Source of the DNA: an uncultured Caulobacterales bacterium | Lineage (GTDB): Bacteria; Pseudomonadota; Alphaproteobacteria; Caulobacterales; Caulobacteraceae | Assembly: GCA_903858185.1 (NCBI GenBank) | Contig: CAIOHT010000132.1 | Span: 48,898 to 112,897, forward strand | Direction: 5' to 3' | Length of the DNA stretch: 64,000 nucleotides | Shown here: positions 1 through 64,000 of the stretch, piece by piece | Numbering within the stretch: the stretch's first letter is position 1 | Layout of the letters: each line of letters opens with the position of its first letter | The notes under the pieces: model-generated | What the model saw: the letters and a program-made list of their open reading frames with translations, nothing else | Databases searched by the model: none | What the model was told of the DNA's origin: nothing | Program-made: the position numbers and the translations under genes

Positions 1-2
1 GC

Positions 3-311
3 GCCCTGCTGGCCGAAACGCTGCCAGGACTCGCCGGGCGGATCGCCGGCCACGAACTGCTGGGGCGCGCCTCGATCCGGGCCGCGACGCGTGACCGCCT
101 GCCGCTGGCCGGCCCGGTCCCGGAGACGCCAGGCTGGTTCATCCTGTCCGGGCTGGGCTCGCGCGGCTTCTCGACGGCGCCGCTGCTGGCCGAGCACGTT
201 GCGGCCCTGGCGACCGGCGCCCCCTCACCGCTGCCCGCCGACCTGGCCGCACTCGTGGATCCCGCAAGGTTCGCCGCGCGAGCGCGTCGTCGCGCCTCGA
301 TCTGGCCGTAA
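3..311 (+). CDS. mnmC: MnmC C-terminal oxidoreductase region (5' partial)
   Basis: The last 102 residues of an open frame that enters from the left edge. They match the C-terminus of the FAD-dependent oxidoreductase domain of MnmC, which makes the 5-methylaminomethyl modification of the tRNA wobble uridine. Visible landmarks are RAATRDRLPLAG, the GLGSRGFSTAPLLAEH block that closes the FAD/substrate site, and the PLPADLAALVDPARF end typical of this family. The TAA stop is at 309-311. The N-terminal methyltransferase domain, if present, lies outside the window, so a stand-alone MnmC2-type protein cannot be excluded. Confidence 0.85.
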   Translation, partial: ALLAETLPGLAGRIAGHELLGRASIRAATRDRLPLAGPVPETPGWFILSGLGSRGFSTAPLLAEHVAALATGAPSPLPADLAALVDPARFAARARRRASIWP

Positions 312-362
312 CATCCTGTCAGGATGTCGTCGGGATCGGGAACCGCTCGTCTGGAGACCGTG

Positions 363-782
363 ATGAAAACACTGATCACTGCCTGCCTCATTGCCGGCCT
401 CGCCCTGACTGCCGGCGCATCGGCGCTCGCGTCCGACGAAACATCCGGACCGGCCGCCAAACCTCCTGCGAAGAGAGCCTGCTTCTTCTCTCATCAGATC
501 AACGGCTGGCGGGAGGGCAGGTCCTCGCGGGACAATGTCGTCTATCTCGATGTCGGCGCGCGCGACGTCTATCGACTGGACACATTCGGCCCGTGCGATG
601 GCCTGGACGAGGCGATCTCCATCGGTGTTGAAACCCGTGGCGGCGGCACAGCGATCTGCGACGGGCTCGACGTCACGCTGATCACGCAGTCCGGCGTCGG
701 TCCCTATCGCTGCCCCGTGTCGAAAATCACGCGCCTGACGCCGGAAGAGATCAAGGCCCTGTCCGCGAGCAGGCGGCGCTGA
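363..782 (+). CDS. Secreted DUF6491-type protein
   Basis: A 139-residue protein with a clear Sec signal peptide (KTLITACLIAGLALTAGASALA, residues 2-23) and a mature part starting near SDETSG. The body carries the CFFSHQINGWR start, VYLDVGARDVYRLDTFGPC, an ICDG segment and the RCPVSKITRLTPEEI ending that I associate with the DUF6491 family of caulobacters and sphingomonads. Three to four cysteines suggest a periplasmic disulfide-bonded protein. The start at 363 is chosen because it begins the signal peptide; an upstream in-frame ATG at 324 would only add a non-hydrophobic leader. Function unknown. Confidence 0.75.
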   Translation: MKTLITACLIAGLALTAGASALASDETSGPAAKPPAKRACFFSHQINGWREGRSSRDNVVYLDVGARDVYRLDTFGPCDGLDEAISIGVETRGGGTAICDGLDVTLITQSGVGPYRCPVSKITRLTPEEIKALSASRRR

Positions 783-825
783 CGCCACTTTCCGGCCCAC
801 CCCGCGAGGAGGGCCGGCTGAGCGC

Positions 826-2199
826 CTAGTGTTCGCGGCCCGAGCGCCAGAAGGTCTGCAGCAGCGGCTCCATCAGGTAGTCCAGCGCCGTCCGTTTGCG
901 CAGCGGGATCAGGACCTCGACCGGCAGGCCGGCCTGCAGACCCGTCCGCGCCCCGCGAACCTTCCGGATTCGCTCCAGCTCCGCCGGCGGAACCGAGATT
1001 TCCGACCGGAAGAAGCGCTGGCCTGACTGCTCGTCAACAAAGCTGTCCGCCGAGAGCTTGGTCAGCTTGCCCTTCAGGATGGGCAGGTTGCGTTCGTGCA
1101 GCGAGGTGAAGCGGATCTGCGTTTCCTGGCCGAGCTTGAGATCATCGGCGTCGTTCGGCGCGACCATCGCCTGGATCACCAGGGCGCGGTCCTGGGGTAC
1201 GATCTCCATCAGCACATCGCCGGGGCCAACAACGCCGCCCACGGTAAAGACCTTGAGGCCGACGACCTTGCCGCTCTCGGGTGCGCGAACCGTCGCCCGG
1301 GCGAGCTGCTGGCGCATGGCGCTGAGCTTGGGTTGCAGCTCGTCGAGCCGGACGCCGACATCCCGTAGCTGGCCGGTGACTTCCTCGATCATCTGCCGAT
1401 CAAGGGACAGCAGCTGCATGCGGGTTTCACCGACCGCTTCGCCGGAGCGGGCGATCTGGGCCCGATAGGAGCCGTCTTCGCCCGCCAGCGCCGCCTGGTT
1501 GCGCTCGAGCGCGCGAACCCGGTTGACCGGGGCATAGCCCTGGGCCGCCAGCTTGCGCATGCCGTCCAGTTCCTCGCCGATCAGGCGCTGTTGCTCGGCG
1601 TTGGCGTCCAGCTGGCGCTGGAAGCCAGTGACCTGTTCGGTCAGCTGGCCGATCCGCTGGCCCAGCACGCCGCGTTGCGCGGCGATGGCGTTGCGGCGAG
1701 CGTCGAACTGCTGCCGCTGCATGGTCATGGCTTCGGCGGCCAGGGCCACGTCTTCGGGCGGCAGCTTCCGGAATTCCGGTGGGGCGAAAAAGCTCGCGGC
1801 CTGGCGTCGTTCGGTATCGAGCCGGGCGCGTTGGGCCAGCAGGGTGAAGACCTCGCTCGTCGCCGCCCGCTCATTGGCGCGCAGGTCGCCGGCCGCAATC
1901 TCGACCAGCATCTGGCCCTTGGCGACGGTCTGGCCCTCGATGACATGAATGCCGCTGACCAGTCCGCCTTCGCGGTGCTGGACGGTCTGGCGGTTGCCCG
2001 ACACCGCGATCACGCCCTGGGCATAGGCGCCGGCATCGAGGCGGGTAATTGCCGCCCATCCGAGAAACAGCACGAAGAAGGCGCCGGCCACGACCGCACC
2101 CCAGCGCAACTCTGTGCGGGGATCATCGCTCAGGCTGTCGGGCGTTGGCATGCTGGCCGCCGGACGGTCCAGCGAGATATCCGGATCGATGGCGGTCAT
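826..2199 (-). CDS. Type I secretion membrane-fusion protein (HlyD family)
   Basis: 457 residues: a short cytoplasmic N-terminus, one membrane segment (about residues 33-52, GAVVAGAFFVLFLGWAAI), a lipoyl-like half (GLVSGIHVIEGQTVAKGQ), a long alpha-helical hairpin rich in Gln/Arg/Ala (about 110-300), then the returning lipoyl half (VRAPESGKVVGL) and the beta-barrel domain with FTSLHERNLPILKG and RSEISVPPAEL. It should join the inner-membrane ABC exporter to an outer-membrane TolC-type channel. Its ATG overlaps the stop of the upstream ABC gene by 4 bp, so the two are one transcription unit. No outer-membrane component or RTX substrate is seen nearby. Confidence 0.93.
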   Translation of the reverse strand: MTAIDPDISLDRPAASMPTPDSLSDDPRTELRWGAVVAGAFFVLFLGWAAITRLDAGAYAQGVIAVSGNRQTVQHREGGLVSGIHVIEGQTVAKGQMLVEIAAGDLRANERAATSEVFTLLAQRARLDTERRQAASFFAPPEFRKLPPEDVALAAEAMTMQRQQFDARRNAIAAQRGVLGQRIGQLTEQVTGFQRQLDANAEQQRLIGEELDGMRKLAAQGYAPVNRVRALERNQAALAGEDGSYRAQIARSGEAVGETRMQLLSLDRQMIEEVTGQLRDVGVRLDELQPKLSAMRQQLARATVRAPESGKVVGLKVFTVGGVVGPGDVLMEIVPQDRALVIQAMVAPNDADDLKLGQETQIRFTSLHERNLPILKGKLTKLSADSFVDEQSGQRFFRSEISVPPAELERIRKVRGARTGLQAGLPVEVLIPLRKRTALDYLMEPLLQTFWRSGREH

Positions 2200-3941
2200 T
2201 GCTGGGCCTTCAGCTCGACGAGGTTGGTGCTCTGCGCGGGCCGGCCGCCGCCGGTCATCGCCGCCAGCACCTCGGCGCGCGGCCCGAACCGCTCGACGAC
2301 GCCGTCGCGCAGGACCAGCAGTTTATCCGCCGACGACAGCACCCCGGTGCGGTGGGCGATGATGATGATGGAAGCGCCGCGGGCCTTGGCGCTGGCCAGC
2401 GCGTTGGCGAGGGCCAGTTCACCCTCCGCGTCGAGGCAGGAATTCGGCTCGTCGAGCACCAGCAGGGCGGGATCGCCATAGAGGGCGCGCGCCAGCGCCA
2501 CCCGCTGACCCTGTCCGGCGGACAATCCCCGCCCCCCGTGAGCCAGGACCGTGTCGTAGCCATTGGGCAGCTTCAGGATCATATCGTGCACGCCGGCCAC
2601 CTGGGCGGCGGCGACGGCGGCGGCGTCGATGGCGACCGGGTCCTCGCCACGCCAGATGGCGAAGCGGGAGATATTGTCACGGACCGTGCCGGCGATCAGG
2701 GCGTTGTCCTGCGGCAGATAGCCGATGTGACGGCCGAGGCGGTCGGGGTCCCAGTCGGCGAGATTGGCGCCGTCCAGCCGCACGACCCCGGCATCTGGCG
2801 TCAGGGCTCCGACGGCCAGCCTGGCCAGGGTGCTCTTGCCGGCGCCGCTGGGGCCGACCACGCCGACGACCTCGCCGACCTCAACGGCGAAGGAGACGCC
2901 CTTGAGCACGAGGGCGTCCGAGCCCGGCGCGCGCTGCGCGACCTTGTCGAACCGCAGGGCGCCCTTCGGGTCCGGCAGCTGGGTGCGCGGCGTTTCCGGC
3001 CCGGCCGACGCGAACAGTTCGGCGAGGGTCTTCAGGGCGCCGCGCGCCTGGACGACCGTGCCCCAGGAGCCGACCACCTGTTCGACGGGCTGCAGGGCGC
3101 GGCTCATCAGGATCGAGGCGGCGATGATGGCGCCGGCGGAAATCTGGCGTTCAACCGCCAGCCAGGCGCCGAGGCCAAGGGCGGCAGACTGCAGGAACAG
3201 CCGCAGGAACTTGGTGCCGGCGGCATAGCCGCCGCCGGTGAACTGGGCCTGACCGGCCAGGCTGAGGCCGGTGCGTCGATCGGCAAGCTGGCGTTCGCGC
3301 AGGGCCCCGCGCATGCCCAGCGCCCGGACGATGTCGGCATTCTGGGCGGCGGCCTCCTGGGATGCGTACGCGGAGTTCGTCGCCTTCATCGCGTCCTGCG
3401 ACTTCGACTTGGTCGAGCGCTCGTTGAACAGCGCCAGTCCGACCAGCAGCACCCCGCCGAACACCGTGAGGGCGCCGAGCGCCGGGTGCAGCAGGAAGGC
3501 GATCGCCACGTAGATCGGCGTCCAGGGGGCGTCGAGGAACCCGAGGGCGGCCGGGCCGGAGATCGCCTGACGCAGGACGTCAAACTCGCGCATGCCGAGG
3601 ATCGGGGCGCCGGGGGCGCTGCGTTCCATCAGCCTTTCGAGCAGCGGGCCGGCGAGCTGTTTGTCGAGGCGCAGGCTCGCCCGCACCAGCAGGCGGGCCC
3701 TCAGGGCGTCGAGCGCGGCCAGGGTGGCGAGGGCGAAGGCCACCACCAGGGTGATGAAGCCCAGCGTCACCAGGCCCCCGGTCGGCACGACGCGGTCATA
3801 GACCTGCAGCATGTAGATCGACGGCGTCAGGAAGAGCAGATTCAGCAGGCCGCTGAACACGGCGATGCCGATGAAGTGCGGTCGGCAAGCCCGGAAGGCC
3901 GCCGCCATCGGTGCGGGCATATCAATGCTCAGAATCTTCAC
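2196..3941 (-). CDS. Type I secretion ABC transporter (permease/ATPase)
   Basis: About 581 residues. The N-terminal half is a six-helix ABC exporter domain (LLNLLFLTPSIYMLQVYDRV is the usual PrtD-type opening). The C-terminal ATPase has Walker A GPSGAGKST near residue 360, signature LSAGQGQRVALARAL near 470 and Walker B LLVLDEPNS near 490. It powers export of unfolded substrates with a C-terminal signal. I chose GTG at 3941 because AAGGGCGG lies just upstream; an in-frame TTG at 3980 would give 13 more residues without a visible ribosome site. It is divergent from the LuxR gene and 4-bp coupled to the HlyD gene. Confidence 0.92.
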   Translation of the reverse strand: MKILSIDMPAPMAAAFRACRPHFIGIAVFSGLLNLLFLTPSIYMLQVYDRVVPTGGLVTLGFITLVVAFALATLAALDALRARLLVRASLRLDKQLAGPLLERLMERSAPGAPILGMREFDVLRQAISGPAALGFLDAPWTPIYVAIAFLLHPALGALTVFGGVLLVGLALFNERSTKSKSQDAMKATNSAYASQEAAAQNADIVRALGMRGALRERQLADRRTGLSLAGQAQFTGGGYAAGTKFLRLFLQSAALGLGAWLAVERQISAGAIIAASILMSRALQPVEQVVGSWGTVVQARGALKTLAELFASAGPETPRTQLPDPKGALRFDKVAQRAPGSDALVLKGVSFAVEVGEVVGVVGPSGAGKSTLARLAVGALTPDAGVVRLDGANLADWDPDRLGRHIGYLPQDNALIAGTVRDNISRFAIWRGEDPVAIDAAAVAAAQVAGVHDMILKLPNGYDTVLAHGGRGLSAGQGQRVALARALYGDPALLVLDEPNSCLDAEGELALANALASAKARGASIIIIAHRTGVLSSADKLLVLRDGVVERFGPRAEVLAAMTGGGRPAQSTNLVELKAQQ

Positions 3942-4085
3942 GGCCCGCCCTTTTTGGGAATGCGCATCACACGCAAGCAATCCTTATTCCACATGCCGTG
4001 CGCGTCCAATCCGTCAATCTCTATTCGTCACAGGGTTAACAAGGGGGATGGACGAAAGCCGTCGTCGGCATTTACCTCTGCGTTC

Positions 4086-4856
4086 ATGGGTGAACAACAC
4101 GACCCGTTGGCGATAGAGCGGCTTACCCCGCGTGAGCGGGAATGCCTCCGGCTGGTCGCAGAACATCTCCATTCCAAGGAGATCGCCCGGCGACTGAGCA
4201 TCTCCCAGCACACCGTTGACGGCCACCTGAACGAGGCGCGCAGACGTCTCGGCGTGTCCAGCCGCCGCCACGCCGCCCGCCTTCTGCGCGACTGGGAAAG
4301 CGGCCACCCCCCCCTCAATGATCTAGGGGGCGCCACACCGGGGATAGTCGTCCTGCCCGATGACCCGTCAGCCTTGACGCAATTGCTGCGGGAGGCGGGC
4401 TATGGACGACATCAAGGACTTCAAGGATCAGGCGACCTGGGACGTGGGAGTCCCGCCGATCATAGAACCGGCGGTGGAGCCGGAACTCTGGAACGCGGCA
4501 GCGGATATGCCGGTGTGGACCTGGAGCCAGCTGGAGGACGCGCTGAGCGAGCTGGCGGCGAGCCGGCAACAGCACGACATGATCGAGAACCTGGTCTCGG
4601 CGACGCGCAAGCAGGCCCGGTACCTTCCGTCAGGGCATATCCTGAAGGAGATCCTCTGCATCGCCTGGGTGATCGCGGACGAGACCTTCAAGGGCGGTCG
4701 CGAGGAGGGCTCCTCCATGACCTGAGCCCCGTCAGCCGACTGGCGCTGATCATCGGCGCCGCGATCCTGGCCGCCCTGTTGCTAAGCGGCGTCGTCGTTG
4801 CGAGCCACCAGTTCGCCTACGTCGTTCAGCAGCTCATGTCCGGCCCGGACAGATAA
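4086..4856 (+). CDS. LuxR-type HTH regulator, possibly with C-terminal membrane anchor
   Basis: Residues about 10-75 are a GerE/LuxR helix-turn-helix (LTPRERECLRLVAEHLHSKEIARRLSISQHTVDGHLNEARRRLG). The same frame stays open to 4856 and ends with one strong membrane helix (LALIIGAAILAALLLSGVVVA). HTH-linker-membrane proteins of this layout are known to me from sphingomonads and caulobacters. However, the linker (about 4400-4720) uses many A/T third positions, whereas the overlapping frame at 4402-4725 is strongly GC3-biased. The regulator may therefore really end near 4400, or a frameshift may be present. No receiver domain. No good ribosome site precedes the ATG at 4086. It is divergent from the type I secretion genes. 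Confidence 0.6.
   Translation: MGEQHDPLAIERLTPRERECLRLVAEHLHSKEIARRLSISQHTVDGHLNEARRRLGVSSRRHAARLLRDWESGHPPLNDLGGATPGIVVLPDDPSALTQLLREAGYGRHQGLQGSGDLGRGSPADHRTGGGAGTLERGSGYAGVDLEPAGGRAERAGGEPATARHDREPGLGDAQAGPVPSVRAYPEGDPLHRLGDRGRDLQGRSRGGLLHDLSPVSRLALIIGAAILAALLLSGVVVASHQFAYVVQQLMSGPDR
4402..4725 (+). CDS. Small conserved-looking protein nested in the LuxR frame
   Basis: 107 residues, starting MDDIKDFKDQATWDVG. Nearly every codon ends in G or C, as in the surrounding real genes, so I treat it as coding although it overlaps the longer regulator frame. It has Trp/Glu-rich N-terminal segments (PELWNAAADMPVWTWSQLE), then a helical stretch (LSELAASRQQHDMIENLV) and a hydrophobic segment HILKEILCIAWVIADETF. 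It has no domain I recognise. It ends SSMT-stop, with a GAGGAGG ribosome-site sequence just before that ATG, which seems placed to start the next reading frame. It is followed by the membrane helix encoded to 4856. Function unknown. Confidence 0.6.
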   Translation: MDDIKDFKDQATWDVGVPPIIEPAVEPELWNAAADMPVWTWSQLEDALSELAASRQQHDMIENLVSATRKQARYLPSGHILKEILCIAWVIADETFKGGREEGSSMT

Positions 4857-4940
4857 CCGGGACCCGAGGGTCCCACATCCCATCGACAATTTCACGGAAC
4901 CGGCGCGCCGACCCTTCGGCGCGGACGGGAGGAGCTTGCC

Positions 4941-5294
4941 ATGAAGCGTAAAATTCTCGGCCATCAGGTGGCCGACCAGCTGTTCGCCGCCGAAGCCGCC
5001 ATCGACAGCGCCCTGTCGGCCGTCGCCACGCTGACCGCCATGCTGCCCAACGCCCGTATCGAGGCGCGCCTGTCGGCTGTCGTGGGCCAGGGCGTCTTCG
5101 ACCGGTCCTGCCAGACCATCGCCGCCCTGACCGAGGCGCGGCGGGGCATCATCGAAACCCACCACGAACTGACCCGCGTCCAGCACAGCATCGGACTGGG
5201 CGGCGTGGCCCTCGGCGGCCACGACAAGCCGGATGAGAACGAACCTCCCCTCGAGGGCCGTCTGCGGACCGTGGCCGGAGCCCGCGCCGCCTGA
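4941..5294 (+). CDS. Conserved small helical protein of LuxR neighbourhood
   Basis: 117 residues, no signal peptide or membrane segment. It is mostly alpha-helical: VADQLFAAEAAIDSALSAVATLTAMLPNARIEARLSAVVGQ, then LTEARRGIIETHHELTRVQ, and a flexible charged C-terminus (HDKPDENEPPL). GGGAGGAG precedes the ATG by 8 bases. I recall similar proteins next to small LuxR regulators in related alphaproteobacteria, but no activity is known to me. It lies 84 bp downstream of the membrane-segment frame, with a perfect GGGACCC-GA-GGGTCCC palindrome (4859-4874) between them. Confidence 0.7.
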   Translation: MKRKILGHQVADQLFAAEAAIDSALSAVATLTAMLPNARIEARLSAVVGQGVFDRSCQTIAALTEARRGIIETHHELTRVQHSIGLGGVALGGHDKPDENEPPLEGRLRTVAGARAA

Positions 5295-5357
5295 GGCTTA
5301 CGCTGACCCCGGTTATAGGGTGAGATGGCCGGAGCAACCTGCAGGGGTGTTCCGGCC

Positions 5358-5783
5358 ATGTTTCAGACAACCGCGTCACAGATCGGTCTGGTGGTCACCA
5401 CGCTCATCTGCCTGTTCGCCGCCTGGGCCGGGGGGCGCGAGCAAAGGACGATCGCCGCCATCGTCATGATCGGCTGGATCGCCTCGGCCGCGGCGGAAGA
5501 TCGCAGCTTCCGGAATCCGCAGTACGTCACCCTGGCGCTGGACGGCCTGCTGACCGTCGTCTTCGCGACGCTCGCGGTGCGGTGGCGGGCGACGTGGCTG
5601 ATGGGCCTCGCCGCCTTCCAGATCCTGACGACCGCGACCCATTTCGCGATGATCCTCGATCCGCGCATCTGGCCCCGCGCCTCGATCACCGCCTACCTGG
5701 TGTGGAGCTACGCGGTGCTGGCCTGCGTCGCCTGGGGCGGCGTCGAGGGGCTGCTGGATCGCCGGCGCCCTAGAGCCCGGTGA
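5358..5783 (+). CDS. Small polytopic membrane protein
   Basis: 141 residues with about four or five hydrophobic helices: IGLVVTTLICLFAAWAGG, IAAIVMIGWIASAAA, ALDGLLTVVFATLA, WLMGLAAFQILTTAT and ITAYLVWSYAVLACVAWG. It ends with a basic tail. No catalytic motif is visible. The ATG at 5358 begins directly at the first amphipathic segment; an in-frame ATG at 5325 would add 11 polar residues. Its last 14 bases overlap the end of the convergent enoyl-CoA hydratase gene. Probably an inner-membrane protein of unknown role. Confidence 0.7.
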   Translation: MFQTTASQIGLVVTTLICLFAAWAGGREQRTIAAIVMIGWIASAAAEDRSFRNPQYVTLALDGLLTVVFATLAVRWRATWLMGLAAFQILTTATHFAMILDPRIWPRASITAYLVWSYAVLACVAWGGVEGLLDRRRPRAR

Positions 5784-6579
5784 AGGCCGGCGCCCGCTTC
5801 TCGACGTAGTGGGCCACGCCCTCCTTGAAGTCGGCAGAGGTGAAGCTGTCCTGCATGTCGCCATTGGCCGCCTCGATGGCGTCGCCCAGGCCCTGGAACT
5901 GCGCATTCCAGATCTCGCGCTTCATCACCCGCATCGAGCGCGGCGAAACCTCGGTCGCCAGCATGCGGGCGTAGGCCATGACCTCGTCCATGAAGCCGTC
6001 GGCCGCGATCGCGCGGTTGACCAGACCGATGCGCTCGGCCTCCGCCGCGCTCACCCGGCGGGCGGAGAACAACAGGTCGGCCGCGTGGGCGAACCCGACC
6101 AGCCGCGGCAGCAACCAGCTGATCCCGTGCTCTGCGATCAGGCCGCGCCGCGAGAAGGCCGTGGTGAACACGGCGGTGTCCGACGCAAACCGGATGTCGG
6201 TATAGAGCGCCATGACCATGCCCAGGCCCGCGCAGGCGCCGTTGATCGCCCCGATGATCGGCTTGGGCACGCTGGGGAAGTAGGAATAGGTCTTGCCGAA
6301 GTCCTCCCGGGCCTCCGGATCGAATGGACCGTCGGCGACGGCCGCCCGTGTCCCCGCGCCGATGCCCTGCAGCGCATTCATGTCGGCCCCGGCGCAGAAT
6401 CCGCGGCCCGCGCCGGTCAGGACGATGACCCGCACGGCCGGATCGTCGCTCGCCGCCCGCATCGCGGCCCGTACCTCGACATGCATCTGGCCGGTCCAGG
6501 CGTTCAGCCGGTCGGGCCGGTTGAGGGTCACCACCGCGACGCCGTCCTCGACCTGATAGAGAATGTCCTGATAGCTCAT
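5770..6579 (-). CDS. Enoyl-CoA hydratase/isomerase family protein
   Basis: 269 residues of the crotonase fold, expected to hydrate or isomerise an acyl-CoA. The oxyanion-hole segments are GAGRGFCAGADMNAL and INGACAGLGMVMA. The LIAEHGISWLLPRLVG segment keeps the catalytic-type Glu, and the protein ends HYVEKRAPAFTG as usual for the family. I chose the ATG at 6579 because GGGAGGT lies 4 bases upstream; an in-frame start at 6603 would add eight residues. It is divergent from a second crotonase gene at 6639, with only 59 bp between them. Substrate unknown. Confidence 0.9.
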   Translation of the reverse strand: MSYQDILYQVEDGVAVVTLNRPDRLNAWTGQMHVEVRAAMRAASDDPAVRVIVLTGAGRGFCAGADMNALQGIGAGTRAAVADGPFDPEAREDFGKTYSYFPSVPKPIIGAINGACAGLGMVMALYTDIRFASDTAVFTTAFSRRGLIAEHGISWLLPRLVGFAHAADLLFSARRVSAAEAERIGLVNRAIAADGFMDEVMAYARMLATEVSPRSMRVMKREIWNAQFQGLGDAIEAANGDMQDSFTSADFKEGVAHYVEKRAPAFTGL

Positions 6580-6638
6580 GGCGACCTCCCGTTTTTCTTT
6601 CACGGGAGCCTAGCCCAGGATCAGCGGGAGTCGAGGCG

Positions 6639-7472
6639 ATGAAGGGTGTGGCGTTCGGACGGACGACTTTCGAGACCCTGCTCTGCGACCGGCCGGCCGC
6701 AGGGGTGGCGCGGATCACGCTCAACCGGCCCGGCGCGATGAACGCCTACAGCTTTGGCATGACACAGGAACTGCAGGACGCCATCGCCGCCTTCCGCGAT
6801 GATGACGCCCTGAAGGTCCTGATCCTCACCGGCGCCGGCGAACGCGCCTTCTGCACCGGCGGGGACATTTCAGGCAGCGAACCCGCCCATTCTGCCGCCG
6901 TCGCGGCCGCGCCCATGGGGCACGGCCGGGAGATGCGCGAGGGCATGCAGGCGGTCGTGCTGGCGCTGCGCCGGCTGGACAAGCCGTCGATCGCGATGGT
7001 GCGGGGCTACGCGGTCGCCGGCGGCCTCGCCCTGGCCTGCGCCTGCGATTTCCGGCTGGCGGCGGCGAGCGCGAAGCTCGGCGACACGAGCAACAAGGTC
7101 GGCCTGCTGCCCGACGAAGGCGGCGCCTGGCTGTTCCCGCGCCTGATGGGCCTGGACCGCGCCCTGAAGATGACCCTGCTGAGCGAAATCTACGACGCGG
7201 CGACGGCGGCGGGGCTGGGACTTGTGACCGAGGTGGTCGCGGACGGGGCTCTGGAAGAGCGGACCCTGGAGTTCGCTTCAGCGCTGGCGACCCGCGCTCC
7301 GCTGGCCGTGCGCCTGAGCAAGACCATGATGCAACGCGCCGGCCAGATCAGCCTCGAGGACTCGATGATCGACGCCCAGCACGCGGTGATGATCGCCAAC
7401 CCGAGCGCGGATGTGCGCGAGGGAATCGCGGCGTTCAGGCAGAAGCGCTCGCCGAAGTTCGAGGGGCGGTAG
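6639..7472 (+). CDS. Enoyl-CoA hydratase/isomerase family protein
   Basis: 277 residues of the crotonase superfamily. LTGAGERAFCTGGDISGSE and VRGYAVAGGLALACACD form the CoA/oxyanion pocket. VGLLPDEGGAWLFPRL carries the acidic residue expected for proton transfer. The C-terminus is ADVREGIAAFRQKRSPKFEGR. The substrate is not predictable; neighbours give no clear pathway beyond the divergent paralogue. A decayed copy of the last 45 or so codons of a similar gene lies 700 bp downstream (8165-8300), so this family has been duplicated here. Confidence 0.9.
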   Translation: MKGVAFGRTTFETLLCDRPAAGVARITLNRPGAMNAYSFGMTQELQDAIAAFRDDDALKVLILTGAGERAFCTGGDISGSEPAHSAAVAAAPMGHGREMREGMQAVVLALRRLDKPSIAMVRGYAVAGGLALACACDFRLAAASAKLGDTSNKVGLLPDEGGAWLFPRLMGLDRALKMTLLSEIYDAATAAGLGLVTEVVADGALEERTLEFASALATRAPLAVRLSKTMMQRAGQISLEDSMIDAQHAVMIANPSADVREGIAAFRQKRSPKFEGR

Positions 7473-7612
7473 GGCATCAGCGCCACTTGTCAGGTGTCCG
7501 AACACCGATAGGGTCTGGTCGCAAGCGCGATGGTGGCCCGATCAGGATGGCCACACCGGGCATCGAAACATGGTGGCCGGCCGAAGGGACGGGCCAAGAC
7601 GAGGGGGCGTCC

Positions 7613-8119
7613 ATGCGTATCCTGCTGGCTGTTTTCGCACTGGTACTGGCCGGTGCAACCCCGGCCCTGGCACAATCGAATTCGGGCAACGCGGCTCAGA
7701 CCCGCGACGACCGTCTGGTCAGGTCCGTGACGGTCGAGGACCTGAAAGCGATCGTCCTGGCCGAAGGTCACACCGTCAACTGGGTGGGGAACTCCGGACC
7801 GGTTTCGGTAGGCGGCAAGACCAGGGACGGCCTGCTCTTCGATCTGATCGGAAGGGCGTGCGAAGAGCCCGGAGTCATCGGTTGCCTGGGGATCGCCATG
7901 CAGGTCACTTATGACATCGACTCGCGGCTGACGCTCGAGAAGATCAACCTCGTCAATTCCCGCTACTGGGGGGCGTCCGTATGGCTCGACGAGGAGGGCG
8001 GGCGGCTGGTCATAAACCGCTACGTCATCCTCGACGCGGGTGTCACGATGAAGAACATCAGGCTCAACCTCGCCAATGCCCTCGCCATCAATGCGAATGT
8101 CCAGAAAGAGGTCTGGTAG
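7613..8119 (+). CDS. Secreted YbjN-domain protein
   Basis: 168 residues. The Sec signal peptide is MRILLAVFALVLAGATPALA with cleavage before QSNSG. The mature part matches the YbjN (DUF1790-like) fold found in small alphaproteobacterial exported proteins: VEDLKAIVLAEGHTVNW, GLLFDLIGRAC, CLGIAMQVTYDID, LVINRYVILDAGVTMKNIRLNLANALAI. The ATG at 7613 is preceded by GAGGGGGCG. In-frame upstream codons from 7487 lack a hydrophobic N-terminus and are ignored. The role of exported YbjN proteins is not established; a chaperone-like role has been proposed for the fold. Confidence 0.8.
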   Translation: MRILLAVFALVLAGATPALAQSNSGNAAQTRDDRLVRSVTVEDLKAIVLAEGHTVNWVGNSGPVSVGGKTRDGLLFDLIGRACEEPGVIGCLGIAMQVTYDIDSRLTLEKINLVNSRYWGASVWLDEEGGRLVINRYVILDAGVTMKNIRLNLANALAINANVQKEVW

Positions 8120-8164
8120 GGCTTAGCCGACCCTGGCCCGGAAGGTCATGGACCCGGACGTGAT

Positions 8165-8300
8165 GATGGCGATGCCCGCCGGCCAGATCACGCGCTGATC
8201 GCTGCCCGGCAAGCGGTGATGATCACCAACCCCGGTGCCGATGTGCGTGAAGGGATCAACGCATTCCGCGAGAAGCCGTCGCCGCGGTTCGAAGGGCGCC
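8165..8300 (+). pseudogene. Decayed 3' end of an enoyl-CoA hydratase gene
   Basis: About 136 bp align with the last part of the intact crotonase gene (about 7328-7472). Shared landmarks are GCCGGCCAGATCA, GCGGTGATGATC, CCGATGTGCG and TTCGAAGGGCG. Translated, it still reads MITNPGADVREGINAFREKPSPRFEGR, against MIANPSADVREGIAAFRQKRSPKFEGR in the intact gene. There is a gap of about 15 bp and the stop codon is lost. No start or 5' part remains. It overlaps the 3' end of the convergent minus-strand gene at 8256-8933. Confidence 0.85.
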
Positions 8301-8933
8301 GGGAGCGCGGTCACCAGGGGTTGGACCAGGTTCGTCCGGCAATCGGCCGGCCGGCTGGTCCGGGGGCGGCGGGGCGGTCTCCGGCAGAACCGGTTTCGAC
8401 GCGTCTGGAAGTCGCACCACGTCAGCATTGAGCTGGTAGGTCTCCTTCATGAAGGCTGCCGGCTTCAAGGTCCTGGGATTGCCCGGCTTCAGACCCAGCG
8501 TGGTTGCCATATCCGCGACGAAGTCGATGCAGGTGCGCGTCCGGAGATGGTACCAGGAGCCTTCAGGGGAGTGCCACCATGCAACCCGGGCCATCAGCGC
8601 CGTGAACTGCGCGTCGCTGATCTCCAGCCAGAAGTTTGCCTGGCTGTCCGCCAGGTACCGCTTTCCGGTTGGCGCGACAAAGCCGCGGTAGCCTTTCATG
8701 GCATCCACCGCGGAACGAACATGGAAACCATAGGTCATGTCGAATTCAGCGCCGCCATAAGGATTGCCCTCGAGGCGAATGAAGGCGTGCGGGTAGATGG
8801 TCTGGCCCAGGGGGCCGATGCCCCAGCCATGGCTGTAGAATGTCACCCGGATGGCTGCGGCGGCCGACTGCGGCCAGCCGGCCGTTGTCAGCGCAAGAAC
8901 GACGACCAGAACCCTTGCGAAGCGAAAAACCAT
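8256..8933 (-). CDS. Secreted protein of unknown function
   Basis: 225 residues. The signal peptide is VFRFARVLVVVLALTTAGWPQSAAAA. The mature part has VTFYSHGWGIGPLGQTIYPHAFIRLEG, FDMTYGFHVRSAVDAMKGY and WLEISDAQFTALMARVAWWHSPEGSWYHLRTRTCIDFVADMA; the conserved His/Cys pattern (HAF...RTCIDFV) recalls NlpC/LRAT-like papain folds, but this is only a resemblance. The last 30 or so residues (Pro/Gly/Arg/Ala-rich, after PPPPDQPAG) run antisense through the enoyl-CoA hydratase relic, so the tail was probably acquired by read-in. The ATG at 8933 is preferred over a TTG at 8981. Confidence 0.65.
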   Translation of the reverse strand: MVFRFARVLVVVLALTTAGWPQSAAAAIRVTFYSHGWGIGPLGQTIYPHAFIRLEGNPYGGAEFDMTYGFHVRSAVDAMKGYRGFVAPTGKRYLADSQANFWLEISDAQFTALMARVAWWHSPEGSWYHLRTRTCIDFVADMATTLGLKPGNPRTLKPAAFMKETYQLNADVVRLPDASKPVLPETAPPPPDQPAGRLPDEPGPTPGDRAPGALRTAATASRGMR

Positions 8934-9111
8934 CCCGAAGACCCCAATCGCCAACCCCGGGCTGGTGCGCCGACCAGCCAACGTAACCTCAGCGCCCTGT
9001 CAGGACCCTGGGGACATAGAACCGAAGGTAGTCAATTGAAGCGCCTGCGATCAATGTTTTCTCGCCGCGGCCGTCCCGGCGAACGTCGCCATCAGGAGAT
9101 GGCGAGGCGGA

Positions 9112-9186
9112 TGGTGGACACGACTGGGATTGAACCAGTGACCCCCTCGATGTCAACGAGGTGCTCTCCCGCTGAGCTACGCGTCC
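9112..9186 (-). tRNA. tRNA-Val(GAC)
   Basis: Read on the minus strand, a full cloverleaf forms. The acceptor GGACGCG pairs with CGTGTCC with one G-U pair. The D-arm is GCTCAGCGGGAGAGC. The anticodon arm is CCTCG-TTGACAT-CGAGG with anticodon GAC. The T-arm contains GGTTCAATCC. The discriminator A and the CCA end are encoded (9112-9115). Downstream on the same strand, a TCGCCAT/ATGGCGA hairpin (9086-9105) without a T-run may help end the transcript. Confidence 0.97.
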
Positions 9187-9272
9187 TTACCGGGGAGGCC
9201 GGCGGTATAGCGATGCTTTGAGCGCCGCGCAACCGCTGGCGATCCCGGCCTTCGCCGGGAAGAGCGGAAACC

Positions 9273-9632
9273 TCAGGCCGCGGCCATCATCCGTTCGACC
9301 TCGGTGACGATGTCACGCAGGTGCACGGGCTTGGACAGCACCTTGGCGCCGGCCGGGGCGCGCTCGCCGGCGGTCAGGGCGACGGCGGCGAAACCGGTGA
9401 TGAACATGATGCGCAGGCCGGGATGCCGGGCGGCGGCGTGGCGGGCGACCTCGATGCCGTCCATGCCGGGCATCACGATGTCGGTCAGCAGCAGGTCCCA
9501 ATCCTGGTCGAGGACGGCCGCGGCCTCCTCGCCATCGGCGCAGGCGGTCACATCGTAACCGGCGCGCTCGAGCGCCCGCGTCAGGAAGTTGCGCAGGGAA
9601 TCATCGTCTTCGGCCAGGAGAATGCGCGGCAT
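9273..9632 (-). CDS. cpdR: CpdR-type single-domain response regulator
   Basis: 119 residues, a lone receiver domain with acidic triad EDD (8-10), phospho-acceptor Asp51 in LLTDIVMPGMDG, the switch Thr in IMFITGFAAVAL and the Lys in VLSKPVHLRD. The position of Asp51 and the FITGFAAVAL block match Caulobacter CpdR. That protein, when unphosphorylated, primes the ClpXP protease and localises it to the cell pole to degrade cell-cycle factors; phosphorylation through CckA-ChpT switches it off. Gene assignment is by these motifs and length; functional equivalence is inferred. It is divergent from the N-formylglutamate amidohydrolase gene. Confidence 0.87.
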   Translation of the reverse strand: MPRILLAEDDDSLRNFLTRALERAGYDVTACADGEEAAAVLDQDWDLLLTDIVMPGMDGIEVARHAAARHPGLRIMFITGFAAVALTAGERAPAGAKVLSKPVHLRDIVTEVERMMAAA

Positions 9633-9763
9633 GGTCGGAGAACGGCCCCTCTGGACGGCGGAAACTGACTGTCACCCTAACCTGTCAGGCGTAAAGGGGC
9701 GATGAACCTCGCGCGAGACGGGAAGCCGGAAAGCCTTTGACCCGGCGCGGGTGTCCCCCGATC

Positions 9764-10678
9764 ATGCCGGGGATGGATGCGCGGGCGGTCTTTTCAGGAG
9801 CGGATGACGAGACCGGGGGCAGACCCGCGTTCCAGGTCATGGCCGCCGATCCGCCGCCGACGCCGCTGGTGTTCGCCTCGCCCCACTCCGGACGACACTA
9901 TCCGGCTGTCATGCTGGATGCGGCAGCCGTCGACACCGAGGCGCTGCGGCGATCCGAAGACGCCTTCGTCGACGAGCTGATCGCCCCGGCCTTCGCTTCC
10001 GGCGCGTCGGTGATCACCGCCCGCTATGGCCGGGCCTGGATGGATCTGAACCGCGAGCCCTGGGAACTGGACCCGGCGATGTTCAGCGACGCCCTGCCCG
10101 ACTTCGCCCAGGGTCGTTCGGCCCGCGTCGCCGCCGGACTGGGGGCCATCGCCCGCGTGGCCGCCGAGGGCCGCGAGATCTATGCCCGCAAGCTGACCTT
10201 CGCCGAGGCCAGGGCGCGGGTGGAGTCGACCCACCTGCCCTATCACGACGCGCTCGACCGGCTGCTGGCGCGCGCGCGCGGGGCCCACGGGATGGCGGTG
10301 CTGATCGACTGGCATTCCATGCCCGAGGCCGCCGCCCGCACGGCCGTTACGCCTCGCCACGGCAAGGGCTGCGACATCGTGCTGGGCGACCGGTTCGGGG
10401 CGGCCTGCACCCGCAAGCTGACCGATCTGGTCGAGCGCGAGCTGGAGGCCATGGGCTATCGCGTCGCCCGCAACGCCCCCTACGCCGGCGGCTACACCAC
10501 CGAACACTACGGCCGGCCGGCCAACCGCACCCACGCCCTGCAGATCGAGATCAGCCGCGCGCTGTATCTGGACGAAAGGACGCTGGAGCCAACCGCGGGC
10601 CTGGCCAAGCTGACGGCCGACGTAGGCCGGCTGACGGCGGTGCTGGCCGAGCGCTGGCCCAGCCTCAGGCCGGCCTAG
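9764..10678 (+). CDS. N-formylglutamate amidohydrolase family protein
   Basis: About 304 residues. Family landmarks are VFASPHSGRHYPA, SEDAFVDELIAPAFASGA, ARYGRAWMDLNREPWELDP, VLIDWHSMPEAA and NAPYAGGYTTEHYGRPANRTHALQIEISRALYLDE. Conserved His/Asp/Glu residues suggest metal-dependent hydrolysis of N-formylglutamate or a similar N-formyl amide. No other histidine-degradation gene is adjacent, so a role in hut catabolism is not shown. The start is uncertain: ATG at 9764 or 9773, or TTG at 9737; none has a strong ribosome site. The gene is divergent from cpdR, an arrangement I recall from other caulobacters. Confidence 0.88.
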   Translation: MPGMDARAVFSGADDETGGRPAFQVMAADPPPTPLVFASPHSGRHYPAVMLDAAAVDTEALRRSEDAFVDELIAPAFASGASVITARYGRAWMDLNREPWELDPAMFSDALPDFAQGRSARVAAGLGAIARVAAEGREIYARKLTFAEARARVESTHLPYHDALDRLLARARGAHGMAVLIDWHSMPEAAARTAVTPRHGKGCDIVLGDRFGAACTRKLTDLVERELEAMGYRVARNAPYAGGYTTEHYGRPANRTHALQIEISRALYLDERTLEPTAGLAKLTADVGRLTAVLAERWPSLRPA

Positions 10679-10730
10679 ACGGTTGCCCCGCCCGGCCTAG
10701 GTTCGACACTGAAGGGCGGGAGCCGGCGGC

Positions 10731-12176
10731 ATGACCTTGATCTCGACATGGACGCGACGCGGCGTGCTGGCCGCCGGCGCCGCCGGCCTGATGGCGGGGC
10801 CCGTTTCGGCCGCAGACCTGCGCGGCGATATCGCGATCCTGCGCCAGGCCTATGGCGCGCTGCATCCCGGCCTGCATCGCTATGCGACGCCGGCGGCGAT
10901 CGAGGCCGGCTTTCAGCGGCTGGAACAACGCCTGCTGGCGACCGACAGCGTCGCCGACCGCCTTCTCGCCCTGAACCGGTTTACGGCCATGGTGAAGTGC
11001 GGGCATTCCCAACCCAACCCGTTCAACCAGTCCGATGCGGTCGAGGCGGCGATCCTCAGGCCGCGCCGCCTGCCGTTCGCGTTCCGGTGGCTGGCGGGCG
11101 AGATGGTGGTCACCTGGTCCGATCCGGCGACGCCGCTGCCGAGAGGCGCGCGCGTCCTCGGGATCGACGGGCGCAGCACGGGCGACATCCTGCAGCGGCT
11201 GCTGCCGCTGGCCCGGGCGGACGGAAACAACACCGGCAAGCGCATCGCCCAGATGGGCGTGTCGGGCCAGGAAGGCTACGAGACGTTCGACATCGCCTAC
11301 GCCCTGCTGTTCGGGTCGCCCGGCGAGACGGTCGTGATCAAGGCGGTCCTGCCGGGCGGGACAGCGCCGCGCCGGATCGAGGTTGCCAGCCTGCCCGGCG
11401 GCGGGGCGCGCCTTCCGACGCCCGACAGCCGGTCGGACGCGCCGCTCTGGACGCTCGACCGCCTGCCCGGCGGCGTGCTCAGGCTGACGATGCCGACCTG
11501 GGCGATGTTCAACAGCAAATGGGACTGGCAGGCCTTCCTCGCCGACGCGCTCGACGAAGCCGCCGAGGCCCGCGCCCTGGTCGTCGATATCCGCGGCAAC
11601 GAGGGCGGCAATGACTGCGGCGACGCCATCCTCCAGCGGCTGGTGCGGCAGGACACCCGGCCCCTGCCCTACCGGCGCAAGGTCCGCTACCGCCGGGTCC
11701 CTGACGGGCTCAATCCCCACCTCGACACCTGGGACAAGAGCTTCCGCGACTGGGGCGATGACGCCGTGGGCCCCGGCCCGGACGGCTATTTCGCCCTGCG
11801 CGACGAGGCGGACGATGTCCGCGCGCTGATCCGGCCGGCCGGAAAGCCGATCGGGGGGAAGGTCTTCGTGCTGACCGACGCGGCCTGCAGCTCCGCGACC
11901 TTCCAGTTCGCCCAGGTGATCAGGGAGACCGGGATCGCGACGCTGGCCGGAACAACCACGGGCGGCAACCGGCGGGGCATCAATGGCGGGGCGTTCTTCT
12001 TCGTCAGGCTGCCGGCGTCGGGGCTGGAGGTCGACCTGCCGCTGATCGGCTATTTCCCGGACGCGCCGCAGCCTGACGCCGGGATCGAGCCTGACGTAAC
12101 GGTCCCGACGACCGCCGCAGACATCGCTGCGGGCCGCGATCCGGTTCTGGCGCGCGTCCTGTCCGGGGCGGCCTGA
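10731..12176 (+). CDS. Exported S41-family peptidase
   Basis: 481 residues with a Tat-like signal (WTRRGVLAAGAAGLMAGPVSAA). The middle contains a PDZ-like stretch (RVLGIDGRSTGDIL). The C-terminal tail-specific protease core shows LVVDIRGNEGGN and VFVLTDAACSSATFQFAQVI, where the Ser after ACS near residue 386 is the likely nucleophile, followed by AGTTTGGNRRGINGG and PDVTVPTT. The family cleaves C-terminal tails of periplasmic proteins; the substrate here is unknown. The ATG at 10731 is fixed by the signal peptide and GGGAG upstream. Confidence 0.87.
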   Translation: MTLISTWTRRGVLAAGAAGLMAGPVSAADLRGDIAILRQAYGALHPGLHRYATPAAIEAGFQRLEQRLLATDSVADRLLALNRFTAMVKCGHSQPNPFNQSDAVEAAILRPRRLPFAFRWLAGEMVVTWSDPATPLPRGARVLGIDGRSTGDILQRLLPLARADGNNTGKRIAQMGVSGQEGYETFDIAYALLFGSPGETVVIKAVLPGGTAPRRIEVASLPGGGARLPTPDSRSDAPLWTLDRLPGGVLRLTMPTWAMFNSKWDWQAFLADALDEAAEARALVVDIRGNEGGNDCGDAILQRLVRQDTRPLPYRRKVRYRRVPDGLNPHLDTWDKSFRDWGDDAVGPGPDGYFALRDEADDVRALIRPAGKPIGGKVFVLTDAACSSATFQFAQVIRETGIATLAGTTTGGNRRGINGGAFFFVRLPASGLEVDLPLIGYFPDAPQPDAGIEPDVTVPTTAADIAAGRDPVLARVLSGAA

Positions 12177-12185
12177 GCGCAGGCC

Positions 12186-12213
12186 AAAAAAAAGCGGCGA
12201 CCGAAGTCGCCGC
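12186..12213 (-). terminator. Intrinsic terminator of the small RNA
   Basis: Stem GCGGCGAC (12194-12201), loop CGAA, stem GTCGCCGC (12206-12213), with eight A on the plus strand at 12186-12193 that give U8 on the minus-strand transcript. The S41 peptidase gene ends 10 bp to the left, so the stem may also slow its plus-strand read-through. Confidence 0.9.
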
Positions 12214-12267
12214 AGTTCATTAGGGAGGAAACGCCCAGGAAGGGCAGAGGGGCCGGAGCCGCCTCAC
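12186..12267 (-). ncRNA. Candidate alpha-r8/MmgR-like small RNA
   Basis: Read on the minus strand, a promoter (12274-12301) is followed by about 82 nt. These contain a small GCCC/GGGC hairpin, the exact motif UUUCCUCCCU at 12231-12222 and a perfect GCGGCGAC/GTCGCCGC terminator hairpin ending in eight U (12193-12186). MmgR of Sinorhizobium (alpha-r8 family) is, from memory, about 77 nt with the same single-stranded UUUCCUCCCU and an intrinsic terminator. No protein-coding gene on this strand would use the terminator. Expression is not shown; the call rests on motif, layout and length. Confidence 0.7.
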
Positions 12268-12273
12268 ACCCCC

Positions 12274-12301
12274 AAGTTAGTGTGCGGCGCACAAAAGACA
12301 A
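12274..12301 (-). promoter_or_regulatory. Promoter of the candidate small RNA
   Basis: On the minus strand, TTGTCT (12301-12296) and TAACTT (12279-12274) are separated by 16 bp. This resembles a housekeeping -35/-10 pair and predicts a start near 12267. The spacer contains the palindrome described next. Confidence 0.6.
12281..12294. promoter_or_regulatory. PhaR-like operator inside the small RNA promoter
   Basis: Palindrome TGTGC-GGC-GCACA lying wholly between the -35 and -10 elements. TGCGGCGCACAA fits, from memory, the PhaR/AniA consensus TGCRNYGCASMA. Its position predicts repression. Confidence 0.55.
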
Positions 12302-12389
12302 GAACAAAACATGCGCCAGACCCGAGTTTCTTTGCGGCTCCCTTTCAGAAATCCTTGTTCCCTTGGGGCATTCTTGTCATCTGATCGTC

Positions 12390-12406
12390 ATTGTGCGATG
12401 CACAAT
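12390..12406. promoter_or_regulatory. Second PhaR-like palindrome
   Basis: Perfect 7+3+7 palindrome ATTGTGC-GAT-GCACAAT; TGCGATGCACAA also fits TGCRNYGCASMA. It lies about 90 bp upstream of the small RNA -35 and about 160 bp upstream of typA, so it could act on either. Confidence 0.55.
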
Positions 12407-12568
12407 ATCCGGGCGTCGCCTGCTTCATTTCATTGTTTGGTGAATAGATACAGCCGTTTGACGGCGCCCCGTTCCGCGTCACTCCCCCGGGGTGGCTAAA
12501 CCCGGCCGGCTCGCGTACAAGCGCGCGCCTTCCGTCCCCGCCCGTCCGTTCCGTAAAAAAGTCGTCTC

Positions 12569-14401
12569 ATGTCCCTGCGAAATATCGCCATCATCGCCCA
12601 CGTCGACCATGGCAAGACCACCCTGGTCGACCAGCTGCTCGCCCAGTCCGGCGTCTTCCGCGCCAACGAGGCGCAGACCGAACGCGCCATGGACTCCAAC
12701 GATCAGGAGAAGGAACGGGGCATCACCATCCTCGCCAAGTGCACCTCGGTGCTCTGGAACGGCAAGGCGGGCGAGACCCGGATCAACATCATCGACACCC
12801 CCGGCCACGCCGACTTCGGCGGCGAGGTCGAGCGCATCCTCGGGATGGTGGACGGCTGCGTCATCCTGGTGGACGCCGAAGAGGGCGTCATGCCCCAGAC
12901 CAAGTTCGTGCTGACCAAGGCGCTGAAGATGGGTCTGCGGCCCATCCTCTGCATCAACAAGGTCGACCGCGCCCACGCCGACCCCGACCGGGTGCACCTG
13001 GAGACCATCGAGCTGTTCGAGGCCATCGGCGCAACGCCCGAGCAACTCGACTTCCCGCACATCTACGCCTCGGGCCGCAACGGCTGGGCGACGATGGACC
13101 TGAGCCAGCCGAACGACAACCTGGCCCCCCTGTTCGACCTGATCGTCGACCACGTGCCGCCGCCCAAGGTCGCGGCCAACAAGGACAAGCCGTTCCAGAT
13201 CCTGAACGTGCTGATCGAAAGCGACCCCTTCCTGGGCCGCCTGCTGACCGGCCGCATCGAGAGCGGCAAGGCGGTTCCGGGCATGGCCATCCACGCCCTG
13301 GACCGTGAGGGCAAGGAAATCGAGCGCGGCCGCATCACCAAGGTCCTCGCCTTCCGCGGCCTGAAGCGCACCGCCCTGGACGAGGGCTCGGAAGCGGGCG
13401 ACATCGTCGCCATCGCCGGCATGTCCAAGGCCACCGTGGCCGACACCCTTTGCGCGATGGAGGTCACCGACGCCCTGCCCGCGCAACCGATCGATCCGCC
13501 GACCATCTCGATGACCGTCTCGGTCAACGACAGCCCCCTGGCCGGCCGCGAGGGCGACAAGGTCCAGTCGCGCGTCATCCGTGACCGTCTTCTCAAGGAA
13601 GCCGAGTCCAACGTCGCCATCCGCGTCACCACCACCCAGGGCGGCGACGCCTACGAAGTCGCCGGCCGTGGCGAACTGCAGCTGGGCGTTCTGATCGAGA
13701 ACATGCGTCGCGAAGGCTTCGAGGTCTCGATCTCGCGCCCGCGCGTGGTCTACCAGACCGGCGAGAACGGCGAGAAGCTCGAGCCGATCGAAGACGTCAT
13801 GATCGACGTCGACGACGAGTTCTCGGGCATCGTCATCGAAAAGCTGTCTGCCCGTAAGGCCGAGATGACCGACATGGGCCCGTCGGGCGCCGGCAAGACC
13901 CGCATCCAGCTGAAGTGCCCGTCGCGCTCGCTGATCGGCTACCAGGGCGAGTTCCTGACCGACACCCGCGGCTCGGGCGTGATCAACCGCGTCTTCAGCC
14001 ACTACGAAGCCTACAAGGGCGAGATCGGCGGCCGCCAGAAGGGCGTGCTGATCTCCAACTCGGACGGTGAAACCGCCGCCTTCGCCCTGTGGAACCTCGA
14101 AGACCGCGGCGTCATGTTCGTCGGCGCCGGCACGAGGACCTACGAAGGCATGATCATCGGCGAGAACTCGCGCTGGGACGACCTCGACGTCAACCCGATC
14201 AAGGGCAAGCAACTGACCAACGTCCGCGCCTCCGGCAAGGACGAGGCCGTGCGCCTGACCCCGCCGCGCATCATGTCGCTGGAGCAGGCCATTGCCTACA
14301 TCGGCGACGACGAGCTGGTCGAGGTGACGCCCAAGTCGATCCGCCTGCGCAAGCAGATCCTCAACCCGTCGTTCCGCAAGAAGCGCGCCCGTCCGGAGTA
14401 G
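12569..14401 (+). CDS. typA: Ribosome-associated GTPase TypA/BipA
   Basis: 610 residues, the normal TypA length. The GTPase domain has [15 protein letters not shown] (P-loop), a [13 protein letters not shown] switch I segment, [14 protein letters not shown] (G3) and [10 protein letters not shown] (G4). It is followed by EF-Tu/EF-G-like domains II, III and V and the family C-terminal domain, ending [14 protein letters not shown]. The protein binds ribosomes and supports 50S assembly and growth under stress or cold. The ATG at 12569 gives the canonical [16 protein letters not shown] start. A strong terminator follows at 14434, and then a decayed copy of the gene's own 3' end. Confidence 0.97.
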
Positions 14402-14433
14402 GGCGGCCGCGCCAGACGGCGAAGACAAGGAAG

Positions 14434-14461
14434 GGGCGCACGAGCCATCGTGCGCCCTTTT
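14434..14461 (+). terminator. Intrinsic terminator of typA
   Basis: Perfect 10-bp stem GGGCGCACGA / TCGTGCGCCC with a GCCA loop, followed by TTTT at 14458-14461. Confidence 0.9.
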
Positions 14462-14476
14462 GTCTGGTGCGCCGGA

Positions 14477-14605
14477 CAGACCCTGGAAGACGCGATCGCC
14501 TGCAACCAGGAAGACGAACTGGTCGCGGTGACGCCCAACAACATCCGCCTGCGCAAGAAGGTCCTGAACCCGAGCTTCCGCAAGCGGCGCGTGAAGGACG
14601 AGTAG
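14477..14605 (+). pseudogene. Decayed 3' end of a second typA
   Basis: An open stretch of 42 codons plus stop with no start codon, reading QTLEDAIACNQEDELVAVTP...IRLRKKVLNPSFRKRRVKDE. It aligns without gaps to the last 42 residues of the adjacent TypA (about 27 identities). It begins just after the typA terminator. It looks like the tail of a tandem or older typA copy whose 5' part has been deleted. It probably makes no protein. Confidence 0.85.
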
Positions 14606-15027
14606 GGGTTGGCGGGGGCGTGGTCGCGTTGCAGGGCAATGCGGATGGGTCCCCGATCAGAGGCCAGCAGCTGAAGGCGGGACGCTGGGAGGCGGGCCGC
14701 CTTTTGCATATCGGGCGGGGAGAGACCCGCAATTGGGTGTTGCTCGCTTGCTCCCGGCCGCTTCATGACTCATCTCGGACGTCGGGAATGTCCGTTTTCG
14801 GACCGGCAGCCTCACGTCCGCTTTCGACCCAAAGCCGACATCAGCGAATTGTCCTCGGTCCAGCCAGTCGCTAGCTGCGGGAGCGGTGACGACCTGATCC
14901 CGTTTACAACCATGACGTCGGTAATGTCAGGCAAACGCCAAGCTTTCACCGCTTTGGGCCCTTGTCGTGCGGACCTTCCTCCGCTGCGGATCATGTCTGG
15001 CGCGTCCGTGTTCGAACTCCACCGCCG
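14606..15027. other. Intergenic region with a degenerate palindromic element
   Basis: No credible gene. At 14816-14841, GTCCGCTTT-CGACCC-AAAGCCGAC forms a hairpin with one mismatch and resembles a dispersed intergenic element (TGTCCGCTTT...AAAGCGGACA) that I recall from sphingomonads and caulobacters. A weaker relative occurs at about 16532-16562. Open frames here are short and show no family similarity. Confidence 0.5.
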
Positions 15028-16386
15028 CTAGACGGGCCTCGAGGGTGTCAACTCGGCGATGTAGACGACCACGTCGAACAGGGATCCACTCGGTATGGTC
15101 GGATCAAGGTTCGCGACCTGCCAGCGCGTGGCGGCATAGCCGGGCCAGGCGAGCTTGTAGGGCAGGGCGCGCCAGGCCCTTCCGGCCTCGTCATCGGGCA
15201 GGTCGCGGAGCGCCACCCAGAACGATCCGGCCCGGGCCTTGCCGAGCATCTGCGCGAGCCGCCCGCGGCGGTCCGTCCACCGGATGACCGTCATCGGCGC
15301 GGCAGCGCTGGGCGGCGGGACCACGGGCAGGGCCGGGACGGCATTGAACTGCGCGGCTCCGTACTCGAACACTACCGCGCGATAGGCGTCGCCGAGACGG
15401 CGGCGCAGCTGGCCGCCAGCGGGGAGGAAGGCAGAACCGGGCGGTCCGCCGGCCGCCACATGGGCGTTATGCGCCCAGAACACGCCCGGCCCGTCTGCTG
15501 GCGCCTCAAGTATGTTCTCTGCCATGAACCGATCGCGACGCGCGTAGTAGGCATCGGCGTCGCCGGTGATCTTTCCGTCCGCGGTTTCCAGTTCAAACGC
15601 CTTCAGCCCCTGCCAGGCGGTACGGGCGGAATACCGGGCGGTGCGGTCATCGGGATGGGCGCCCAGCGCGGCGCGAAGTGCCTCCAGCGCGCTCATCGCC
15701 TCACGCAGCTGCGCGGTGGTGAGCGATTTAATCAGGGCGGGGAACCGCAGATTCTGCGCCTTGGCGGATACGATCGGGGCGAGACGGGGGGCGAGACGGT
15801 CCGCCGCCGCCGGGTCTCTCCGCCGGAGCGCGATAAGGGCCTCGGCAGCATCCTGGGCGGTCGACTGACAGTCTATACCGAAGATCCGCACGGGCTGCAG
15901 CGCCGCGCGGTTCCAGTCCCTGAGCCAGGCGAGCAGATCGGCAAGCGCGCGCGTCTTGAACACCCGGAACGCGTGGGACGTCCGCAGGCGCGCGCGGGCA
16001 TCACCTGAGCTGCCCTGGATGAAGGCGTCGAGCTCACGTCCCGCCTGGGCGTTCATCTCGAGATAAAGGGTGCGGGCAACTCCCGACGTGACAAGGCCCC
16101 TGATGATGGCCGCCTTCGCCACGGCGTCTTCGTGGCTGCCATGGGTCGCCTCGCCGACGCCGATAATGCGCGCGCCGTCCAAGGCGCGGGCGAGCGCGGG
16201 GCTCCAGAGGCTGTCGGGTCGCGCAGGGTCAAAGCTGTGAGCATTAGCCGTGACCCAAGGCAATACCCGCCCCTCGACCTTGCCGCGCTTCAGTCCGTCT
16301 AGCGTCGCCCAGCCGCCGGCGAACAGAAGACCGCCGCCCGCCGCGCCAAGCAGGGCCCGTCTTGAGACCTTGCTCTTGATGGCCAA
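15028..16386 (-). CDS. Exported erythromycin-esterase family protein
   Basis: 452 residues with a Tat-like signal (VSRRALLGAAGGGLLFAGG). The body has the esterase-family landmarks IIGVGEATHGSHEDAVAKAAIIRGLV, TLYLEMNAQAGRELDAFI, VRIFGIDCQSTAQDA and VFWAHNAHVAAG, in which the Glu and His residues form the proposed active site. Relatives hydrolyse macrolide lactones, but most chromosomal members have unknown substrates, so resistance should not be assumed. The start is taken as TTG at 16386 because GGGGAGG lies 6 bases upstream and the signal peptide begins there. The gene stands alone. Confidence 0.8.
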   Translation of the reverse strand: MAIKSKVSRRALLGAAGGGLLFAGGWATLDGLKRGKVEGRVLPWVTANAHSFDPARPDSLWSPALARALDGARIIGVGEATHGSHEDAVAKAAIIRGLVTSGVARTLYLEMNAQAGRELDAFIQGSSGDARARLRTSHAFRVFKTRALADLLAWLRDWNRAALQPVRIFGIDCQSTAQDAAEALIALRRRDPAAADRLAPRLAPIVSAKAQNLRFPALIKSLTTAQLREAMSALEALRAALGAHPDDRTARYSARTAWQGLKAFELETADGKITGDADAYYARRDRFMAENILEAPADGPGVFWAHNAHVAAGGPPGSAFLPAGGQLRRRLGDAYRAVVFEYGAAQFNAVPALPVVPPPSAAAPMTVIRWTDRRGRLAQMLGKARAGSFWVALRDLPDDEAGRAWRALPYKLAWPGYAATRWQVANLDPTIPSGSLFDVVVYIAELTPSRPV

Positions 16387-17231
16387 CTCATGCCTCCCCG
16401 GCGACCCAAGCCCCAGAACGTAGCGTCGGTCGGCGCTGTCAGGCAAGTGCCACCCCCTCTCCCCCAAGGGCTCTCACAATGAACGAGGGACCAGCGGGGG
16501 GCAGGTCAACTCATCTGGCGGCGACAGTGGCAATGTCAGCTATCCACCCTTTGCGGACGCTCAGAACGTCTGATTGGAGTCAGCGCGTCAAAGTCCGCGT
16601 ATAGCGCATTGCCGCCGCCCAGCTGTCCGCTTGGAAGAGCTTGATCTCTGCGCTCACGAGGATGACCCGGTTTCGTGCGGGCCAGCGCAACCACCCCCTT
16701 CATTTCTTGCCGAGACGATCGACGGGCGATCCGGATCCTCCGGCAGGCTGGCCTGCATGAGATCGAAGGGTTCCCATCCTCCCCGCTCGCGGGGAGGATG
16801 CGGGACGCGGGACTCCCGATACCTATACTCCCGGGACAAGGCGGGACATTCCAGCCCCTCGCGAGACATCTGCGGCCCGCCGCCGTGCGATCTGCTCCCC
16901 GCTCTCCCGGGCGGGGTTAAAATGGCCGCATGAGACCGCTCGCCGCGCCCCGCAAGCCCTGCTCCGCTAGGGATCGCCTCCGGCCCCCGCCCCGCCGGGC
17001 GGCGCGGTCGGCCGGGCTGCGGGCGGCGATAATCCCCGCATCGGGCTCCACCGCGAAAAATGCGCGCGGCGCCGCGATACAGGCGGGACGACCGCTGTCC
17101 CCCGCCGGGGTGGCTTTTCCACAGGTTTCCCTGTATGAGCCCGCATCCACCTATTCCGAAACGCTGAACCAGCCCCTCGCAGGCGCGAGACATTGGGCGT
17201 CCGACGCGTTTTCGCACCGTCAGGACGACCG
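16387..17231. other. Long structured leader or intergenic region before the DEAD-box helicase
   Basis: 845 bp with no gene I can support. It contains several strong hairpins: GCAGGC-TG-GCCTGC (16743-16756), CATCCTCCCCG/CGGGGAGGATG (16775-16800) and CCCCGC/GCGGGG (16897-16916). A second copy of the 14816-type element is at about 16532-16562. The hairpins sit upstream of an RNA helicase gene, a class often controlled through a long structured leader, but an independent non-coding RNA is equally possible. Confidence 0.45.
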
Positions 17232-19523
17232 ATGACCTTTCCTTCCGTGAACGCCGCGATTGATCGCGCCCTTGTCGACCAGGGCTATCTTGAACCCACT
17301 CCCGTCCAGCTGGCCGTGCTGGAAGCCGACGCCGAGGGGCGCGACCTGCTGGTCTCGGCCCAGACAGGCTCGGGCAAGACCGTCGCCTTCGGCATGGCCA
17401 TGGCGCCGACGCTGCTGGGCGAGGCCGAGCGCTTCGGCGAGTACGGCGCGCCGCTGGCGCTGATCATCGCCCCGACCCGCGAACTGGCCCTGCAGGTCAG
17501 CCGCGAACTGACCTGGCTCTACGCCAAGACCGGCGCGATTGTCGTCTCCTGCGTCGGGGGCATGGACGCCCGCAGCGAGCAGCGCACGCTGAACCGCGGC
17601 TGCCACATCGTGGTCGGTACGCCCGGCCGTCTGCGCGACCACCTCGAGCGCGGCCACCTCGACCTGTCGGCCCTGAAGGTCGCCGTGCTCGACGAGGCCG
17701 ACGAGATGCTCGACCTGGGCTTCCGCGAGGACCTGGAGTTCATCCTCGAGGCGACGCCGGCCGAGCGTCGCACCCTGCTGTTCTCGGCGACCATCGCCAA
17801 GGACATCGCGACCCTGGCCAGGACCTTCCAGCGGGACGCGGTGCGCATCGACACCACCACCCGCAACGCCCCGCACGGCGACATCGAGTATCGCGCCATC
17901 CGCATCGCGCCGAACGAGATCGAGCATGCGGTGGTCAATGTGCTGCGCCACTTCGACGCCGGCGGGGCGCTCGTGTTCTGCGCCACGCGCGACGCGGTGC
18001 GCCACCTGCATTCCAGCCTGCGCGAGCGCGGGTTCGAGGTCGTCGGCCTGTCGGGCGAGATGGGCCAGCGGGAGCGGAATGACGCGCTGCAGTCCCTGCG
18101 CGACCGCCGCGCCCGCGTCTGCGTCGCCACCGACGTGGCCGCCCGCGGCCTCGATCTGCCGGACCTCGGCCTGGTGATCCATGCCGACCTGCCGGTGAAC
18201 AAGGCCGCCCTGCTGCACCGCTCGGGCCGCACGGGCCGGGCCGGCAAGAAGGGCGTGTCCGTCCTGCTGGTGCCCTACACCCGCCGCCGCAAGGCCGAGA
18301 TGCTGATCGGCAACGCCGGCGTCGAGGCCGTCTGGAGCGGTCCGCCCAGCGCCGAGGAGATCCGCGCCGGCGATACCGTCCGCATGCTGAACGATCCGAC
18401 CCTGACCGAGGCGCCGTCGGAGGAGGACCTGACCCTCGCCCGCACCCTGATGGAGGGCAAGTCCGCCGAGGAGATCGCCACCGCCCTCGTGCGGATGTAC
18501 CGCGCCCGTCTGCCGGAGCCGGAAGACCTGTATGACGCCGGCGACCGCAACGCCGGCCGTCCCGAGCGCGCGCCGCGCGAGTTCGACGACGGCGGCGAGC
18601 GCGGCGCCCGCGACCACGGCGAGTTCGCCGACGCGTCCTGGTTCCGCCTGTCGATCGGCCGCAGCAAGAACGCCGATCCCAAGTGGGTCCTGCCGCTGAT
18701 CTGCCGTCTGGGCCATGTGACCAAGAAGGACATCGGCCAGATCCGCATCTTCGACAACGAGACCAAGTTCCAGATCTCGGAAGAGATGAGCCCGCGCTTC
18801 GCCGAGGCGATCAAGGCGACGGCGGCCGAGGACATCAAGGTCACGCCCTCGACCATGCCGACCTCGAAGGACTTCGGTCCGAAGAAGCGGGATTCCGCCC
18901 CGCGCGGTGATCGTCCGGAACGGGCCGAGCGCCCTGCGCGTCCGGAGTGGAAGGACCGTCCGGAAAAGCCGGCGTTCGCCGAGCGCGCGCCGCGGCCGGA
19001 CAAGCCCGCCTATGCTGATCGGGCGCCGCGCCCTGACAAGCCGGCCTACGCCGATCGCGCGCCCCGCGCCGACGCCCCCGTCCGTGAGTCCTCGCCCTAT
19101 GTGAAGCCGCGTGTCGCCCGCGAGGACCGCCCGGCCGCGCCGGCGAAGCCCAAGCGCGAGTACGATCGTCCGCGCGACGCCGCCCCCGCCCCCTACCGGC
19201 CCGAGGCGACCTCCGACCGTCCGGCCTTCAAGAAACCGCGCGCCAGCGACAGCAAGGGCCCGCGCGAGTCGGTCCCCTACACTCCTGCCGGCGCCGTGAC
19301 CGACAAGCCGCCGTTCAAGAAGAAGCGTCCCTTCGAGGGCGGCCCGCGCACTGACAGCTTCAGGAAGACCGACGGCGCCCCGGCGGCCCGCGGGGCCTTC
19401 AAGCCCGGCGGCGACTTCAAGGGCGGCAAGGCCAAGCCCTTCAAGGCCGGCGTCGAAAGCGCGTTCAAGGGCCCCAAGAAGCCCTTCAAGCCCAAGAACA
19501 AGGGCAACGACTGGAAGCCGTAG
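17232..19523 (+). CDS. DEAD-box RNA helicase with DbpA-type domain and long basic tail
   Basis: 763 residues. Helicase motifs in order: Q-motif EPTPVQLAVLE, SAQTGSGKT (I), PTRELALQ (Ia), VGTPGRLRDHL, DEADEML (II), FSAT (III), ATDVAARGLDL (V) and HRSGRTGRAG (VI). Near residues 480-545 is a DbpA/CsdA-like RNA-binding fold (WFRLSIGRSKNADPKWVLPLICRLG). The last 200 or so residues are Lys/Arg/Pro-rich, with repeats of about 12 residues around DKPAYADRAPRP. It should remodel RNA during ribosome assembly or cold growth. ATG at 17232 is chosen because the helicase-specific TFPSVNAAIDRAL start follows at once. Confidence 0.92.
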   Translation: MTFPSVNAAIDRALVDQGYLEPTPVQLAVLEADAEGRDLLVSAQTGSGKTVAFGMAMAPTLLGEAERFGEYGAPLALIIAPTRELALQVSRELTWLYAKTGAIVVSCVGGMDARSEQRTLNRGCHIVVGTPGRLRDHLERGHLDLSALKVAVLDEADEMLDLGFREDLEFILEATPAERRTLLFSATIAKDIATLARTFQRDAVRIDTTTRNAPHGDIEYRAIRIAPNEIEHAVVNVLRHFDAGGALVFCATRDAVRHLHSSLRERGFEVVGLSGEMGQRERNDALQSLRDRRARVCVATDVAARGLDLPDLGLVIHADLPVNKAALLHRSGRTGRAGKKGVSVLLVPYTRRRKAEMLIGNAGVEAVWSGPPSAEEIRAGDTVRMLNDPTLTEAPSEEDLTLARTLMEGKSAEEIATALVRMYRARLPEPEDLYDAGDRNAGRPERAPREFDDGGERGARDHGEFADASWFRLSIGRSKNADPKWVLPLICRLGHVTKKDIGQIRIFDNETKFQISEEMSPRFAEAIKATAAEDIKVTPSTMPTSKDFGPKKRDSAPRGDRPERAERPARPEWKDRPEKPAFAERAPRPDKPAYADRAPRPDKPAYADRAPRADAPVRESSPYVKPRVAREDRPAAPAKPKREYDRPRDAAPAPYRPEATSDRPAFKKPRASDSKGPRESVPYTPAGAVTDKPPFKKKRPFEGGPRTDSFRKTDGAPAARGAFKPGGDFKGGKAKPFKAGVESAFKGPKKPFKPKNKGNDWKP

Positions 19524-19524
19524 G

Positions 19525-19905
19525 TCAGCCCTGGAGCGTCACATAGAGCTCCGACTCGATGACCCACTGGCCGGTGACCTTGCGCCACACGGCCAGATAG
19601 CTGCCGGAGAGGGTCGGCGCGCCGCGCCAGCTGGCGACCCAGCGCCCGCCCTCGGCGGCGCGAGCCTCGTCCTGGTCCAGCTCGACTGAGGCGGTGGTCC
19701 GCTCATAGGTGATGAAGTCGGGGTCGGCGAACTGGGCGGCGAACGCCTCCAACACCGCCGGCGCGCCCGACAGCACGGTCCCGTCACCGGCGATCAGGGT
19801 GATCGCCGGATGCAGGAATGGCCTGAGCCGCGCCGCGTCATGGCCGGCGATCAGCCTGTTGGTCAGTTTGCGCCGCGCCCGGATGGCGTCGGCGGCGGCG
19901 GTCAG
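19525..19905 (-). CDS. DUF4440/SnoaL-like protein with probable CTG start
   Basis: 126 residues if read from CTG at 19905, or 83 if from GTG at 19776. The longer form restores a normal NTF2-like N-terminus (AIRARRKLTNRLIAGHDAARLRPFLHPAITLIAGDG), followed by VLEAFAAQF, ITYERTTASVEL and SGSYLAVWRKVTGQWVIESELYVTL. No ATG, GTG or TTG exists in frame between the previous gene and 19776. The CTG overlaps the upstream TGA as CTGA, which would allow coupled initiation. Function unknown; the fold is used by small enzymes and by regulatory or binding proteins. Confidence 0.7.
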   Translation of the reverse strand: MTAAADAIRARRKLTNRLIAGHDAARLRPFLHPAITLIAGDGTVLSGAPAVLEAFAAQFADPDFITYERTTASVELDQDEARAAEGGRWVASWRGAPTLSGSYLAVWRKVTGQWVIESELYVTLQG

Positions 19906-20282
19906 CGGCCCATCCGCTTGGCTTCGCGCTTGGCGCGGGCCTCGGCCTTGGCTTCGGCCTTGCGGGCCTTGCGCTCGTCGCGCTTGAGCGCCAGCTGCGC
20001 GTCGGCGTCGTTGAGCAGGGCGAGCCGGCGTTCCTCGGCGGCGGCGGCATCGGCCAGGCGCTTCGCCTCGGCCTTCGCTTCAGCGGCCTTGCGCGCCTCT
20101 TCCTTGGCCAGCTCGCGCGCGGCGCGGGCGGCCTCGCGCTCGGCGGCCAGGCGCTCTTCGCGGTGAACGAAGTTGGGATCAACGACGGCGGGCTTGGGCT
20201 TGAACTTGGCCAGCATGGCCTTCTTGGCGTCCGCCGCAGCCTGTTGGCGCTCGGCGAAGGTCGGTTGTTTCAGCAGACTCAT
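19902..20282 (-). CDS. DUF6481 family coiled-coil protein
   Basis: 126 residues. A short conserved N-terminus (LLKQPTFAERQQAAADAKKAMLAKFKPKPAVVDPNFVHREERLAAE) is followed by an uninterrupted Ala/Lys/Glu/Arg helix to the end. This is the pattern of the DUF6481 proteins of alphaproteobacteria. It is very basic and probably forms a long coiled coil or binds nucleic acid; neither is demonstrated. It is translationally coupled to the downstream DUF4440 gene through a CTGA overlap. Confidence 0.75.
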   Translation of the reverse strand: MSLLKQPTFAERQQAAADAKKAMLAKFKPKPAVVDPNFVHREERLAAEREAARAARELAKEEARKAAEAKAEAKRLADAAAAEERRLALLNDADAQLALKRDERKARKAEAKAEARAKREAKRMGR

Positions 20283-20404
20283 AGCGTCTTTCAGCGATTT
20301 TTCACGGGCGCTTAAAAGCGAATATTCGCCGGTGAGGCAACCCCGCTTTCGCGCCTTCGCGGCGCTGTGTGGTAGAACGGGCTCACCCGAAACGGAGGTT
20401 CCCC

Positions 20405-20797
20405 ATGACGCCCGCCCCGATCAAGCAATGGCACGCCTACATGGACACGCTGGACGCGGCGACGCTGAAGGACCTGCTGACCGAGGACGTGGTGTTTGAA
20501 TCGCCCGTGGTCCACACGCCGCAGGCCGGCCGCTCTATCACGATGAAGTACCTGCTGGGCGCGGCGGCGGTGCTGAACAACGACAGCTTCCACTACGAGA
20601 ACGAATGGTACTCGGACACCGGCGCGGTGCTGGAGTTCGTCACCGTGATCGACGGCATCAAGGTCAACGGCGTCGACATCATCCACTGGAACGACGCCGG
20701 CAAGATCGACCATTTCAAGGTCATGGTCCGCCCGCTGAAGGCCATCAACATGCTCCACGGGAAGATGGGCGAGATGCTGCAGAGCATGGCCGGCTAA
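20405..20797 (+). CDS. NTF2-like (SnoaL-type) small protein
   Basis: 130 residues with the cone-shaped NTF2 fold signature: AYMDTLDAATLKDLLTEDVVFESPVVHTPQ, ITMKYLLGAAAVL, FHYENEWYSDTGAVLEFVTVIDG and KVNGVDIIHWNDAGKIDHFKVMVRPLKAI. This resembles steroid-isomerase-like proteins, but no catalytic assignment can be made. CGGAGG lies 8 bases before the ATG at 20405. Its last bases overlap the end of the convergent acetyltransferase gene. Confidence 0.82.
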   Translation: MTPAPIKQWHAYMDTLDAATLKDLLTEDVVFESPVVHTPQAGRSITMKYLLGAAAVLNNDSFHYENEWYSDTGAVLEFVTVIDGIKVNGVDIIHWNDAGKIDHFKVMVRPLKAINMLHGKMGEMLQSMAG

Positions 20798-21249
20798 AGC
20801 ATCAGGGCCATCCAGACGTCGCACCGCGCGTAGGGCGTGTCCTGCTTCGGCAGGTCAACGAACCCCATGGCGCGGTAAAGGCCGAGCGCGGGTGCCAGCG
20901 CGCTGTTGGTTTCCAGGTAGAGCCGGAGCGCGCCGAGGTCGCTCGCCCGTTCGATACAGGCCTGCATCAGATCGCGGCCGAGACCTGTGCCGCGCGCGGT
21001 CTCGCTGACGGTCATCTTGATGACCTCGAAGCCGCCGTCTGCCATGGCCTTGAGCCCGACACAGCCGATAGCCGCACCGTCGTCATCCTCGGCCATGAAG
21101 ATGTGCCCGCCCGGCGCGATCACCGTGCCGACGGGATCGCCCAGCACCTCCTCGTCCGCGGGTTCGATGGCGAAGTGCCGCGAGATCCAGGCCTCGTTGA
21201 GCGTTCGCCAGGCTTCGGCGTGGCGGGGTTCGAAGTCGACAATGCGCAT
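20794..21249 (-). CDS. GNAT-family acetyltransferase
   Basis: 151 residues. The GNAT core is visible: an N-terminal strand MRIVDFEPRHAEAWRTLNEAWI, IFMAEDDDGAAIGCVGLKAM, VIKMTVSETARGTGLGRDLMQACIERA (the Q/RxxGxG/A acetyl-CoA loop), then LRLYLETNSALAPALGLYRAMGF. The C-terminus (LPKQDTPYARCDVWMALML) is typical of small-molecule acetyltransferases. The substrate is unknown. The start ATG is at 21249; only 45 bp separate it from the divergent aminotransferase start. Confidence 0.88.
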   Translation of the reverse strand: MRIVDFEPRHAEAWRTLNEAWISRHFAIEPADEEVLGDPVGTVIAPGGHIFMAEDDDGAAIGCVGLKAMADGGFEVIKMTVSETARGTGLGRDLMQACIERASDLGALRLYLETNSALAPALGLYRAMGFVDLPKQDTPYARCDVWMALML

Positions 21250-21294
21250 GGCATGAGTTTGATAAGGGCGGCGCCCGCGCGCAAGGAGATCCCC

Positions 21295-22458
21295 TTGGTC
21301 CACCCCGTCTACGCCGATCTGCCGACGACCATCTTCGAGGTGATGAGCGGCCTCGCACGCGACTCGGGCGCGATCAATCTCGGTCAGGGATTTCCGGATG
21401 AACCGGGCCCCGAGGCCGTACGGCGCCGGGCGGCTGAAGAGGTGGTCAGCGGTTACAACCAGTACCCGCCCATGCGCGGCCTGCCCGAGCTTCGCAGGGC
21501 GGCGGCCGATCACTATGCGCGCTTCCAGGGTCTGGACCTCAACTGGCAGACCGAGGTGACGGTGACCTCCGGCGCGACCGAGGCCCTGGCGGCGGCCTTC
21601 CTCAGCCTGATCTCGCCGGGCGATGAGGTGGTCCTGTTCCAGCCGCTGTACGACGCCTACACGCCGATGGTCCGCCGCGCGGGCGGTGTTCCGCGTCTGG
21701 CCCGACTGGAGCCGCCGCACTGGCGCATCACCCGCGGCATGCTCGACGGCGTCTTCACGCCGAAGACGCGGATGGTGGTGCTGAACAATCCGGTGAACCC
21801 GGCGGCGGTGATTTTCCCCGACGAAGACCTGGCCCTGCTGGCGGAGTATTGCGTCGCCCACGACGCGATCGCGGTAAGTGATGAGGTCTGGGAGCAGATC
21901 GTCTTCGACGGCCGCGTGTTCCGCTCCCTGATGAGCTTCCCCGGCATGCGCGAGCGGACGGTGAAGATCGGCTCGGCGGGCAAGATGTTCGCCCTGACCG
22001 GCTGGAAGGTCGGCTTCCTCTGTGCGGCGCCGGACCTGACCAGGGGACTGGCGGGCGCGCACCAGTTCCTGACCTTCACCACCCCGCCGCCGTTGCAGGC
22101 GGCCGTGGCCTGGGGCCTCGACAACTGCGCGGACTGGTTCGCGACGATGCCCGGCGCGTTACAGCGCTCACGGGACCGGCTGGCCGCGGGTCTGGCGCAC
22201 GAGGGGTTCAAGGTGCTTCCGGCGGCGGGGACGTATTTCCTGAATGTCGACCTGGAGGCCTCGGGCGTGCGCGAGGCCGACCACGCCTTCTGCCTGCGCG
22301 CCGTGAAGGACCACGGCGTCGCCGCGATCCCCGTATCAGCCTTCTACGAACAGGCCGCCCCGACCCACATCATCCGCCTGTGCTTCGCCAAGCGCGACGA
22401 GACGCTGGACGCGGGGATAGAGCGGCTGGCAGCGGCGCGAATTGCCTCCTTGAATTGA
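21295..22458 (+). CDS. Class I/II PLP-dependent aminotransferase
   Basis: 387 residues. Fold-type I landmarks: LGQGFPDEPGPEAVRRRA, YNQYPPMRGLPELRRA, VTSGATEALAAAF, LNNPVNPAAVIF, AIAVSDEVWEQIVFDG, the PLP lysine in GSAGKMFALTGWKVG (about residue 230) and HIIRLCFAKRDE. It resembles methionine or kynurenine/glutamine-type aminotransferases; specificity is not predictable. I chose TTG at 21295 because AAGGAG lies 6 bases upstream. An in-frame ATG at 21253 would start in a stretch with no family similarity. Confidence 0.88.
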   Translation: MVHPVYADLPTTIFEVMSGLARDSGAINLGQGFPDEPGPEAVRRRAAEEVVSGYNQYPPMRGLPELRRAAADHYARFQGLDLNWQTEVTVTSGATEALAAAFLSLISPGDEVVLFQPLYDAYTPMVRRAGGVPRLARLEPPHWRITRGMLDGVFTPKTRMVVLNNPVNPAAVIFPDEDLALLAEYCVAHDAIAVSDEVWEQIVFDGRVFRSLMSFPGMRERTVKIGSAGKMFALTGWKVGFLCAAPDLTRGLAGAHQFLTFTTPPPLQAAVAWGLDNCADWFATMPGALQRSRDRLAAGLAHEGFKVLPAAGTYFLNVDLEASGVREADHAFCLRAVKDHGVAAIPVSAFYEQAAPTHIIRLCFAKRDETLDAGIERLAAARIASLN

Positions 22459-22492
22459 ATTTGCTATCACTTGGGCCATTCAAGCGTGAGAC

Positions 22493-22735
22493 ATGGCTAT
22501 GGCCAACCTCCATGTCCGGAATCTGGACGACGACCTGGTCGACAGGTTGAGGGTTCGCGCTGCCGAGAACGGTCGCTCGGTTGAGGCGGAGCATCGGGAA
22601 ATACTGAGGCAGGCGCTGACCGACGCCCGGGGACTGAGTTTCGAGGAAGTCTCAGCCCGCCTTCGGGCCGCCACGGCAGGCCGCAGGCACACACCGTCCG
22701 AAGTGCTCGTCCGCGAGGGCCGCGAAGATCGATGA
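22493..22735 (+). CDS. FitA/Arc-type antitoxin
   Basis: 80 residues. The N-terminal ribbon-helix-helix (MANLHVRNLDDDLVDRLRVRAAENGRSVEAEHREILRQAL) is the DNA-binding part of FitA-like antitoxins, and the C-terminal basic segment ([23 protein letters not shown]) should wrap the toxin. The gene ends inside the start of the PIN toxin (ATGA overlap), the classic antitoxin-toxin layout with autoregulation. ATG at 22493 or 22499. Confidence 0.87.
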   Translation: MAMANLHVRNLDDDLVDRLRVRAAENGRSVEAEHREILRQALTDARGLSFEEVSARLRAATAGRRHTPSEVLVREGREDR

Positions 22736-23166
22736 GCCGGCTGGTCGTCGACTCCAGTGTGGCGATCAAGTGGTTCGTAGCCGAGGACGACTCCGAGGAT
22801 GCCCTCAGATTCCGCAACCGACACCAGCTCGTAGCACCGGATCTGCTGGTCGCTGAGTGCGTGAACGCCTTCTGGAAAAAGGCGCGCCGTGGTGAGCTGA
22901 CCGCTGAGGAAGCCGTTCTGGCTTGTCAAAGTCTAGCCCGGACCGGCGTCGTTCTGCAGGACATGTCTGAACTTGCGGCGACGGCAGGGACAATGGCTAT
23001 CGCCTTCGATCACCCCGCATATGACTGCTTTTTCCTGGCTCTCAGCGCCGCGGAACGCTTGCCGTATGTTACGTCGGACCTCCGCTTTGTCCGAAAGCTG
23101 CGAGCCGCGAACTTCCTCGAGGCAGACGTCATGACCCTCGCCGAGGCCGCCGCGCTGCCTGCCTGA
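22732..23166 (+). CDS. PIN-domain (VapC/FitB-type) toxin
   Basis: 144 residues. The PIN ribonuclease acidic set is present: VVDSSVAIKWF (Asp7), LLVAECVNAFWK (Glu), HPAYDCFFLALS and YVTSDLRFVRKL (Asp). The ATGA overlap with the upstream FitA-like gene marks a type II toxin-antitoxin module. PIN toxins cut specific RNAs, often tRNAs; the target here is unknown. Reading frame and active-site residues are intact, so it is probably functional. Confidence 0.9.
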   Translation: MSRLVVDSSVAIKWFVAEDDSEDALRFRNRHQLVAPDLLVAECVNAFWKKARRGELTAEEAVLACQSLARTGVVLQDMSELAATAGTMAIAFDHPAYDCFFLALSAAERLPYVTSDLRFVRKLRAANFLEADVMTLAEAAALPA

Positions 23167-23745
23167 TCAAGCCACCTCCCACTGGTCCTCAGGGAGCCGC
23201 CAATAGACGTTGTTCTCGCGGGCCAGCATTTTCCAGCCGATCATCTCCCGGCGCATCGTGGCCGCGTCTGGATGGCGGCGCTGGAGGATCGCGTTGACCT
23301 CCTTCTCGGGATAGCGACGGCCTTCCTCGAAGCCCGACATCTGCCATTTCAGCAGCACCCATCGCTTGCGGCGGCTGGCCGGAAGGGTCTTCAGCGTGCC
23401 GTCGGGCAGGAGGAAGTTTGCGATCACCTTCTCCTCCCAGGTCTGTTCCGGCTTCGCCAGCGCGGTCAGGTCCTTCTGGTCGAACAGGGCGCGGTTGAAA
23501 TCGTGCAGCCCCTCCGGCCGCAGCCGGTGCCAGTGGGTCACGCCCTCGACCCGCACATGCAGCAGATCGAGCGCCTTGAGGGCCGCGAGATGGTGGGAAA
23601 CCGTCGGCTCCTTCAGGTCGAGCAGTTCGGCCAGTTCCTGGACGCTGCGCTCGCGCTCGGCGACCAGCCCGATGATGCGCAGGCGACTCTCGTTGGCCAT
23701 CGCCTTGAAGAAGGCCAGCAGGGTGGCGATGTCGGCATCGGGCAT
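23167..23745 (-). CDS. ArsR-family regulator with DUF2087 domain
   Basis: 192 residues. Residues about 5-90 are an ArsR winged helix (LLAFFKAMANESRLRIIGLVAERERSVQELAELLDLKEPTVSHHLAALKALDLL). The C-terminal part (WEEKVIANFLLPDGTLKTLPASRRKRWVLLKWQMSGFEEGRRYPEKEVNAILQ) is the DUF2087 module. No cysteine metal site is seen in the HTH, so it is unlikely to be a classical arsenic sensor. A 32-bp palindrome starts 12 bp upstream of the ATG, suggesting autorepression. ATG at 23745 follows GGAG; an earlier in-frame ATG lies inside the palindrome at 23766. Confidence 0.88.
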   Translation of the reverse strand: MPDADIATLLAFFKAMANESRLRIIGLVAERERSVQELAELLDLKEPTVSHHLAALKALDLLHVRVEGVTHWHRLRPEGLHDFNRALFDQKDLTALAKPEQTWEEKVIANFLLPDGTLKTLPASRRKRWVLLKWQMSGFEEGRRYPEKEVNAILQRRHPDAATMRREMIGWKMLARENNVYWRLPEDQWEVA

Positions 23746-23756
23746 GGGGCGACTCC

Positions 23757-23788
23757 GTCGATGCACATCTATTTAGATGAACATCGAC
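23757..23788. promoter_or_regulatory. 32-bp operator palindrome of the ArsR gene
   Basis: Outer arms GTCGATG / CATCGAC and inner arms CATCTA-TT-TAGATG share one centre; only the two-base joints between inner and outer arms do not pair. It sits directly before the ArsR start, the usual place for an autoregulatory site. Confidence 0.7.
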
Positions 23789-23850
23789 GGATACACAACT
23801 CGCGTGGAGCCGCAGGCCATGACGGCGGAATGGGGAGCGCCAGCGCTTTG

Positions 23851-24627
23851 CTAGATCGTCGCGCCGCCGTCGACCACGATCGCCTGGCCGGTCATGAACG
23901 TCCCGGCCGCCGAGGCCAGGAACACCGCCGCCCCGGCGATTTCGTCCGGCTCGCCGATGCGGCGCAGCGGCACGGTCGAGGTCGAGCGCTTGAGAGTTTC
24001 GGGGTTGTCCCACAGGGCCTTGGCGAAGTCGGTCTTGATCAGGCCGGGCGCGATGCAGTTCACCCGGATGCCATGCGGGCCGTACTCATAGGCCAGGTTG
24101 CGGGCCAGCTGGAAGTCGGCCGCCTTGGAGATGTTGTAGGCGCCGATGATCGGCGAACCGCGCAGACCGCCAATCGAGGAAACGATGATCACCGAGCCGT
24201 CTTTCCGCTCGATCATCTCCGGCACCACCATGTTGATGAGCCAGTGGTTGGAGACGATGTTGTTGTCGAGGATCTTGCGGAACTGGTCGTCGGCAATGCC
24301 GGCCATCGGGCCGTAGTAGGGGTTGGACGCGGCGTTGCAGACGACGATGTCGACCTTGCCGAACGCCTTGCGGGTCTCGTCGACCAGGCGCTGCAGGTCT
24401 TCCTTGGAGGAGATGTTGGCCGGAACGGCGATGGCCGTGCCCTCGCCGTAGGTGGCGTTGATCTCGGCGGCGACCTCGTCGCAGGGTCCGGCCTTGCGCG
24501 AGGAGATGGTCACCTTGGCGCCATGCTGGGCCATGCGCTCGGCGATCGCCTTGCCGATTCCGCGCGAGCTGCCGGTGATGACCGCGACCTTGCCGGTCAG
24601 GTCGAAAAGCGTGCCTTCGGCAGCCAT
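23851..24627 (-). CDS. Short-chain dehydrogenase/reductase
   Basis: 258 residues of a classical SDR: cofactor motif TGSSRGIGKAIAERM, NAASNP, catalytic Ser in IIVSSIGGL, YNISK (Tyr/Lys) and the C-terminal FMTGQAIVVDGGATI. KVTISSRKAG, with Arg after the second strand, suggests NADP preference. Substrate unknown. The ATG at 24627 is preceded by GGGAGAG. An AAAC-N4-GTTT palindrome is just upstream, and the fucosidase gene lies upstream on the same strand, so the two could be co-transcribed. Confidence 0.92.
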   Translation of the reverse strand: MAAEGTLFDLTGKVAVITGSSRGIGKAIAERMAQHGAKVTISSRKAGPCDEVAAEINATYGEGTAIAVPANISSKEDLQRLVDETRKAFGKVDIVVCNAASNPYYGPMAGIADDQFRKILDNNIVSNHWLINMVVPEMIERKDGSVIIVSSIGGLRGSPIIGAYNISKAADFQLARNLAYEYGPHGIRVNCIAPGLIKTDFAKALWDNPETLKRSTSTVPLRRIGEPDEIAGAAVFLASAAGTFMTGQAIVVDGGATI

Positions 24628-24641
24628 GACGTCTCTCCCTT

Positions 24642-24653
24642 AAACGCTTGTTT
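24642..24653. promoter_or_regulatory. Palindrome upstream of the SDR gene
   Basis: AAAC-GCTT-GTTT, 14-25 bp upstream of the ATG, of the type bound by TetR-family repressors. The arms are short and no TetR gene is nearby, so the assignment is tentative. Confidence 0.3.
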
Positions 24654-24691
24654 GAAGTTGGCCCGCAACGTGGCGGCAAGCCGACCCAGCG

Positions 24692-25837
24692 TCAAGCGCG
24701 GAGCGCCGCCCCCAGCGCCAGCAAGGGGTCTCGCTGGACATCGGGAATGGTCGCGTCAGCCCGTGGACCGACGTTGATCAGCAGATTGCCGCCACCGCCC
24801 GTGACCTCCCGGTAGAGGTCGAGCAACTGCGGGCCCGTCATGTAGTCGTCGGTCGCCTCGGCGGCGTTGTAGCCGAACGCCAGGCCCAGGCCCCGCGTGG
24901 ACTCCCACTTGCCTCTCCCCACCATGTGCTCGCCGGTGGTGTACTCGACAGTGCGGAAGTCGCAATGGGGCGGCGTCGAGGTGCTGCCGCCATGCACGCC
25001 GACCTCGGCGATGCGCGCCTTCACCATGGCGTTGAAGGACGCGCAGTTTGCCGGATCGCGCAGGCTCTCGAACAGCGGCGCCGAGGCCATCCAGCGATCG
25101 TTGATCACCCCGTCAGGGACGGTCGCATAGTAGTGGGCGAACAGGCCGGGCAGGTCATCGACGTTCGGCCAGGCGATGTCATTCCACAGCACCGAAGGGC
25201 GGTAGCGGTCGATCAGTTCACGGGCCTGGGCCAGGGCGTAGGCGCTGTAGGCCGCGTCAGTGGGAACACAGGCGAACATCTCGCCCATGTTGCGGATGAG
25301 GCTGGGCCGGAACGTCCAGTCGAGGCCGCCGGAATAGTACAGGCCGTAGCGCATGCCCCGCGACCGGACCGCCTCTCCGAGTTCGCCGACGAAGTCGCGC
25401 TTCGAGTGCCAGCCGGGCCGGTTGGGATTGTCGATCCCCGTCGGCCAGAGGCAGAAGCCGTCGTGATGCTTGGTGACGAACACCACGTATTCGGCGCCGG
25501 CGGCCTGGAACAGGTCGGCCCAGGCGTCCGCGTCGAAGGCCTCCGCGGCGGCCTCGAAAGGCTCCCGGAAGGCGGTGTAGGGAGCGTCGCCCCACCGCTC
25601 ACGATGATAGGCGCGGGTCGGGCTCTCGGGGTCGCGCAGGGCGTTGTCGTACCACTCCGCATACGGCCCCATCACGAAGGCCCTGTCGTAGTCGCTGACG
25701 AACAGGTCGCTGATCGAGCGGCCGGCGGGTGCGAAAGCCGGGATCGCGGCCATGCCCCAGTGGATGAAGACGCCGAGCTGCGGCCGGGCGTACCAGTCAG
25801 GGACGGGTCGTCCCGCGAAGGCGCTGAAGTCGGCCAT
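24692..25837 (-). CDS. Alpha-L-fucosidase (GH29)
   Basis: 381 residues. GH29 landmarks: WYARPQLGVFIHWG, FDADAWADLFQAAGAEYVVFVTKHHDGFCLWP, LYYSGGLDWTF, and SVLWNDIAWPNVDDL, where the Asp is the expected nucleophile. GGGNLLINVGPRADATIP closes the catalytic barrel. The protein should release alpha-linked L-fucose from glycans. I see no signal peptide, so it may act inside the cell on imported oligosaccharides. The ATG at 25837 follows GGGGAGAG; longer in-frame extensions have no similarity. Confidence 0.9.
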   Translation of the reverse strand: MADFSAFAGRPVPDWYARPQLGVFIHWGMAAIPAFAPAGRSISDLFVSDYDRAFVMGPYAEWYDNALRDPESPTRAYHRERWGDAPYTAFREPFEAAAEAFDADAWADLFQAAGAEYVVFVTKHHDGFCLWPTGIDNPNRPGWHSKRDFVGELGEAVRSRGMRYGLYYSGGLDWTFRPSLIRNMGEMFACVPTDAAYSAYALAQARELIDRYRPSVLWNDIAWPNVDDLPGLFAHYYATVPDGVINDRWMASAPLFESLRDPANCASFNAMVKARIAEVGVHGGSTSTPPHCDFRTVEYTTGEHMVGRGKWESTRGLGLAFGYNAAEATDDYMTGPQLLDLYREVTGGGGNLLINVGPRADATIPDVQRDPLLALGAALRA

Positions 25838-25901
25838 GTCTCTCCCCAGGACTGTTGTCTGGCCCGAGCGTCTCGCGGCGGCCCCTAGGGAAGGCAACGC
25901 C

Positions 25902-26657
25902 TCAGCCGCACTTCGGCCAGCCGCCCATATCCAGGTGGAAGTGGTCGCGGTGCTCGGCATTGTAGTCAGGACCGAGGGTGGTCAGGAAAATCCGGCAGCC
26001 GCCGTCGCGGACCCGTCGCAGGAAGCGGCCCTTCGGCCCGGGGTCCGCCCAGTCGCGGGCGACCGAGATCACCGTGCCGTCCGCCAGCCGAAAGGCCGCC
26101 ACGTCGATCGCGTTGGCCGTGGCGTGCTCGCTGATCGGCCCCTCGGCCTTTCCGTACTGCCGACGACAGGCGTAGCTGCCGTAGTGGTCCATCGCCACCA
26201 CGGCCTGGCCCAGTTCGTCGAACGCGGCCGGCTGGACCACCTGCCGTTCCCAGAGGCCGAAGGCCAGCGCCTCCTTGCAGGTCATCGGCGGGGCGGCGGG
26301 TGACAGGGGCGCAAGACCGGACTTGAACTGGATGGCATCGCGCACGCCGCACTCGCCGGCGGTCGGCGGAACCTCGCTGAACTCGATGCCGCCCTGCGCC
26401 AGGATCGCGCGACAGGCGGCCGGATCATCGCCCGCGCGCGCGGCCTTGATCCGGGTCGAGGCGCCGACCGGATCGATCATGGTCAGGGTCTTCCACGGCA
26501 GATGCTCGCGCGGAAGCGCCCGATCCGCGACCAGCGTCATCAGTCCGACGAGGCTCCAGAGCAGCACAAAGCCGACCACCCGCGCCGCCAGGGTCTGGCG
26601 TCGGGAATGCCTCTCGATCTGAGGCTTGCGGGGGTGCGGTACGCGATAGGCGGCCAT
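25902..26657 (-). CDS. Extensin-family protein (PF06904-type)
   Basis: 251 residues with one N-terminal membrane segment (VVGFVLLWSLVGLMTLVA, about residues 28-45). The C-terminal half is the extensin-like family domain: CRAILAQGGIEFSEVP, CGVRDAIQFKSGL, TCKEALAFGLWERQVVQPAA, SEHATANAIDVAAFRLADG and DYNAEHRDHFHLDMG. The His/Asp set in the SEHATANAIDV and HRDHFHLD parts resembles LD-carboxypeptidase/VanY-like zinc sites, suggesting a peptidoglycan-related function. This is a family inference, not shown. Confidence 0.88.
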   Translation of the reverse strand: MAAYRVPHPRKPQIERHSRRQTLAARVVGFVLLWSLVGLMTLVADRALPREHLPWKTLTMIDPVGASTRIKAARAGDDPAACRAILAQGGIEFSEVPPTAGECGVRDAIQFKSGLAPLSPAAPPMTCKEALAFGLWERQVVQPAAFDELGQAVVAMDHYGSYACRRQYGKAEGPISEHATANAIDVAAFRLADGTVISVARDWADPGPKGRFLRRVRDGGCRIFLTTLGPDYNAEHRDHFHLDMGGWPKCG

Positions 26658-26789
26658 GGCTTATGGGGAACGAGACTGGCGCGACGGTGGGTCAGGAAAA
26701 TGGCGAGGCGGCCATAGCACAGGTCATGGCCAGCTGAACGGGTTTCCTCAACGGCCCGGGCACACGCACCGAGGCGCATGCCCCCGCGC

Positions 26790-27341
26790 TCACCGCCGCA
26801 GCGAATCGACCACCACGCTACCCGCCGGCGGGTCGACGTCGGTGCGGGTCGTCTCGGTCAGCCGGGCCATGGTCATGTAGAAGCCGCAGGTCAGGATGAT
26901 CTCGACGATCTCCTTGGGGCTGAAGTGCTTCTGCGCCTCCGCCAGGGTCTCCTCGCTCGCCCTGACCTTCTCGATCACCTCGGCGGCGAAGGCGAGCAGG
27001 GCCTGTTCCTTCGCATTGAAGCTGGCGTCGTTCAGTCGCCTGGCCGCAAGGGCGTCGATCTGGGCCTGGGTGCAGCCGCAGCGCAGACCGATGGGCACAT
27101 GCTGGTTCCACTCGTATTCGCCGCCCTCGAGCTCGGCGACCAGCAGGATGACCAGCTCGCGCAGGTCCGCGCCCAGATCCTGCTTGCTCAGGATCGCGCC
27201 GCCGAACCGCAGCGCCGGTTCCATCATCGTGTCGGCGTTGGCCAGCATGCGGAAGATGTTCAGCTTGGCCGCCAACTTGTCCCAGTAGTCCTTCGCCTTG
27301 GGCGGCAGCTTGTCGATATCGGCGAAGGGGACGAGGGCCAT
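26790..27341 (-). CDS. Carboxymuconolactone decarboxylase family protein
   Basis: 183 residues. The CMD/AhpD-like helical core shows MLANADTMMEPALRFGGAIL, LRELVILLVAELEGGEYEWNQHVPIGLRCG, CTQAQIDAL and EIVEIILTCGFYMTMARLTETTRTDVD. The EWNQH part replaces the AhpD CxxC-type motif, which argues against a peroxidase. Members act on ring-cleavage products or are of unknown function. The start ATG is at 27341; the gene is divergent from the MFS carrier at 27442. Confidence 0.9.
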   Translation of the reverse strand: MALVPFADIDKLPPKAKDYWDKLAAKLNIFRMLANADTMMEPALRFGGAILSKQDLGADLRELVILLVAELEGGEYEWNQHVPIGLRCGCTQAQIDALAARRLNDASFNAKEQALLAFAAEVIEKVRASEETLAEAQKHFSPKEIVEIILTCGFYMTMARLTETTRTDVDPPAGSVVVDSLRR

Positions 27342-27441
27342 GGCGCGCTTCCTGTTTGCTGCGTTTTTCCAGTTTCACCCGTCCCGGCGGCGGACGCCAG
27401 CGGCCTTGGCGGATCATCGGCAAGGGTCCATCAAGGCCACC

Positions 27442-28845
27442 ATGGCTGATCCGGCGCCCCCTTCCGAGCCCTCCGGCTGGCGCGAGCTGATGACCCCGGC
27501 GCTGGCGTCGCGGTTCGCCTTCCTCTGCCTCGGCATCTGGCTCAACGCTGCGGACGCCCTGGTGACGGTCACCCTGACGCCGACCATCGCCGGCGAGATC
27601 GGCGGCTTCCAGTATTTCGGCTGGTCGGTGGCGGCCTTCCTGCTGGCCTCGATCATCGCCGGCGCGGCTTCCGGGCGGGTGTCGCTGATGATCGGCCTGC
27701 GACCCGCGACGGCGCTCGCCGGCGTGGCCTACGCCATCGGCTGCGCGGCCAGCGCGTGGGCGCCCGACTTTCTGGTCTTCGTGATCGGGCGTCTGATCCA
27801 GGGCCTCGGCGCCGGGGCGATCGTCGCGCTCTGCTACGTGGCGATCAACGCGATGTTCCCGGAACGCCTGTGGGTGCGGGTCTATGGCGCCATCGCCGGG
27901 GTCTGGGGCGTCGCTACCCTGCTCGGCCCGCTGATCGGCGGCCTGTTCGCCGAGATCGACGCCTGGCGAGGGGCCTTCTGGTTCTTCGGCATTCAGGGTC
28001 TGGTCTTCGTCGCCGCCACCTTCCTGCTGATGAAGAAGGCCACGCCGCCCGAGGCGGTCACATCCCGCGTGCCAGTCGCGCAGCTGGCGGTGCTGACGCT
28101 CGGTGTGACCCTGATCGCGGGCGCCGGCGTGGTCGGCTCGGTCACTGTAGCGGCCCTGATGGGCGCAGGAGGCCTCGGCTGTCTTGTGCTGCTGCTGCGC
28201 ATCGACGCCAGGGCCGGCGGCGTGCTGCTGCCGCTGTCGGCGGGCGACCTGACGCGGGCAGCCGGCGCCGGCTATCTTATGATCTTCGCCCTGGAGGTCG
28301 CGACCATAGCCTTCACCGTCTACGGGCCGGCCTTCGTTCAGGTGTTGCACAGCGCCTCGCCGCTGGTCGCCGGCTATGTGATCACCGCCATCGCCGCCGG
28401 CTGGACCGTTGTCGCGATGCTGGTCGCAGGCGTGCAGAACCGCGACGGCCTGATGATCCGGCTGGGCGCGACGCTGGTTCTGGTCGGCACCGCCTGGGCT
28501 GCCTGGGCGACGCCGCGCGGGTCGATCCTCGAGATCGTACTGTCCATGCTCGTCATGGGCTCGGGCTTCGGGGCGAGCTGGGCCTTTGTCGCCAAGCGGA
28601 TCGTCGCCAGCCTGCCGGAGGGCGAGCAGCCGCTGGGATCATCGGCCGTCCCGACCGCACAGCTGATCGGCGGCGCGTTCGGCGCGGCGGCCTCCAGCGC
28701 TGTCGCCAACGCCCTGGGTTTCCGGGACGGAATCGCTCCCGCGATCGGCGTCGCGAACGGCGTCTGGCTGTTCGCGGCCTTCCTGCCGATATCGATCGTC
28801 GGCTGGCTGGCGGCCTGGCGGCTCGGCGGGATGAAGCCGGTCTAG
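27442..28845 (+). CDS. MFS drug/solute transporter (DHA2-like)
   Basis: 467 residues with about 14 membrane helices. The N-terminus FAFLCLGIWLNAADALVTVTLTPTIAGEIGG carries the A-D-x-L-V-x-x-x-L-P/T pattern of helix 1. FVIGRLIQGLGAGAIVALCYVAI is motif C/RxxQGxG. The length and layout fit DHA2-type proton antiporters for multiple drugs or metabolites. The ATG at 27442 is chosen because family similarity begins soon after; upstream in-frame codons are unrelated. Its stop overlaps the convergent small membrane gene by 4 bp. Confidence 0.87.
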   Translation: MADPAPPSEPSGWRELMTPALASRFAFLCLGIWLNAADALVTVTLTPTIAGEIGGFQYFGWSVAAFLLASIIAGAASGRVSLMIGLRPATALAGVAYAIGCAASAWAPDFLVFVIGRLIQGLGAGAIVALCYVAINAMFPERLWVRVYGAIAGVWGVATLLGPLIGGLFAEIDAWRGAFWFFGIQGLVFVAATFLLMKKATPPEAVTSRVPVAQLAVLTLGVTLIAGAGVVGSVTVAALMGAGGLGCLVLLLRIDARAGGVLLPLSAGDLTRAAGAGYLMIFALEVATIAFTVYGPAFVQVLHSASPLVAGYVITAIAAGWTVVAMLVAGVQNRDGLMIRLGATLVLVGTAWAAWATPRGSILEIVLSMLVMGSGFGASWAFVAKRIVASLPEGEQPLGSSAVPTAQLIGGAFGAAASSAVANALGFRDGIAPAIGVANGVWLFAAFLPISIVGWLAAWRLGGMKPV

Positions 28846-29042
28846 GGCGGCGGGCGGCGCGTCAGGACCACGCGCAGGACCGCGCCGACGAGGCCCGCCG
28901 CGAGCAACAGCGGGATCGCACGGGGCGTCCGGCTGACCCAGACGACGCCGGCAACGACAAGCGCCAGAAGGGACAGCAGCACGATCCAGCCGAGCGGGCT
29001 CAGCCTGTGGTTCGGCCGGCGCAGGCGGTCAAGGATCGACAT
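28842..29042 (-). CDS. Small two-helix membrane protein
   Basis: 66 residues: basic N-terminus (MSILDRLRRPNHRLS), helix PLGWIVLLSLLALVVAGVVWV, short loop, helix AIPLLLAAGLVGAVLRVVL, basic end TRRPPP. This looks like a normal small inner-membrane protein with positive-inside ends. No family is recognised. It is convergent with the MFS gene (4-bp overlap of ends) and follows another small membrane gene on the same strand after 31 bp. Confidence 0.6.
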   Translation of the reverse strand: MSILDRLRRPNHRLSPLGWIVLLSLLALVVAGVVWVSRTPRAIPLLLAAGLVGAVLRVVLTRRPPP

Positions 29043-29073
29043 GCCCGGAGGCTAGACCAGCCCCGGTGTGATG

Positions 29074-29241
29074 TCAGGACGCCGCGGCAATCAGGACGAC
29101 GGCCATGCCGAACAGGAAGGAGCCCGCGAACACCACGCCGGCCGCACGGGCCAGGCCATCAACGCCCGAGAACAGGCTCAGCAGGCCAAACGCCGCGGGG
29201 GCGTCGGTCGGGTCGATCCTGAAGGTCGCGCTGTCAGACAT
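29074..29241 (-). CDS. Small single-helix membrane protein
   Basis: 55 residues, MSDSATFRIDPTDAPAAFGLLSLF..., with a hydrophobic segment near the end (VVFAGSFLFGMAVVLIAAAS). AAGGA lies 7-8 bases before the ATG at 29241, and nearly all codons end in G or C, both supporting real translation. No family recognised. It may form an operon with the 66-residue membrane gene that follows it. Confidence 0.55.
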   Translation of the reverse strand: MSDSATFRIDPTDAPAAFGLLSLFSGVDGLARAAGVVFAGSFLFGMAVVLIAAAS

Positions 29242-29327
29242 GGTAAATTCCTTTCGGGGCGCCTCCCTAAAGCGCTCGCGCCGCCTTGGCCACCCCGAAA
29301 GTCCCCGATCTGAGGTTTCGGCCGGTC

Positions 29328-31319
29328 TCAGGCCTCGGTCAGGGCCGCCTGTTCCACGACGGTCACGACGTCAGCCATGATCTGGGTGAGCTTGAAATCC
29401 TTGGGCGTATAGACCCGGCGAACGCCCATCTGCTTGAGGATCAGGGCGTCGTCGGGCGGGATGATGCCACCCACGACGACGGGGATGTCCGACAGACCCT
29501 CGGCGCGCATGAGGCGGACGACCTCCTGAACCAGGTCCAGGTGCGAACCGGACAGGATCGACAGGCCGACGACGTGCGCCCTGGTCGCCTTCGCCCGGCG
29601 GACGATCTCCTCGGGCGTCGAGCGGATGCCGTCGTAGTGGACCTCCATGCCGACGGCGCGGGCCCGGGTGGCGATCTGTTCAGCGCCGTTGGAGTGACCG
29701 TCGAGGCCCGGCTTGCCGATCAGATAGGTCAAGGTGCGGCCCAGAACCTCGCTGACACGCTCCACGTCGCGCTTCACTGCCTCGATGTCCTCGGCGTCCT
29801 CGCCAGTCGCGACGACGACGGCGACGCCCGTGGGGCCACGGTATTCGCCGAACACCTCACGCAGGGCGAAGGCCCACTCCCCGGTCGTCACGCCAACCTT
29901 GGCGGCAACAATCGAGGGTTCCATAATATTCCGGCCATCCGCGGCGGCGGCCTTCAGATCCGCCAGGGCCGCCTCGACCGCAGCGTGATCGCGCGCCGCG
30001 CGCCAGGCCTTGAGCCGCTCGACGACGCCGGCCTCCAGCTTCGGGTCGACAGTCTCGATCGACGATTCCCCGGCCGAGAGGGGAGAGGGCTCGCTGTCGG
30101 TCCAGCGGTTAACCCCGACGACCGTCATGCCGCCGGTCTCGACGGCCCGCACCCGCGCCGCGTTGGAGCCGACCAGCTCTTCCTTCATGTAACCGATCGC
30201 CGCCGCTGCGCCGCCGATGGCATCGATCTTCGCGAGCTCGGCCAGGGCGCCGGCCTTCAGCTCGGCGACCTTGGCCTCGACCACGTGGCTGCCGGCGAAC
30301 AGATCCTCGTATTCCAGCAGGTCGGTCTCATAGGCCAGCACCTGCTGCATGCGCAGGCTCCACTGCTGATCCCAGGGCCGGGGCAGACCAAGGGCCTCGT
30401 TCCACGCCGGCAGCTGCAGCGCGCGGCAGCGGGCGTCCTTGCTCAGCGTCACCGCCAGGGCTTCGAGCAGGATGCGGTAGGGGTTGTTCTCCGGCTGCTG
30501 CTCGGTGAGGCCCAGGCTGTTGACCTGCACCCCGTAGCGGAAGCGGCGGGCCTTGGCGTCCTGGACGCCGTAGCGATCCTTCAGGATCTCGTCCCACAGC
30601 ACCGTGAACGTCCGCATCTTGCATAGCTCGGTGACGAACCGCACGCCGGCGTTCACGAAGAAGCTGATCCGTGAACAGACGATCTCGAAATCTTCATCCG
30701 GAACCTGGCCGCCGGCCTTGACCGTATCCAGCACCGAGATGGCTGTCGCCAGCGCGTAGGCCAGTTCCTGCTCCGGCGTCGCCCCGGCCTCCTGCAGGTG
30801 GTAGCTGCAGACGTTCATCGGGTTCCATTTCGGAACCTCGCGGTAGCACCAGGCGATCATGTCGCCGATCAGCCGCAGGCTCGGCTCGGGCGGGAAGATG
30901 TAGGTCCCCCGGCTGAGGTACTCCTTGATCAGATCATTCTGCGTCGTGCCCTGCAGCGCCGCGCGCGGCGCGCCCTGTTCGTCGGCCAGGGCGACGTACA
31001 TCGCCAGTAGCCAGGCGGCCGGGGCGTTGATCGTCATCGAGGTGTTCATCTTGTCGAGCGGGATGCCGTCGAACAGCGTCCGCATGTCGCCCAGATGGCC
31101 GATCGGCACCCCGACCTTGCCGACCTCGCCGCGCGCCAGGATGTGGTCGGCGTCGTAGCCCGTCTGGGTCGGCAGGTCGAACGCCACCGACAGGCCCGTC
31201 TGCCCGGCCAGCAGGTTGCGCCGGTAGAGGGCGTTGGATTTCTCCGCCGTGGAGTGGCCCGCATAGGTGCGGAAGATCCACGGGGCGTCGGGGGCGTGCT
31301 GGAAGGGCTTGTCGGTCAT
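29328..31319 (-). CDS. ecm: Ethylmalonyl-CoA mutase (MeaA type), B12-dependent
   Basis: 663 residues, a single-chain acyl-CoA mutase. The N-terminal barrel has [43 protein letters not shown] and [19 protein letters not shown]. The C-terminal B12 domain has [15 protein letters not shown] (DxHxxG, the cobalt-ligand His) and [16 protein letters not shown], followed by GLSILSGSH. The [12 protein letters not shown] segment and the neighbouring crotonyl-CoA carboxylase/reductase point to ethylmalonyl-CoA mutase rather than methylmalonyl-CoA mutase. It converts ethylmalonyl-CoA to methylsuccinyl-CoA in acetyl-CoA assimilation. Needs adenosylcobalamin. Confidence 0.9.
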
Positions 31320-31409
31320 GGCGGCGGATCATGGCGATCCGCCTGCTGCGGTGCAACATTTTTGCGCGAATGGCTTACGTTGGCGTCATGCGCGGCATGA
31401 ATAGCCCCC

Positions 31410-31506
31410 TGTCATCCCGGACGGCCGTCAGGCCGATCCGGGACCCAGCGTGGTTCCAGGCCGAATCTGGGTCCTGGCTATCCGCTTCGCTGCGACCGGG
31501 ATGACA
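31410..31506. repeat. Dispersed imperfect inverted repeat, copy 1
   Basis: Starts TGTCATCCCGGACGG and ends GACCGGGATGACA, with GATCCGGGACCCAG and CTGGGTCC inside. It shares CCAGGCCGAATCTGGGTCC with the element at 57321-57413. The arms would fold into a long hairpin. It lies downstream of the enoyl-CoA hydratase gene. Confidence 0.8.
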
Positions 31507-31507
31507 A

Positions 31508-32254
31508 CTATGAGCGCCCGAACACCGGTGGCCGCTTCTCCAGGAACGACGCCACCGCTTCCCGATGGTCCTCACTGTCCGCCAGTGTGGTGAGCGCGCT
31601 GTCCATCTCCCGAGCCTGCTCCACCGCCTCCATTCCTGCGAAACGCTTGGCGGCCTCGACCGCCAGCGGGGCCCGGGAGGCGATCAGCCCGGCGAGCGTG
31701 AGCGCCTCATCCAGCAGCGCCGCCGCCGGATACACCGCCGTGACCAGCCCGAACCGCAGCGCCGTCGCCGCATCGACGGGCGCCCCGGTCAGCAGCATCG
31801 CCTTGGCCGGCCCCACCCCGATCAGCCTCGGCAGCCGCCCCACCGACGCCATCAGCCCGACATTGACGCCGGAGGCGGTGAAGGTCGCGCCCTCGGCTGC
31901 AATGCGGATGTCGCAGGCCAGGGCCAGGTCCAGCCCGCCGCCCAGCGCCCCGCCGTTGACCGCCGCGATCACCGGCATCCGCAGGGCCTCGATCAGGGCC
32001 ATCAGCGCGTTGAAGTCACTGATCGGCGAGAGATCGTCCGGCGCCCGGTTCGCGAGCTCGCGCAGGTCGTTGCCGGCGCAGAACAGCCGGCCGCGCCCGG
32101 TCAGCACGAGGCAGCGTACATCCGGGTCGGCGTCGATCGCCTCCAGGCCCCCGACCATCAGCCGGCGCATCGCATCGCCGAGCGCATTCGCCGGCGGCAG
32201 GTCGAGTTCGATCAGCGCCACATGCGGCGAGGGTCGGCTGAAATGGATGGTCAT
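31508..32254 (-). CDS. Enoyl-CoA hydratase/isomerase-like protein
   Basis: 248 residues of the crotonase fold: LVLTGRGRLFCAGNDLRELAN and VNGGALGGGLDLALACDIRIAAE form the oxyanion hole. The segment after it reads VGLMASVGRLPRLIG, where catalytically typical members have P-E/D-x-G, so the usual catalytic acid is missing; isomerase or another crotonase chemistry is possible. It lies between the ethylmalonyl-CoA mutase gene (same strand, downstream) and crotonyl-CoA carboxylase/reductase (divergent), which suggests but does not prove a role in that pathway. Confidence 0.85.
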   Translation of the reverse strand: MTIHFSRPSPHVALIELDLPPANALGDAMRRLMVGGLEAIDADPDVRCLVLTGRGRLFCAGNDLRELANRAPDDLSPISDFNALMALIEALRMPVIAAVNGGALGGGLDLALACDIRIAAEGATFTASGVNVGLMASVGRLPRLIGVGPAKAMLLTGAPVDAATALRFGLVTAVYPAAALLDEALTLAGLIASRAPLAVEAAKRFAGMEAVEQAREMDSALTTLADSEDHREAVASFLEKRPPVFGRS

Positions 32255-32547
32255 GGCGGCGCGGTCCTCCCGTTCCGCAGACCTAGCACCGCCGACGGCC
32301 CCGCGACCATGTTGCGCCGCACAAGAATCCGCTTGCCAGTTTCAAACAGTTGTCACACGATCCTTCCCCTACGGGCGGCGAACGGCGGTGTCTCAGGGCA
32401 CAGCTTTGCGTCGAAACCGAAGAAACAGACGGATCACGGGCCGGTTTTCGTCGGGCGGCCTGATGCTTCGCGAAACGCCGGGCCACACCCCGGCGCTACT
32501 GCACCGCAACAGAACGCGCCCCAAAAGAACGCCAAACGGACCGCCAG

Positions 32548-33828
32548 ATGACCACCGCCACGCTCGAGAAGACGCCCGTGAAGGACCTCTACGAAATCGG
32601 CGAGATTCCGCCGCCGTATCATGTGCCGAAAAACATGTACGCCTGGACCGTCCGCAAGGAGCGCCACGGGCGCCCGGCGACGGCCATGCAGGTCGAGGTC
32701 GTGCCGACCTGGGAGATCGGCGAGGACGAGGTTCTGGTGCTCGTGATGGCCGCGGGCGTGAACTACAACGGCGTCTGGGCCGCGCTCGGCGAGCCGATCA
32801 GCCCGCTCGACGGCCACAAGCACCCCTACCACATCGCCGGTTCCGACGCCTCGGGCATCGTCTGGGCGATCGGCAGCAAGGTGAAGCGCTGGAAGCTGGG
32901 CGACGAGGTGGTCATCCACTGTAACCAGGACGACGGCGACGACGAGGAGTGCAACGGCGGCGACCCGATGTTCTCGTCCAGCCAGCGCATCTGGGGCTAC
33001 GAGACGCCCGACGGCAGCTTCGCCCAGTTCTGCCGGGTGCAGTCACGCCAGCTGCTGCCGCGCCCCAAGCACCTGACCTGGGAAGAGGCCGCCTGCTACA
33101 CCCTGACGCTGGCGACCGCCTACCGCATGCTGTTCGGCCACAAGCCGCATGAGCTGAAGCCCGGCCAGAACGTGCTGGTCTGGGGCGCCTCCGGGGGCCT
33201 CGGCGTCTTCGCCACCCAGCTTGCCGCGGTCGTTGGCGCCAACGCCATCGGCGTGGTCAGCGACGAGGACAAGTTCGACTTCGTGCTCAGCCAGGGCGCC
33301 AAGGCGGTGCTGAACCGCAAGGACTTCAACTGCTGGGGCCAGCTGCCGACCGTCAACGGTCCGGAATTCGGCGACTACATGAAGGAGTCCCGCAAGTTCG
33401 GGAAAGCCGTGTGGCAGATCACCGGCAACAAGGACGTCGACATGGTGTTCGAACACCCCGGCGAGGCGACCTTCCCGGTCTCGGTCTTCCTGGTGAAGCG
33501 CGGCGGCATGGTGGTGATCTGCGCCGGCACCAGCGGCTTCAACCTGACCATGGACGCCCGCTTCCTGTGGATGCGCCAGAAGCGCGTCCAGGGCAGCCAC
33601 TTCGCCAACCTGATGCAGGCCAGCGCGGCCAACCAGCTGGTGATCAACCGCCAGGTCGACCCCTGCCTGTCCGAAGTGTTCCGCTGGGACGACATCCCGG
33701 CCGCGCACGAGAAGATGCTCGATAACCAGCACCTGCCCGGCAACATGGGCGTCCTGGTCTGCGCCCAGCGCCCCGGCCTGCGGACGTTCGAGGAAGTGCA
33801 GGAGATTTCGGCGGAGATGGGGGCCTAG
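32548..33828 (+). CDS. ccrA: Crotonyl-CoA carboxylase/reductase
   Basis: 426 residues, a medium-chain dehydrogenase-type reductase of the Ccr subgroup. Family marks: EIPPPYHVPKNMYAWTVRKERHGRP, GVNYNGVWAALGEPISP, IHCNQDDGDDEECNGGDPMFSSSQRIWGYETPDGSFAQF, the NADPH loop VWGASGGLGVFATQL and GKAVWQITGNKDVDMVFEHPGEATFPVS. It carboxylates crotonyl-CoA to ethylmalonyl-CoA using NADPH and CO2, the key step of the ethylmalonyl-CoA pathway. Followed by a strong hairpin terminator at 33853. The 290-bp divergent region before it should hold its promoter. Confidence 0.95.
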   Translation: MTTATLEKTPVKDLYEIGEIPPPYHVPKNMYAWTVRKERHGRPATAMQVEVVPTWEIGEDEVLVLVMAAGVNYNGVWAALGEPISPLDGHKHPYHIAGSDASGIVWAIGSKVKRWKLGDEVVIHCNQDDGDDEECNGGDPMFSSSQRIWGYETPDGSFAQFCRVQSRQLLPRPKHLTWEEAACYTLTLATAYRMLFGHKPHELKPGQNVLVWGASGGLGVFATQLAAVVGANAIGVVSDEDKFDFVLSQGAKAVLNRKDFNCWGQLPTVNGPEFGDYMKESRKFGKAVWQITGNKDVDMVFEHPGEATFPVSVFLVKRGGMVVICAGTSGFNLTMDARFLWMRQKRVQGSHFANLMQASAANQLVINRQVDPCLSEVFRWDDIPAAHEKMLDNQHLPGNMGVLVCAQRPGLRTFEEVQEISAEMGA

Positions 33829-33852
33829 GCTCCCACATCCGATCGCATTCAG

Positions 33853-33883
33853 GCGGCGGCTCTCGCGAGGGAGCCGCCGCTTT
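33853..33883 (+). terminator. Intrinsic terminator of ccrA
   Basis: 10-bp stem GCGGCGGCTC / GAGCCGCCGC with an 8-base loop, followed by TTT. Confidence 0.8.
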
Positions 33884-34075
33884 GCGTTCGGGGACCGGCT
33901 TGTTGGCCCGCGTCCGCTTGCGACCCATCGCTGGCCTCGGGCGCACTGCCTTGGGGACTCCGCACGGACGCCCCTTGCAACCCACCTCAACGAAGGCTCA
34001 AATCACCCAGTGGCTCTCGTTTCGCCAGGATGGGAGAGAGGGGTCACGTCCCTGTCACGCGAACGGAGGAATGCC

Positions 34076-34513
34076 GTGGTGATCTTCAGCAAGGGGCGCC
34101 GGACCCTGACCATCGCATCGATCGCCACCCTCGTGGTCGCGGCGATTAACACGGGCGGTATCTTTATCCCGCCGCCCGCGAACGATGAGGCGCTGGTGGC
34201 CTTGATCAAGGCTGCCCGCGACTACAGGCTGGATCTGGGCCTGGGCATGTCGCCGTCGATCTGGGATGTCCAACAGGCCCTGGCTGTGACGACGAGCCTG
34301 CTCCTGATCGCCATCGCTGTCTTTGGCCTGTCCTTCGCCGGCGATCGGGACGCCGCGCCGCGCACCATGTCGCGCATTGCCGTCATCGCAACCGGGACCA
34401 TGGCTGCTCTGACTGTCGCATACGCGGTGTTCCAGATCGCACCGCCATTGGTGAGCATGGCTGTTCTCGCCATCCTCTATCTCGTGGCTTCGCTGCGGAC
34501 CCTGCGCGCCTAG
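34076..34513 (+). CDS. Small polytopic membrane protein
   Basis: 145 residues with four hydrophobic helices: LTIASIATLVVAAINTGGIFI, VTTSLLLIAIAVFGLSFA, IAVIATGTMAALTVAYAVF and MAVLAILYLVASL. A long polar loop lies after helix 1 (PPANDEALVALIKAARDYRLDLGLGMS). GGAGG lies 6 bases before GTG at 34076, so I start there (a second GTG follows at once). No family recognised. It ends exactly where a decayed IS5 transposase begins on the other strand. Confidence 0.6.
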   Translation: MVIFSKGRRTLTIASIATLVVAAINTGGIFIPPPANDEALVALIKAARDYRLDLGLGMSPSIWDVQQALAVTTSLLLIAIAVFGLSFAGDRDAAPRTMSRIAVIATGTMAALTVAYAVFQIAPPLVSMAVLAILYLVASLRTLRA

Positions 34514-34765
34514 ACCAGGCCGTGTGGACGAGGCGGCTGACCGACGGTCGGATGGACGGTGCGCTTCCGCTTGGCCGGGATAACCGCGCCAACGCCTCGC
34601 GCCAACGCCTCGCACCTCGCGCCTCCAGATCGGCCAGGACGAAGTCGGCGTCGTATCCCTTTTCTGCGAGCAGGACACGGGGCGTTGGCCCGGCTCATCC
34701 ATGACCGGAGCGTAGCCTTTCACATCAGAGACCTGACCGCCGCTCAGAGTGACCGCGAGATGGAG
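34511..34765 (-). mobile_element. IS5-family transposase relic
   Basis: On the minus strand the translation gives LAVTLSGGQVSDVKGYAPVMDEPGQRP, then after a one-base frameshift VLLAEKGYDADFVLADLEARG. After a small duplication (GGCGCGAGGCGTT twice) it gives AVIPAKRKRTVHPTVGQPP. These are the successive blocks of an IS5-type DDE transposase. Both ends of the gene are missing and no terminal repeats are seen, so it is dead. Confidence 0.8.
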
Positions 34766-34888
34766 GCTGATCTGCCCGCATTCTCCGGAACACCCGGAAC
34801 TGGAGCTTCCCCGCCCGGGTCAGGGTGACAGGCTGGCCGTGTCACCCGGATTCACCAATGCGATCGGCGGATTGTTGCCGTTGGCCGC

Positions 34889-34980
34889 ATGCCGGCGATT
34901 TCGTTCAAGCGGCGCCGCTTCCCGCCGGACGTCATCTGGGCTGCAGTCAGTCTGTACTCTGCGTTTCACGCTGCGAATTG
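34889..34980 (+). mobile_element. IS6-family transposase relic 1 (N-terminal fragment)
   Basis: Reads MPAISFKRRRFPPDVIWAAV then SLY, and after a frameshift LRFTLR. The normal IS6-type start is similar to SFKRHRFPPDVIRHAVWLYFRFTLS. Only the first 30 or so codons remain. It overlaps the 3' end of the convergent DUF900 hydrolase gene. Confidence 0.8.
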
Positions 34981-36857
34981 GCAACGGCGGCGCCCATTTC
35001 TATCAGCCGGTTCTTGAGTTTCTGCAGGGTGGAAAGCTTTCTTGGGTCACTTACAGCGGTTTGTTCGGAAATCACCTTCGCCAACGCCTGGGAGACCCCA
35101 CCGACCTCTCTGGCTCGCTCTGCGGCCTGGCGGAACTCTTCGACCGGACAGGCGCCACCGAACTTCCACCAGCGCAACTGATTCGGCTCCGCCGTCAGGA
35201 CGCAGCGGCTATCGGGCGCCAGGCTCAGCCAGATGATCCCCCTGAAGTCATCCAGGGCGGTACCGGCGAAGTCCGAGTGACCCAGCAGGCCGCCGCTGGC
35301 GTCGGTGGTGTCGACCGACTGTAGCCCCGGCTTGGTGACGATCGGCGCAGCGTCGCCGACCATCTGCTCGCCGTTGATCAGGCGAGACAGCGCCAGAGCT
35401 TTGTCGCGAGCCGAGGCGTAGAGGGTGAAGCGTCGACCGAGACCAGCGACGGACGGCCAGACATCATCGAATGGCTTGATGCCGATATCCGGCGCGGCCA
35501 GAACGATCTCTTCGAACGGGGGCGCCACTCCCTCTGGCGGATTGCCGATCCGCTTCAGGGCCGCCAACAGCGGCCGCGCGCCCATGGAGTGGGAGACCAG
35601 GTGGATGCGGGTGGCGCCGGTGCGGGCGACCACGTCCCGAAGGAAAGCTTCGAGGGCGGCGGCTTCGACGTCGCTTTCTGCCTCCTTGGCGTCGTTCCAG
35701 TAGCCCAGAACGGCGCCGCGCGACGGCCAGGACCAAAGGATCGGCGCACCGTCGAGGCGGAGGTCGGAGGCCATCTGCGCTGTGCGCAGGGCCGCGTCCT
35801 CGAAGGTGGTGTTAAAGCCGTGGATGAAGACAAACACTTCCTTGCGGTCGCTTGCCGCGACGCGGGATGAGACGGCCTGGAAGAAGGCCTTGTCGCCGCT
35901 CATCGGCTCTACGCTCCTTAGGATGAAGTGGCGGGCTTCGTCCTCGCGGATGTCGAGCGTCCAGATGCTGGGCGTCTTAAGGGTGCCGACCTCGCGGTCG
36001 CGCGGGACGCTGATGCTGGCGCGCCCGTACTCCAGTGGCCCGCGCCGGAAGCCGTAGAACCGCACCGCGCCCCGCTGCCCCGTCCGCTCCCGTTCGGTGG
36101 CGTAGAAGATCTCCACCAGATCGAAAACGGCTTTCTTTTCCGCCTCGGGCGGAGAGGCCCGGCGTAGAAAGTCCGGCGAAGCCCCCTGCACAACAAGGGG
36201 CGCAGGAGAGGGGGCGGGAGGAGCGAGAGTACTGCCACTTCCGGAAGTAGGAGGAGGAGGAGGAGGAGGAGGAAGAGATAGTCTGGCGACGCTTTCCAGT
36301 GGGTCCGGTTTACCTGGAGCCGCCGACCCTTTCGCCTTCTGCCGCTCGAGGACTTCACGCTGCTTCCGGGCCTCGCGCAACGCCAGATCCAGGTCGGCAT
36401 AGGCGACGGCGTTGTCGCCCGCCGTAGCGGCCACAATAGCTTTGGCCCGGTCGAGGTCGTAGACCGCTAGCATCAACCAGAATGCCTCGGGCGGGTCTCG
36501 AGTGGTAAACAAGGCGGCGCGGCGGCGCAGCGGCTCGACCAGTTCGAGGGACCCAAGACCCCAAGTGCGTTCGGCCAGGCGAACAGCGCGGTCGGCGGTG
36601 GCCCGCGCCGAGACAAATTCCCCTGCCCGCGCCAGTCCATCAGCGATGTCAAGCAGCAGCGTGACCGCTGCTTCCGGATCGATCGCGGCGAGGGCCTGGA
36701 TACCCGCCTCGTCGGTCGCGGCGGCCGAAAGGGTGTCGACATCCTTCTGGCGCAGCGCCTCGATAATCTCGAGCAAAGTCGGCGGTGCTGCAGCGACCGG
36801 CGTCGCGGCCAGCAGCAGGGCCGAACAGGCGAACAGTATCTTTATCAGGCGATGCAC
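34947..36857 (-). CDS. Exported DUF900-type alpha/beta hydrolase
   Basis: 636 residues. The signal peptide is HRLIKILFACSALLLAATPVAAA. Residues about 40-160 are an Ala/Glu/Leu-rich helical repeat region. A proline tract (seven or eight Pro, encoded by GGA repeats at 36249-36272) leads to the PF05990-type hydrolase. The hydrolase has VFDLVEIFYATERER, VFVFIHGFNTTFEDAALRTAQMASDL, ILWSWPSRGAVLGYWNDAKEAES and IHLVSHSMGARPLLAALKRI (nucleophile Ser in HSMG). GTG at 36857 follows GGGGGG and starts the signal peptide. It lies between two IS6 relics and may be horizontally acquired; the substrate is unknown. Confidence 0.8.
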   Translation of the reverse strand: MHRLIKILFACSALLLAATPVAAAPPTLLEIIEALRQKDVDTLSAAATDEAGIQALAAIDPEAAVTLLLDIADGLARAGEFVSARATADRAVRLAERTWGLGSLELVEPLRRRAALFTTRDPPEAFWLMLAVYDLDRAKAIVAATAGDNAVAYADLDLALREARKQREVLERQKAKGSAAPGKPDPLESVARLSLPPPPPPPPTSGSGSTLAPPAPSPAPLVVQGASPDFLRRASPPEAEKKAVFDLVEIFYATERERTGQRGAVRFYGFRRGPLEYGRASISVPRDREVGTLKTPSIWTLDIREDEARHFILRSVEPMSGDKAFFQAVSSRVAASDRKEVFVFIHGFNTTFEDAALRTAQMASDLRLDGAPILWSWPSRGAVLGYWNDAKEAESDVEAAALEAFLRDVVARTGATRIHLVSHSMGARPLLAALKRIGNPPEGVAPPFEEIVLAAPDIGIKPFDDVWPSVAGLGRRFTLYASARDKALALSRLINGEQMVGDAAPIVTKPGLQSVDTTDASGGLLGHSDFAGTALDDFRGIIWLSLAPDSRCVLTAEPNQLRWWKFGGACPVEEFRQAAERAREVGGVSQALAKVISEQTAVSDPRKLSTLQKLKNRLIEMGAAVANSQRETQSTD

Positions 36858-36909
36858 AGAGCCCCCCGGCAGAAACATCCAGGCAAGCTTAAGCAAAGTT
36901 ATCGACTGC

Positions 36910-36942
36910 CGCGAATCGCATTCACCTTAAGCGCGATTCGCG
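36910..36942. promoter_or_regulatory. Inverted repeat upstream of the DUF900 hydrolase gene
   Basis: Arms CGCGAATCGC and GCGATTCGCG (10 bp, perfect) separated by 13 bp containing CCTTAAG. It is 53 bp before the GTG start, a plausible operator or promoter-proximal site. No regulator gene is adjacent. Confidence 0.4.
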
Positions 36943-37084
36943 TTCAGCTGATCCTGGGCGAGCGGCGACCGCAGGCGCCGTCAGGCAAACCCTAACCCGT
37001 CTCCGCCGACGCGCTGCTGCTGGCAGACCAACGCTAACCTCTCGCCGGCTTTGGCTGCTACGGGGGGTCAATCGCGGGAAGGCG

Positions 37085-37168
37085 ATGCGGGCTATCTCGT
37101 TCAAACGGCACTTGTTCCCGCCGGACACTATCGGTCATGCGGTCTGGCGGCATCTCCGGTTCACACAG
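37085..37168 (+). mobile_element. IS6-family transposase relic 2 (N-terminal fragment)
   Basis: Begins MRAISFKRHLFPPDTIGHAVWRHLRFTQ, again the conserved N-terminus of an IS6-type transposase and in the same orientation as relic 1, 2.2 kb away. The rest of the gene is gone. The surrounding 36943-37427 holds no gene I can support. Confidence 0.8.
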
Positions 37169-37427
37169 ACGCAAAGGCCGGCGGCTCCGTGAATGTTGCC
37201 CGGAGGTCCGTTTCCGGACTGGTAGCCGGCGTCCGCTCCTCACCAGAGGCCGACCTTCAGAAGGTCAGGTTCAGAGCGACAGCACACCCCGCCCTGATGC
37301 CCTGGCGGAGCGCTGCGCGGGCGGGCGCCCTGCTCGCGGAATGCTCCGCCAAGGCTTTGGGGCGGGTTTCATCAGGGCTGCCTTCCCTGAATCCCGCTCA
37401 TTCTCGCGGAAGCGAGGATGAGCGGAG

Positions 37428-38633
37428 TTACTGTGGTTCCGCCCGCTTCCCCACCACCGTCAGCGCCATCGCCGCGACGCCCGCCAGCAGGACGATCGGC
37501 ACCGTCGACAGCACAACCTGCCCCGCGCTCGCCCCGCCGCCAAGCAATTGACCCGCCAGCAGCGGCCCCAGCGCTGACCCGAAGCGGCCCGCCGCGATAG
37601 CCGCGCCGACGCCCGTGCCGCGCACGGCGGGGCCATAGTACTGCGGTCCCACGCCATAGAGCCCGAATTGCGTGGCCATGATCAGGAAGCCGGCGCCGAA
37701 CGCGAGGCCAGCCGTTACCGGCAGTCCGGCCCCGGGGGCGGCCAGCGCGAACAGCACCGCGACCAGTCCCGCGACCGCCGCCGCCAGCGGCCAGCGCGCG
37801 CCCAGCCGGTCGATGGTCAGGCCGACCAGCACCCCGCCCGCCGCGCCGCCGAGGTTGAACAGCGTCGAGATACCGGCCGCCGCCTTGCCCTCGACGCCCC
37901 GCGCGACCAGCAGGCTGGGCAGCCAATTGAGGAACAGATGCAGCACCAGGGCGATGGCGGCGTAGGACACCCACAGGCTCAGGGTCGCGCCCAGCCGGTC
38001 CTTGCCGAACAGGGCGTCGACGGCCGCGCCCTTCACCGGCGCCTCGGCCCGCGTCGCCGTTTCCGGCAGCCAGACCCAGAGCGCGATGACCAGCACCAGC
38101 GGCAGCGCCCCGCCGACAAGGAAGATCAACCGCCAGTCCGCCGCCGCCAGGTCCGTCCGCGCCAGCAGACCGACCAGGGCTCCGCCCATCGGCAGGCCCG
38201 CAGTGATGCTGGAGACGATGAATGTCCGGCGCTTCGGGCTGGCCAGTTCCGACGCCATGGCGATCAGCATCGGCATGGCGCCGCCAAGCCCCAACCCGGT
38301 CAGGAAGCGGACGATCAGCAGCGGCGCATAGTCATGGACCATGGCGGTGCCCAGCGAGAACAGGCCAAACACCGTCACCGACGCCAGCAGCACCGGCTTT
38401 CGCCCGATCCGGTCCGACAGGGGGCCGGCGAGGGCCGCGCCGAACAGCAGGCCGAACAGGCTGGCGCTGAAGGCCCAGCCGGCCTCGGGCTTCGACAGGC
38501 CCAGCGCCGGCATCATCTTCGGCGCGGCGACGCCCATCGAGGCGATGTCGAAGCCTTCGATCATCGCCGCCAGCAAGCACAGGCCGATGGCGATATTGAT
38601 CTGCCAGGCCGGGGATCGGGTTGCGGTCGTCAT
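37428..38633 (-). CDS. MFS transporter, aromatic-acid:H+ symporter type
   Basis: 401 residues with 12 helices. Helix 1 has GLCLLAAMIEGFDIASMGVAAPKM, the charged D-in-helix-1 pattern of the AAHS subfamily. Motif A is GPLSDRIGRKPVLL between helices 2 and 3. LIVRFLTGLGLGGAMPMLIAM follows, and the second half repeats a motif-A-like GLTIDRLGARW. Relatives import benzoate-, vanillate- or muconate-type acids. A Rieske oxygenase lies 3 kb away but is not in an operon with it. Confidence 0.87.
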   Translation of the reverse strand: MTTATRSPAWQINIAIGLCLLAAMIEGFDIASMGVAAPKMMPALGLSKPEAGWAFSASLFGLLFGAALAGPLSDRIGRKPVLLASVTVFGLFSLGTAMVHDYAPLLIVRFLTGLGLGGAMPMLIAMASELASPKRRTFIVSSITAGLPMGGALVGLLARTDLAAADWRLIFLVGGALPLVLVIALWVWLPETATRAEAPVKGAAVDALFGKDRLGATLSLWVSYAAIALVLHLFLNWLPSLLVARGVEGKAAAGISTLFNLGGAAGGVLVGLTIDRLGARWPLAAAVAGLVAVLFALAAPGAGLPVTAGLAFGAGFLIMATQFGLYGVGPQYYGPAVRGTGVGAAIAAGRFGSALGPLLAGQLLGGGASAGQVVLSTVPIVLLAGVAAMALTVVGKRAEPQ

Positions 38634-38673
38634 GGCTCCCCCCAGAGCGGTCAGGGCAAAGCCCGGATCAGCC

Positions 38674-39792
38674 TCACACGGCTGCGAATCGTTCCTGAAG
38701 CTGTTTGACCAGCATCCGCGGCGCGCTCCTGCTGTCTGGCATCATCGCATTGGCGGCGCCGACAAAGGCAATGCCTCGCTTCGGGGCGACAAGGGCTACC
38801 ATGTGCCACATGGTGTTGGAGCCCTCATGCCCCAGCGAGGCCCCCCGCGCCCAGGGCCGACCGGCCGTTACACCCCAGCCGAGCGCATAGCCTCCGCCTG
38901 GCGGCGGCGTGATCAGGCGAGCCACGGTCTCCGGCCTGAGCACCTCGCCACCCTCGGTCAGGAACAGGCGGATGAACTTCGCGTAGTCGGTCAGGGTCAT
39001 GTGGGCGGTGCCGGCCGGGCCCAGCGCGGGCGGATTGTCCGCCCCGCCCTTCGCGTCCATCGGGTCGATCGGCATCAGGCCGCCCACGCCCATGGGCAGG
39101 CACCTGTGCCCCCAGGGCTGGGCGCCCTTGGGGGCGCCGAAGCCCGCGCTGGTCAGGCCCAGCGGCCTGAACAGCCGCTCGGTGATGGCGACCTCCCAGC
39201 TGGTCCTGACGATCCGCTCGATGGCCGCGCCGACGACGATATAGTTGAGGTTTCCGTACTCGAACTGGCCGGCCTTTCCGGCGGGCGCCGCCGCCAGCGC
39301 CTTGGCGACCAGGGCGGTGCGCTGGTCATTCACCGGATCGGTCGACGCCTGGGCCTCGATCAGCCAGCCGATGCCGATCACGCCCCTGTCGGACAGGCCG
39401 GCGGTATGGCCCATGACCTGCTCGATTGTCGTCCTGGACCAGGCTGCGTCGAGCTTCAGATCGGGGAACAGGTCCGGAAGCGTGGCGTCCCAGCGCGCCA
39501 GATTGGCGTCAACGAGGCGTCCATACAGGGCCGCCGTCATCGCCTTGGTATTCGAGCCGAGGTGCCACAGGTCGCCTGTCGTCACGGTTTCGGAGGCATT
39601 GCGGCGGCGAAGACCGGCGGCCTCGAGCAGCGGCAGGCCCTCAGTCGTCACAACCGCGCCGGCCAGCGCCGGAACACCCGTCTCATCGACAAGGCGCTGG
39701 AGCGAGCCTTCAGCCGCAGCGGATTGCGCCCGGGCGCACCCGGCGATCATCGCGGCCGCAGCGCCCAGCAGGTGTCGCCTCACGAGAGTCAT
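38674..39792 (-). CDS. Beta-lactamase-fold serine hydrolase, probable lipoprotein
   Basis: 372 residues. The N-terminal signal RRHLLGAAAAMIAGCARA contains a lipobox (IAGC). The class C-type serine hydrolase core has HLGSNTKAM (SxxK), FEYGNLNYIVVG (YxN) and LGHEGSNTMWHMVALV in place of the KTG box. YALGWGV and MTLTDYAKFIRLFL are typical of esterase/peptidase members. True beta-lactamase activity is not implied. It lies 40 bp downstream of nothing on its strand but upstream of the MFS gene, with which it may be co-transcribed. Confidence 0.88.
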   Translation of the reverse strand: MTLVRRHLLGAAAAMIAGCARAQSAAAEGSLQRLVDETGVPALAGAVVTTEGLPLLEAAGLRRRNASETVTTGDLWHLGSNTKAMTAALYGRLVDANLARWDATLPDLFPDLKLDAAWSRTTIEQVMGHTAGLSDRGVIGIGWLIEAQASTDPVNDQRTALVAKALAAAPAGKAGQFEYGNLNYIVVGAAIERIVRTSWEVAITERLFRPLGLTSAGFGAPKGAQPWGHRCLPMGVGGLMPIDPMDAKGGADNPPALGPAGTAHMTLTDYAKFIRLFLTEGGEVLRPETVARLITPPPGGGYALGWGVTAGRPWARGASLGHEGSNTMWHMVALVAPKRGIAFVGAANAMMPDSRSAPRMLVKQLQERFAAV

Positions 39793-39972
39793 CCGGGTTC
39801 ATCCAAGGTTCCTGGGCGATCATGGAACGCGAGCGGGCGAACCCGGCAAGTGAAGATTCGGCAATCCGGGCTCCGGACGCGGGCGCGGTCAGGGTCCGGC
39901 CGGGGGAAAGTCTGTTGGCGACAGGCGCGCCACCCCTCTAGTCTGACCGCACAAGAGATCGGGGAGGATCGC

Positions 39973-41448
39973 ATGAAAACCTGGAAGAAGGTCGCGCTGG
40001 CGACCGTGGGCGCCATCGCCCTGCTGGCCGGCGTGGTCACCTATCGCACCGTGACGTTCAAGCCGGCGACCCAGGTCGACCTCGGCACCGTGAAGGTCGC
40101 AGACGCCACGCCGGTCGACCAGGCCCAGGCTGCGCTGCACCTGTCGCAGGCGATCCAGATCCGCACGATCAGCAACCAGAACAAGGCCGACAACGACTGG
40201 GCCGAGTGGGACAGGCTCCATGCCTGGCTGGCGACCACCTATCCGGCGGCGCACAAGGCGATGACGCGCGAGATCCTGCCCAACAAGGCGCTGGTCTACA
40301 CCTGGCAGGGGTCGGATCCGGCCCTCGCGCCGATCATCCTGATGGCCCACCAGGATGTGGTGCCCGTGACGGCCGGGACCGAGGGGGACTGGAAATACGC
40401 CCCCTTCTCCGGCGAGATCGCCGAGGGCGCCGTCTGGGGTCGCGGCGCGATCGACGACAAGGGCACGCTGGTGATGATGTTCGAGGCCGCCGAGGCCATG
40501 GCGGCCAAGGGCTTCACCCCGAAGCGGACGGTGATCTTCGTCAGCGGCCAGGACGAGGAGGCGGGCGGCTCGGGCGCCCGGGCGGCCAATGACCTGCTCA
40601 AGGCCCGGGGGGTGAAGGCGCTGTTCGTGCTCGACGAGGGCATGGCGGTGGTCAAGGACTTCCCGATGGTGAACCGCCCGGTGGCCGTCATCGGTGTCGG
40701 CGAGAAGGGCTACGCGACCCTCAAGATCGTCGCGCCGGCTGCGGGCGGCCATTCGTCCGCGCCGCCGAAAGAGACAGGCGTCGAGACCCTGTCGAAGGCC
40801 GTGCTGGCGATCACCTCGCACCCCTTCCCGATGAAGTTCCAGGGGCCCGGCGCCGACATGATCCGTGCTATCGCCCCCTATGCCGGCGGCATCGTCAAAG
40901 TGGCCGCGGCCAACAGCTGGCTGTTCGGCCCGGTGCTGGTGAACAGCCTGTCCAAGAGCCCGGCCAGCGCCGCGACGCTGCACACGACCATCGCCCCGAC
41001 GATGCTGAAAGGCAGCCCCAAAGAGAACGTCCTGCCGCAGGACGCCACGGCCTGGATCAACTACCGCATCGCGCCCGGCCAGACGGCCACCGATGTGATG
41101 AACCGGGCGAAGGCCGCGACGAAGGGGCTGGATGTCCAGCTGTCCTGGGCCGGCGGAACCGCTGCCGATCCCTCGCCGGTGTCGTCGACGAAATCCGAAG
41201 GCTGGACCCTGCTGGCGGTGCTGGCGTCAGAAAAGGGGACCATTCCCGTCGCGCCCGGCCTCGTCACCGCCGGCACCGACAGCCGCTACATGACCGGCGT
41301 TTCCAGCGACATCTACCGCTTCTCGCCGATCCACGCCTCGATCAACGAGTTCGGCATGATCCACGGCACCAACGAGCACATGACGCTGGAGAACCTGACC
41401 CGCATGACCGACTTCTTCACGCGGCTGATCGCGACGGCGGCGGGGTAG
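39973..41448 (+). CDS. M20-family carboxypeptidase, membrane-anchored
   Basis: 491 residues. An N-terminal membrane anchor or signal (WKKVALATVGAIALLAGVVTYRTV) precedes an M20 metallopeptidase: metal ligands MAHQDVVPV (His), GRGAIDDKG (Asp), catalytic SGQDEEAGGSG (Glu-Glu) and distal HGTNEHMTLENL (His). The VWGRGAIDDKGTL layout and length resemble carboxypeptidase S/PM20D1-type enzymes that hydrolyse dipeptides or N-acyl amino acids. GGGGAGG lies 5 bases before the ATG at 39973. A GGGAGAAGG hairpin separates it from the Rieske gene. Confidence 0.92.
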   Translation: MKTWKKVALATVGAIALLAGVVTYRTVTFKPATQVDLGTVKVADATPVDQAQAALHLSQAIQIRTISNQNKADNDWAEWDRLHAWLATTYPAAHKAMTREILPNKALVYTWQGSDPALAPIILMAHQDVVPVTAGTEGDWKYAPFSGEIAEGAVWGRGAIDDKGTLVMMFEAAEAMAAKGFTPKRTVIFVSGQDEEAGGSGARAANDLLKARGVKALFVLDEGMAVVKDFPMVNRPVAVIGVGEKGYATLKIVAPAAGGHSSAPPKETGVETLSKAVLAITSHPFPMKFQGPGADMIRAIAPYAGGIVKVAAANSWLFGPVLVNSLSKSPASAATLHTTIAPTMLKGSPKENVLPQDATAWINYRIAPGQTATDVMNRAKAATKGLDVQLSWAGGTAADPSPVSSTKSEGWTLLAVLASEKGTIPVAPGLVTAGTDSRYMTGVSSDIYRFSPIHASINEFGMIHGTNEHMTLENLTRMTDFFTRLIATAAG

Positions 41449-41455
41449 TTCTTCT

Positions 41456-41478
41456 CCTTCTCCCCTCGCGGGAGAAGG
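41456..41478. terminator. Hairpin between M20 peptidase and Rieske genes
   Basis: CCTTCTCCC-CTCGC-GGGAGAAGG: a perfect 9-bp stem, no T-run. The same type of short palindrome (CTCCCC-loop-GGGGAG) occurs at 16775-16800, so it may be a dispersed repeat as much as a terminator. Confidence 0.5.
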
Positions 41479-41491
41479 GTTAGAGAAGGCC

Positions 41492-42607
41492 ATGCCCGAC
41501 GACGCGCCCAAACCGGCCGGCAAGGCCAGGACCGCCCCGATGAAATTCGGCGAGGGCTGGCTGCGCGACTGCTGGTACTACGCCTGCGAGGCGCGCGACC
41601 TGAAGCCCGGCAAGCTGCAGCGGTACGAACTGCTGGGTGAGCCGGTGCTGCTGGGCCGGCGGCGCGACGGCGCGGTCTATGCGATCCGCGACATCTGCCC
41701 GCACCGCGCCGCGCCGCTGTCCGCCGGCAAGCTGGTGCCCGAAGCCGGCGGCGGCGAGAGCGTCGAATGCCCTTATCACGGCTGGCGTTTCGGCACGGAC
41801 GGGGTCTGCAAGGCGATCCCGTTTCTGCCCGACGAGCAGGAGATGGATATCTCCCGCATCCGGGTGAAGCGGTATCCGGCCGCCGAGAGTCAGGGGATGG
41901 TGTTTGTCTGGTTCGCCGGGGATGCCCGCGCCGGTCTGGGAATCGAGGCCGAGCCTGACACGCCGCCGCCGGTCTTCCCGGGCGCCATCGGCCGGCCGGC
42001 GATCGTCGACCACATGGATTTCGACACCCATATGGATCACGCCATCGTCGGTCTGATGGATCCGACGCATGCGCCCTATGTCCACGCGGCGTGGTGGGCC
42101 CGCTCCTCGCGGCGGATGAAGCCCAAGGCCAAGCTGTTCGAGCCGTCGCCGGAGGGCTTTGTCATGACCCGCCACGCGACGAGCAAGGCAAACCGGATCT
42201 ACACCATCCTGGGCGGCCAGCCGCAGACCGAGATCACCTTCCGCCTGCCCGGCTATCGCTGGGAGCACATCCAGGTCGGCCGCTTCCAGTTGCTGGCCCT
42301 GACCTGCCTGACGCCGGTCAGCGAGACGAAGACGCGACTGTCCCAGCTCATATGGTCGGACCACCCGGCGATGATGCTCCGCGGGCTGATCAAACCCTTC
42401 GCCCGCGCCTTCATTCACCAGGACGGCGACATGGTGAACCTCCAGAACCAGGGCCTGAAGTACGATCCGTCCCTGCTCTGGATCGACGACGCGGACACCC
42501 AGGCCAAGTGGTACCAGCAGCTCAAGCGCGAATGGGCGGCCAGCCGCGCCGAGGGGCGGCCGTTCGAAAACCCCGTCAAGCCTGTGACGCTGCGGTGGAT
42601 CAGCTGA
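41492..42607 (+). CDS. Rieske-type aromatic ring-hydroxylating oxygenase, alpha subunit
   Basis: 371 residues. The Rieske [2Fe-2S] ligands are CPHRAAPLS and, 20 or so residues later, CPYHGWRF. The catalytic domain contains the mononuclear iron set in DHMDFDTHMDHAIVGLMDPTHAPYVHAAWW. The length fits vanillate O-demethylase or phthalate-type oxygenases that need a separate reductase; no reductase gene is adjacent. It overlaps the following globin gene by 13 bp, so the two are translationally linked. Confidence 0.92.
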   Translation: MPDDAPKPAGKARTAPMKFGEGWLRDCWYYACEARDLKPGKLQRYELLGEPVLLGRRRDGAVYAIRDICPHRAAPLSAGKLVPEAGGGESVECPYHGWRFGTDGVCKAIPFLPDEQEMDISRIRVKRYPAAESQGMVFVWFAGDARAGLGIEAEPDTPPPVFPGAIGRPAIVDHMDFDTHMDHAIVGLMDPTHAPYVHAAWWARSSRRMKPKAKLFEPSPEGFVMTRHATSKANRIYTILGGQPQTEITFRLPGYRWEHIQVGRFQLLALTCLTPVSETKTRLSQLIWSDHPAMMLRGLIKPFARAFIHQDGDMVNLQNQGLKYDPSLLWIDDADTQAKWYQQLKREWAASRAEGRPFENPVKPVTLRWIS

Positions 42608-42984
42608 CCGACGCGCTCGCCGCCAGTCTGGACCTTGTCGCCGGGCGATGCGGCGACCCGACCGCGCTGGTCTATGACCGGCTGTTCGCCCGGCAGCCCG
42701 GGATGCGCGACCTGTTCGTCAACGACCCGGCGGGCGCGGCCCAGGGCCATATGCTGCAGATGGTGCTCGAGACCCTGACCAACATGGCCGACGGCGCCGC
42801 CTGGCCGGCCAACATGATCCGCGCCGAGCGGATCAACCACGACCAGATCGGCGTGCCGTTCGATGTCTTCGCCACCTTCTTCGATGTCGTCCACGAGACC
42901 TTCCGCGACGCTGGCGGCGAGGCCTGGACCGCCGAAATGGAAACCGCCTGGACCACCGTACTCGCCCGCGCGGCGGAGGCCTGA
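42595..42984 (+). CDS. Globin-family protein
   Basis: 129 residues, all-helical: LTDALAASLDLVAGRCGDPTALVYDRLFARQPGMRDLFV (A-B-C helices), GHMLQMVLETLTNMAD (E helix, His), AERINHDQIGVPFDVFATFFDVVHETF (proximal His before the G helix) and WTAEMETAWTTVLARAAEA (H helix). This is the single-domain bacterial globin pattern. The start is GTG at 42595, inside the end of the Rieske gene, because the frame aligns from there and no later start keeps the A helix. A role in oxygen or NO handling for the oxygenase is possible but unproven. Confidence 0.82.
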   Translation: MDQLTDALAASLDLVAGRCGDPTALVYDRLFARQPGMRDLFVNDPAGAAQGHMLQMVLETLTNMADGAAWPANMIRAERINHDQIGVPFDVFATFFDVVHETFRDAGGEAWTAEMETAWTTVLARAAEA

Positions 42985-43051
42985 GACCATGCCCCTCGCC
43001 CCCTGCTTGCGCCCCGGTGACAGGAGCCCCCGCTTGCCGTTAGATCGCGCC

Positions 43052-43507
43052 ATGCAAAGGCGCGTCTTCGCCATCGCCATCTTCAGCGCGTTCGCGCTTC
43101 CGGTCGGGGCCCAGGAAAGGCCGCCGCCCGAGCGACAGATCCTGCTCGACCTGGCTTACGCCATCGGCGAGAGCCACGCCCTGCGGCAGGCCTGCTCGGG
43201 CGAGGATGACCAGTTCTGGCGCGACCGCATGGTGCGGATGACCGACACCGAGGCCTCGGACGAGGCGTTCGATGGCCGGCTGAAGCAGCAGTTCAACGCC
43301 GGCTTCGCCACCCGCCAGACCGAATTCCCCAGCTGCAGTCCCGCCAGCAAGCGTGCGGAACAGGCCGTGGCCCGCAAGGGACAGGCCCTCGCCACCCGTC
43401 TGAGCACGGTCACCCGGGTGGTGCGCGACATGGGTTCCGACGCGCAAGGCGCAGAATCGGATAGCGCCGGTCCGGATTCCGTGGCGGTAACCCCCGCGCC
43501 GCGCTAG
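43052..43507 (+). CDS. Exported TIGR02301 family protein
   Basis: 151 residues. The signal peptide is QRRVFAIAIFSAFALPVGA with cleavage before QERPP. The body RQILLDLAYAIGESHALRQAC, DDQFWRDRMVRMTDTEA, RLKQQFNAGFATRQTEFPSCSPASKRAEQAVARKGQALA is the TIGR02301 pattern of alphaproteobacterial exported proteins. Two conserved Cys could form a disulfide. Function unknown. ATG at 43052 is chosen because it opens the signal peptide; an in-frame ATG at 42988 would add 21 non-hydrophobic residues. Confidence 0.82.
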   Translation: MQRRVFAIAIFSAFALPVGAQERPPPERQILLDLAYAIGESHALRQACSGEDDQFWRDRMVRMTDTEASDEAFDGRLKQQFNAGFATRQTEFPSCSPASKRAEQAVARKGQALATRLSTVTRVVRDMGSDAQGAESDSAGPDSVAVTPAPR

Positions 43508-43539
43508 ATTCTCCTCCAGATTGTTTTGGGAGGGGACAG

Positions 43540-44508
43540 ATGTCCTTCGGAATCTTCGTCGTCGTCCTGATTGTTCTGGCCGTCATCCTGGCGGTCAGCG
43601 TGATCAAGATCGTGCCACAGGGCCGTGAGTTCACGGTGGAGCGGTTCGGCCGCTACACCCGCACACTCAGCCCCGGGATGCACTTCCTGACGCCCTTCTT
43701 CGAGGCCATCGGCCGCCGGGTGAACATGATGGAGCAGGTCCTGGACGTGCCCACCCAGGAGGTCATCACCAAGGACAACGTCTCGGTGAAGGTCGACGGC
43801 ATCGTGTTCATCCAGGTGATGGACGCCGCCGCGGCGGCCTATCGCGTGGACAACCTGACCTACGCCATCAGCCAGCTCTGCATGACCAACCTGCGGACCG
43901 TGGTCGGCTCGATGGAGCTGGACGAGGTGCTGAGCCAGCGCGACCAGATCAACACCCGCCTGCTGCACACCATCGACCAGGCGACCAGCCCCTGGGGCGT
44001 GAAGGCGACGCGGATCGAGATCAAGGACCTGACGCCTCCGCCCGACATTACCAACGCCATGGCCCGTCAGATGAAGGCCGAGCGGGAGCGCCGCGCGGTC
44101 ATCACCGAGGCCGACGGCGAGAAGCAGGCCGCCATCGCCCGCGCCGAGGGCGCCAAGCAGTCCGCCATCCTGCAGGCCGAAGGTCGCCGCGAAGCCGCCT
44201 TCCGCGACGCCGAGGCGCGCGAACGGGAAGCTGAAGCCGAAGCCAAGGCGACGGCCTTCGTGTCGGAAGCCATCGCCCGCGGCGACATCAACGCAATCAA
44301 CTACTTCGTGGCGCAGAAGTACGTCGAGGCCTTCGCCGGCCTGGCGACCAGCCCCAATTCGAAGATGATCATCGTCCCGGCCGACTTCTCCGGGATCACC
44401 GGCACGGTCGCCGGCATCGGCGAGCTGGTGAAATCCCTGGCCGACGGCAGCGGCCGACCCTCCGGCGGCGGCGGCGGCGCGACCGCGACGCCGCGCACCA
44501 AGGCCTAG
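43540..44508 (+). CDS. SPFH/band 7 (stomatin-like) membrane protein
   Basis: 322 residues. N-terminal anchor FGIFVVVLIVLAVILAVSVI, then the band 7 domain (IVPQGREFTVERFGRYTRTLSPGMHFLTPFFEAIGRRVNMMEQVLDVPTQEVITKDNVSVKVDG). A long charged coiled coil (MARQMKAERERRAVITEADGEKQAAI) precedes a Gly-rich end. Proteins of this paraslipin/QmcA type form large rings in the inner membrane. It lies 12 bp before an NfeD gene, its usual partner, and the pair is thought to act in membrane quality control. GGGAGGGG precedes the ATG. Confidence 0.94.
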   Translation: MSFGIFVVVLIVLAVILAVSVIKIVPQGREFTVERFGRYTRTLSPGMHFLTPFFEAIGRRVNMMEQVLDVPTQEVITKDNVSVKVDGIVFIQVMDAAAAAYRVDNLTYAISQLCMTNLRTVVGSMELDEVLSQRDQINTRLLHTIDQATSPWGVKATRIEIKDLTPPPDITNAMARQMKAERERRAVITEADGEKQAAIARAEGAKQSAILQAEGRREAAFRDAEAREREAEAEAKATAFVSEAIARGDINAINYFVAQKYVEAFAGLATSPNSKMIIVPADFSGITGTVAGIGELVKSLADGSGRPSGGGGGATATPRTKA

Positions 44509-44520
44509 GAGACCCCCGCC

Positions 44521-44979
44521 ATGACCTGGTTGGCTGAGCTTTATGTCGCCCATCCGTTCTGGATCTGGATGGCGCTGGCCGCCGTACTGCTGGCGGCGGA
44601 GGTGGCGACGACGACCGGCTGGCTCCTCTGGCCGGCGGCCTGCGCGGTGGTCGTTGCAGCGCTGACCTTCCTGCTGGGCGGCAATTTCGCCGTCGAACTG
44701 GCGGTTTTCGCGATGCTCACGATCGCCTCGACCCTGCTGGCGCGGCGCTACCTGCCCAGGAACCTGTCCGGCGACGGCCCCGACATCAACGACAACATCG
44801 GCCGACTGGTCGGCCACTCCGGCATGGTCGTGGCCGCGTTCGAGAACGGCCAGGGCCGGGTGTTCATCGACGGCAAGGAATGGGCGGCGGTGACCGAGGA
44901 CGGCTCGGCGCCGATGCTTGAGCAGAAGGTCGAGGTCATCTCCGCGGCCGGCGGGATCCTGAAAGTGAAGGCGGCCTAG
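44521..44979 (+). CDS. NfeD-family membrane protein
   Basis: 152 residues. Three or so helices (HPFWIWMALAAVLLAAEVATTTGWLLWPAACAVVVAALTFLL, then VELAVFAMLTIASTLLARRYL) are followed by an OB-fold domain: NDNIGRLVGHSGMVVAAFENGQGRVFIDGKEWAAV and VEVISAAGGILKVKAA. This is the short YbbK/NfeD form without a protease domain. It works with the SPFH protein encoded 12 bp upstream. The unit ends at a hairpin between it and the convergent MarR gene. Confidence 0.92.
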   Translation: MTWLAELYVAHPFWIWMALAAVLLAAEVATTTGWLLWPAACAVVVAALTFLLGGNFAVELAVFAMLTIASTLLARRYLPRNLSGDGPDINDNIGRLVGHSGMVVAAFENGQGRVFIDGKEWAAVTEDGSAPMLEQKVEVISAAGGILKVKAA

Positions 44980-44991
44980 ATCACGACCGGT

Positions 44992-45020
44992 TCCGCCCGG
45001 CCTTCGCCGGAGCGGGCGGA
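44992..45020. terminator. Hairpin between nfeD-like and marR-like genes
   Basis: TCCGCCCG / CGGGCGGA stem enclosing a second CGGCCTTCGCCGG hairpin, between two convergent genes; no clear T-run on either side. Confidence 0.45.
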
Positions 45021-45021
45021 C

Positions 45022-45468
45022 CTATCTGTTCTCGTCCAGCCAGACCCGCAATGCCTGCAGGAACGGCAGGGCTGCCTTGAACTCCGCCTCGGTGAAGGCG
45101 CCGCGCATCGCCTCCAGGTGAGGGCGCATGGCGCCGAGGCCAGCGTTGAAGGCTTGCGCGCCGGCCTGCGTCAGGGAGACCAGCTTGCGACGGCCGTCGG
45201 TTTCGTCACCGACGATCTTCACAAACCCCTGCGCCTCGAGCCGTTGCAGCGTGTTGGTCATCGCCCCCTTCGTGACCTGAAAGGCCTTGGCCAGCTGGGC
45301 AGGACTCTCCTGCCCGCCGCGACGCATGAAGTGGGTCAGAACCCCGAACTGCGCGGCGCTCATGCCCTCCGGCAGATTGCGCTCGAGCTGGGACGTCGAG
45401 AGCTGGGCGATGATGCCGATCTCGGTCATCACCCGCACATCGGGGCGGTCCTGCGGCTCCGTCGCCAT
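45022..45468 (-). CDS. MarR-family transcriptional regulator
   Basis: 148 residues with the MarR winged helix: QLSTSQLERNLPEGMSAAQFGVLTHFMRRGGQESPAQLAKAFQVTKGAMTNTLQRLEAQGFVKIVGDETDGRRKLVSLTQAG. The wing DETDGRRK and dimerisation helices are complete. Its ATG overlaps the stop of the nitroreductase-like gene (TGATG), so the regulator is co-transcribed with, and likely controls, that gene through the TTGAAC-N11-GTTCAA site upstream of the pair. Confidence 0.92.
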   Translation of the reverse strand: MATEPQDRPDVRVMTEIGIIAQLSTSQLERNLPEGMSAAQFGVLTHFMRRGGQESPAQLAKAFQVTKGAMTNTLQRLEAQGFVKIVGDETDGRRKLVSLTQAGAQAFNAGLGAMRPHLEAMRGAFTEAEFKAALPFLQALRVWLDENR

Positions 45469-46601
45469 CAGACCCCCTTCAGCTGGGCGGCCAGACCGCG
45501 ACGCGGCGCGGGCGGAATCTCCGCCTCCGGATAGCCGATCCGCGCCAGCATCTGGATGCGGCCGCCTTGCGGGGCCAGTTCCCTGTGCAGGGCGTCGTAG
45601 ACCGGCTTCTGGGTCGCGTATTCCTGCAGGCCCTGGCTCCACGGGTGCATGGCCAGTCCGAACTTCGCCGCGGACAGGTTTGCCAGGACATAGGCCCGGC
45701 CGGCGGCGATCTGGTCGGCGCGGGTATTGGTCTGGGTGGTGATCCAGAAGAAGGCGCGGCTGGTGTCCGCGCCGGCCTTCAGGAACTTCAGCGACTCATT
45801 GAAGGCGGTCGTACCGGGCTCGACCATCTTTTCCTTGGTCAGTACGCCGACGGTGTTCATCGCGGTCATGAACGGCGAATCCAGGGAAATGCCCCATGGG
45901 TGCGCCGCGACGTCGCGCGCGCCGATGAAGGTGCGCTCGACGCTTTCGTGGTGGGCGGCAGGCGTGTGCGCTTCGACATCGGCGCCCTGATAGACCAGCG
46001 CCTTCAGGCGCGCGATGCGCTCGGGCGTAACGGTCACATTGCTGATTGCGCCGGGTATCGGTCTGATGCCGCCGAGCAGGTTGGAGGCCGCCGAGGGATC
46101 GACCTCGCGGTCCGTGTAGGCATTGCGGTCGGTCCGGCGCTCCAGAATCCTCGCAAAGAGCGGATCAGGAGATGTGGCGGCGCGGCTGATCCGCACCCGG
46201 AACACCGGACGGTCGTCGAGGTTCGGCTGGGGCTCGCCATCCGGAAACAGGATCACCTCGGCCGCCTGGCCCTCGGCGCCCAGCGCCATCGTCAGCAGTT
46301 CGAGCATCGCCCCGCAGCCGAGGGTGATCTGACGGTTGAACGGATCGGTGACCGGCAGCAGGCGGGTCTTGTCGATGAACAGGGTGATCGTGTCGGGAAC
46401 CGACAGGTCGACGATCCACGGCTGCATGTTGTGCGGGTTGGGCGCCAGGATCGCCCAGGACAGGGCCTTACGGCGCGGATCGGTCTCGCCCGCGCCGGGA
46501 TTGACCCAGGCGGCGCGTGGATCGGCGCCGGTCGGCGCACAGCCCGTGGCGGCGAAGATCGCTCCGCCCCCGAGAACCCGGATGAAGTCACGACGATGCA
46601 T
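45468..46601 (-). CDS. Tat-exported nitroreductase-like (Acg-type) protein
   Basis: 377 residues. The N-terminus MHRRDFIRVLGGGAIFAATGCAP has a twin-arginine motif and a lipobox-like Cys. The body recalls Acg/nitroreductase-fold FMN proteins: WAILAPNPHNMQPWIVDL, LGCGAMLELLTMALGAEG, RRTDRNAYTDREVDPS, HHESVERTFIGARDVAAHPWGISLDS, RADQIAAGRAYVLANLSAAKFGLAMHPWSQGLQEY and MLARIGYPEAEIPPAPRR. The NPHNMQPW segment is the flavin phosphate region. Reaction unknown. MarR-controlled by context. Confidence 0.85.
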   Translation of the reverse strand: MHRRDFIRVLGGGAIFAATGCAPTGADPRAAWVNPGAGETDPRRKALSWAILAPNPHNMQPWIVDLSVPDTITLFIDKTRLLPVTDPFNRQITLGCGAMLELLTMALGAEGQAAEVILFPDGEPQPNLDDRPVFRVRISRAATSPDPLFARILERRTDRNAYTDREVDPSAASNLLGGIRPIPGAISNVTVTPERIARLKALVYQGADVEAHTPAAHHESVERTFIGARDVAAHPWGISLDSPFMTAMNTVGVLTKEKMVEPGTTAFNESLKFLKAGADTSRAFFWITTQTNTRADQIAAGRAYVLANLSAAKFGLAMHPWSQGLQEYATQKPVYDALHRELAPQGGRIQMLARIGYPEAEIPPAPRRGLAAQLKGV

Positions 46602-46623
46602 GGCGAATGCCTTTCGTTTAGCC

Positions 46624-46646
46624 TTGAACCAAATTCAATAGTTCAA
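46624..46646. promoter_or_regulatory. Probable MarR operator
   Basis: TTGAAC-N11-GTTCAA inverted repeat, with an inner TTCAAT-AG-TTCAAT direct repeat, 23 bp before the start of the nitroreductase-marR unit. An AT-rich stretch in an otherwise GC-rich region, as expected for a promoter with an operator. Confidence 0.55.
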
Positions 46647-46664
46647 TCGTAAACGAGTCAAGCC

Positions 46665-47111
46665 TCAAATTTCGCCGAGCGTTTCCTTCATGCCCCGGTT
46701 GGCCAGGCCGTCCGCCCGCTCGTTCAGCTCATGGCCGGCGTGACCCTTGACCCAGCGCCAGTCGACCTCGTGTCGCGCGCGGGCAGCGTCGAGCCGCTTC
46801 CACAGGTCCTCGTTCTTGACCGGGCTCTTGTCGGCAGTCTTCCAGCCGCGCGCCTTCCAGCCGTGGATCCAGGTCATGATGCCGTTGCGCATGTACTGGC
46901 TGTCGGTGTGCAGTTCGACCTTGCAGGGCTTGTTCAGCGCCTCGAGCGCCTGGATGGCGGCCATCAGTTCCATGCGGTTGTTGGTCGTGGCCTTCTCCCC
47001 GCCGCACAGCTCCTTCTCGCGCCCGTTCGAGATCAGGATCGCGCCCCAGCCGCCCGGCCCCGGATTCCCGCGACAGGCGCCGTCGGTGTAGATCAGCACG
47101 CTCGGCGTCAT
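46665..47111 (-). CDS. rnhA: Ribonuclease HI
   Basis: 148 residues. The four carboxylates fall at exactly the classical positions: Asp10 ([18 protein letters not shown]), Glu48 ([14 protein letters not shown]), Asp70 ([11 protein letters not shown]) and Asp134 ([10 protein letters not shown]), with the handle region [20 protein letters not shown] and [14 protein letters not shown]. It removes RNA from RNA-DNA hybrids. ATGA overlap with thrB upstream makes an ispH-thrB-rnhA unit common in alphaproteobacteria. Confidence 0.97.
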
Positions 47112-48067
47112 CCGTGGTCGCCGAGCAGGGCCAGGCCCGCGCGGTGCACCGCCAGCTTGCGTTCGTACTCCAGCGGATCCTTGGGCCGGACCAGCGCCCC
47201 GGCCGGGGTCGAGCCCCAGTCGTTCAGGCGCGTGAGGAAGAATCGCATGGCCGCGCCATGGGCGAGGATCGGCAGCGCCGCCCGCTCATCCGCGCCCAGC
47301 GGCCGATGCGCCTGATAGCCGGCCAGCATCGCGCGGCCGGCGGTCAGGTTGAACGATCCGTCGGCCTCGAAACACCAGGCGTTCAACGCCACCGCCAGGT
47401 CGTAGGCGTAGGCGTCATCGCAGGCGAAATAGAAATCGAACGCGGCGGCGAACCTGCCATCGCGAAAGAAGACATTGTCAGGGAAGAAGTCGGCGTGGAT
47501 CACCCCGGTCGGCAGTTCCCGCGGCCAGTCGCGGCCCAGATAGTCGAGATCGGCGCGGATGGTGTCCGCCAGCCCGGGCTTGAGCCCCTCGGCCGCATCC
47601 CACAGTCCGGCGAACAACGGACCCCAGGCGGCCTGGCCCAGATCGTTTTCCCGCCGGCCGGGATAGCCCTGCCCGGCCAGATGCAGCCGCGCCAGCCCGG
47701 CGCCCGCCTCGCGGCAATGAGCGGCCGTCGGCCGGCGGGCCGAGATGCCGATCAGGAAGTCGACGATCGCCGCCGGCTTGCCGCGCACGGTCTTGAGGGT
47801 CCGCCCCTCGCGATCGGGCACCGGCCGGGCGCTGGGGAAGCCGTGATCGGCCAGCCAGGTCAGCAGGTTCAGGAAATAGGGCAGGTCGTCGGCCCGCACC
47901 CGCCGCTCATAGAGCGTCAGGATGTAGCGCCCCCTGTCCGTCTCGAGCAGGAAGTTGGAGTTCTCCACCCCCTCGGCGATGCCCTTGAAGGCGATGGCCT
48001 GGCCGATGTCGAAATCCGCCAGCAGCGCGGCGAGCTCTTCGTCGGAAATGTCGGTGTAGACGGCCAT
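47108..48067 (-). CDS. thrB: Homoserine kinase (ThrB, choline-kinase-like fold)
   Basis: 319 residues. [40 protein letters not shown] is the alphaproteobacterial homoserine kinase start. The kinase-like core has [14 protein letters not shown] (HxDxxxxN, catalytic) and [26 protein letters not shown] (D in DF/YFAC). It phosphorylates homoserine in threonine synthesis and is unrelated to the GHMP-type ThrB. It overlaps rnhA by 4 bp and follows ispH after 58 bp. Confidence 0.95.
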
Positions 48068-48125
48068 GCAGTGGGGATGGGCGAGGCCGGACGCCCCGTC
48101 AAGTTGGGAGACAGGCTCCCCTGCG

Positions 48126-49085
48126 CTAACTCGTCAGCACGCGCGGCAGTTTGAACGTCACCGTCTCCTGCATCGGCGCAACGTGTTCGACGGTCAGGTC
48201 ATAGCAGGTGGCCAGTTTGTCGATCAGGCCCTGGACCAGGACCTCGGGGGCAGAGGCGCCGGCCGTGACGCCCACTGTGCCGACGCCCTCCAGCCAGGCC
48301 CAGTCCAGCCCCGACGCGTCGTCCAGAAGCCTGGCGTTGTCCGCTCCGCCGCGCAGACCAACCTCGACCAACCGGACAGAGTTGGAAGAGTTGCGCGAGC
48401 CGACCACCAGCAGCAGATCACTGTCCGCGGCCAGTTGCTTCACCGCCTCCTGGCGATTGGTCGTGGCGTAACAGATGTCGTCCTTGTGCGGCGCGGATAT
48501 CCCGGGGAAGCGGCGCTGCAGAATGCCGACAATCTCGGCCGTGTCGTCCACGGACAGGGTGGTCTGGGTAACGAAGGCGACGTTCATCGGATCGAGCGGC
48601 TCGAACACCTCCGCGTCCGCCGCATGCTCGATCAGCCGCACCGCGCCCTCGGGAAGCTGCCCCATCGTGCCAACGACCTCGGGATGCCCGGCATGGCCGA
48701 TCAGCACGATCTCGCGGCCGGCGTCGTAATGACGCTGCGCCTCGACGTGAACCTTGGACACCAGCGGACAGGTCGCGTCGAGGAACAGCATCTGCCGCGC
48801 CTTCGCCTCGGCCGGCACCGTCTTGGGCACACCGTGGGCCGAGAACACCACGGGCCGGTCGTCGGGGACCTCGTCCAGCTCCTCCACGAACACCGCGCCG
48901 AGCGCCTTGAGCCGCTCGACGACATGCTTGTTGTGGACGATCTCGTGCCGGACATAGACCGGCGCGCCGTACTTCGCGATCGCCCGCTCGACGATCTGGA
49001 TCGCGCGATCCACACCGGCGCAAAAGCCGCGCGGGCTGGCCAGAAGGACCCTGAGGGGCGGCTTGATCGGCGTAGCATCATCCAT
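48126..49085 (-). CDS. ispH: 4-hydroxy-3-methylbut-2-enyl diphosphate reductase
   Basis: 319 residues. The three Fe-S cluster cysteines are in [24 protein letters not shown] and [13 protein letters not shown]. Substrate-binding His/Glu/Thr residues lie in [23 protein letters not shown] and [16 protein letters not shown], with the [10 protein letters not shown] and TAGASAPE segments. Last enzyme of the MEP pathway, giving IPP and DMAPP. Start ATG at 49085. First gene of the ispH-thrB-rnhA unit. Confidence 0.97.
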
Positions 49086-49225
49086 CTGAGCAACGTAGGC
49101 GCTGCCTCCGGTTCCCGCTAGCGGTGAACCCGCGTTGCGAGGTCACGCATATGCCTTTATCAGACTGCATCTGCCTTTCGGCCGGCCCGCCCGCGCCGGT
49201 TCCTTAGTTGTTTTCCGGACGAGAC

Positions 49226-49927
49226 ATGCGCCGCTCCCTGAATTTCGGACTTCTTGCCCTGTTCGCCGCCGGTTCGCTGAGCGTCGCTGCGCCCGCCGAC
49301 GCCCAACAGCGGCCGTCAGGACCTGATGCCGACCGGCGCGAGCAAGAAGACGCGGCGCGCAAGAAGAAGCGTGACCAGGAGTGGAACCAGCCGGCGGCCC
49401 CGCTGCCGCAGCTGCGCAACGCTGGTCCCTGCCCCTATGTGAAGGTGCTCTACGACGCCGGTCGCTTCATCGAGTTCAAGGACGGTCGGGAAAGCGCCTC
49501 GACGGTCGGCTGGACCGGCGAGATCCAGGGCGTGTCCGCCGGCTGCGAATACAAGGACGCCGATCCGATCAAGGTGCAGGTCCAGCTGCTGTTCTCGATG
49601 GGCCGCGGCCCGGCCGCCGTGGGTCAGTCCAAGGCCTATCGCTACTGGGTCGCCGTGACCCAGCGCAACCAGGCGATCATCGCCAAGGAATACTTCGACC
49701 TGCCGGTAACGTTCAGCGCGGACGAGGACCGGGTGTTCGTGCGTGACACTGTGGCCAACATCACCATCCCGCGCGCTGACGCCGACACGAGCGGCGCCAA
49801 CTTCGAGGTCCTGATCGGCTTCGACGTGACCCCCCAGATGGCGGCGTTCAACCGCGACGGAAAGCGTTTCCGCGTGAACGCCGGGGCCGCCCCGGCCGCG
49901 ACCGCCGGAGCGCCCACGACCCCATGA
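49226..49927 (+). CDS. Exported protein of unknown function
   Basis: 233 residues. Signal peptide [25 protein letters not shown]. The mature part begins with a charged low-complexity stretch ([28 protein letters not shown]), then [43 protein letters not shown], a beta-rich region ([31 protein letters not shown]) and an Ala/Pro-rich end. This layout is common in caulobacter exported proteins annotated only as hypothetical. Its stop overlaps the argS start (ATGA), so expression is coupled to argS. ATG at 49226 begins the signal peptide. Confidence 0.78.
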
Positions 49928-51762
49928 GCGACCTGAAGCGGTCCCTTGGCGAAGCGGTCGCGGCCGCCTTCGCCGCCCAGGGACTTCCTGTAGAACTGGG
50001 CCGGGTGACGGCGTCCGATCGCCCGGATCTGGCCGATTTCCAGTGCAACGGCGCCCTGCCCGCCGCCAAGGTCGCCGGCAAGCCGCCGCGCGAGATTGCC
50101 GCGGCGATCGTCGAGGCTCTGTCGGGCCATCCGCTGCTGCAGTCGGTGGAGATCGCCGGCCTCGGCTTCATCAATCTGCGGGTCAGCGCCCGCGCCCTTT
50201 CCGATCGCGCTCGCGAGATCTCCGCCGACGAGCGGACCGGCGCCGGAGAAGTCGCCGAAGCGCGCCGGGTCATCGTCGACTACGGCGGCCCCAATGTCGC
50301 CAAGCCGATGCACGTGGGCCACCTGCGCGCCTCGATCATCGGCGAGTCCGTCAAGCGCATCTATCGCTTCCGCGGCGACCAGGTTCTGGGCGACGCCCAC
50401 TTCGGCGACTGGGGCTTCCAGATGGGCCTGCTGATCGTCGCCTGTTGCGACGAGGATCCGTTCGTCCGGACCCTCATGGAGCGACTGACCGGCACGGCGC
50501 TGCCGAGCCTGTCCGACCAGACCCAGGTGATGGGCGCGCTCGCCGATCACATCGACCTTCCGCTGCTCGACCGGCTGTATCCGGAAGCCGCCGGCAGGGC
50601 CAAGACCGACGTCGACTATCGCGACCGCGCACGCCGCGCGACCGCGGAACTGCAGGGTGGTCGCCTCGGCTACCGCCTGCTGTGGCAGCACTTCGTCAAG
50701 GTCAGTCGCGTGGCGCTGGAACGCGAGTTCCACGCCCTGGGGATCGATTTCGACCTGTGGAAGGGCGAAAGCGACGTCGACGGCCTGATCGATCCGATGG
50801 TCCACGAGCTGGACGCCAAGGGCCTGCTGGCCAACGACCAGGGGGCCCGGGTGATCCATCTGGCCCGGCCCGGAGAAACGAAGAAGAAGAAGGCCGCCGA
50901 CGGTACGGTCTATGAAGCGCCGAGTCCCGACCCCCTGCTGGTGGTCTCTTCGGAAGGCTCGGCGATGTACGGCACGACCGATCTGGCCACCGTTCTGGAC
51001 CGGAGCCGGACGTTCGCCCCGCATCTGATCCTCTACTGCGTCGACCAGCGCCAGGCCGACCACTTCGAGCAGGTGTTCCGCGCCAGCTATCTGGCCGGCT
51101 ACGCTGAGCCCGGCTCGCTGGAGCATATCGGCTTCGGCACGATGAACGGCCCCGACGGCAAGCCATTCAAGACCCGCGAAGGCGGCGTGCTAAAGCTGCA
51201 TGACCTGATCGAGATGACCCGCGCCAAGGCCCGCGAGCGGCTGCAGGAAGCGGGGCTGGGCGGCGAGCTTGAGCCCGCCGAGTTCGAGGACACCGCGCAC
51301 AAGGTGGCCGTTGCGGCGCTGAAATTCGCCGACCTCTCCAACTATCGCGGCACCAGCTACATCTTCGACCTCGACCGCTTCTCCAGCTTTGAAGGCAAGA
51401 CGGGCCCCTACCTGCTCTACCAGGCGGTGCGGATCAAATCCCTGCTGCGGCGGGCCGAGAGCGAACGTCTCGAGCCGGGCCGGATCTCCATCGTCGAGCC
51501 TGCCGAACGCGAACTGGCCATGCTGCTTGACGCCTTCGACACAGCCCTGATCGAGGCCTACGACAAGAAGGCCCCGAACTTCATCGCCGAGCACGCGTTC
51601 AAGCTGGCCCAGAGCTTCTCGCGCTTCTACGCCGCCTGCCCGATCCTGCAGGCCGGCAACGAAGCCACCGCCGGCTCGCGGCTGGCGCTGGCGGTGACCA
51701 CGCTGAAGCAACTCGAACTCGCGCTGGACCTGCTGGGCATCGAAACGCCGGAGCGGATGTAG
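49924..51762 (+). CDS. argS: Arginyl-tRNA synthetase
   Basis: 612 residues. The class I HIGH motif appears as [13 protein letters not shown] after the family [13 protein letters not shown]. The Add1 N-terminal domain ([19 protein letters not shown]) and ArgRS-specific [34 protein letters not shown] and [14 protein letters not shown] segments follow. The KMSKS box is degenerate, as in most bacterial ArgRS (KPFKTREGG). It charges tRNA-Arg. The first four bases overlap the previous gene. Confidence 0.97.
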
Positions 51763-51808
51763 GTACGACGGGCTTCCCGTTTCGGTCGCAAGCGCGCACT
51801 ATGTGCGC

Positions 51809-52033
51809 ATGAGCGAGCGCTTTCACGTCCAGGCTGACTGGGATGCCGAGGCTGAGGTCTGGGTGTCGACGAGCGATATTCCCGGCCTGCACGTCGAGGC
51901 TGACACGCTTGGCGAGTTCATGGAGCTGGTTGAAGCCCTTGCGCCCGAAATGCTGGCCGACAATCTGGGCATCAAGGGACCCGTGCCAGTCGAGATTCGC
52001 GCCAACCGGATTCTGGACCTGACGGTCGCATAG
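51809..52033 (+). CDS. HicB-like antitoxin (DUF1902)
   Basis: 74 residues: FHVQADWDAEAEVWVSTSDIPGLHVEADTLGEFMELVEALAPEMLADN, a partial RNase-H-like HicB/DUF1902 fold with the DIPGLHVEADT motif and no attached DNA-binding domain. It lies 64 bp upstream of a HicA-like gene, the antitoxin-first order usual for DUF1902-HicA pairs. ATG at 51809 is preferred over GTG at 51803. Confidence 0.8.
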   Translation: MSERFHVQADWDAEAEVWVSTSDIPGLHVEADTLGEFMELVEALAPEMLADNLGIKGPVPVEIRANRILDLTVA

Positions 52034-52097
52034 AATCGATATTCTTCTCAAAGTTGTATAGCCTGCCCCGACATCCAGACCGTCGGTTCGGCACGCC

Positions 52098-52292
52098 ATG
52101 CCTCACGACTTCTATCCTGACCTCTCCAGACTCCTTCGCGCGGCGGGCTGGGTGCGGGTCTCTGGCGGCAAAGGCAGCCACGAACGTTGGCGCAACGCGG
52201 CTTCCGGGCGAATTCTCACTGTCCCTCGCACGAAGAGCCGCCACACCGCCAACGACATCCTGAAGGATGCGGGCCTCCCCAAGGCTTTCTGA
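52098..52292 (+). CDS. HicA-type toxin
   Basis: 64 residues, a double-stranded RNA-binding-like HicA fold: DLSRLLRAAGWVRVSGGKGSHERWRNAASGRILTVPRTKSRHTANDILKDAGLPKAF. The catalytic His of HicA is in GGKGSHERW, where family members have a G-S-H core. With the upstream DUF1902 protein it forms a type II toxin-antitoxin pair; HicA toxins cleave mRNA. The reading frame is intact. Confidence 0.87.
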   Translation: MPHDFYPDLSRLLRAAGWVRVSGGKGSHERWRNAASGRILTVPRTKSRHTANDILKDAGLPKAF

Positions 52293-52329
52293 TCGCGCCA
52301 TAGTGCCCCCTTCTCCTGGGGGGCTAAAC

Positions 52330-54807
52330 GTGTCCGGACTGCGGATTTTCGGGATCGTCGCGATCCTTTGCGGCGTCATGGTCGGGCCGATGGCCGCGGC
52401 GCGCGGGCCGGATGTCGTGATCGCCAAGGCGGTCGAGGGCCTCGCTCGCCACGACGGCCTGCTGCCAGTGTTCGTCAATCGCAAGGACGGCAAGATCCTG
52501 CTGCGACTGCCGCCACCGGACGCAGACGGCGTGCAGGGCCGCTACCTCTACCAGACCTATCTGCGGGCGGGCCTCGGCTCCAACCCGGTCGGCCTCGACC
52601 GCTCGGCGCCGGGCGATACACAGGTTCTGGTGTTTCGTCGCGCGGGCGGCCGGATGGTCGTGCAGTTCGAGAACTACAGCTTCATCGGCGAGAACGGCTC
52701 GGCCGACGAGCGCCAGGCGGTTCGCGAGTCCTTCGCCATCTCGACCGTCTGGTCGACCGAGGTCGTCGCCCAGGATGCCGACGGCGCGGTGCTGATCGAC
52801 ATCTCCGGCTTCCTCACCCGCGACGCCCAGGGCGTGGCGCGCCGGCTGAAGATGACCGAGCAGGGCGACTTCAGGCTCGCCGCCGACCTCAGCTTCCCCG
52901 ACACCGGCGCCGTGGCGGCCTTCCCCAAGAACATCGAGCTGGAGGCGACCCAGACCTTCACGAGCGATGCGCCCGGGCCTGAGGTGCGCGGCATCCTGCC
53001 GGATCCCCGCAACGTGACCCTGACGCTGCACCATTCGCTGGTAGCCCTGCCGGAGCCTGGCTTCGAGCCGCGCTTCAGTGATCCGCGCGTCGGCGCCATC
53101 GACCATCCGGTCAGCGACTTCACGACGCCGCTCAGCCAGCCGATGGTGCTGGAACTGGCGCACCGCTTCCGGCTGGAAAAGACCGACCCGACAGCCGCCC
53201 GCTCGCGGGTCAAGACGCCGATCGTATTCTACGTCGACCGCAGCGCGCCCGAACCCGTCCGCTCCGCCCTGCGCGAAGGCGCCCAGTGGTGGGCCCAGGC
53301 CTTCGAGGCCGCGGGCTATATCGACGCCTACCGTGTGGAGATCCTGCCCGAGGGCGTCAGCCCGCTCGACGCCCGCTACAGCGTGATCAACTGGGTCCAC
53401 CGCGAAACGCGCGGCTGGTCCTACGGCCACTCCGTCGTCGACCCGCGCACCGGAGAGATCGTCAAGGGCGATGTCCTGCTGGGCTCGCAGCGTGTTCGCC
53501 AGGACCGGATCATCTTCGAGGGCCTGGTCGGCGCCGACAGGACCGGTGGCGGCGGTCCGAGCGATCCGCTGCAGGTGGCCCTCGCCCGCCTGCGCCAGCT
53601 GTCGGCCCACGAGGTCGGCCACGCCATCGGCCTGCAGCACAACTTCGGCGCCAGCACCTATGGCCGCGCCTCGTTGATGGACTATCCCGCGCCGCTCGTC
53701 GCGATCCGGGACGGCGAGATCGACCTGTCTGACGCCTATGCCGTGGGGATGGGCGCCTGGGACAGGTTCGCCATCACCTGGCTCTATGCCGACGTCGCGC
53801 CGGGCGCCGCAGGACGGGCGCAGCTGTCGGCCATGGTCGACGCCGCCCTCGCCGGCGGACTGCGGTTCGTCTCGGACGAGGACGCCCGGTCGATCGATAC
53901 GGCCCACCCGCTCGGTGCGGTCTGGGACAATGGCGCCGACCCTGTCGCCGAACTGACCCACCTGATGGCCGTTCGGCGCCTCGCCCTGTCACGCTTCGGC
54001 CTCGCCAGCCTGCCCGTAGGGGCGCCGATGGCCGACCTCCGCCGGCGGATCGTGCCGATCTATCTGTTCCACCGCTACCAGATCGACGCGACGGCCAAGC
54101 TGGTCGGCGGGGTCGACTTCACCTACGGCGCGCGGGGCGACGGCCGCGAAGCCTCGACCCCGGTCGCCGCCGACCGCCAGCGCCAGGCCATGGACACCCT
54201 GCTGGCCGTCGTCAGCCCCGCGGAGCTCGATCTCGGCGACGGCCTGCTGGACCTGCTGACCTCCAGCCAGGCGACCACGATCGCCAAACAGACCAGCATC
54301 GAGGTGTTCCAGGAGGGGCCGGTCTTCGACCTGACCAGCGCCGCCGACGTGGTCGCCGGCCAGGTGTTTGCTGATCTGTTCGCCCCCGCCCGGCTCAATC
54401 GCCTGGTCGAGGCCCGTCGCCGCGACCCGAACCAGCCCGGCGTCGAGGAGTTGCTGGCCAGGGCGTTCGCGGCCGTCTCGCCGACCGCCACGGGTCGTCA
54501 GGCCGAAATCGCCCGCCGGGTCCGCTACCGGCTGGTGGCGACGCTCGCTTCGGTTCAACGGGACAAGACCCTGTCCCCGACGGCCGCGGCGCTGATCCGC
54601 GCCGGCCTGACGGACTATGGCCGCAGTCTGCGCAAGGCAAAGGGCGACGCGACGGACATCGCGCAGGCGCGGGACCTGTCGGCCATCCTGCTCGATCCTG
54701 ATCCCGCCCGACTGGCGGCGCTCGGCGACAGTCTGAAGAGCGCGCCGCGCACCCCGCCCGGGCCGCCGATCGGCGAGGACGACTGGTTCGGGGACCTGCG
54801 GCTCTGA
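52330..54807 (+). CDS. Exported zinc-dependent metalloprotease (DUF5117-type)
   Basis: 825 residues. Signal peptide near LRIFGIVAILCGVMVGPMAAARG. The N-terminal part matches the DUF5118/DUF5117 region (HDGLLPVFVNRKDGKILLRLP, YLYQTYLRAGLGSNPVGLDR). The metzincin site is HEVGHAIGLQHNF (HExxHxxGxxH, about residues 431-443), with the Met-turn ASLMDYPAPLV soon after. The C-terminal 300 residues are helical. It should cut proteins in the periplasm or outside. GTG at 52330 follows GGGGGG and begins the signal peptide. Confidence 0.88.
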   Translation: MSGLRIFGIVAILCGVMVGPMAAARGPDVVIAKAVEGLARHDGLLPVFVNRKDGKILLRLPPPDADGVQGRYLYQTYLRAGLGSNPVGLDRSAPGDTQVLVFRRAGGRMVVQFENYSFIGENGSADERQAVRESFAISTVWSTEVVAQDADGAVLIDISGFLTRDAQGVARRLKMTEQGDFRLAADLSFPDTGAVAAFPKNIELEATQTFTSDAPGPEVRGILPDPRNVTLTLHHSLVALPEPGFEPRFSDPRVGAIDHPVSDFTTPLSQPMVLELAHRFRLEKTDPTAARSRVKTPIVFYVDRSAPEPVRSALREGAQWWAQAFEAAGYIDAYRVEILPEGVSPLDARYSVINWVHRETRGWSYGHSVVDPRTGEIVKGDVLLGSQRVRQDRIIFEGLVGADRTGGGGPSDPLQVALARLRQLSAHEVGHAIGLQHNFGASTYGRASLMDYPAPLVAIRDGEIDLSDAYAVGMGAWDRFAITWLYADVAPGAAGRAQLSAMVDAALAGGLRFVSDEDARSIDTAHPLGAVWDNGADPVAELTHLMAVRRLALSRFGLASLPVGAPMADLRRRIVPIYLFHRYQIDATAKLVGGVDFTYGARGDGREASTPVAADRQRQAMDTLLAVVSPAELDLGDGLLDLLTSSQATTIAKQTSIEVFQEGPVFDLTSAADVVAGQVFADLFAPARLNRLVEARRRDPNQPGVEELLARAFAAVSPTATGRQAEIARRVRYRLVATLASVQRDKTLSPTAAALIRAGLTDYGRSLRKAKGDATDIAQARDLSAILLDPDPARLAALGDSLKSAPRTPPGPPIGEDDWFGDLRL

Positions 54808-54811
54808 CGCC

Positions 54812-55471
54812 TCAGAGCGCCTTGGACAGGATGGTGATGTAAAGCGCGTCGGGCTTCTTCTGGCAGGTCCTGTAGGCCTTCTCCCAGGCCGCGCCGAAGG
54901 CCCGCACCATCTGTAGTCCGGCCCCGGAGCCCTTGTTGATCGCGATCAGGGTGAACAGGCCCAGGGTTGAATAGTAGAGCGGCGACTTCGCGTCCGGCTC
55001 CGGCCATGTGGTCCTGTACCAGTCCTGGTCGCGCACAAACTCGGCGCAGGTCTTCTTGCCCATGGTCTCGATCGAATCCCGAGAGAAGGTGATCCGGGCG
55101 CTGACGGGCGCCTCCATCGGCCTGCCCTCGACATCGAGCCCCGGCTTGAACGTCCACGTCCGGAATGCGTCGAGAGCCAGCTGGTCGAACTCGGGAACCC
55201 GCGAGCTCTTCGTCACGACGGGCTCGACCAGGGTTCCGTCCACGCGAATGACGCCGCCAAGGATGACGTCGCCCTGGGCCCCGGTGGCCCGGAGGGCATC
55301 AGGAAAGGCCGGCTGAGGCGAGGTCAGGGCCTTGGGCGCCACGGGACGCGGCGGCGGCGGCGGCGCGGAAATGATCATCGGCGGCGCGGGCGGCGGCTCC
55401 TGCGCCAACCCTGGTGATACAATCAAAAGCGCGGAAATCGCCGCGACGCCAGACACCCGACCCATGCGCAC
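54812..55471 (-). CDS. TonB C-terminal-domain protein
   Basis: 219 residues. Signal MGRVSGVAAISALLIVSPGLAQ, a proline stretch (EPPPAPPMIISAPPPPPRPVAP), then a TonB/TolA C-terminal fold: PQPAFPDALRATGAQGDVILGGVIRVDGTLVEPVVTKSSRVPEFDQLALDAFRTWTFKPGLDVEGRP. The last 80 residues are an extra domain with two Cys (KKTCAEF, YRTCQKK). It has no membrane anchor, so it is not a standard energy transducer. GTG at 55471 lies 6 bases after GGAGGAG; ATG at 55465 is the alternative. Confidence 0.8.
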   Translation of the reverse strand: MRMGRVSGVAAISALLIVSPGLAQEPPPAPPMIISAPPPPPRPVAPKALTSPQPAFPDALRATGAQGDVILGGVIRVDGTLVEPVVTKSSRVPEFDQLALDAFRTWTFKPGLDVEGRPMEAPVSARITFSRDSIETMGKKTCAEFVRDQDWYRTTWPEPDAKSPLYYSTLGLFTLIAINKGSGAGLQMVRAFGAAWEKAYRTCQKKPDALYITILSKAL

Positions 55472-55584
55472 GCCAGTCTCCTCCACCCAGTGGCGGTACT
55501 AGGCCCGATGCCGCGAAACCGCACAAGTTGAAGCCGCCCATCCGGCCGCGGTTGACTCCCCGCCCCCGGTCCCGCACTTAAACC

Positions 55585-55775
55585 CCTGTCTCGCGGGAGA
55601 CGTCGGGGCTTGCCCCCGAGGCCGAAGGCGCAACCGCCCCGGAAACGCTCAGGCAAACGGACCGCGCGACTACTGAACGCTGGAAAGCGCCGCGTCTGCG
55701 GTGCGCCGAAGGAGCAAGGACGGTCCACACCGTCTGAAATCTCTCAGGCTCCAAGACAGCGGGGGCGAATCGCCA
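55585..55775 (+). promoter_or_regulatory. Tandem glycine riboswitch
   Basis: Two glycine aptamers in series. The first has GCGGGAG (55593-55599), GGCCGAAGGCGCAA and CCGGAAACGCTCAGGCAAACGGACCG. The second has GCGCCGAAGGAGCAAGGACGG and TGAAATCTCTCAGGCTCCAAGACAG. A short linker joins them. The element ends about 45 bp before the gcvT GTG. Glycine binding is expected to switch on the downstream glycine cleavage operon; the SD (GGAG, 55811-55814) lies in a GC-rich stretch that could be masked. Confidence 0.93.
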
Positions 55776-55820
55776 GGTCATCCGACCCGGCGAGCCGCAT
55801 CGACCCCGCCGGAGCCCAGC

Positions 55821-56933
55821 GTGTCTGACGAGACCCTCAAGAAGACCCCGCTCTATGACGCCCATGTCGCCGCCGGCGCGCGGATGGTCCCGTTCGCAGG
55901 CTACGAGATGCCCGTCCAGTACAAGGATGGCGTGCTCAAGGAGCACCTCTGGACCCGCGAGAGCGCCGGGCTGTTCGACGTCTCGCACATGGGCCAGGCC
56001 CGGCTGCGTGGCGTCTCGCCCCTGTCGGCGTTCGAGGAGATCACCCCCGGCGACTTCATCGGCCTCGCGCCCGGCAAGCAGCGCTATTCCCTGCTGCTGA
56101 ACCGCAAGGGCGGGATCATCGACGACCTGATGGCCTCGCGGCCCGACGACGACGGCCTGTTCGTCATCGTCAACGGCGCCTGCAAGGACAACGACTTCCA
56201 CGTGATGGACGACGAGCTGGCGCCGCAGGTCACCATCGACCGTCTCGAGGACCGCGCGCTCCTGGCGCTGCAGGGCCCGAAGGCCGTCGAGGTGCTGAAG
56301 GCCCACATCCCCGAGTGCGCCGGCAAGGTGTTCATGGACAGCTGGGCGACGACCGGCTTCGGCGTCGACGTGCTGATCTCCCGCTCCGGCTACACCGGCG
56401 AGGACGGCTACGAGATCTCCGTCCCCGGCAATGCCGCGGAGCGGATCTGGAACACCCTGCTCGAGGACGAGCGCGTCCGGCCGATCGGTCTGGGCGCCCG
56501 CGACTCGCTGCGGCTCGAGGCTGGTCTGCCGCTCTACGGCCATGACGTCGACGAGACGGTCAGCCCGGTGGAAGCCGGCCTGACCTTCGCCGTGTCGAAG
56601 AAACGCCGCGACGCCCAGGACTTCCCCGGTGCCGCCCGCATCGTCAGGGAGCTGACCGACGGCCCCTCCCGTGTACGCGTCGGCCTGAAGGTGCTGGGCG
56701 GCCCGCCGGCCCGCGAGGGCGCGGAGATCGCCGACATCAACGGCAAGGTCGTGGGCGTGGTCACCAGCGGCGGGTTCGCCCCCTCGCTCGGCGCGCCGAT
56801 CGCCATGGGCTTCGTCCCGCCGGCCCTGTCGGCCGTGGGCACAAAGCTGAACGTCATCGTCAGGGGCAGAGCCGGGGCCGCAGAGGTCGTCGCCATGCCC
56901 TTCATCCCCAACCGCTACGTCCGCAAAGTCTGA
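55821..56933 (+). CDS. gcvT: Glycine cleavage system T protein (aminomethyltransferase)
   Basis: 370 residues. Family marks: KKTPLYDAHVAAGARMVPFAGYEMPVQYKDGVLKEHLWTRESAGLFDVSHMGQ, LMASRPDDDGLFVIVNGACKDNDF, GEDGYEISVPGNAAERIWN and ARDSLRLEAGLPLYGHD (the tetrahydrofolate-site Asp region). It transfers the methylene group to tetrahydrofolate and releases ammonia. GTG at 55821 follows GGAG by six bases and begins the family N-terminus. First gene of the riboswitch-controlled gcv operon. Confidence 0.96.
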   Translation: MSDETLKKTPLYDAHVAAGARMVPFAGYEMPVQYKDGVLKEHLWTRESAGLFDVSHMGQARLRGVSPLSAFEEITPGDFIGLAPGKQRYSLLLNRKGGIIDDLMASRPDDDGLFVIVNGACKDNDFHVMDDELAPQVTIDRLEDRALLALQGPKAVEVLKAHIPECAGKVFMDSWATTGFGVDVLISRSGYTGEDGYEISVPGNAAERIWNTLLEDERVRPIGLGARDSLRLEAGLPLYGHDVDETVSPVEAGLTFAVSKKRRDAQDFPGAARIVRELTDGPSRVRVGLKVLGGPPAREGAEIADINGKVVGVVTSGGFAPSLGAPIAMGFVPPALSAVGTKLNVIVRGRAGAAEVVAMPFIPNRYVRKV

Positions 56934-56945
56934 GAGGGTCCAGCC

Positions 56946-57311
56946 ATGCGTTTCACCAAGGATCATGAGTGGGTCGCCCTCGACGGCGACATCGCCACCG
57001 TCGGCATCACCGCCTACGCCGCCGAACAGCTGGGCGACGTGGTGTTCGTCGAGGTGCCGGACATCGGCAAGACCCTGACCCAGGGCGACGGCATGGCCGT
57101 GGTCGAGAGCGTCAAGGCCGCCTCCGACGTCTACGCCCCGGTGTCCGGCGAGGTGGTCGAGGCCAACGCCGCCCTCGGCGACGCTCCGGAGACGGTCAAC
57201 GCCGTGCCGGAAGCCGGCGGCTGGTTCGCGAAGATCAAGGTCAGCGATCCCTCGCAGGTCGAAGCCCTGATGGACCGCGCGGCCTACGAAGCGTTCCTGT
57301 CGACCCTCTAA
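56946..57311 (+). CDS. gcvH: Glycine cleavage system H protein
   Basis: 121 residues, full length. The lipoyl lysine is Lys57 in [20 protein letters not shown]. The N-terminus [38 protein letters not shown] is canonical. It shuttles the aminomethyl group between the P, T and L proteins and needs lipoylation. GAGAGGGTCCAGCC precedes the ATG. A dispersed hairpin repeat separates it from gcvPA. Confidence 0.97.
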
Positions 57312-57320
57312 CCCTCAATT

Positions 57321-57413
57321 GTCATCCCGAACGCCGAAGGCGATCCGGGACCCAGATCAAGTCCAGGCCGAATCTGGGTCCCGGCTCTCCGCGACGCTTC
57401 GGCCGGGGTGACA
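57321..57413. repeat. Dispersed imperfect inverted repeat, copy 2 (within the gcv operon)
   Basis: Starts TGTCATCCCGAACGCC and ends GGCCGGGGTGACA; inner GATCCGGGACCCAG / CTGGGTCCCGG arms. It shares CCAGGCCGAATCTGGGTCC with 31410-31506. It fills the whole gap between gcvH and gcvPA. Confidence 0.8.
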
Positions 57414-57426
57414 GGAAAAACTGATC

Positions 57427-58770
57427 ATGCGCTACCTCCCACTGACCCCCGATGACCGCGTCCAGATGCTGGGCGAGATCGGGGTGGACTCCATCGACGC
57501 CCTGTTCGTCGACGTGCCCGCGGCCGCCCGCCGCGAGGGCTTCGTCGATCTGCCGCATGTCGCCGGCGAGCTGGAGGTCGAGCGGGAGCTGGCCGGCCTC
57601 GCGGCGAGGAACGTCGCGGCCGGGTCGGTCCCGTTCTTCTGCGGCGCGGGCGCCTATCGCCACCACGTACCGGCCAGCGTCGACCATCTGATCCAGCGGT
57701 CGGAGTTCCTGACCAGCTACACGCCCTACCAGCCCGAGATCGCCCAGGGCACGCTGCAGGTGCTGTTCGAGTTCCAGACCCAGGTCGCGGCCCTGACCGG
57801 CATGGAGGTCGCCAACGCCTCGCTCTACGACGGCTCCACCGCCTGCGCCGAAGCAGTGATGATGGCCAAGCGCGTCACGAAGCGGAACCGGGCGGTGCTG
57901 TCGGGCGGGGTGCATCCCCACTACGTCCGGACCACCCAGACCCTGGCCCATGCCGAGGGCATGGAGGTGGACGCCCTGACCGCCGCCGTCGACGCCGAGG
58001 ACGCGGTGATCGCGGCCATCGACGCCGGCACCGCCTGCGTGGTGGTCCAGACGCCGAACGTGTTCGGCACGGCGACCGACGTGACGAAGATCGCCGCCGC
58101 GGCCCAGGCCGCCGGCGCGCTGCTGATCGTGGTGACGACCGAGGCCGTCTCGTTCGGCCTGCTGAAGTCGCCCGGTGAAATGGGCGCAGACATCGTGGTG
58201 GCCGAGGGCCAGTCGATCGGCAACGCCCTGAACTTCGGCGGCCCCTACGTCGGGCTGTTCGCCTGCAGGGAAAAGCTGGTCCGCCAGGCGCCGGGCCGGC
58301 TCTGCGGTGAAACGGTGGACGCCGACGGCCGGCGGGGCTTCGTGCTGACGCTGTCGACCCGCGAACAGCACATCCGCCGCGACAAGGCGACGAGCAACAT
58401 CTGCACCAACAGCGGCCTCTGCGCCCTGGCCTTCTCGATCCACATGAGCCTGCTGGGCGAGGTCGGCCTGCGCCGGCTGGCGGCCCTGAACCATCAGACG
58501 GCCCGACAGCTGAAGACGGCGCTGGAGGGCGTACCGGGCGTCGAGATCCTCACCCCGCGCTTCTTCAACGAGTTCGCCGTGAAGCTCGGCAAGCCGGCCG
58601 CCGACGTCGTCGAGGCCCTGGCAGCGAAGGGCGTGCTCGGCGGCGTGCCCTACAGCCGCCTCGACCCGGGGGCGGGCCTGGACGATGTCCTGCTCGTCGC
58701 CGCCACCGAAACCGTGACCGAAGGCGACATCGCCGCCTTCAAGGCTGCCCTGACCGAGGTGATGGCATGA
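57427..58770 (+). CDS. gcvPA: Glycine dehydrogenase (decarboxylating) subunit 1
   Basis: 447 residues, the N-terminal half of the split P protein. [92 protein letters not shown] and [39 protein letters not shown] are typical. It has no PLP lysine; that is in subunit 2. With GcvPB it decarboxylates glycine and loads the H protein. The stop overlaps gcvPB (ATGA). Confidence 0.97.
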
Positions 58771-60353
58771 GCTCGATGAACTCCGTCGGCCGCCCGACCG
58801 CGCCTGTCCAGACCAACGACTACGTCCACCCCACCCTGACCGGCGCCCGCGGCCTGTTGCAGGACGAGGCGCTGATCTTCGAGCGGGACGGCTGGAACAA
58901 GACCGGCGTCGACCTGCCCGAGGCCACGCGGCCGGCAGACGACCTGGACGGGCTGCTGCGCACCGCGCCGATCGGCCTGCCCGGTCTCTCCGAGCCCGAG
59001 GTCATGCGGCACTATGTGCGCCTGTCCCAGAAGAACCACGCCATCGACCTGGCCCTCTATCCGCTGGGCAGCTGCACGATGAAGCACAACCCGCGCCTGA
59101 ACGAGAAGGCGGCGCGGATGGCGGGCTTCGCCGACCTCCACCCGCTGCAGCCGCAGTCGACGGTGCAGGGCGCGCTGGAGCTGATCGACCGGCTGGCCCA
59201 CTGGCTGAAGACCCTGACCGGCATGCCGGCCGTGGCCATGACGCCCAAGGCCGGGGCGCACGGCGAGCTGTGCGGCCTGCTGGCGATCAAGGCGGCGCAT
59301 GAAGCGCACGGCCAGGGTCACCGCAAGACGGTCCTCTGCCCGACCAGCGCCCATGGCACCAACCCGGCCACCGCCGCTTTCGTCGGCTACAGCGTGGTCG
59401 AGATCGCCCAGACCGCCGACGGCCGCGTCGATCTCGCCGACCTGGCGAGCAAGCTGAACGACCAGGTGGCGGCTATCATGGTCACCAACCCGAACACCTG
59501 CGGCCTGTTCGAGCGGGACGTGATCGAGATCGCTCGCCTGACCCATGCTGCCGGAGCCTACTTCTACTGTGACGGGGCCAACTTCAACGCCATCGTCGGC
59601 CGGGTGCGCCCGGGCGACCTGGGCGTCGACGCCATGCACATCAACCTGCACAAGACCTTCTCGACGCCCCACGGCGGCGGCGGGCCGGGCGCGGGTCCGG
59701 TGGTGCTGAGCGCCGCCCTCGCGCCCTTCGCCCCGGCCCCCTGGGTCGTGCACGACGGAACCCACTATCGCCTCGTCGAGGACCAGACGGGCGCCACCGC
59801 CCAGGCCTTCGGCCGGATGAGCGCCTTCCACGGCCAGATGGGCATGTTCGTCAGGGCCTATGCCTACATGCGCAGCCACGGCGCCGACGGCCTGCGTCAG
59901 GTCGCCGAGGACGCGGTGCTCAACGCCAACTACATCAAGGCCTGCCTTTCGGACGTGATGAGCCCGGCCTTCCCGGACGGCCCCTGCATGCACGAGGCGC
60001 TGTTCGACGACAGCTGGCTCGAGGGCACCGGCGTGACCACGCTCGACTTCGCCAAGGCGATGATCGACGAGGGCTTCCACCCGATGACCATGTACTTCCC
60101 GCTGGTCGTCCACGGGGCCATGCTGATCGAGCCGACCGAGACCGAGAGCAAGCAGGAGCTGGACCGGTTCATATCCGCCCTGCGCGCCCTCGCCGGCGCG
60201 GCCCATGACCTGAAGACGGGTGTGGGTCAGATCGATCGGTTCAAGGGGGCCCCGTTCCACGCCCCCCTGCGGCGGCTGGACGAGACCCTTGCGGCCAGAA
60301 AGCCACGGTTGAGGTGGCGACCTGAGACAATTCCGCCACTGGCGGCTGAATAG
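58767..60353 (+). CDS. gcvPB: Glycine dehydrogenase (decarboxylating) subunit 2
   Basis: 528 residues, the C-terminal, PLP-binding half of the split P protein. Landmarks: [72 protein letters not shown] and the PLP lysine in [20 protein letters not shown] (about residue 296). It is the last gene of the gcv operon and overlaps gcvPA by 4 bp. No lipoamide dehydrogenase (L protein) gene is in the window. Confidence 0.97.
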
Positions 60354-60386
60354 CCGTGCAGGACGCGTGAAGTCTTTGTCATAAGA

Positions 60387-60411
60387 GGAACGGGGTCCTT
60401 TACGGGTCGTT
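60387..60411 (+). promoter_or_regulatory. EcfG/SigT-type general stress promoter
   Basis: GGAAC (60387-60391), exactly 16 bp, CGTT (60408-60411): a full match to the EcfG-family consensus GGAAC-N16/17-CGTT known from alphaproteobacteria including Caulobacter SigT. It lies 80 bp before the small membrane protein gene at 60491. Confidence 0.6.
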
Positions 60412-60490
60412 GTCAGCTGCACATATCGGGTGACGCAGCGACGCAGACTCACGGGAAAGCGGCGCGACCAGCCCCGCTTTCACGTGATTT

Positions 60491-60886
60491 ATGTCCCTCG
60501 TCCTCACCATGCCCCGCGCCTTCACGCCTGCCGATGACGCCGCCCGCGAGCTGGTGACGCGTGCGGTTCGCTGGCTGCTGCTCGGCCTGGGTCTGGTTAT
60601 CGTGGCGGCGGGAATCCTGATCGCGCCGCTGCCGGGTCCGGGCGGTTTGCCCGTGATCGTCGTCGGACTGATGATCACCCTGCGCAACAGCTTCTGGGCC
60701 AAGCGTCAGTTCATCCGCTTCCAGCGGGCTCACCCGCGGATGGTCTTCCCGATCCGTCGGCTGCTGCGGCGCGAGCCGGAGGTCATGCCCGTCTTCTGGC
60801 AGGGCATCCTGCGGATGGAACGCGTTGTCCTGAGCAGGGAGCGGCGCTTCGTAAAGAAGGTCCGCAAACACTTCCGCAGACGCTAG
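60491..60886 (+). CDS. Small PGPGW-type membrane protein
   Basis: 131 residues. A hydrophobic hairpin (WLLLGLGLVIVAAGILIAPLPGPGGLPVIVVGLMITL) carries the PLPGPG motif at the turn, as in TIGR02611/PGPGW-type membrane proteins. The C-terminal half is very basic (RRLLRREPEVM..., KKVRKHFRRR) and cytoplasmic. Starts are possible at 60491 and 60509. A perfect EcfG-like promoter 80 bp upstream suggests induction under general stress. Function unknown. Confidence 0.72.
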   Translation: MSLVLTMPRAFTPADDAARELVTRAVRWLLLGLGLVIVAAGILIAPLPGPGGLPVIVVGLMITLRNSFWAKRQFIRFQRAHPRMVFPIRRLLRREPEVMPVFWQGILRMERVVLSRERRFVKKVRKHFRRR

Positions 60887-60891
60887 GCGTC

Positions 60892-60977
60892 GGGGACATG
60901 GACCAAAGGTACGTGGCCCCTGATCCAGAATCACGGGCGGCCTGATTGGGGGACACGTACCTCTGGTACATGTCCCC
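60892..60977. repeat. Pair of inverted 29-bp palindromes (REP/BIME-like)
   Basis: Left unit 60892-60920 and right unit 60949-60977 are each near-palindromes of the form GGGGACAnG-TACC-nnn-GGTACnTG-CCCC. They are reverse complements of each other with only three mismatches over 29 bp. The 28-bp spacer is unrelated. Between convergent genes; reminiscent of REP pairs mobilised by REP-associated tyrosine transposases. Confidence 0.75.
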
Positions 60978-60983
60978 GGAGCG

Positions 60984-61499
60984 CTACTGGAGGCGAGCGG
61001 CCATGCCGGCGATCGCGGCGTCGACCGACGGATCGGTCTTGGCCGAAGCCAGACGGGCGGCGAGGATCTGTTCGGCGGCCTGGGCGGCGAGGTCGGCGGC
61101 GACGGCCTTCACATCGGCGGCGGCTTGCGCCTCGGCCGAAGCGATCTTGCGTTCAGCCAGGGCCGCGCGGCGCGCGATCTGGTCTTCCAGCTTGGCCTTG
61201 GCGTCGACCGCCAGACGGGCGGCGTCGGCCTCGGCGGCCTTCAGCATTTCCGTGGCCTGACGTTCGGCGTCGGCGCGCTGGGCCTTGAGAGAGGCCAGCA
61301 AGGCCTCGGCTTCAGCGCGGATGCGGGCGGCTTCGTCCAGGTCGCCCTGGATCTTGGCGGCCTTGCCGTCCAGCACACCGGCAACCAGGGCCGGCACCTT
61401 GGCCATGACGACAACGACGAAGAACAGGACCAGGCCAATGCCAACCCAGAACTCGGGGTTGGCGAAGCTCCAGAACTCTGCGGAGAAAAAGGCGGGCAT
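60984..61499 (-). CDS. atpF: ATP synthase F0 subunit b
   Basis: 171 residues. The N-terminal helix [26 protein letters not shown] anchors the membrane, then a long charged Ala-rich helix ([43 protein letters not shown]) forms the stator stalk. It is the last gene of the atpI-B-E-b'-b unit; its ATG overlaps the b' stop (TGATG). F1 genes are elsewhere, as usual in alphaproteobacteria. Confidence 0.95.
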
Positions 61500-62068
61500 C
61501 AGCGAGCTCCCGGACGGCCGGCGAGGGCCGCCTTGACGTCGGCGGCCGCGGGGGCCTTGCCGGTCAGTTTGGCGACGATGGCCGACGCGATGTCCTCGGC
61601 GATACCGGCGACATTGGTCATGGCCGCGTCGCGGGCCTTCTGGATCTGCGCTTCGGCCGCAGCGACCTTTTCGGCCACCTTGGCGTCTTCGACAGCCGCG
61701 ACAGCAGCGGAGTCGGCAGCAGCCCTGGCGCGGGCCTCGGCGGCGACGCGTTGCGACCGGGCGCGAGCCTCGGCCACTTCGGCTTCACCGGTGCGGGCCT
61801 GATCGAGCGCCTCGGCCTGGACCTGACGGGCAGTTTCCAGGGCGGTGGCGATCGTGCTGGCGCGTTCGTCGAGCACACGCCGCATGCGCGGCGTGAAGAC
61901 GCGCGCGATCAGCACATACAGAATGACGAACAGGACCAGCAGGTAAGCGATCTGGCCGCCCCAGTGTTGAAACTGGAACTGCGGCAGGCCGCCCGAACCG
62001 TGCTCGGCTTCGGTCGTCGTTGTATGGGCCGTGTCGGCGCCGTGGCTTTGCGGGGATTCAGCAGCCAT
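61499..62068 (-). CDS. atpF': ATP synthase F0 subunit b'
   Basis: 189 residues. A polar His/Thr/Glu-rich leader precedes the membrane helix [27 protein letters not shown], followed by a stalk helix ([50 protein letters not shown]). The second b-type subunit found in phototrophs and most alphaproteobacteria; b and b' make a heterodimeric stator. ATG at 62068 is preceded by an in-frame GTG; either may start. Confidence 0.93.
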
Positions 62069-62134
62069 CACGTGTCCGTCGAGTTAGGTCGCGCGACGAC
62101 GTCCACAGGGACGCCGTCGCTGCTGGTTGCCGGA

Positions 62135-62359
62135 TCAGCCGAAGTAGATCAGCACGCCGAGCACGAAGGCGAGAATGCCCAGGGCTTCGGCGAGGGCGGC
62201 GCCCACGAACAGGTTGCCGATCTGGCTGGCGGCGGCCGACGGGTTGCGCAGGGCGCCCGACAGGAAGCTGCCGAAAATGGTGCCCACGCCGATGCCGGCG
62301 CCGATCATGCCGAGGGTCGCGAGGCCCGCGCCGATGGCCTTAGCCGCTTCAACTTCCAT
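62135..62359 (-). CDS. atpE: ATP synthase F0 subunit c
   Basis: 74 residues, two helices. The polar loop is [14 protein letters not shown], and the proton-carrying Glu59 lies in [19 protein letters not shown]. It forms the rotating c-ring. AGGACTTGAGAACC precedes the ATG at 62359; an in-frame TTG at 62368 is less likely. Between atpB and b'. Confidence 0.97.
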
Positions 62360-62411
62360 GGTTCTCAAGTCCTGTTTGGTAAAGGTTGGAGGAGGTTTCT
62401 GGGGCTAGGCC

Positions 62412-63197
62412 TTAGTGGCCTTCACCCAGATTGACCACATCATTCAGATAGATGCAGGTCAGAACTGCGAAGACGAAGGCCTGAAGGAAGGCCACGAGGA
62501 ATTCGAGGGCGGTCAGGCCGACCACCATGCTCATCGAGAGCGCGGCGCCCGGAATGCCGAGAAGGCCGAGCCCGCCGCCGGCGGCCATGGCGCCCAGGGT
62601 CACAACGAAGCCGGCGAACACCTTCAGGGCCACGTGGCCGCCCAGCATGTTGCCAAACAGACGAAGGGCCAGGGTGATCGGACGCAGCATGAAGGAGAAC
62701 AGCTCGATCAGGCCGACGACGGGCCGCATCACGAGCGGAGCGCCCATAGGCCAGAAGAGCAGGAAGAACTTCAGGCCGTTCTTGGCGAAGCCGATGACCA
62801 GCACCAGTCCGAAGGTGACCAGCGCCAGGGTCGCGGTGACGGCCAGCTGCGAGGTCGCCGTGAACGACAGGGCCATGCCCAGGAGATTCATGCCGAGAAT
62901 CAGCAGGAAGATCGTGAACACGAACGGGAAATACTTGCGGCCGTCGTGGCCGATGATCGAGTCGGTGAGGTTGTCGATCATGCCGAACAGCGTCTCGCCG
63001 ACGGTCTGCAACCGGCCGGGAACGACCTGGGCGTTCGAGGTGACCAGGGTCAGGAACAGCACGACCAGGCCGAACGCGATCGTCATCGCGATATGCGAGT
63101 TGGTGATCGCAAGATCGACGAGGCCAACACCCGGGAGCGTGACATCAGGAAAGTCGACGACTTTCACGATCTGGAACTGATGAATCGGATCGGCCAT
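62412..63197 (-). CDS. atpB: ATP synthase F0 subunit a
   Basis: 261 residues. The functional Arg is in MLRPITLALRLFGNMLGGHVALKVFAGFV. The C-terminal helix GLTALEFLVAFLQAFVFAVLTCIYLNDVVNLGEGH is canonical. With the c-ring it forms the proton path. The N-terminus DPIHQFQIVKVVDFPDVTLPGVGLVDLAITNSHIAMTIAFG is typical of alphaproteobacteria. Confidence 0.97.
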   Translation of the reverse strand: MADPIHQFQIVKVVDFPDVTLPGVGLVDLAITNSHIAMTIAFGLVVLFLTLVTSNAQVVPGRLQTVGETLFGMIDNLTDSIIGHDGRKYFPFVFTIFLLILGMNLLGMALSFTATSQLAVTATLALVTFGLVLVIGFAKNGLKFFLLFWPMGAPLVMRPVVGLIELFSFMLRPITLALRLFGNMLGGHVALKVFAGFVVTLGAMAAGGGLGLLGIPGAALSMSMVVGLTALEFLVAFLQAFVFAVLTCIYLNDVVNLGEGH

Positions 63198-63212
63198 CGG
63201 GCCTATCGCTCC

Positions 63213-63563
63213 CTAGTCTTCCCTGGCCTCGGAGGCCGCGCTGCGCGCCGCCTCTTCCGCCTTCGCCTGCGCCATCAGCCGGTTGGCTGTGCGACGCGCC
63301 ATGAACAACGACAACGCGAAGCCCGCCAGGACCCCGCCGATCAACCCCCAGGGCGCCGTCCCGACCAACCGGTCGAGGATTGCGCCCGCCGCGATTCCGA
63401 CCAGCACGCCCCCCAGCAGCTCCGCAAGAATGCGGTAGGCCTGGCTCGTGGCCGACGCCTCGCCGGCAGGCGAGGCAGGGCGAGCCGTACTGGCCTGCAG
63501 CGCTCTTGCCCGTGCGTCGAGGCTGCGGAGCGCCTCTTCGCGCGAGTCGACGGCCTTGGGCAT
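63213..63563 (-). CDS. atpI: AtpI/AtpZ-type F0F1 assembly protein
   Basis: 116 residues. A charged N-terminus (PKAVDSREEALRSLDARARALQAS) precedes two helices, AYRILAELLGGVLVGIAAGAILDRLVG and PWGLIGGVLAGFALSLFMA, and an Arg/Lys/Glu-rich end. AtpI/AtpZ proteins help c-ring assembly or Mg2+/Ca2+ uptake for the synthase. First gene of the operon, 15 bp before atpB. A terminator-like hairpin lies in its leader. Confidence 0.9.
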   Translation of the reverse strand: MPKAVDSREEALRSLDARARALQASTARPASPAGEASATSQAYRILAELLGGVLVGIAAGAILDRLVGTAPWGLIGGVLAGFALSLFMARRTANRLMAQAKAEEAARSAASEARED

Positions 63564-63580
63564 GGGGTCGGTCAGGTCCG

Positions 63581-63605
63581 AAAAAAGCTCCGGGGAAATC
63601 CCCGG
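63581..63605 (-). terminator. Terminator-like hairpin in the atp operon leader
   Basis: On the minus strand, CCGGGG-ATTT-CCCCGG, then AGC, then six T (63586-63581), 18 bp before the atpI ATG and about 17-40 nt after the predicted transcription start. It may act as an attenuator or may stop transcription entering from the upstream gene. Confidence 0.7.
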
Positions 63606-63628
63606 GGCCCGGCTTGATCGCGGCGGAA

Positions 63629-63655
63629 CCTATAGGCCTCGCTGCGGTGCGTCAA
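63629..63655 (-). promoter_or_regulatory. Probable atp operon promoter
   Basis: TTGACGC (-35, 63655-63649), 12 bp, CCTATAGG (-10 region, 63636-63629). This agrees with the Caulobacter sigma-73 consensus TTGACGS-N10-14-GCTANAWC. Predicted start near 63622. Confidence 0.55.
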
Positions 63656-63709
63656 GGTTGGGTGAAATGCGCCCAAACCCTTGATTCAAAGGGATTTCTC
63701 ATAGGCAAA

Positions 63710-63733
63710 GGCCCCGGTGTTTCCACCGGGGCC
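63710..63733 (-). terminator. Terminator of the OmpA-family gene
   Basis: Perfect 10-bp stem GGCCCCGGTG / CACCGGGGCC with a four-base loop, 36 bp after the stop codon on the minus strand, followed by TTTGCC. Confidence 0.75.
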
Positions 63734-63768
63734 CCGCTTTGGTTCAGCTTTACGCCGAAGATGCCGGA

Positions 63769-64000
63769 TCAGAAGTTGATCTGGATCGTCGAACGACGGT
63801 TCAGCGGTTCCTTCACACCATCGCCCGTGGCGACGGCGAGTTCGGCTTCACCCTTCCAGTCAACGGCCAGCGTACCGGCCGCGACGCCCAGGCCCACCAG
63901 CGCATCGGCGACGGCCTTGGCGCGGCGTTCCGACAGGCGGACGTTGTAGGCGGGCGAACCCGAGGAGTCGGTGTGACCCACGACGACGACGCGGGTCGCG
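63769..64000 (-). CDS. OmpA-family C-terminal domain (5' partial)
   Basis: The last 77 or so residues of an outer-membrane protein entering from the right edge: ATRVVVVGHTDSSGSPAYNVRLSERRAKAVADALVGLGV, then NRRSTIQINF at the end. GHTDSSGS...N..LS..RA is the peptidoglycan-binding OmpA motif (Asp and Arg bind diaminopimelate). The protein should link the outer membrane to the cell wall. Whether the N-terminal part is a beta-barrel or a lipoprotein cannot be seen. Confidence 0.92.
   Translation of the reverse strand, partial: ATRVVVVGHTDSSGSPAYNVRLSERRAKAVADALVGLGVAAGTLAVDWKGEAELAVATGDGVKEPLNRRSTIQINF

Follow-up and report, generated by a model that had tools for sequence, protein, structure and literature searches.

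The window, by which we mean the whole 64-kb stretch of DNA that was analysed, carries a small RNA (sRNA) gene on its minus strand between an S41-family peptidase gene and typA/bipA. This one peptidase gene separates the sRNA from the gene for N-formylglutamate amidohydrolase (FGase), and linkage to FGase has been reported for most single alphaR8 copies as well as for sisA of Caulobacter crescentus (PMC12559287). The features of the locus are the following.

9737..10678, plus strand: FGase gene (PF05013, E 1e-73), the conserved convergent neighbour of alphaR8
10731..12176, plus strand: S41-family peptidase gene (PF03572, E 5e-16), between FGase and the sRNA
12186..12268, minus strand: alphaR8 (MmgR/SisA-type) sRNA gene, about 82-83 nt, RF00519 match
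12186..12213, minus strand: intrinsic terminator with UUCG loop and U8 (T8 in DNA), read from the sequence
12222..12231, minus strand: anti-Shine-Dalgarno decamer (seed) UUUCCUCCCU, DNA TTTCCTCCCT, read from the sequence
12232..12246, minus strand: stem-loop SL2, UGCCC-UUCCU-GGGCG, DNA TGCCCTTCCTGGGCG, from the covariance-model alignment
12247..12265, minus strand: 5' stem-loop SL1, beyond the Rfam model, with compensatory changes
12275..12280, minus strand: -10-like element CTAACT, read from the sequence (CTATAA in many relatives)
12281..12293, minus strand: candidate proximal PhaR-type operator TGTGCGCCGCACA, TGTGC-N3-GCACA, inside the -35/-10 spacer
12297..12302, minus strand: -35-like element CTTGTC, read from the sequence (CTTG in the linked Caulobacter promoters of relatives)
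12390..12406, no strand: candidate distal PhaR-type operator ATTGTGC-N3-GCACAAT, a perfect palindrome
12569..14401, plus strand: typA/bipA (PF21018 BipA_C and PF00009 GTP_EFTU), the divergent neighbour

An alphaR8 small RNA gene

The RF00519 (suhB/MmgR) covariance model scores 54.9 bits at 12179-12252 on the minus strand, with a gathering cut-off of 41, and this was the sole match to the model found in the 3.49-Mb genome. Judging from the -10-like element the RNA probably starts at 12267-12268, which gives a length of about 82-83 nt. The predicted fold has three stem-loops (-34.8 kcal/mol), as has been predicted for MmgR according to a review (PMC7143759), and leaves UUUCCUCCCU single-stranded on the 3' side of a weak GCCC/GGGC hairpin. 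When 34 Caulobacteraceae sequences were aligned, compensatory changes were seen at 11 of the 18 predicted pairs and were present in both the terminator and SL1, and SL2 was almost without variation. Within SL1, both bases of pairs 14-34, 15-33 and 17-31 had changed in 10, 12 and 9 of the 34 sequences, while the pairing was lost or interrupted by a gap in 7, 4 and 5, respectively. The decamer was unchanged in all 34 aligned family copies and in 35/35 linked Caulobacter copies.

An earlier note on this DNA had described a minus-strand sRNA unit of alpha-r8/MmgR type with 16-bp spacing between -35 and -10, a GCCC/GGGC hairpin, the decamer and a U8 terminator, and each of these elements is present, the family identity being confirmed by the Rfam search. 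Its estimate of about 82 nt agrees with the predicted start, and its statement that a coding gene is lacking there is correct for practical purposes: the single reading frame of at least 60 amino acids over the sRNA (12050-12307, minus strand, TTG start) runs through the terminator. Taken together the score, the decamer after a hairpin, the terminator and the FGase linkage place the predicted RNA in alphaR8/RF00519. The locus thus appears to be the ancestral FGase-linked alphaR8 of a Caulobacter species, putatively orthologous to MmgR and, to judge from synteny, to SisA.

PhaR-type boxes at the promoter and elsewhere in the genome

The -35-like and -10-like elements enclose a 16-bp spacer which holds the proximal box, and the distal box lies 87 bp from the -35; the earlier note was right that the distal palindrome is perfect and slightly off in placing it 90 bp upstream. 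As the window contains 12 perfect 7-3-7 palindromes this shape alone is not rare, and the unusual feature is the sequence and not the palindromy. The only perfect match to TTGTGCRNYGCACAA in the whole genome is the distal box, and the sRNA locus also holds one of the two genomic sites with a single mismatch.

In order to score the boxes independently we used a PhaR matrix of 21 positions built from 15 Sinorhizobium meliloti sites in promoters rated 'Efficient' in EMSA (PMC12542648 Table 3), with the mmgR site and four exoH sites excluded. The distal box (24.6 bits) and the proximal box (17.5 bits) rank first and second in the 64-kb window, in agreement with the claim of the earlier note that both palindromes fit the PhaR/AniA consensus. 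The best scores in 20 Markov-simulated 64-kb sequences had a mean of 12.3 and a maximum of 18.4, so that the distal box lies beyond simulated chance and the proximal box, by score alone, near the top of chance; the latter is accepted because it is conserved in relatives and not for its matrix score. Both boxes fit the PhaR consensus, and the operator form YGCRNYGCR is present at the sRNA promoter as a predicted operator.

The genome encodes PhaR with both of its domains (PF07879 and PF05233), and the absence of a phaR gene that the earlier note had named as a possible objection therefore did not occur. Allowing up to two mismatches, TTGTGCRNYGCACAA has 12 sites in the genome (four for a reversed-pattern control), which include the two alphaR8 boxes and sites before phasin and PHB depolymerase (PF06850) genes. 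Further sites precede a P-II gene, a dus gene that has an ntrB-like gene after it, an ExbB-type gene and one more gene whose helix-hairpin-helix match is weak, or lie at a ccr-like cluster, and three have no assigned promoter (C101:11829, C132:58115, C136:395). A PhaR-type box is also found between phaR and a thiolase gene. The earlier note asked whether phasin and phaR promoters share the site. In this genome the same type of box occurs at the phasin promoter and beside phaR, and it recurs in relatives, as described below.

Within the window itself, matrix ranks three to five all fall in one cluster at 31341-32514, after which the next score drops to 7.9.

31341..31361, no strand: PhaR-type box, 15.2 bits, window rank 4, beside the start of a methylmalonyl-CoA mutase gene (PF01642)
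31508-32254, minus strand: enoyl-CoA hydratase gene (PF00378)
32307..32327, no strand: PhaR-type box, 15.3 bits, rank 3, between the enoyl-CoA hydratase gene and the ccr-like gene
32494..32514, no strand: PhaR-type box, 13.7 bits, rank 5, upstream of the ccr-like gene
start 32548, plus strand: ccr-like dehydrogenase gene (PF00107/PF08240)

We named the gene starting at 32548 ccr by recognition, its domain matches being PF00107/PF08240, and we take the methylmalonyl-CoA mutase, enoyl-CoA hydratase and ccr-like genes to form an ethylmalonyl-CoA type route, which the three boxes suggest may be under PhaR control. The box at the methylmalonyl-CoA mutase gene possibly belongs to the same regulon and is separate from the sRNA locus. 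Elsewhere in the genome, the boxes before the P-II gene (L035 1498-1518) and before the dus and ntrB-like genes (L042 1498-1518) hint at a carbon-storage input to nitrogen control. A box of 26.8 bits (L040 1498-1518) precedes the MotA/TolQ/ExbB gene and possibly ties PhaR to TonB-driven uptake, whose receptors SisA represses.

Conservation of the boxes and sibling copies

Within the genus, alphaR8 was present in 36 of the 37 Caulobacter genomes searched, with 98 listed copies over the cut-off; RF00519 matches below it were left out. A copy was called linked when a tblastn match of the window FGase or TypA lay within 1.5-3 kb around it. Linked copies numbered 35 of the 98, one in each of 35 genomes, and one genome (G267, 85% complete) was without one. 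The first promoter comparisons set aside copies that lack the exact decamer (57 loci in one of them), and the genus and class counts given here include these. All 35 linked copies carry a loose box, YGCRNYGCR, between -70 and -50 relative to the decamer, that is in the promoter spacer, of which just 22 have the strict form TGCRNYGCA, and all 35 carry a strict distal box at -160 to -215. In the other 63 Caulobacter copies, by comparison, the interval from -260 to -35 never contains a strict box, and in seven of them it contains a loose match. Decoys with permuted half-sites gave 0/35 in the linked and 0-7/63 in the other copies. With the decamer and the terminator also maintained in relatives, the conservation on which the earlier note had made its proposal depend was found.

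As controls we looked at phasin and phaR genes. At least two strict boxes lie upstream in each of the 30 Caulobacter phasin loci examined (34 genomes had a phasin match) and a strict box is present in 14 of the 21 phaR loci examined (33 genomes had PhaR), with decoys giving 0-1 in either case. In the wider family, 149 genomes were searched and 43 loci read, namely the 30 best-scoring and 13 from other genera. Six copies from other Caulobacteraceae genera (L006, L024, L209, L210, L214 and L215) were scored as unlinked and yet have a strict box. A stretch resembling TTGTAACGATACGTGATCA lies between both boxes in several relatives (L003, L011, L015, L021, L023, L026 and L029).

A survey of the class covered 106 genomes, about one per family, and left the below-cut-off RF00519 matches L133 and L136-L140 uncounted. 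It contained alphaR8 over the cut-off in 47 genomes, PhaR in 56 and both in 45, so that PhaR occurs in 45/47 genomes with alphaR8 as against 11/59 without it, a co-occurrence inflated by reduced genomes that have neither. In these other families a strict box lies within 300 bp of 27 of the 35 FGase-linked copies, with five permuted half-sites giving 0, 0, 0, 2 and 0, and because of this the link between PhaR and alphaR8 looks ancestral, its loss being seen in the Caulobacter duplicates. Near the promoter, from -100 to -35, the strict box was found in 13/35 linked copies (decoys 0, 0, 0, 1 and 0), and the position in the -35/-10 spacer is well supported for Caulobacteraceae but not for every family. 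Of the copies scored as unlinked in the class survey, 15/24 likewise show a strict box no more than 300 bp away, perhaps partly because only 1.5 kb surrounded some copies, and the split between linked and other copies is for this reason a result for Caulobacter.

The 98 Caulobacter copies fall into four promoter classes, class A with the PhaR box (35 copies), B (19), C (22) and D, which has neither the B nor the C palindrome (22 copies in 20 genomes). Class B comprises 19 of the 63 unlinked copies, in 19 genomes, with a TTAGCGCTAA-type palindrome, TAGCG(C/G)TA, about 52 bases before the decamer in their upstream regions (L013, L025, L027 and L074-L089). Class C, also 22 of the 63 and in 22 genomes, has GACAACGTTGTC at -55 to -57 from a seed of the variant form TTTCCTCCCA or TTTCCTCCTA (L169-L171, L174, L178, L186-L188, L190-L192, L194, L196-L200, L202, L203 and L205-L207). 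By their shape we take the class B and C palindromes to resemble sugar-repressor sites of the LacI type. Vogt and co-workers reported no motif common to sisA-D (PMC12559287), which fits operators that are each conserved inside one class only.

Caulobacter vibrioides DSM 9893 has one copy of each class over the cut-off (L152, L013, L194 and L181) and a fifth, weak RF00519 match of 31.2 bits. Its linked copy L152, which would be sisA by synteny, carries both boxes. The class D copy of this strain lies near a TonB-dependent receptor gene (L181 3133-5214), the kind of gene that SisA represses. On balance we lean towards a history in which PhaR control of the FGase-linked alphaR8 dates back to early Alphaproteobacteria and the Caulobacter duplicates lost the box, two classes gaining operators of their own, so that the siblings would feed different carbon signals (stored PHB, sugars) into one seed and one sponge, CrfA. 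The differing promoters would then explain in concrete terms why several alphaR8 copies with near-identical seeds are retained in Caulobacter.

A proposed PHB-responsive circuit, its alternatives and targets

Control of this kind is known from S. meliloti, where PHB is bound by PhaR and titrates it. The regulator represses the promoters of phasin and depolymerase genes there and attaches directly to that of mmgR, binding being rated 'Efficient', and its depletion raises MmgR (PMC12542648). A review places a dyad between the -35 and -10 of S. meliloti mmgR (PMC8401924), and repression of MmgR by PhaR/AniA through this dyad has already been published (PMC8401924, PMC12542648). The present locus shares with MmgR the Rfam family, the decamer, the length class, the dyad between -35 and -10 and PhaR-type sites at phasin and depolymerase genes, and differs in having a second, higher-scoring box upstream and in its neighbours FGase, an S41 peptidase and typA. 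With the C. crescentus SisA locus it has the RNA family, the FGase linkage and the genus in common, but there are four siblings there and a single alphaR8 in this genome. In comparison with the PhaR-phasin circuits of Paracoccus, Ralstonia and rhizobia, the repressor family, the TGC-N3-GCA boxes and the presence of at least two of them before the phasin gene are alike, whereas here PhaR would act on a small RNA gene, so that the output would be post-transcriptional.

We consider it very probable that the promoter of this alphaR8 sRNA is an operator for PhaR, a PHB-binding repressor, and that repression is lifted by PHB. The evidence from promoter and conservation supports such a reading, which is of a kind already known (PMC12542648), and since the spacer operator has the geometry of S. 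meliloti mmgR, repression by free PhaR and release upon PHB formation are predicted. Without PHB, free PhaR would occupy the spacer box and block RNA polymerase, and the distal box some 110 bp further upstream would help repression. PHB granules would titrate PhaR, allowing transcription of the sRNA alongside the genes for phasin and PHB depolymerase. With its UUUCCUCCCU exposed, and probably while bound to Hfq, the RNA would cover the ribosome-binding sites of target mRNAs.

Carbon starvation lowers SisA of C. crescentus about 50-fold, largely by way of the sponge CrfA. The seed pairing of SisA, its repression of TonB-dependent receptors and its sponging by CrfA have been shown, although it was called nearly constitutive under the conditions tested (PMC12559287). 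The alphaR8 level may therefore report carbon surplus at transcription, with CrfA removing the same RNA in carbon famine in C. crescentus, and these two layers would make alphaR8 a signal of carbon plenty that PHB turns on and CrfA off.

The earlier note proposed that a carbon-storage regulator represses this sRNA outside the rhizobia; the PhaR link is supported, but the sRNA was not undescribed there, alphaR8 RNAs having been published in C. crescentus as SisA-D (PMC12559287). The main text of that paper makes no mention of PhaR (PMC12559287), and among the open-licence PMC papers listed in our literature searches we came across none that connects PhaR with alphaR8 in Caulobacter. What appears to be new are the PhaR-type boxes at the linked alphaR8 in Caulobacter and the lack of strict ones at the other copies, the boxes at linked copies of other families, and the different palindromes of the Caulobacter siblings; the box in other orders may already have been published. 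The comparisons would extend a storage-sensor/sRNA circuit known from one root-nodule bacterium to Caulobacter and, by conservation, to many sampled alphaproteobacterial families. The model C. crescentus should be suitable for testing the predicted link, mutants of sisA-D and crfA being available (PMC12559287).

Other readings of the boxes were weighed against this one. It is possible, if on the unlikely side, that the proximal box controls the sRNA and the distal box the divergent typA promoter, so that PhaR governs two units. The distal box does lie about 160 bp before the typA start, beside a promoter-like CTTGTT...TCATCT on the plus strand; however, among the 19 Caulobacteraceae FGase-linked copies without typA in the surrounding sequence covered, the range from -160 to -215 contains a box of loose form in 15 and of strict form in 11.

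That the sRNA is real and the palindromes serve another regulator with a GTGC-N3-GCAC-like site seems improbable. Boxes of like shape before the P-II and dus/ntrB-like genes would speak for nitrogen rather than carbon control, and a few genomes keep the boxes though PhaR was not found in them, a finding that also weighs against the PhaR-operator reading itself. In G272 and G273 (estimated to be 98-99% complete; 40 and 80 contigs) neither PhaR domain was found and the alphaR8 and phasin boxes are kept, and G214 from another family (100% complete) gave no PhaR match and has boxes at -225 (strict) and -66 (loose); as these three assemblies are in 40-290 contigs the absence may possibly be an assembly gap. 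In G173 (86% complete), where PhaR was likewise not found, the FGase-linked copy has a single box, at -269. Against another regulator stand the recurrence of the box at least twice before all 30 phasin genes examined, its presence at the PHB depolymerase, phaR-thiolase and ccr-like genes and its recovery with a PhaR matrix made from S. meliloti only.

The -35/-10 spacer is the classic location for a repressor, and the half-sites of NtrC stand in the opposite order to those of PhaR-type boxes. Both points, as well as the rise of MmgR on PhaR depletion in S. meliloti (PMC12542648), make it very doubtful that PhaR or NtrC at the boxes activates the sRNA instead of repressing it, even though NtrC activates mmgR in S. 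meliloti (PMC7143759) and the distal position would suit an activator. A degenerate family relic that has lost transcription, as the 54.9 bits against 73.2 bits of the best family member might suggest, is scarcely credible given the exact decamer, the intact terminator, the compensatory changes in SL1 and the terminator and the conserved promoter and boxes.

The targets in this strain would be reached through the seed. Phasin looks doubtful as a direct Caulobacter target, as seed duplexes with phasin start regions (-8.9 to -14.0 kcal/mol at 18 loci, with starts set by a simple rule and two probably wrong) are no better than background start regions (median -13.8 kcal/mol over 41 in the window), and a role in limiting phasins, as for MmgR, would thus not be supported by seed pairing in Caulobacter. 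A genome-wide search for AGGGAGGAAA, the complement of the decamer, as a perfect target gave one occurrence, alphaR8 itself. Weak RF00519 matches beside phasin genes of several genomes were discarded, since neither TTTCCTCC nor CCTCCCT was present within 250 bp downstream in 30 phasin loci, and the three inspected resemble terminators. A PHB-limiting role, which the earlier note gives for MmgR in Sinorhizobium, would be hypothetical in Caulobacter. Five SisA targets were followed in C. crescentus, and four of them are TonB-dependent receptors (PMC12559287). In the window, the strongest seed pairing among the 41 start regions is that of the enoyl-CoA hydratase gene (minus-strand start at 32254, -23.7 kcal/mol). 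The window also holds a glycine riboswitch aptamer (RF00504, 58.9 bits) at 55584-55674 on the plus strand.
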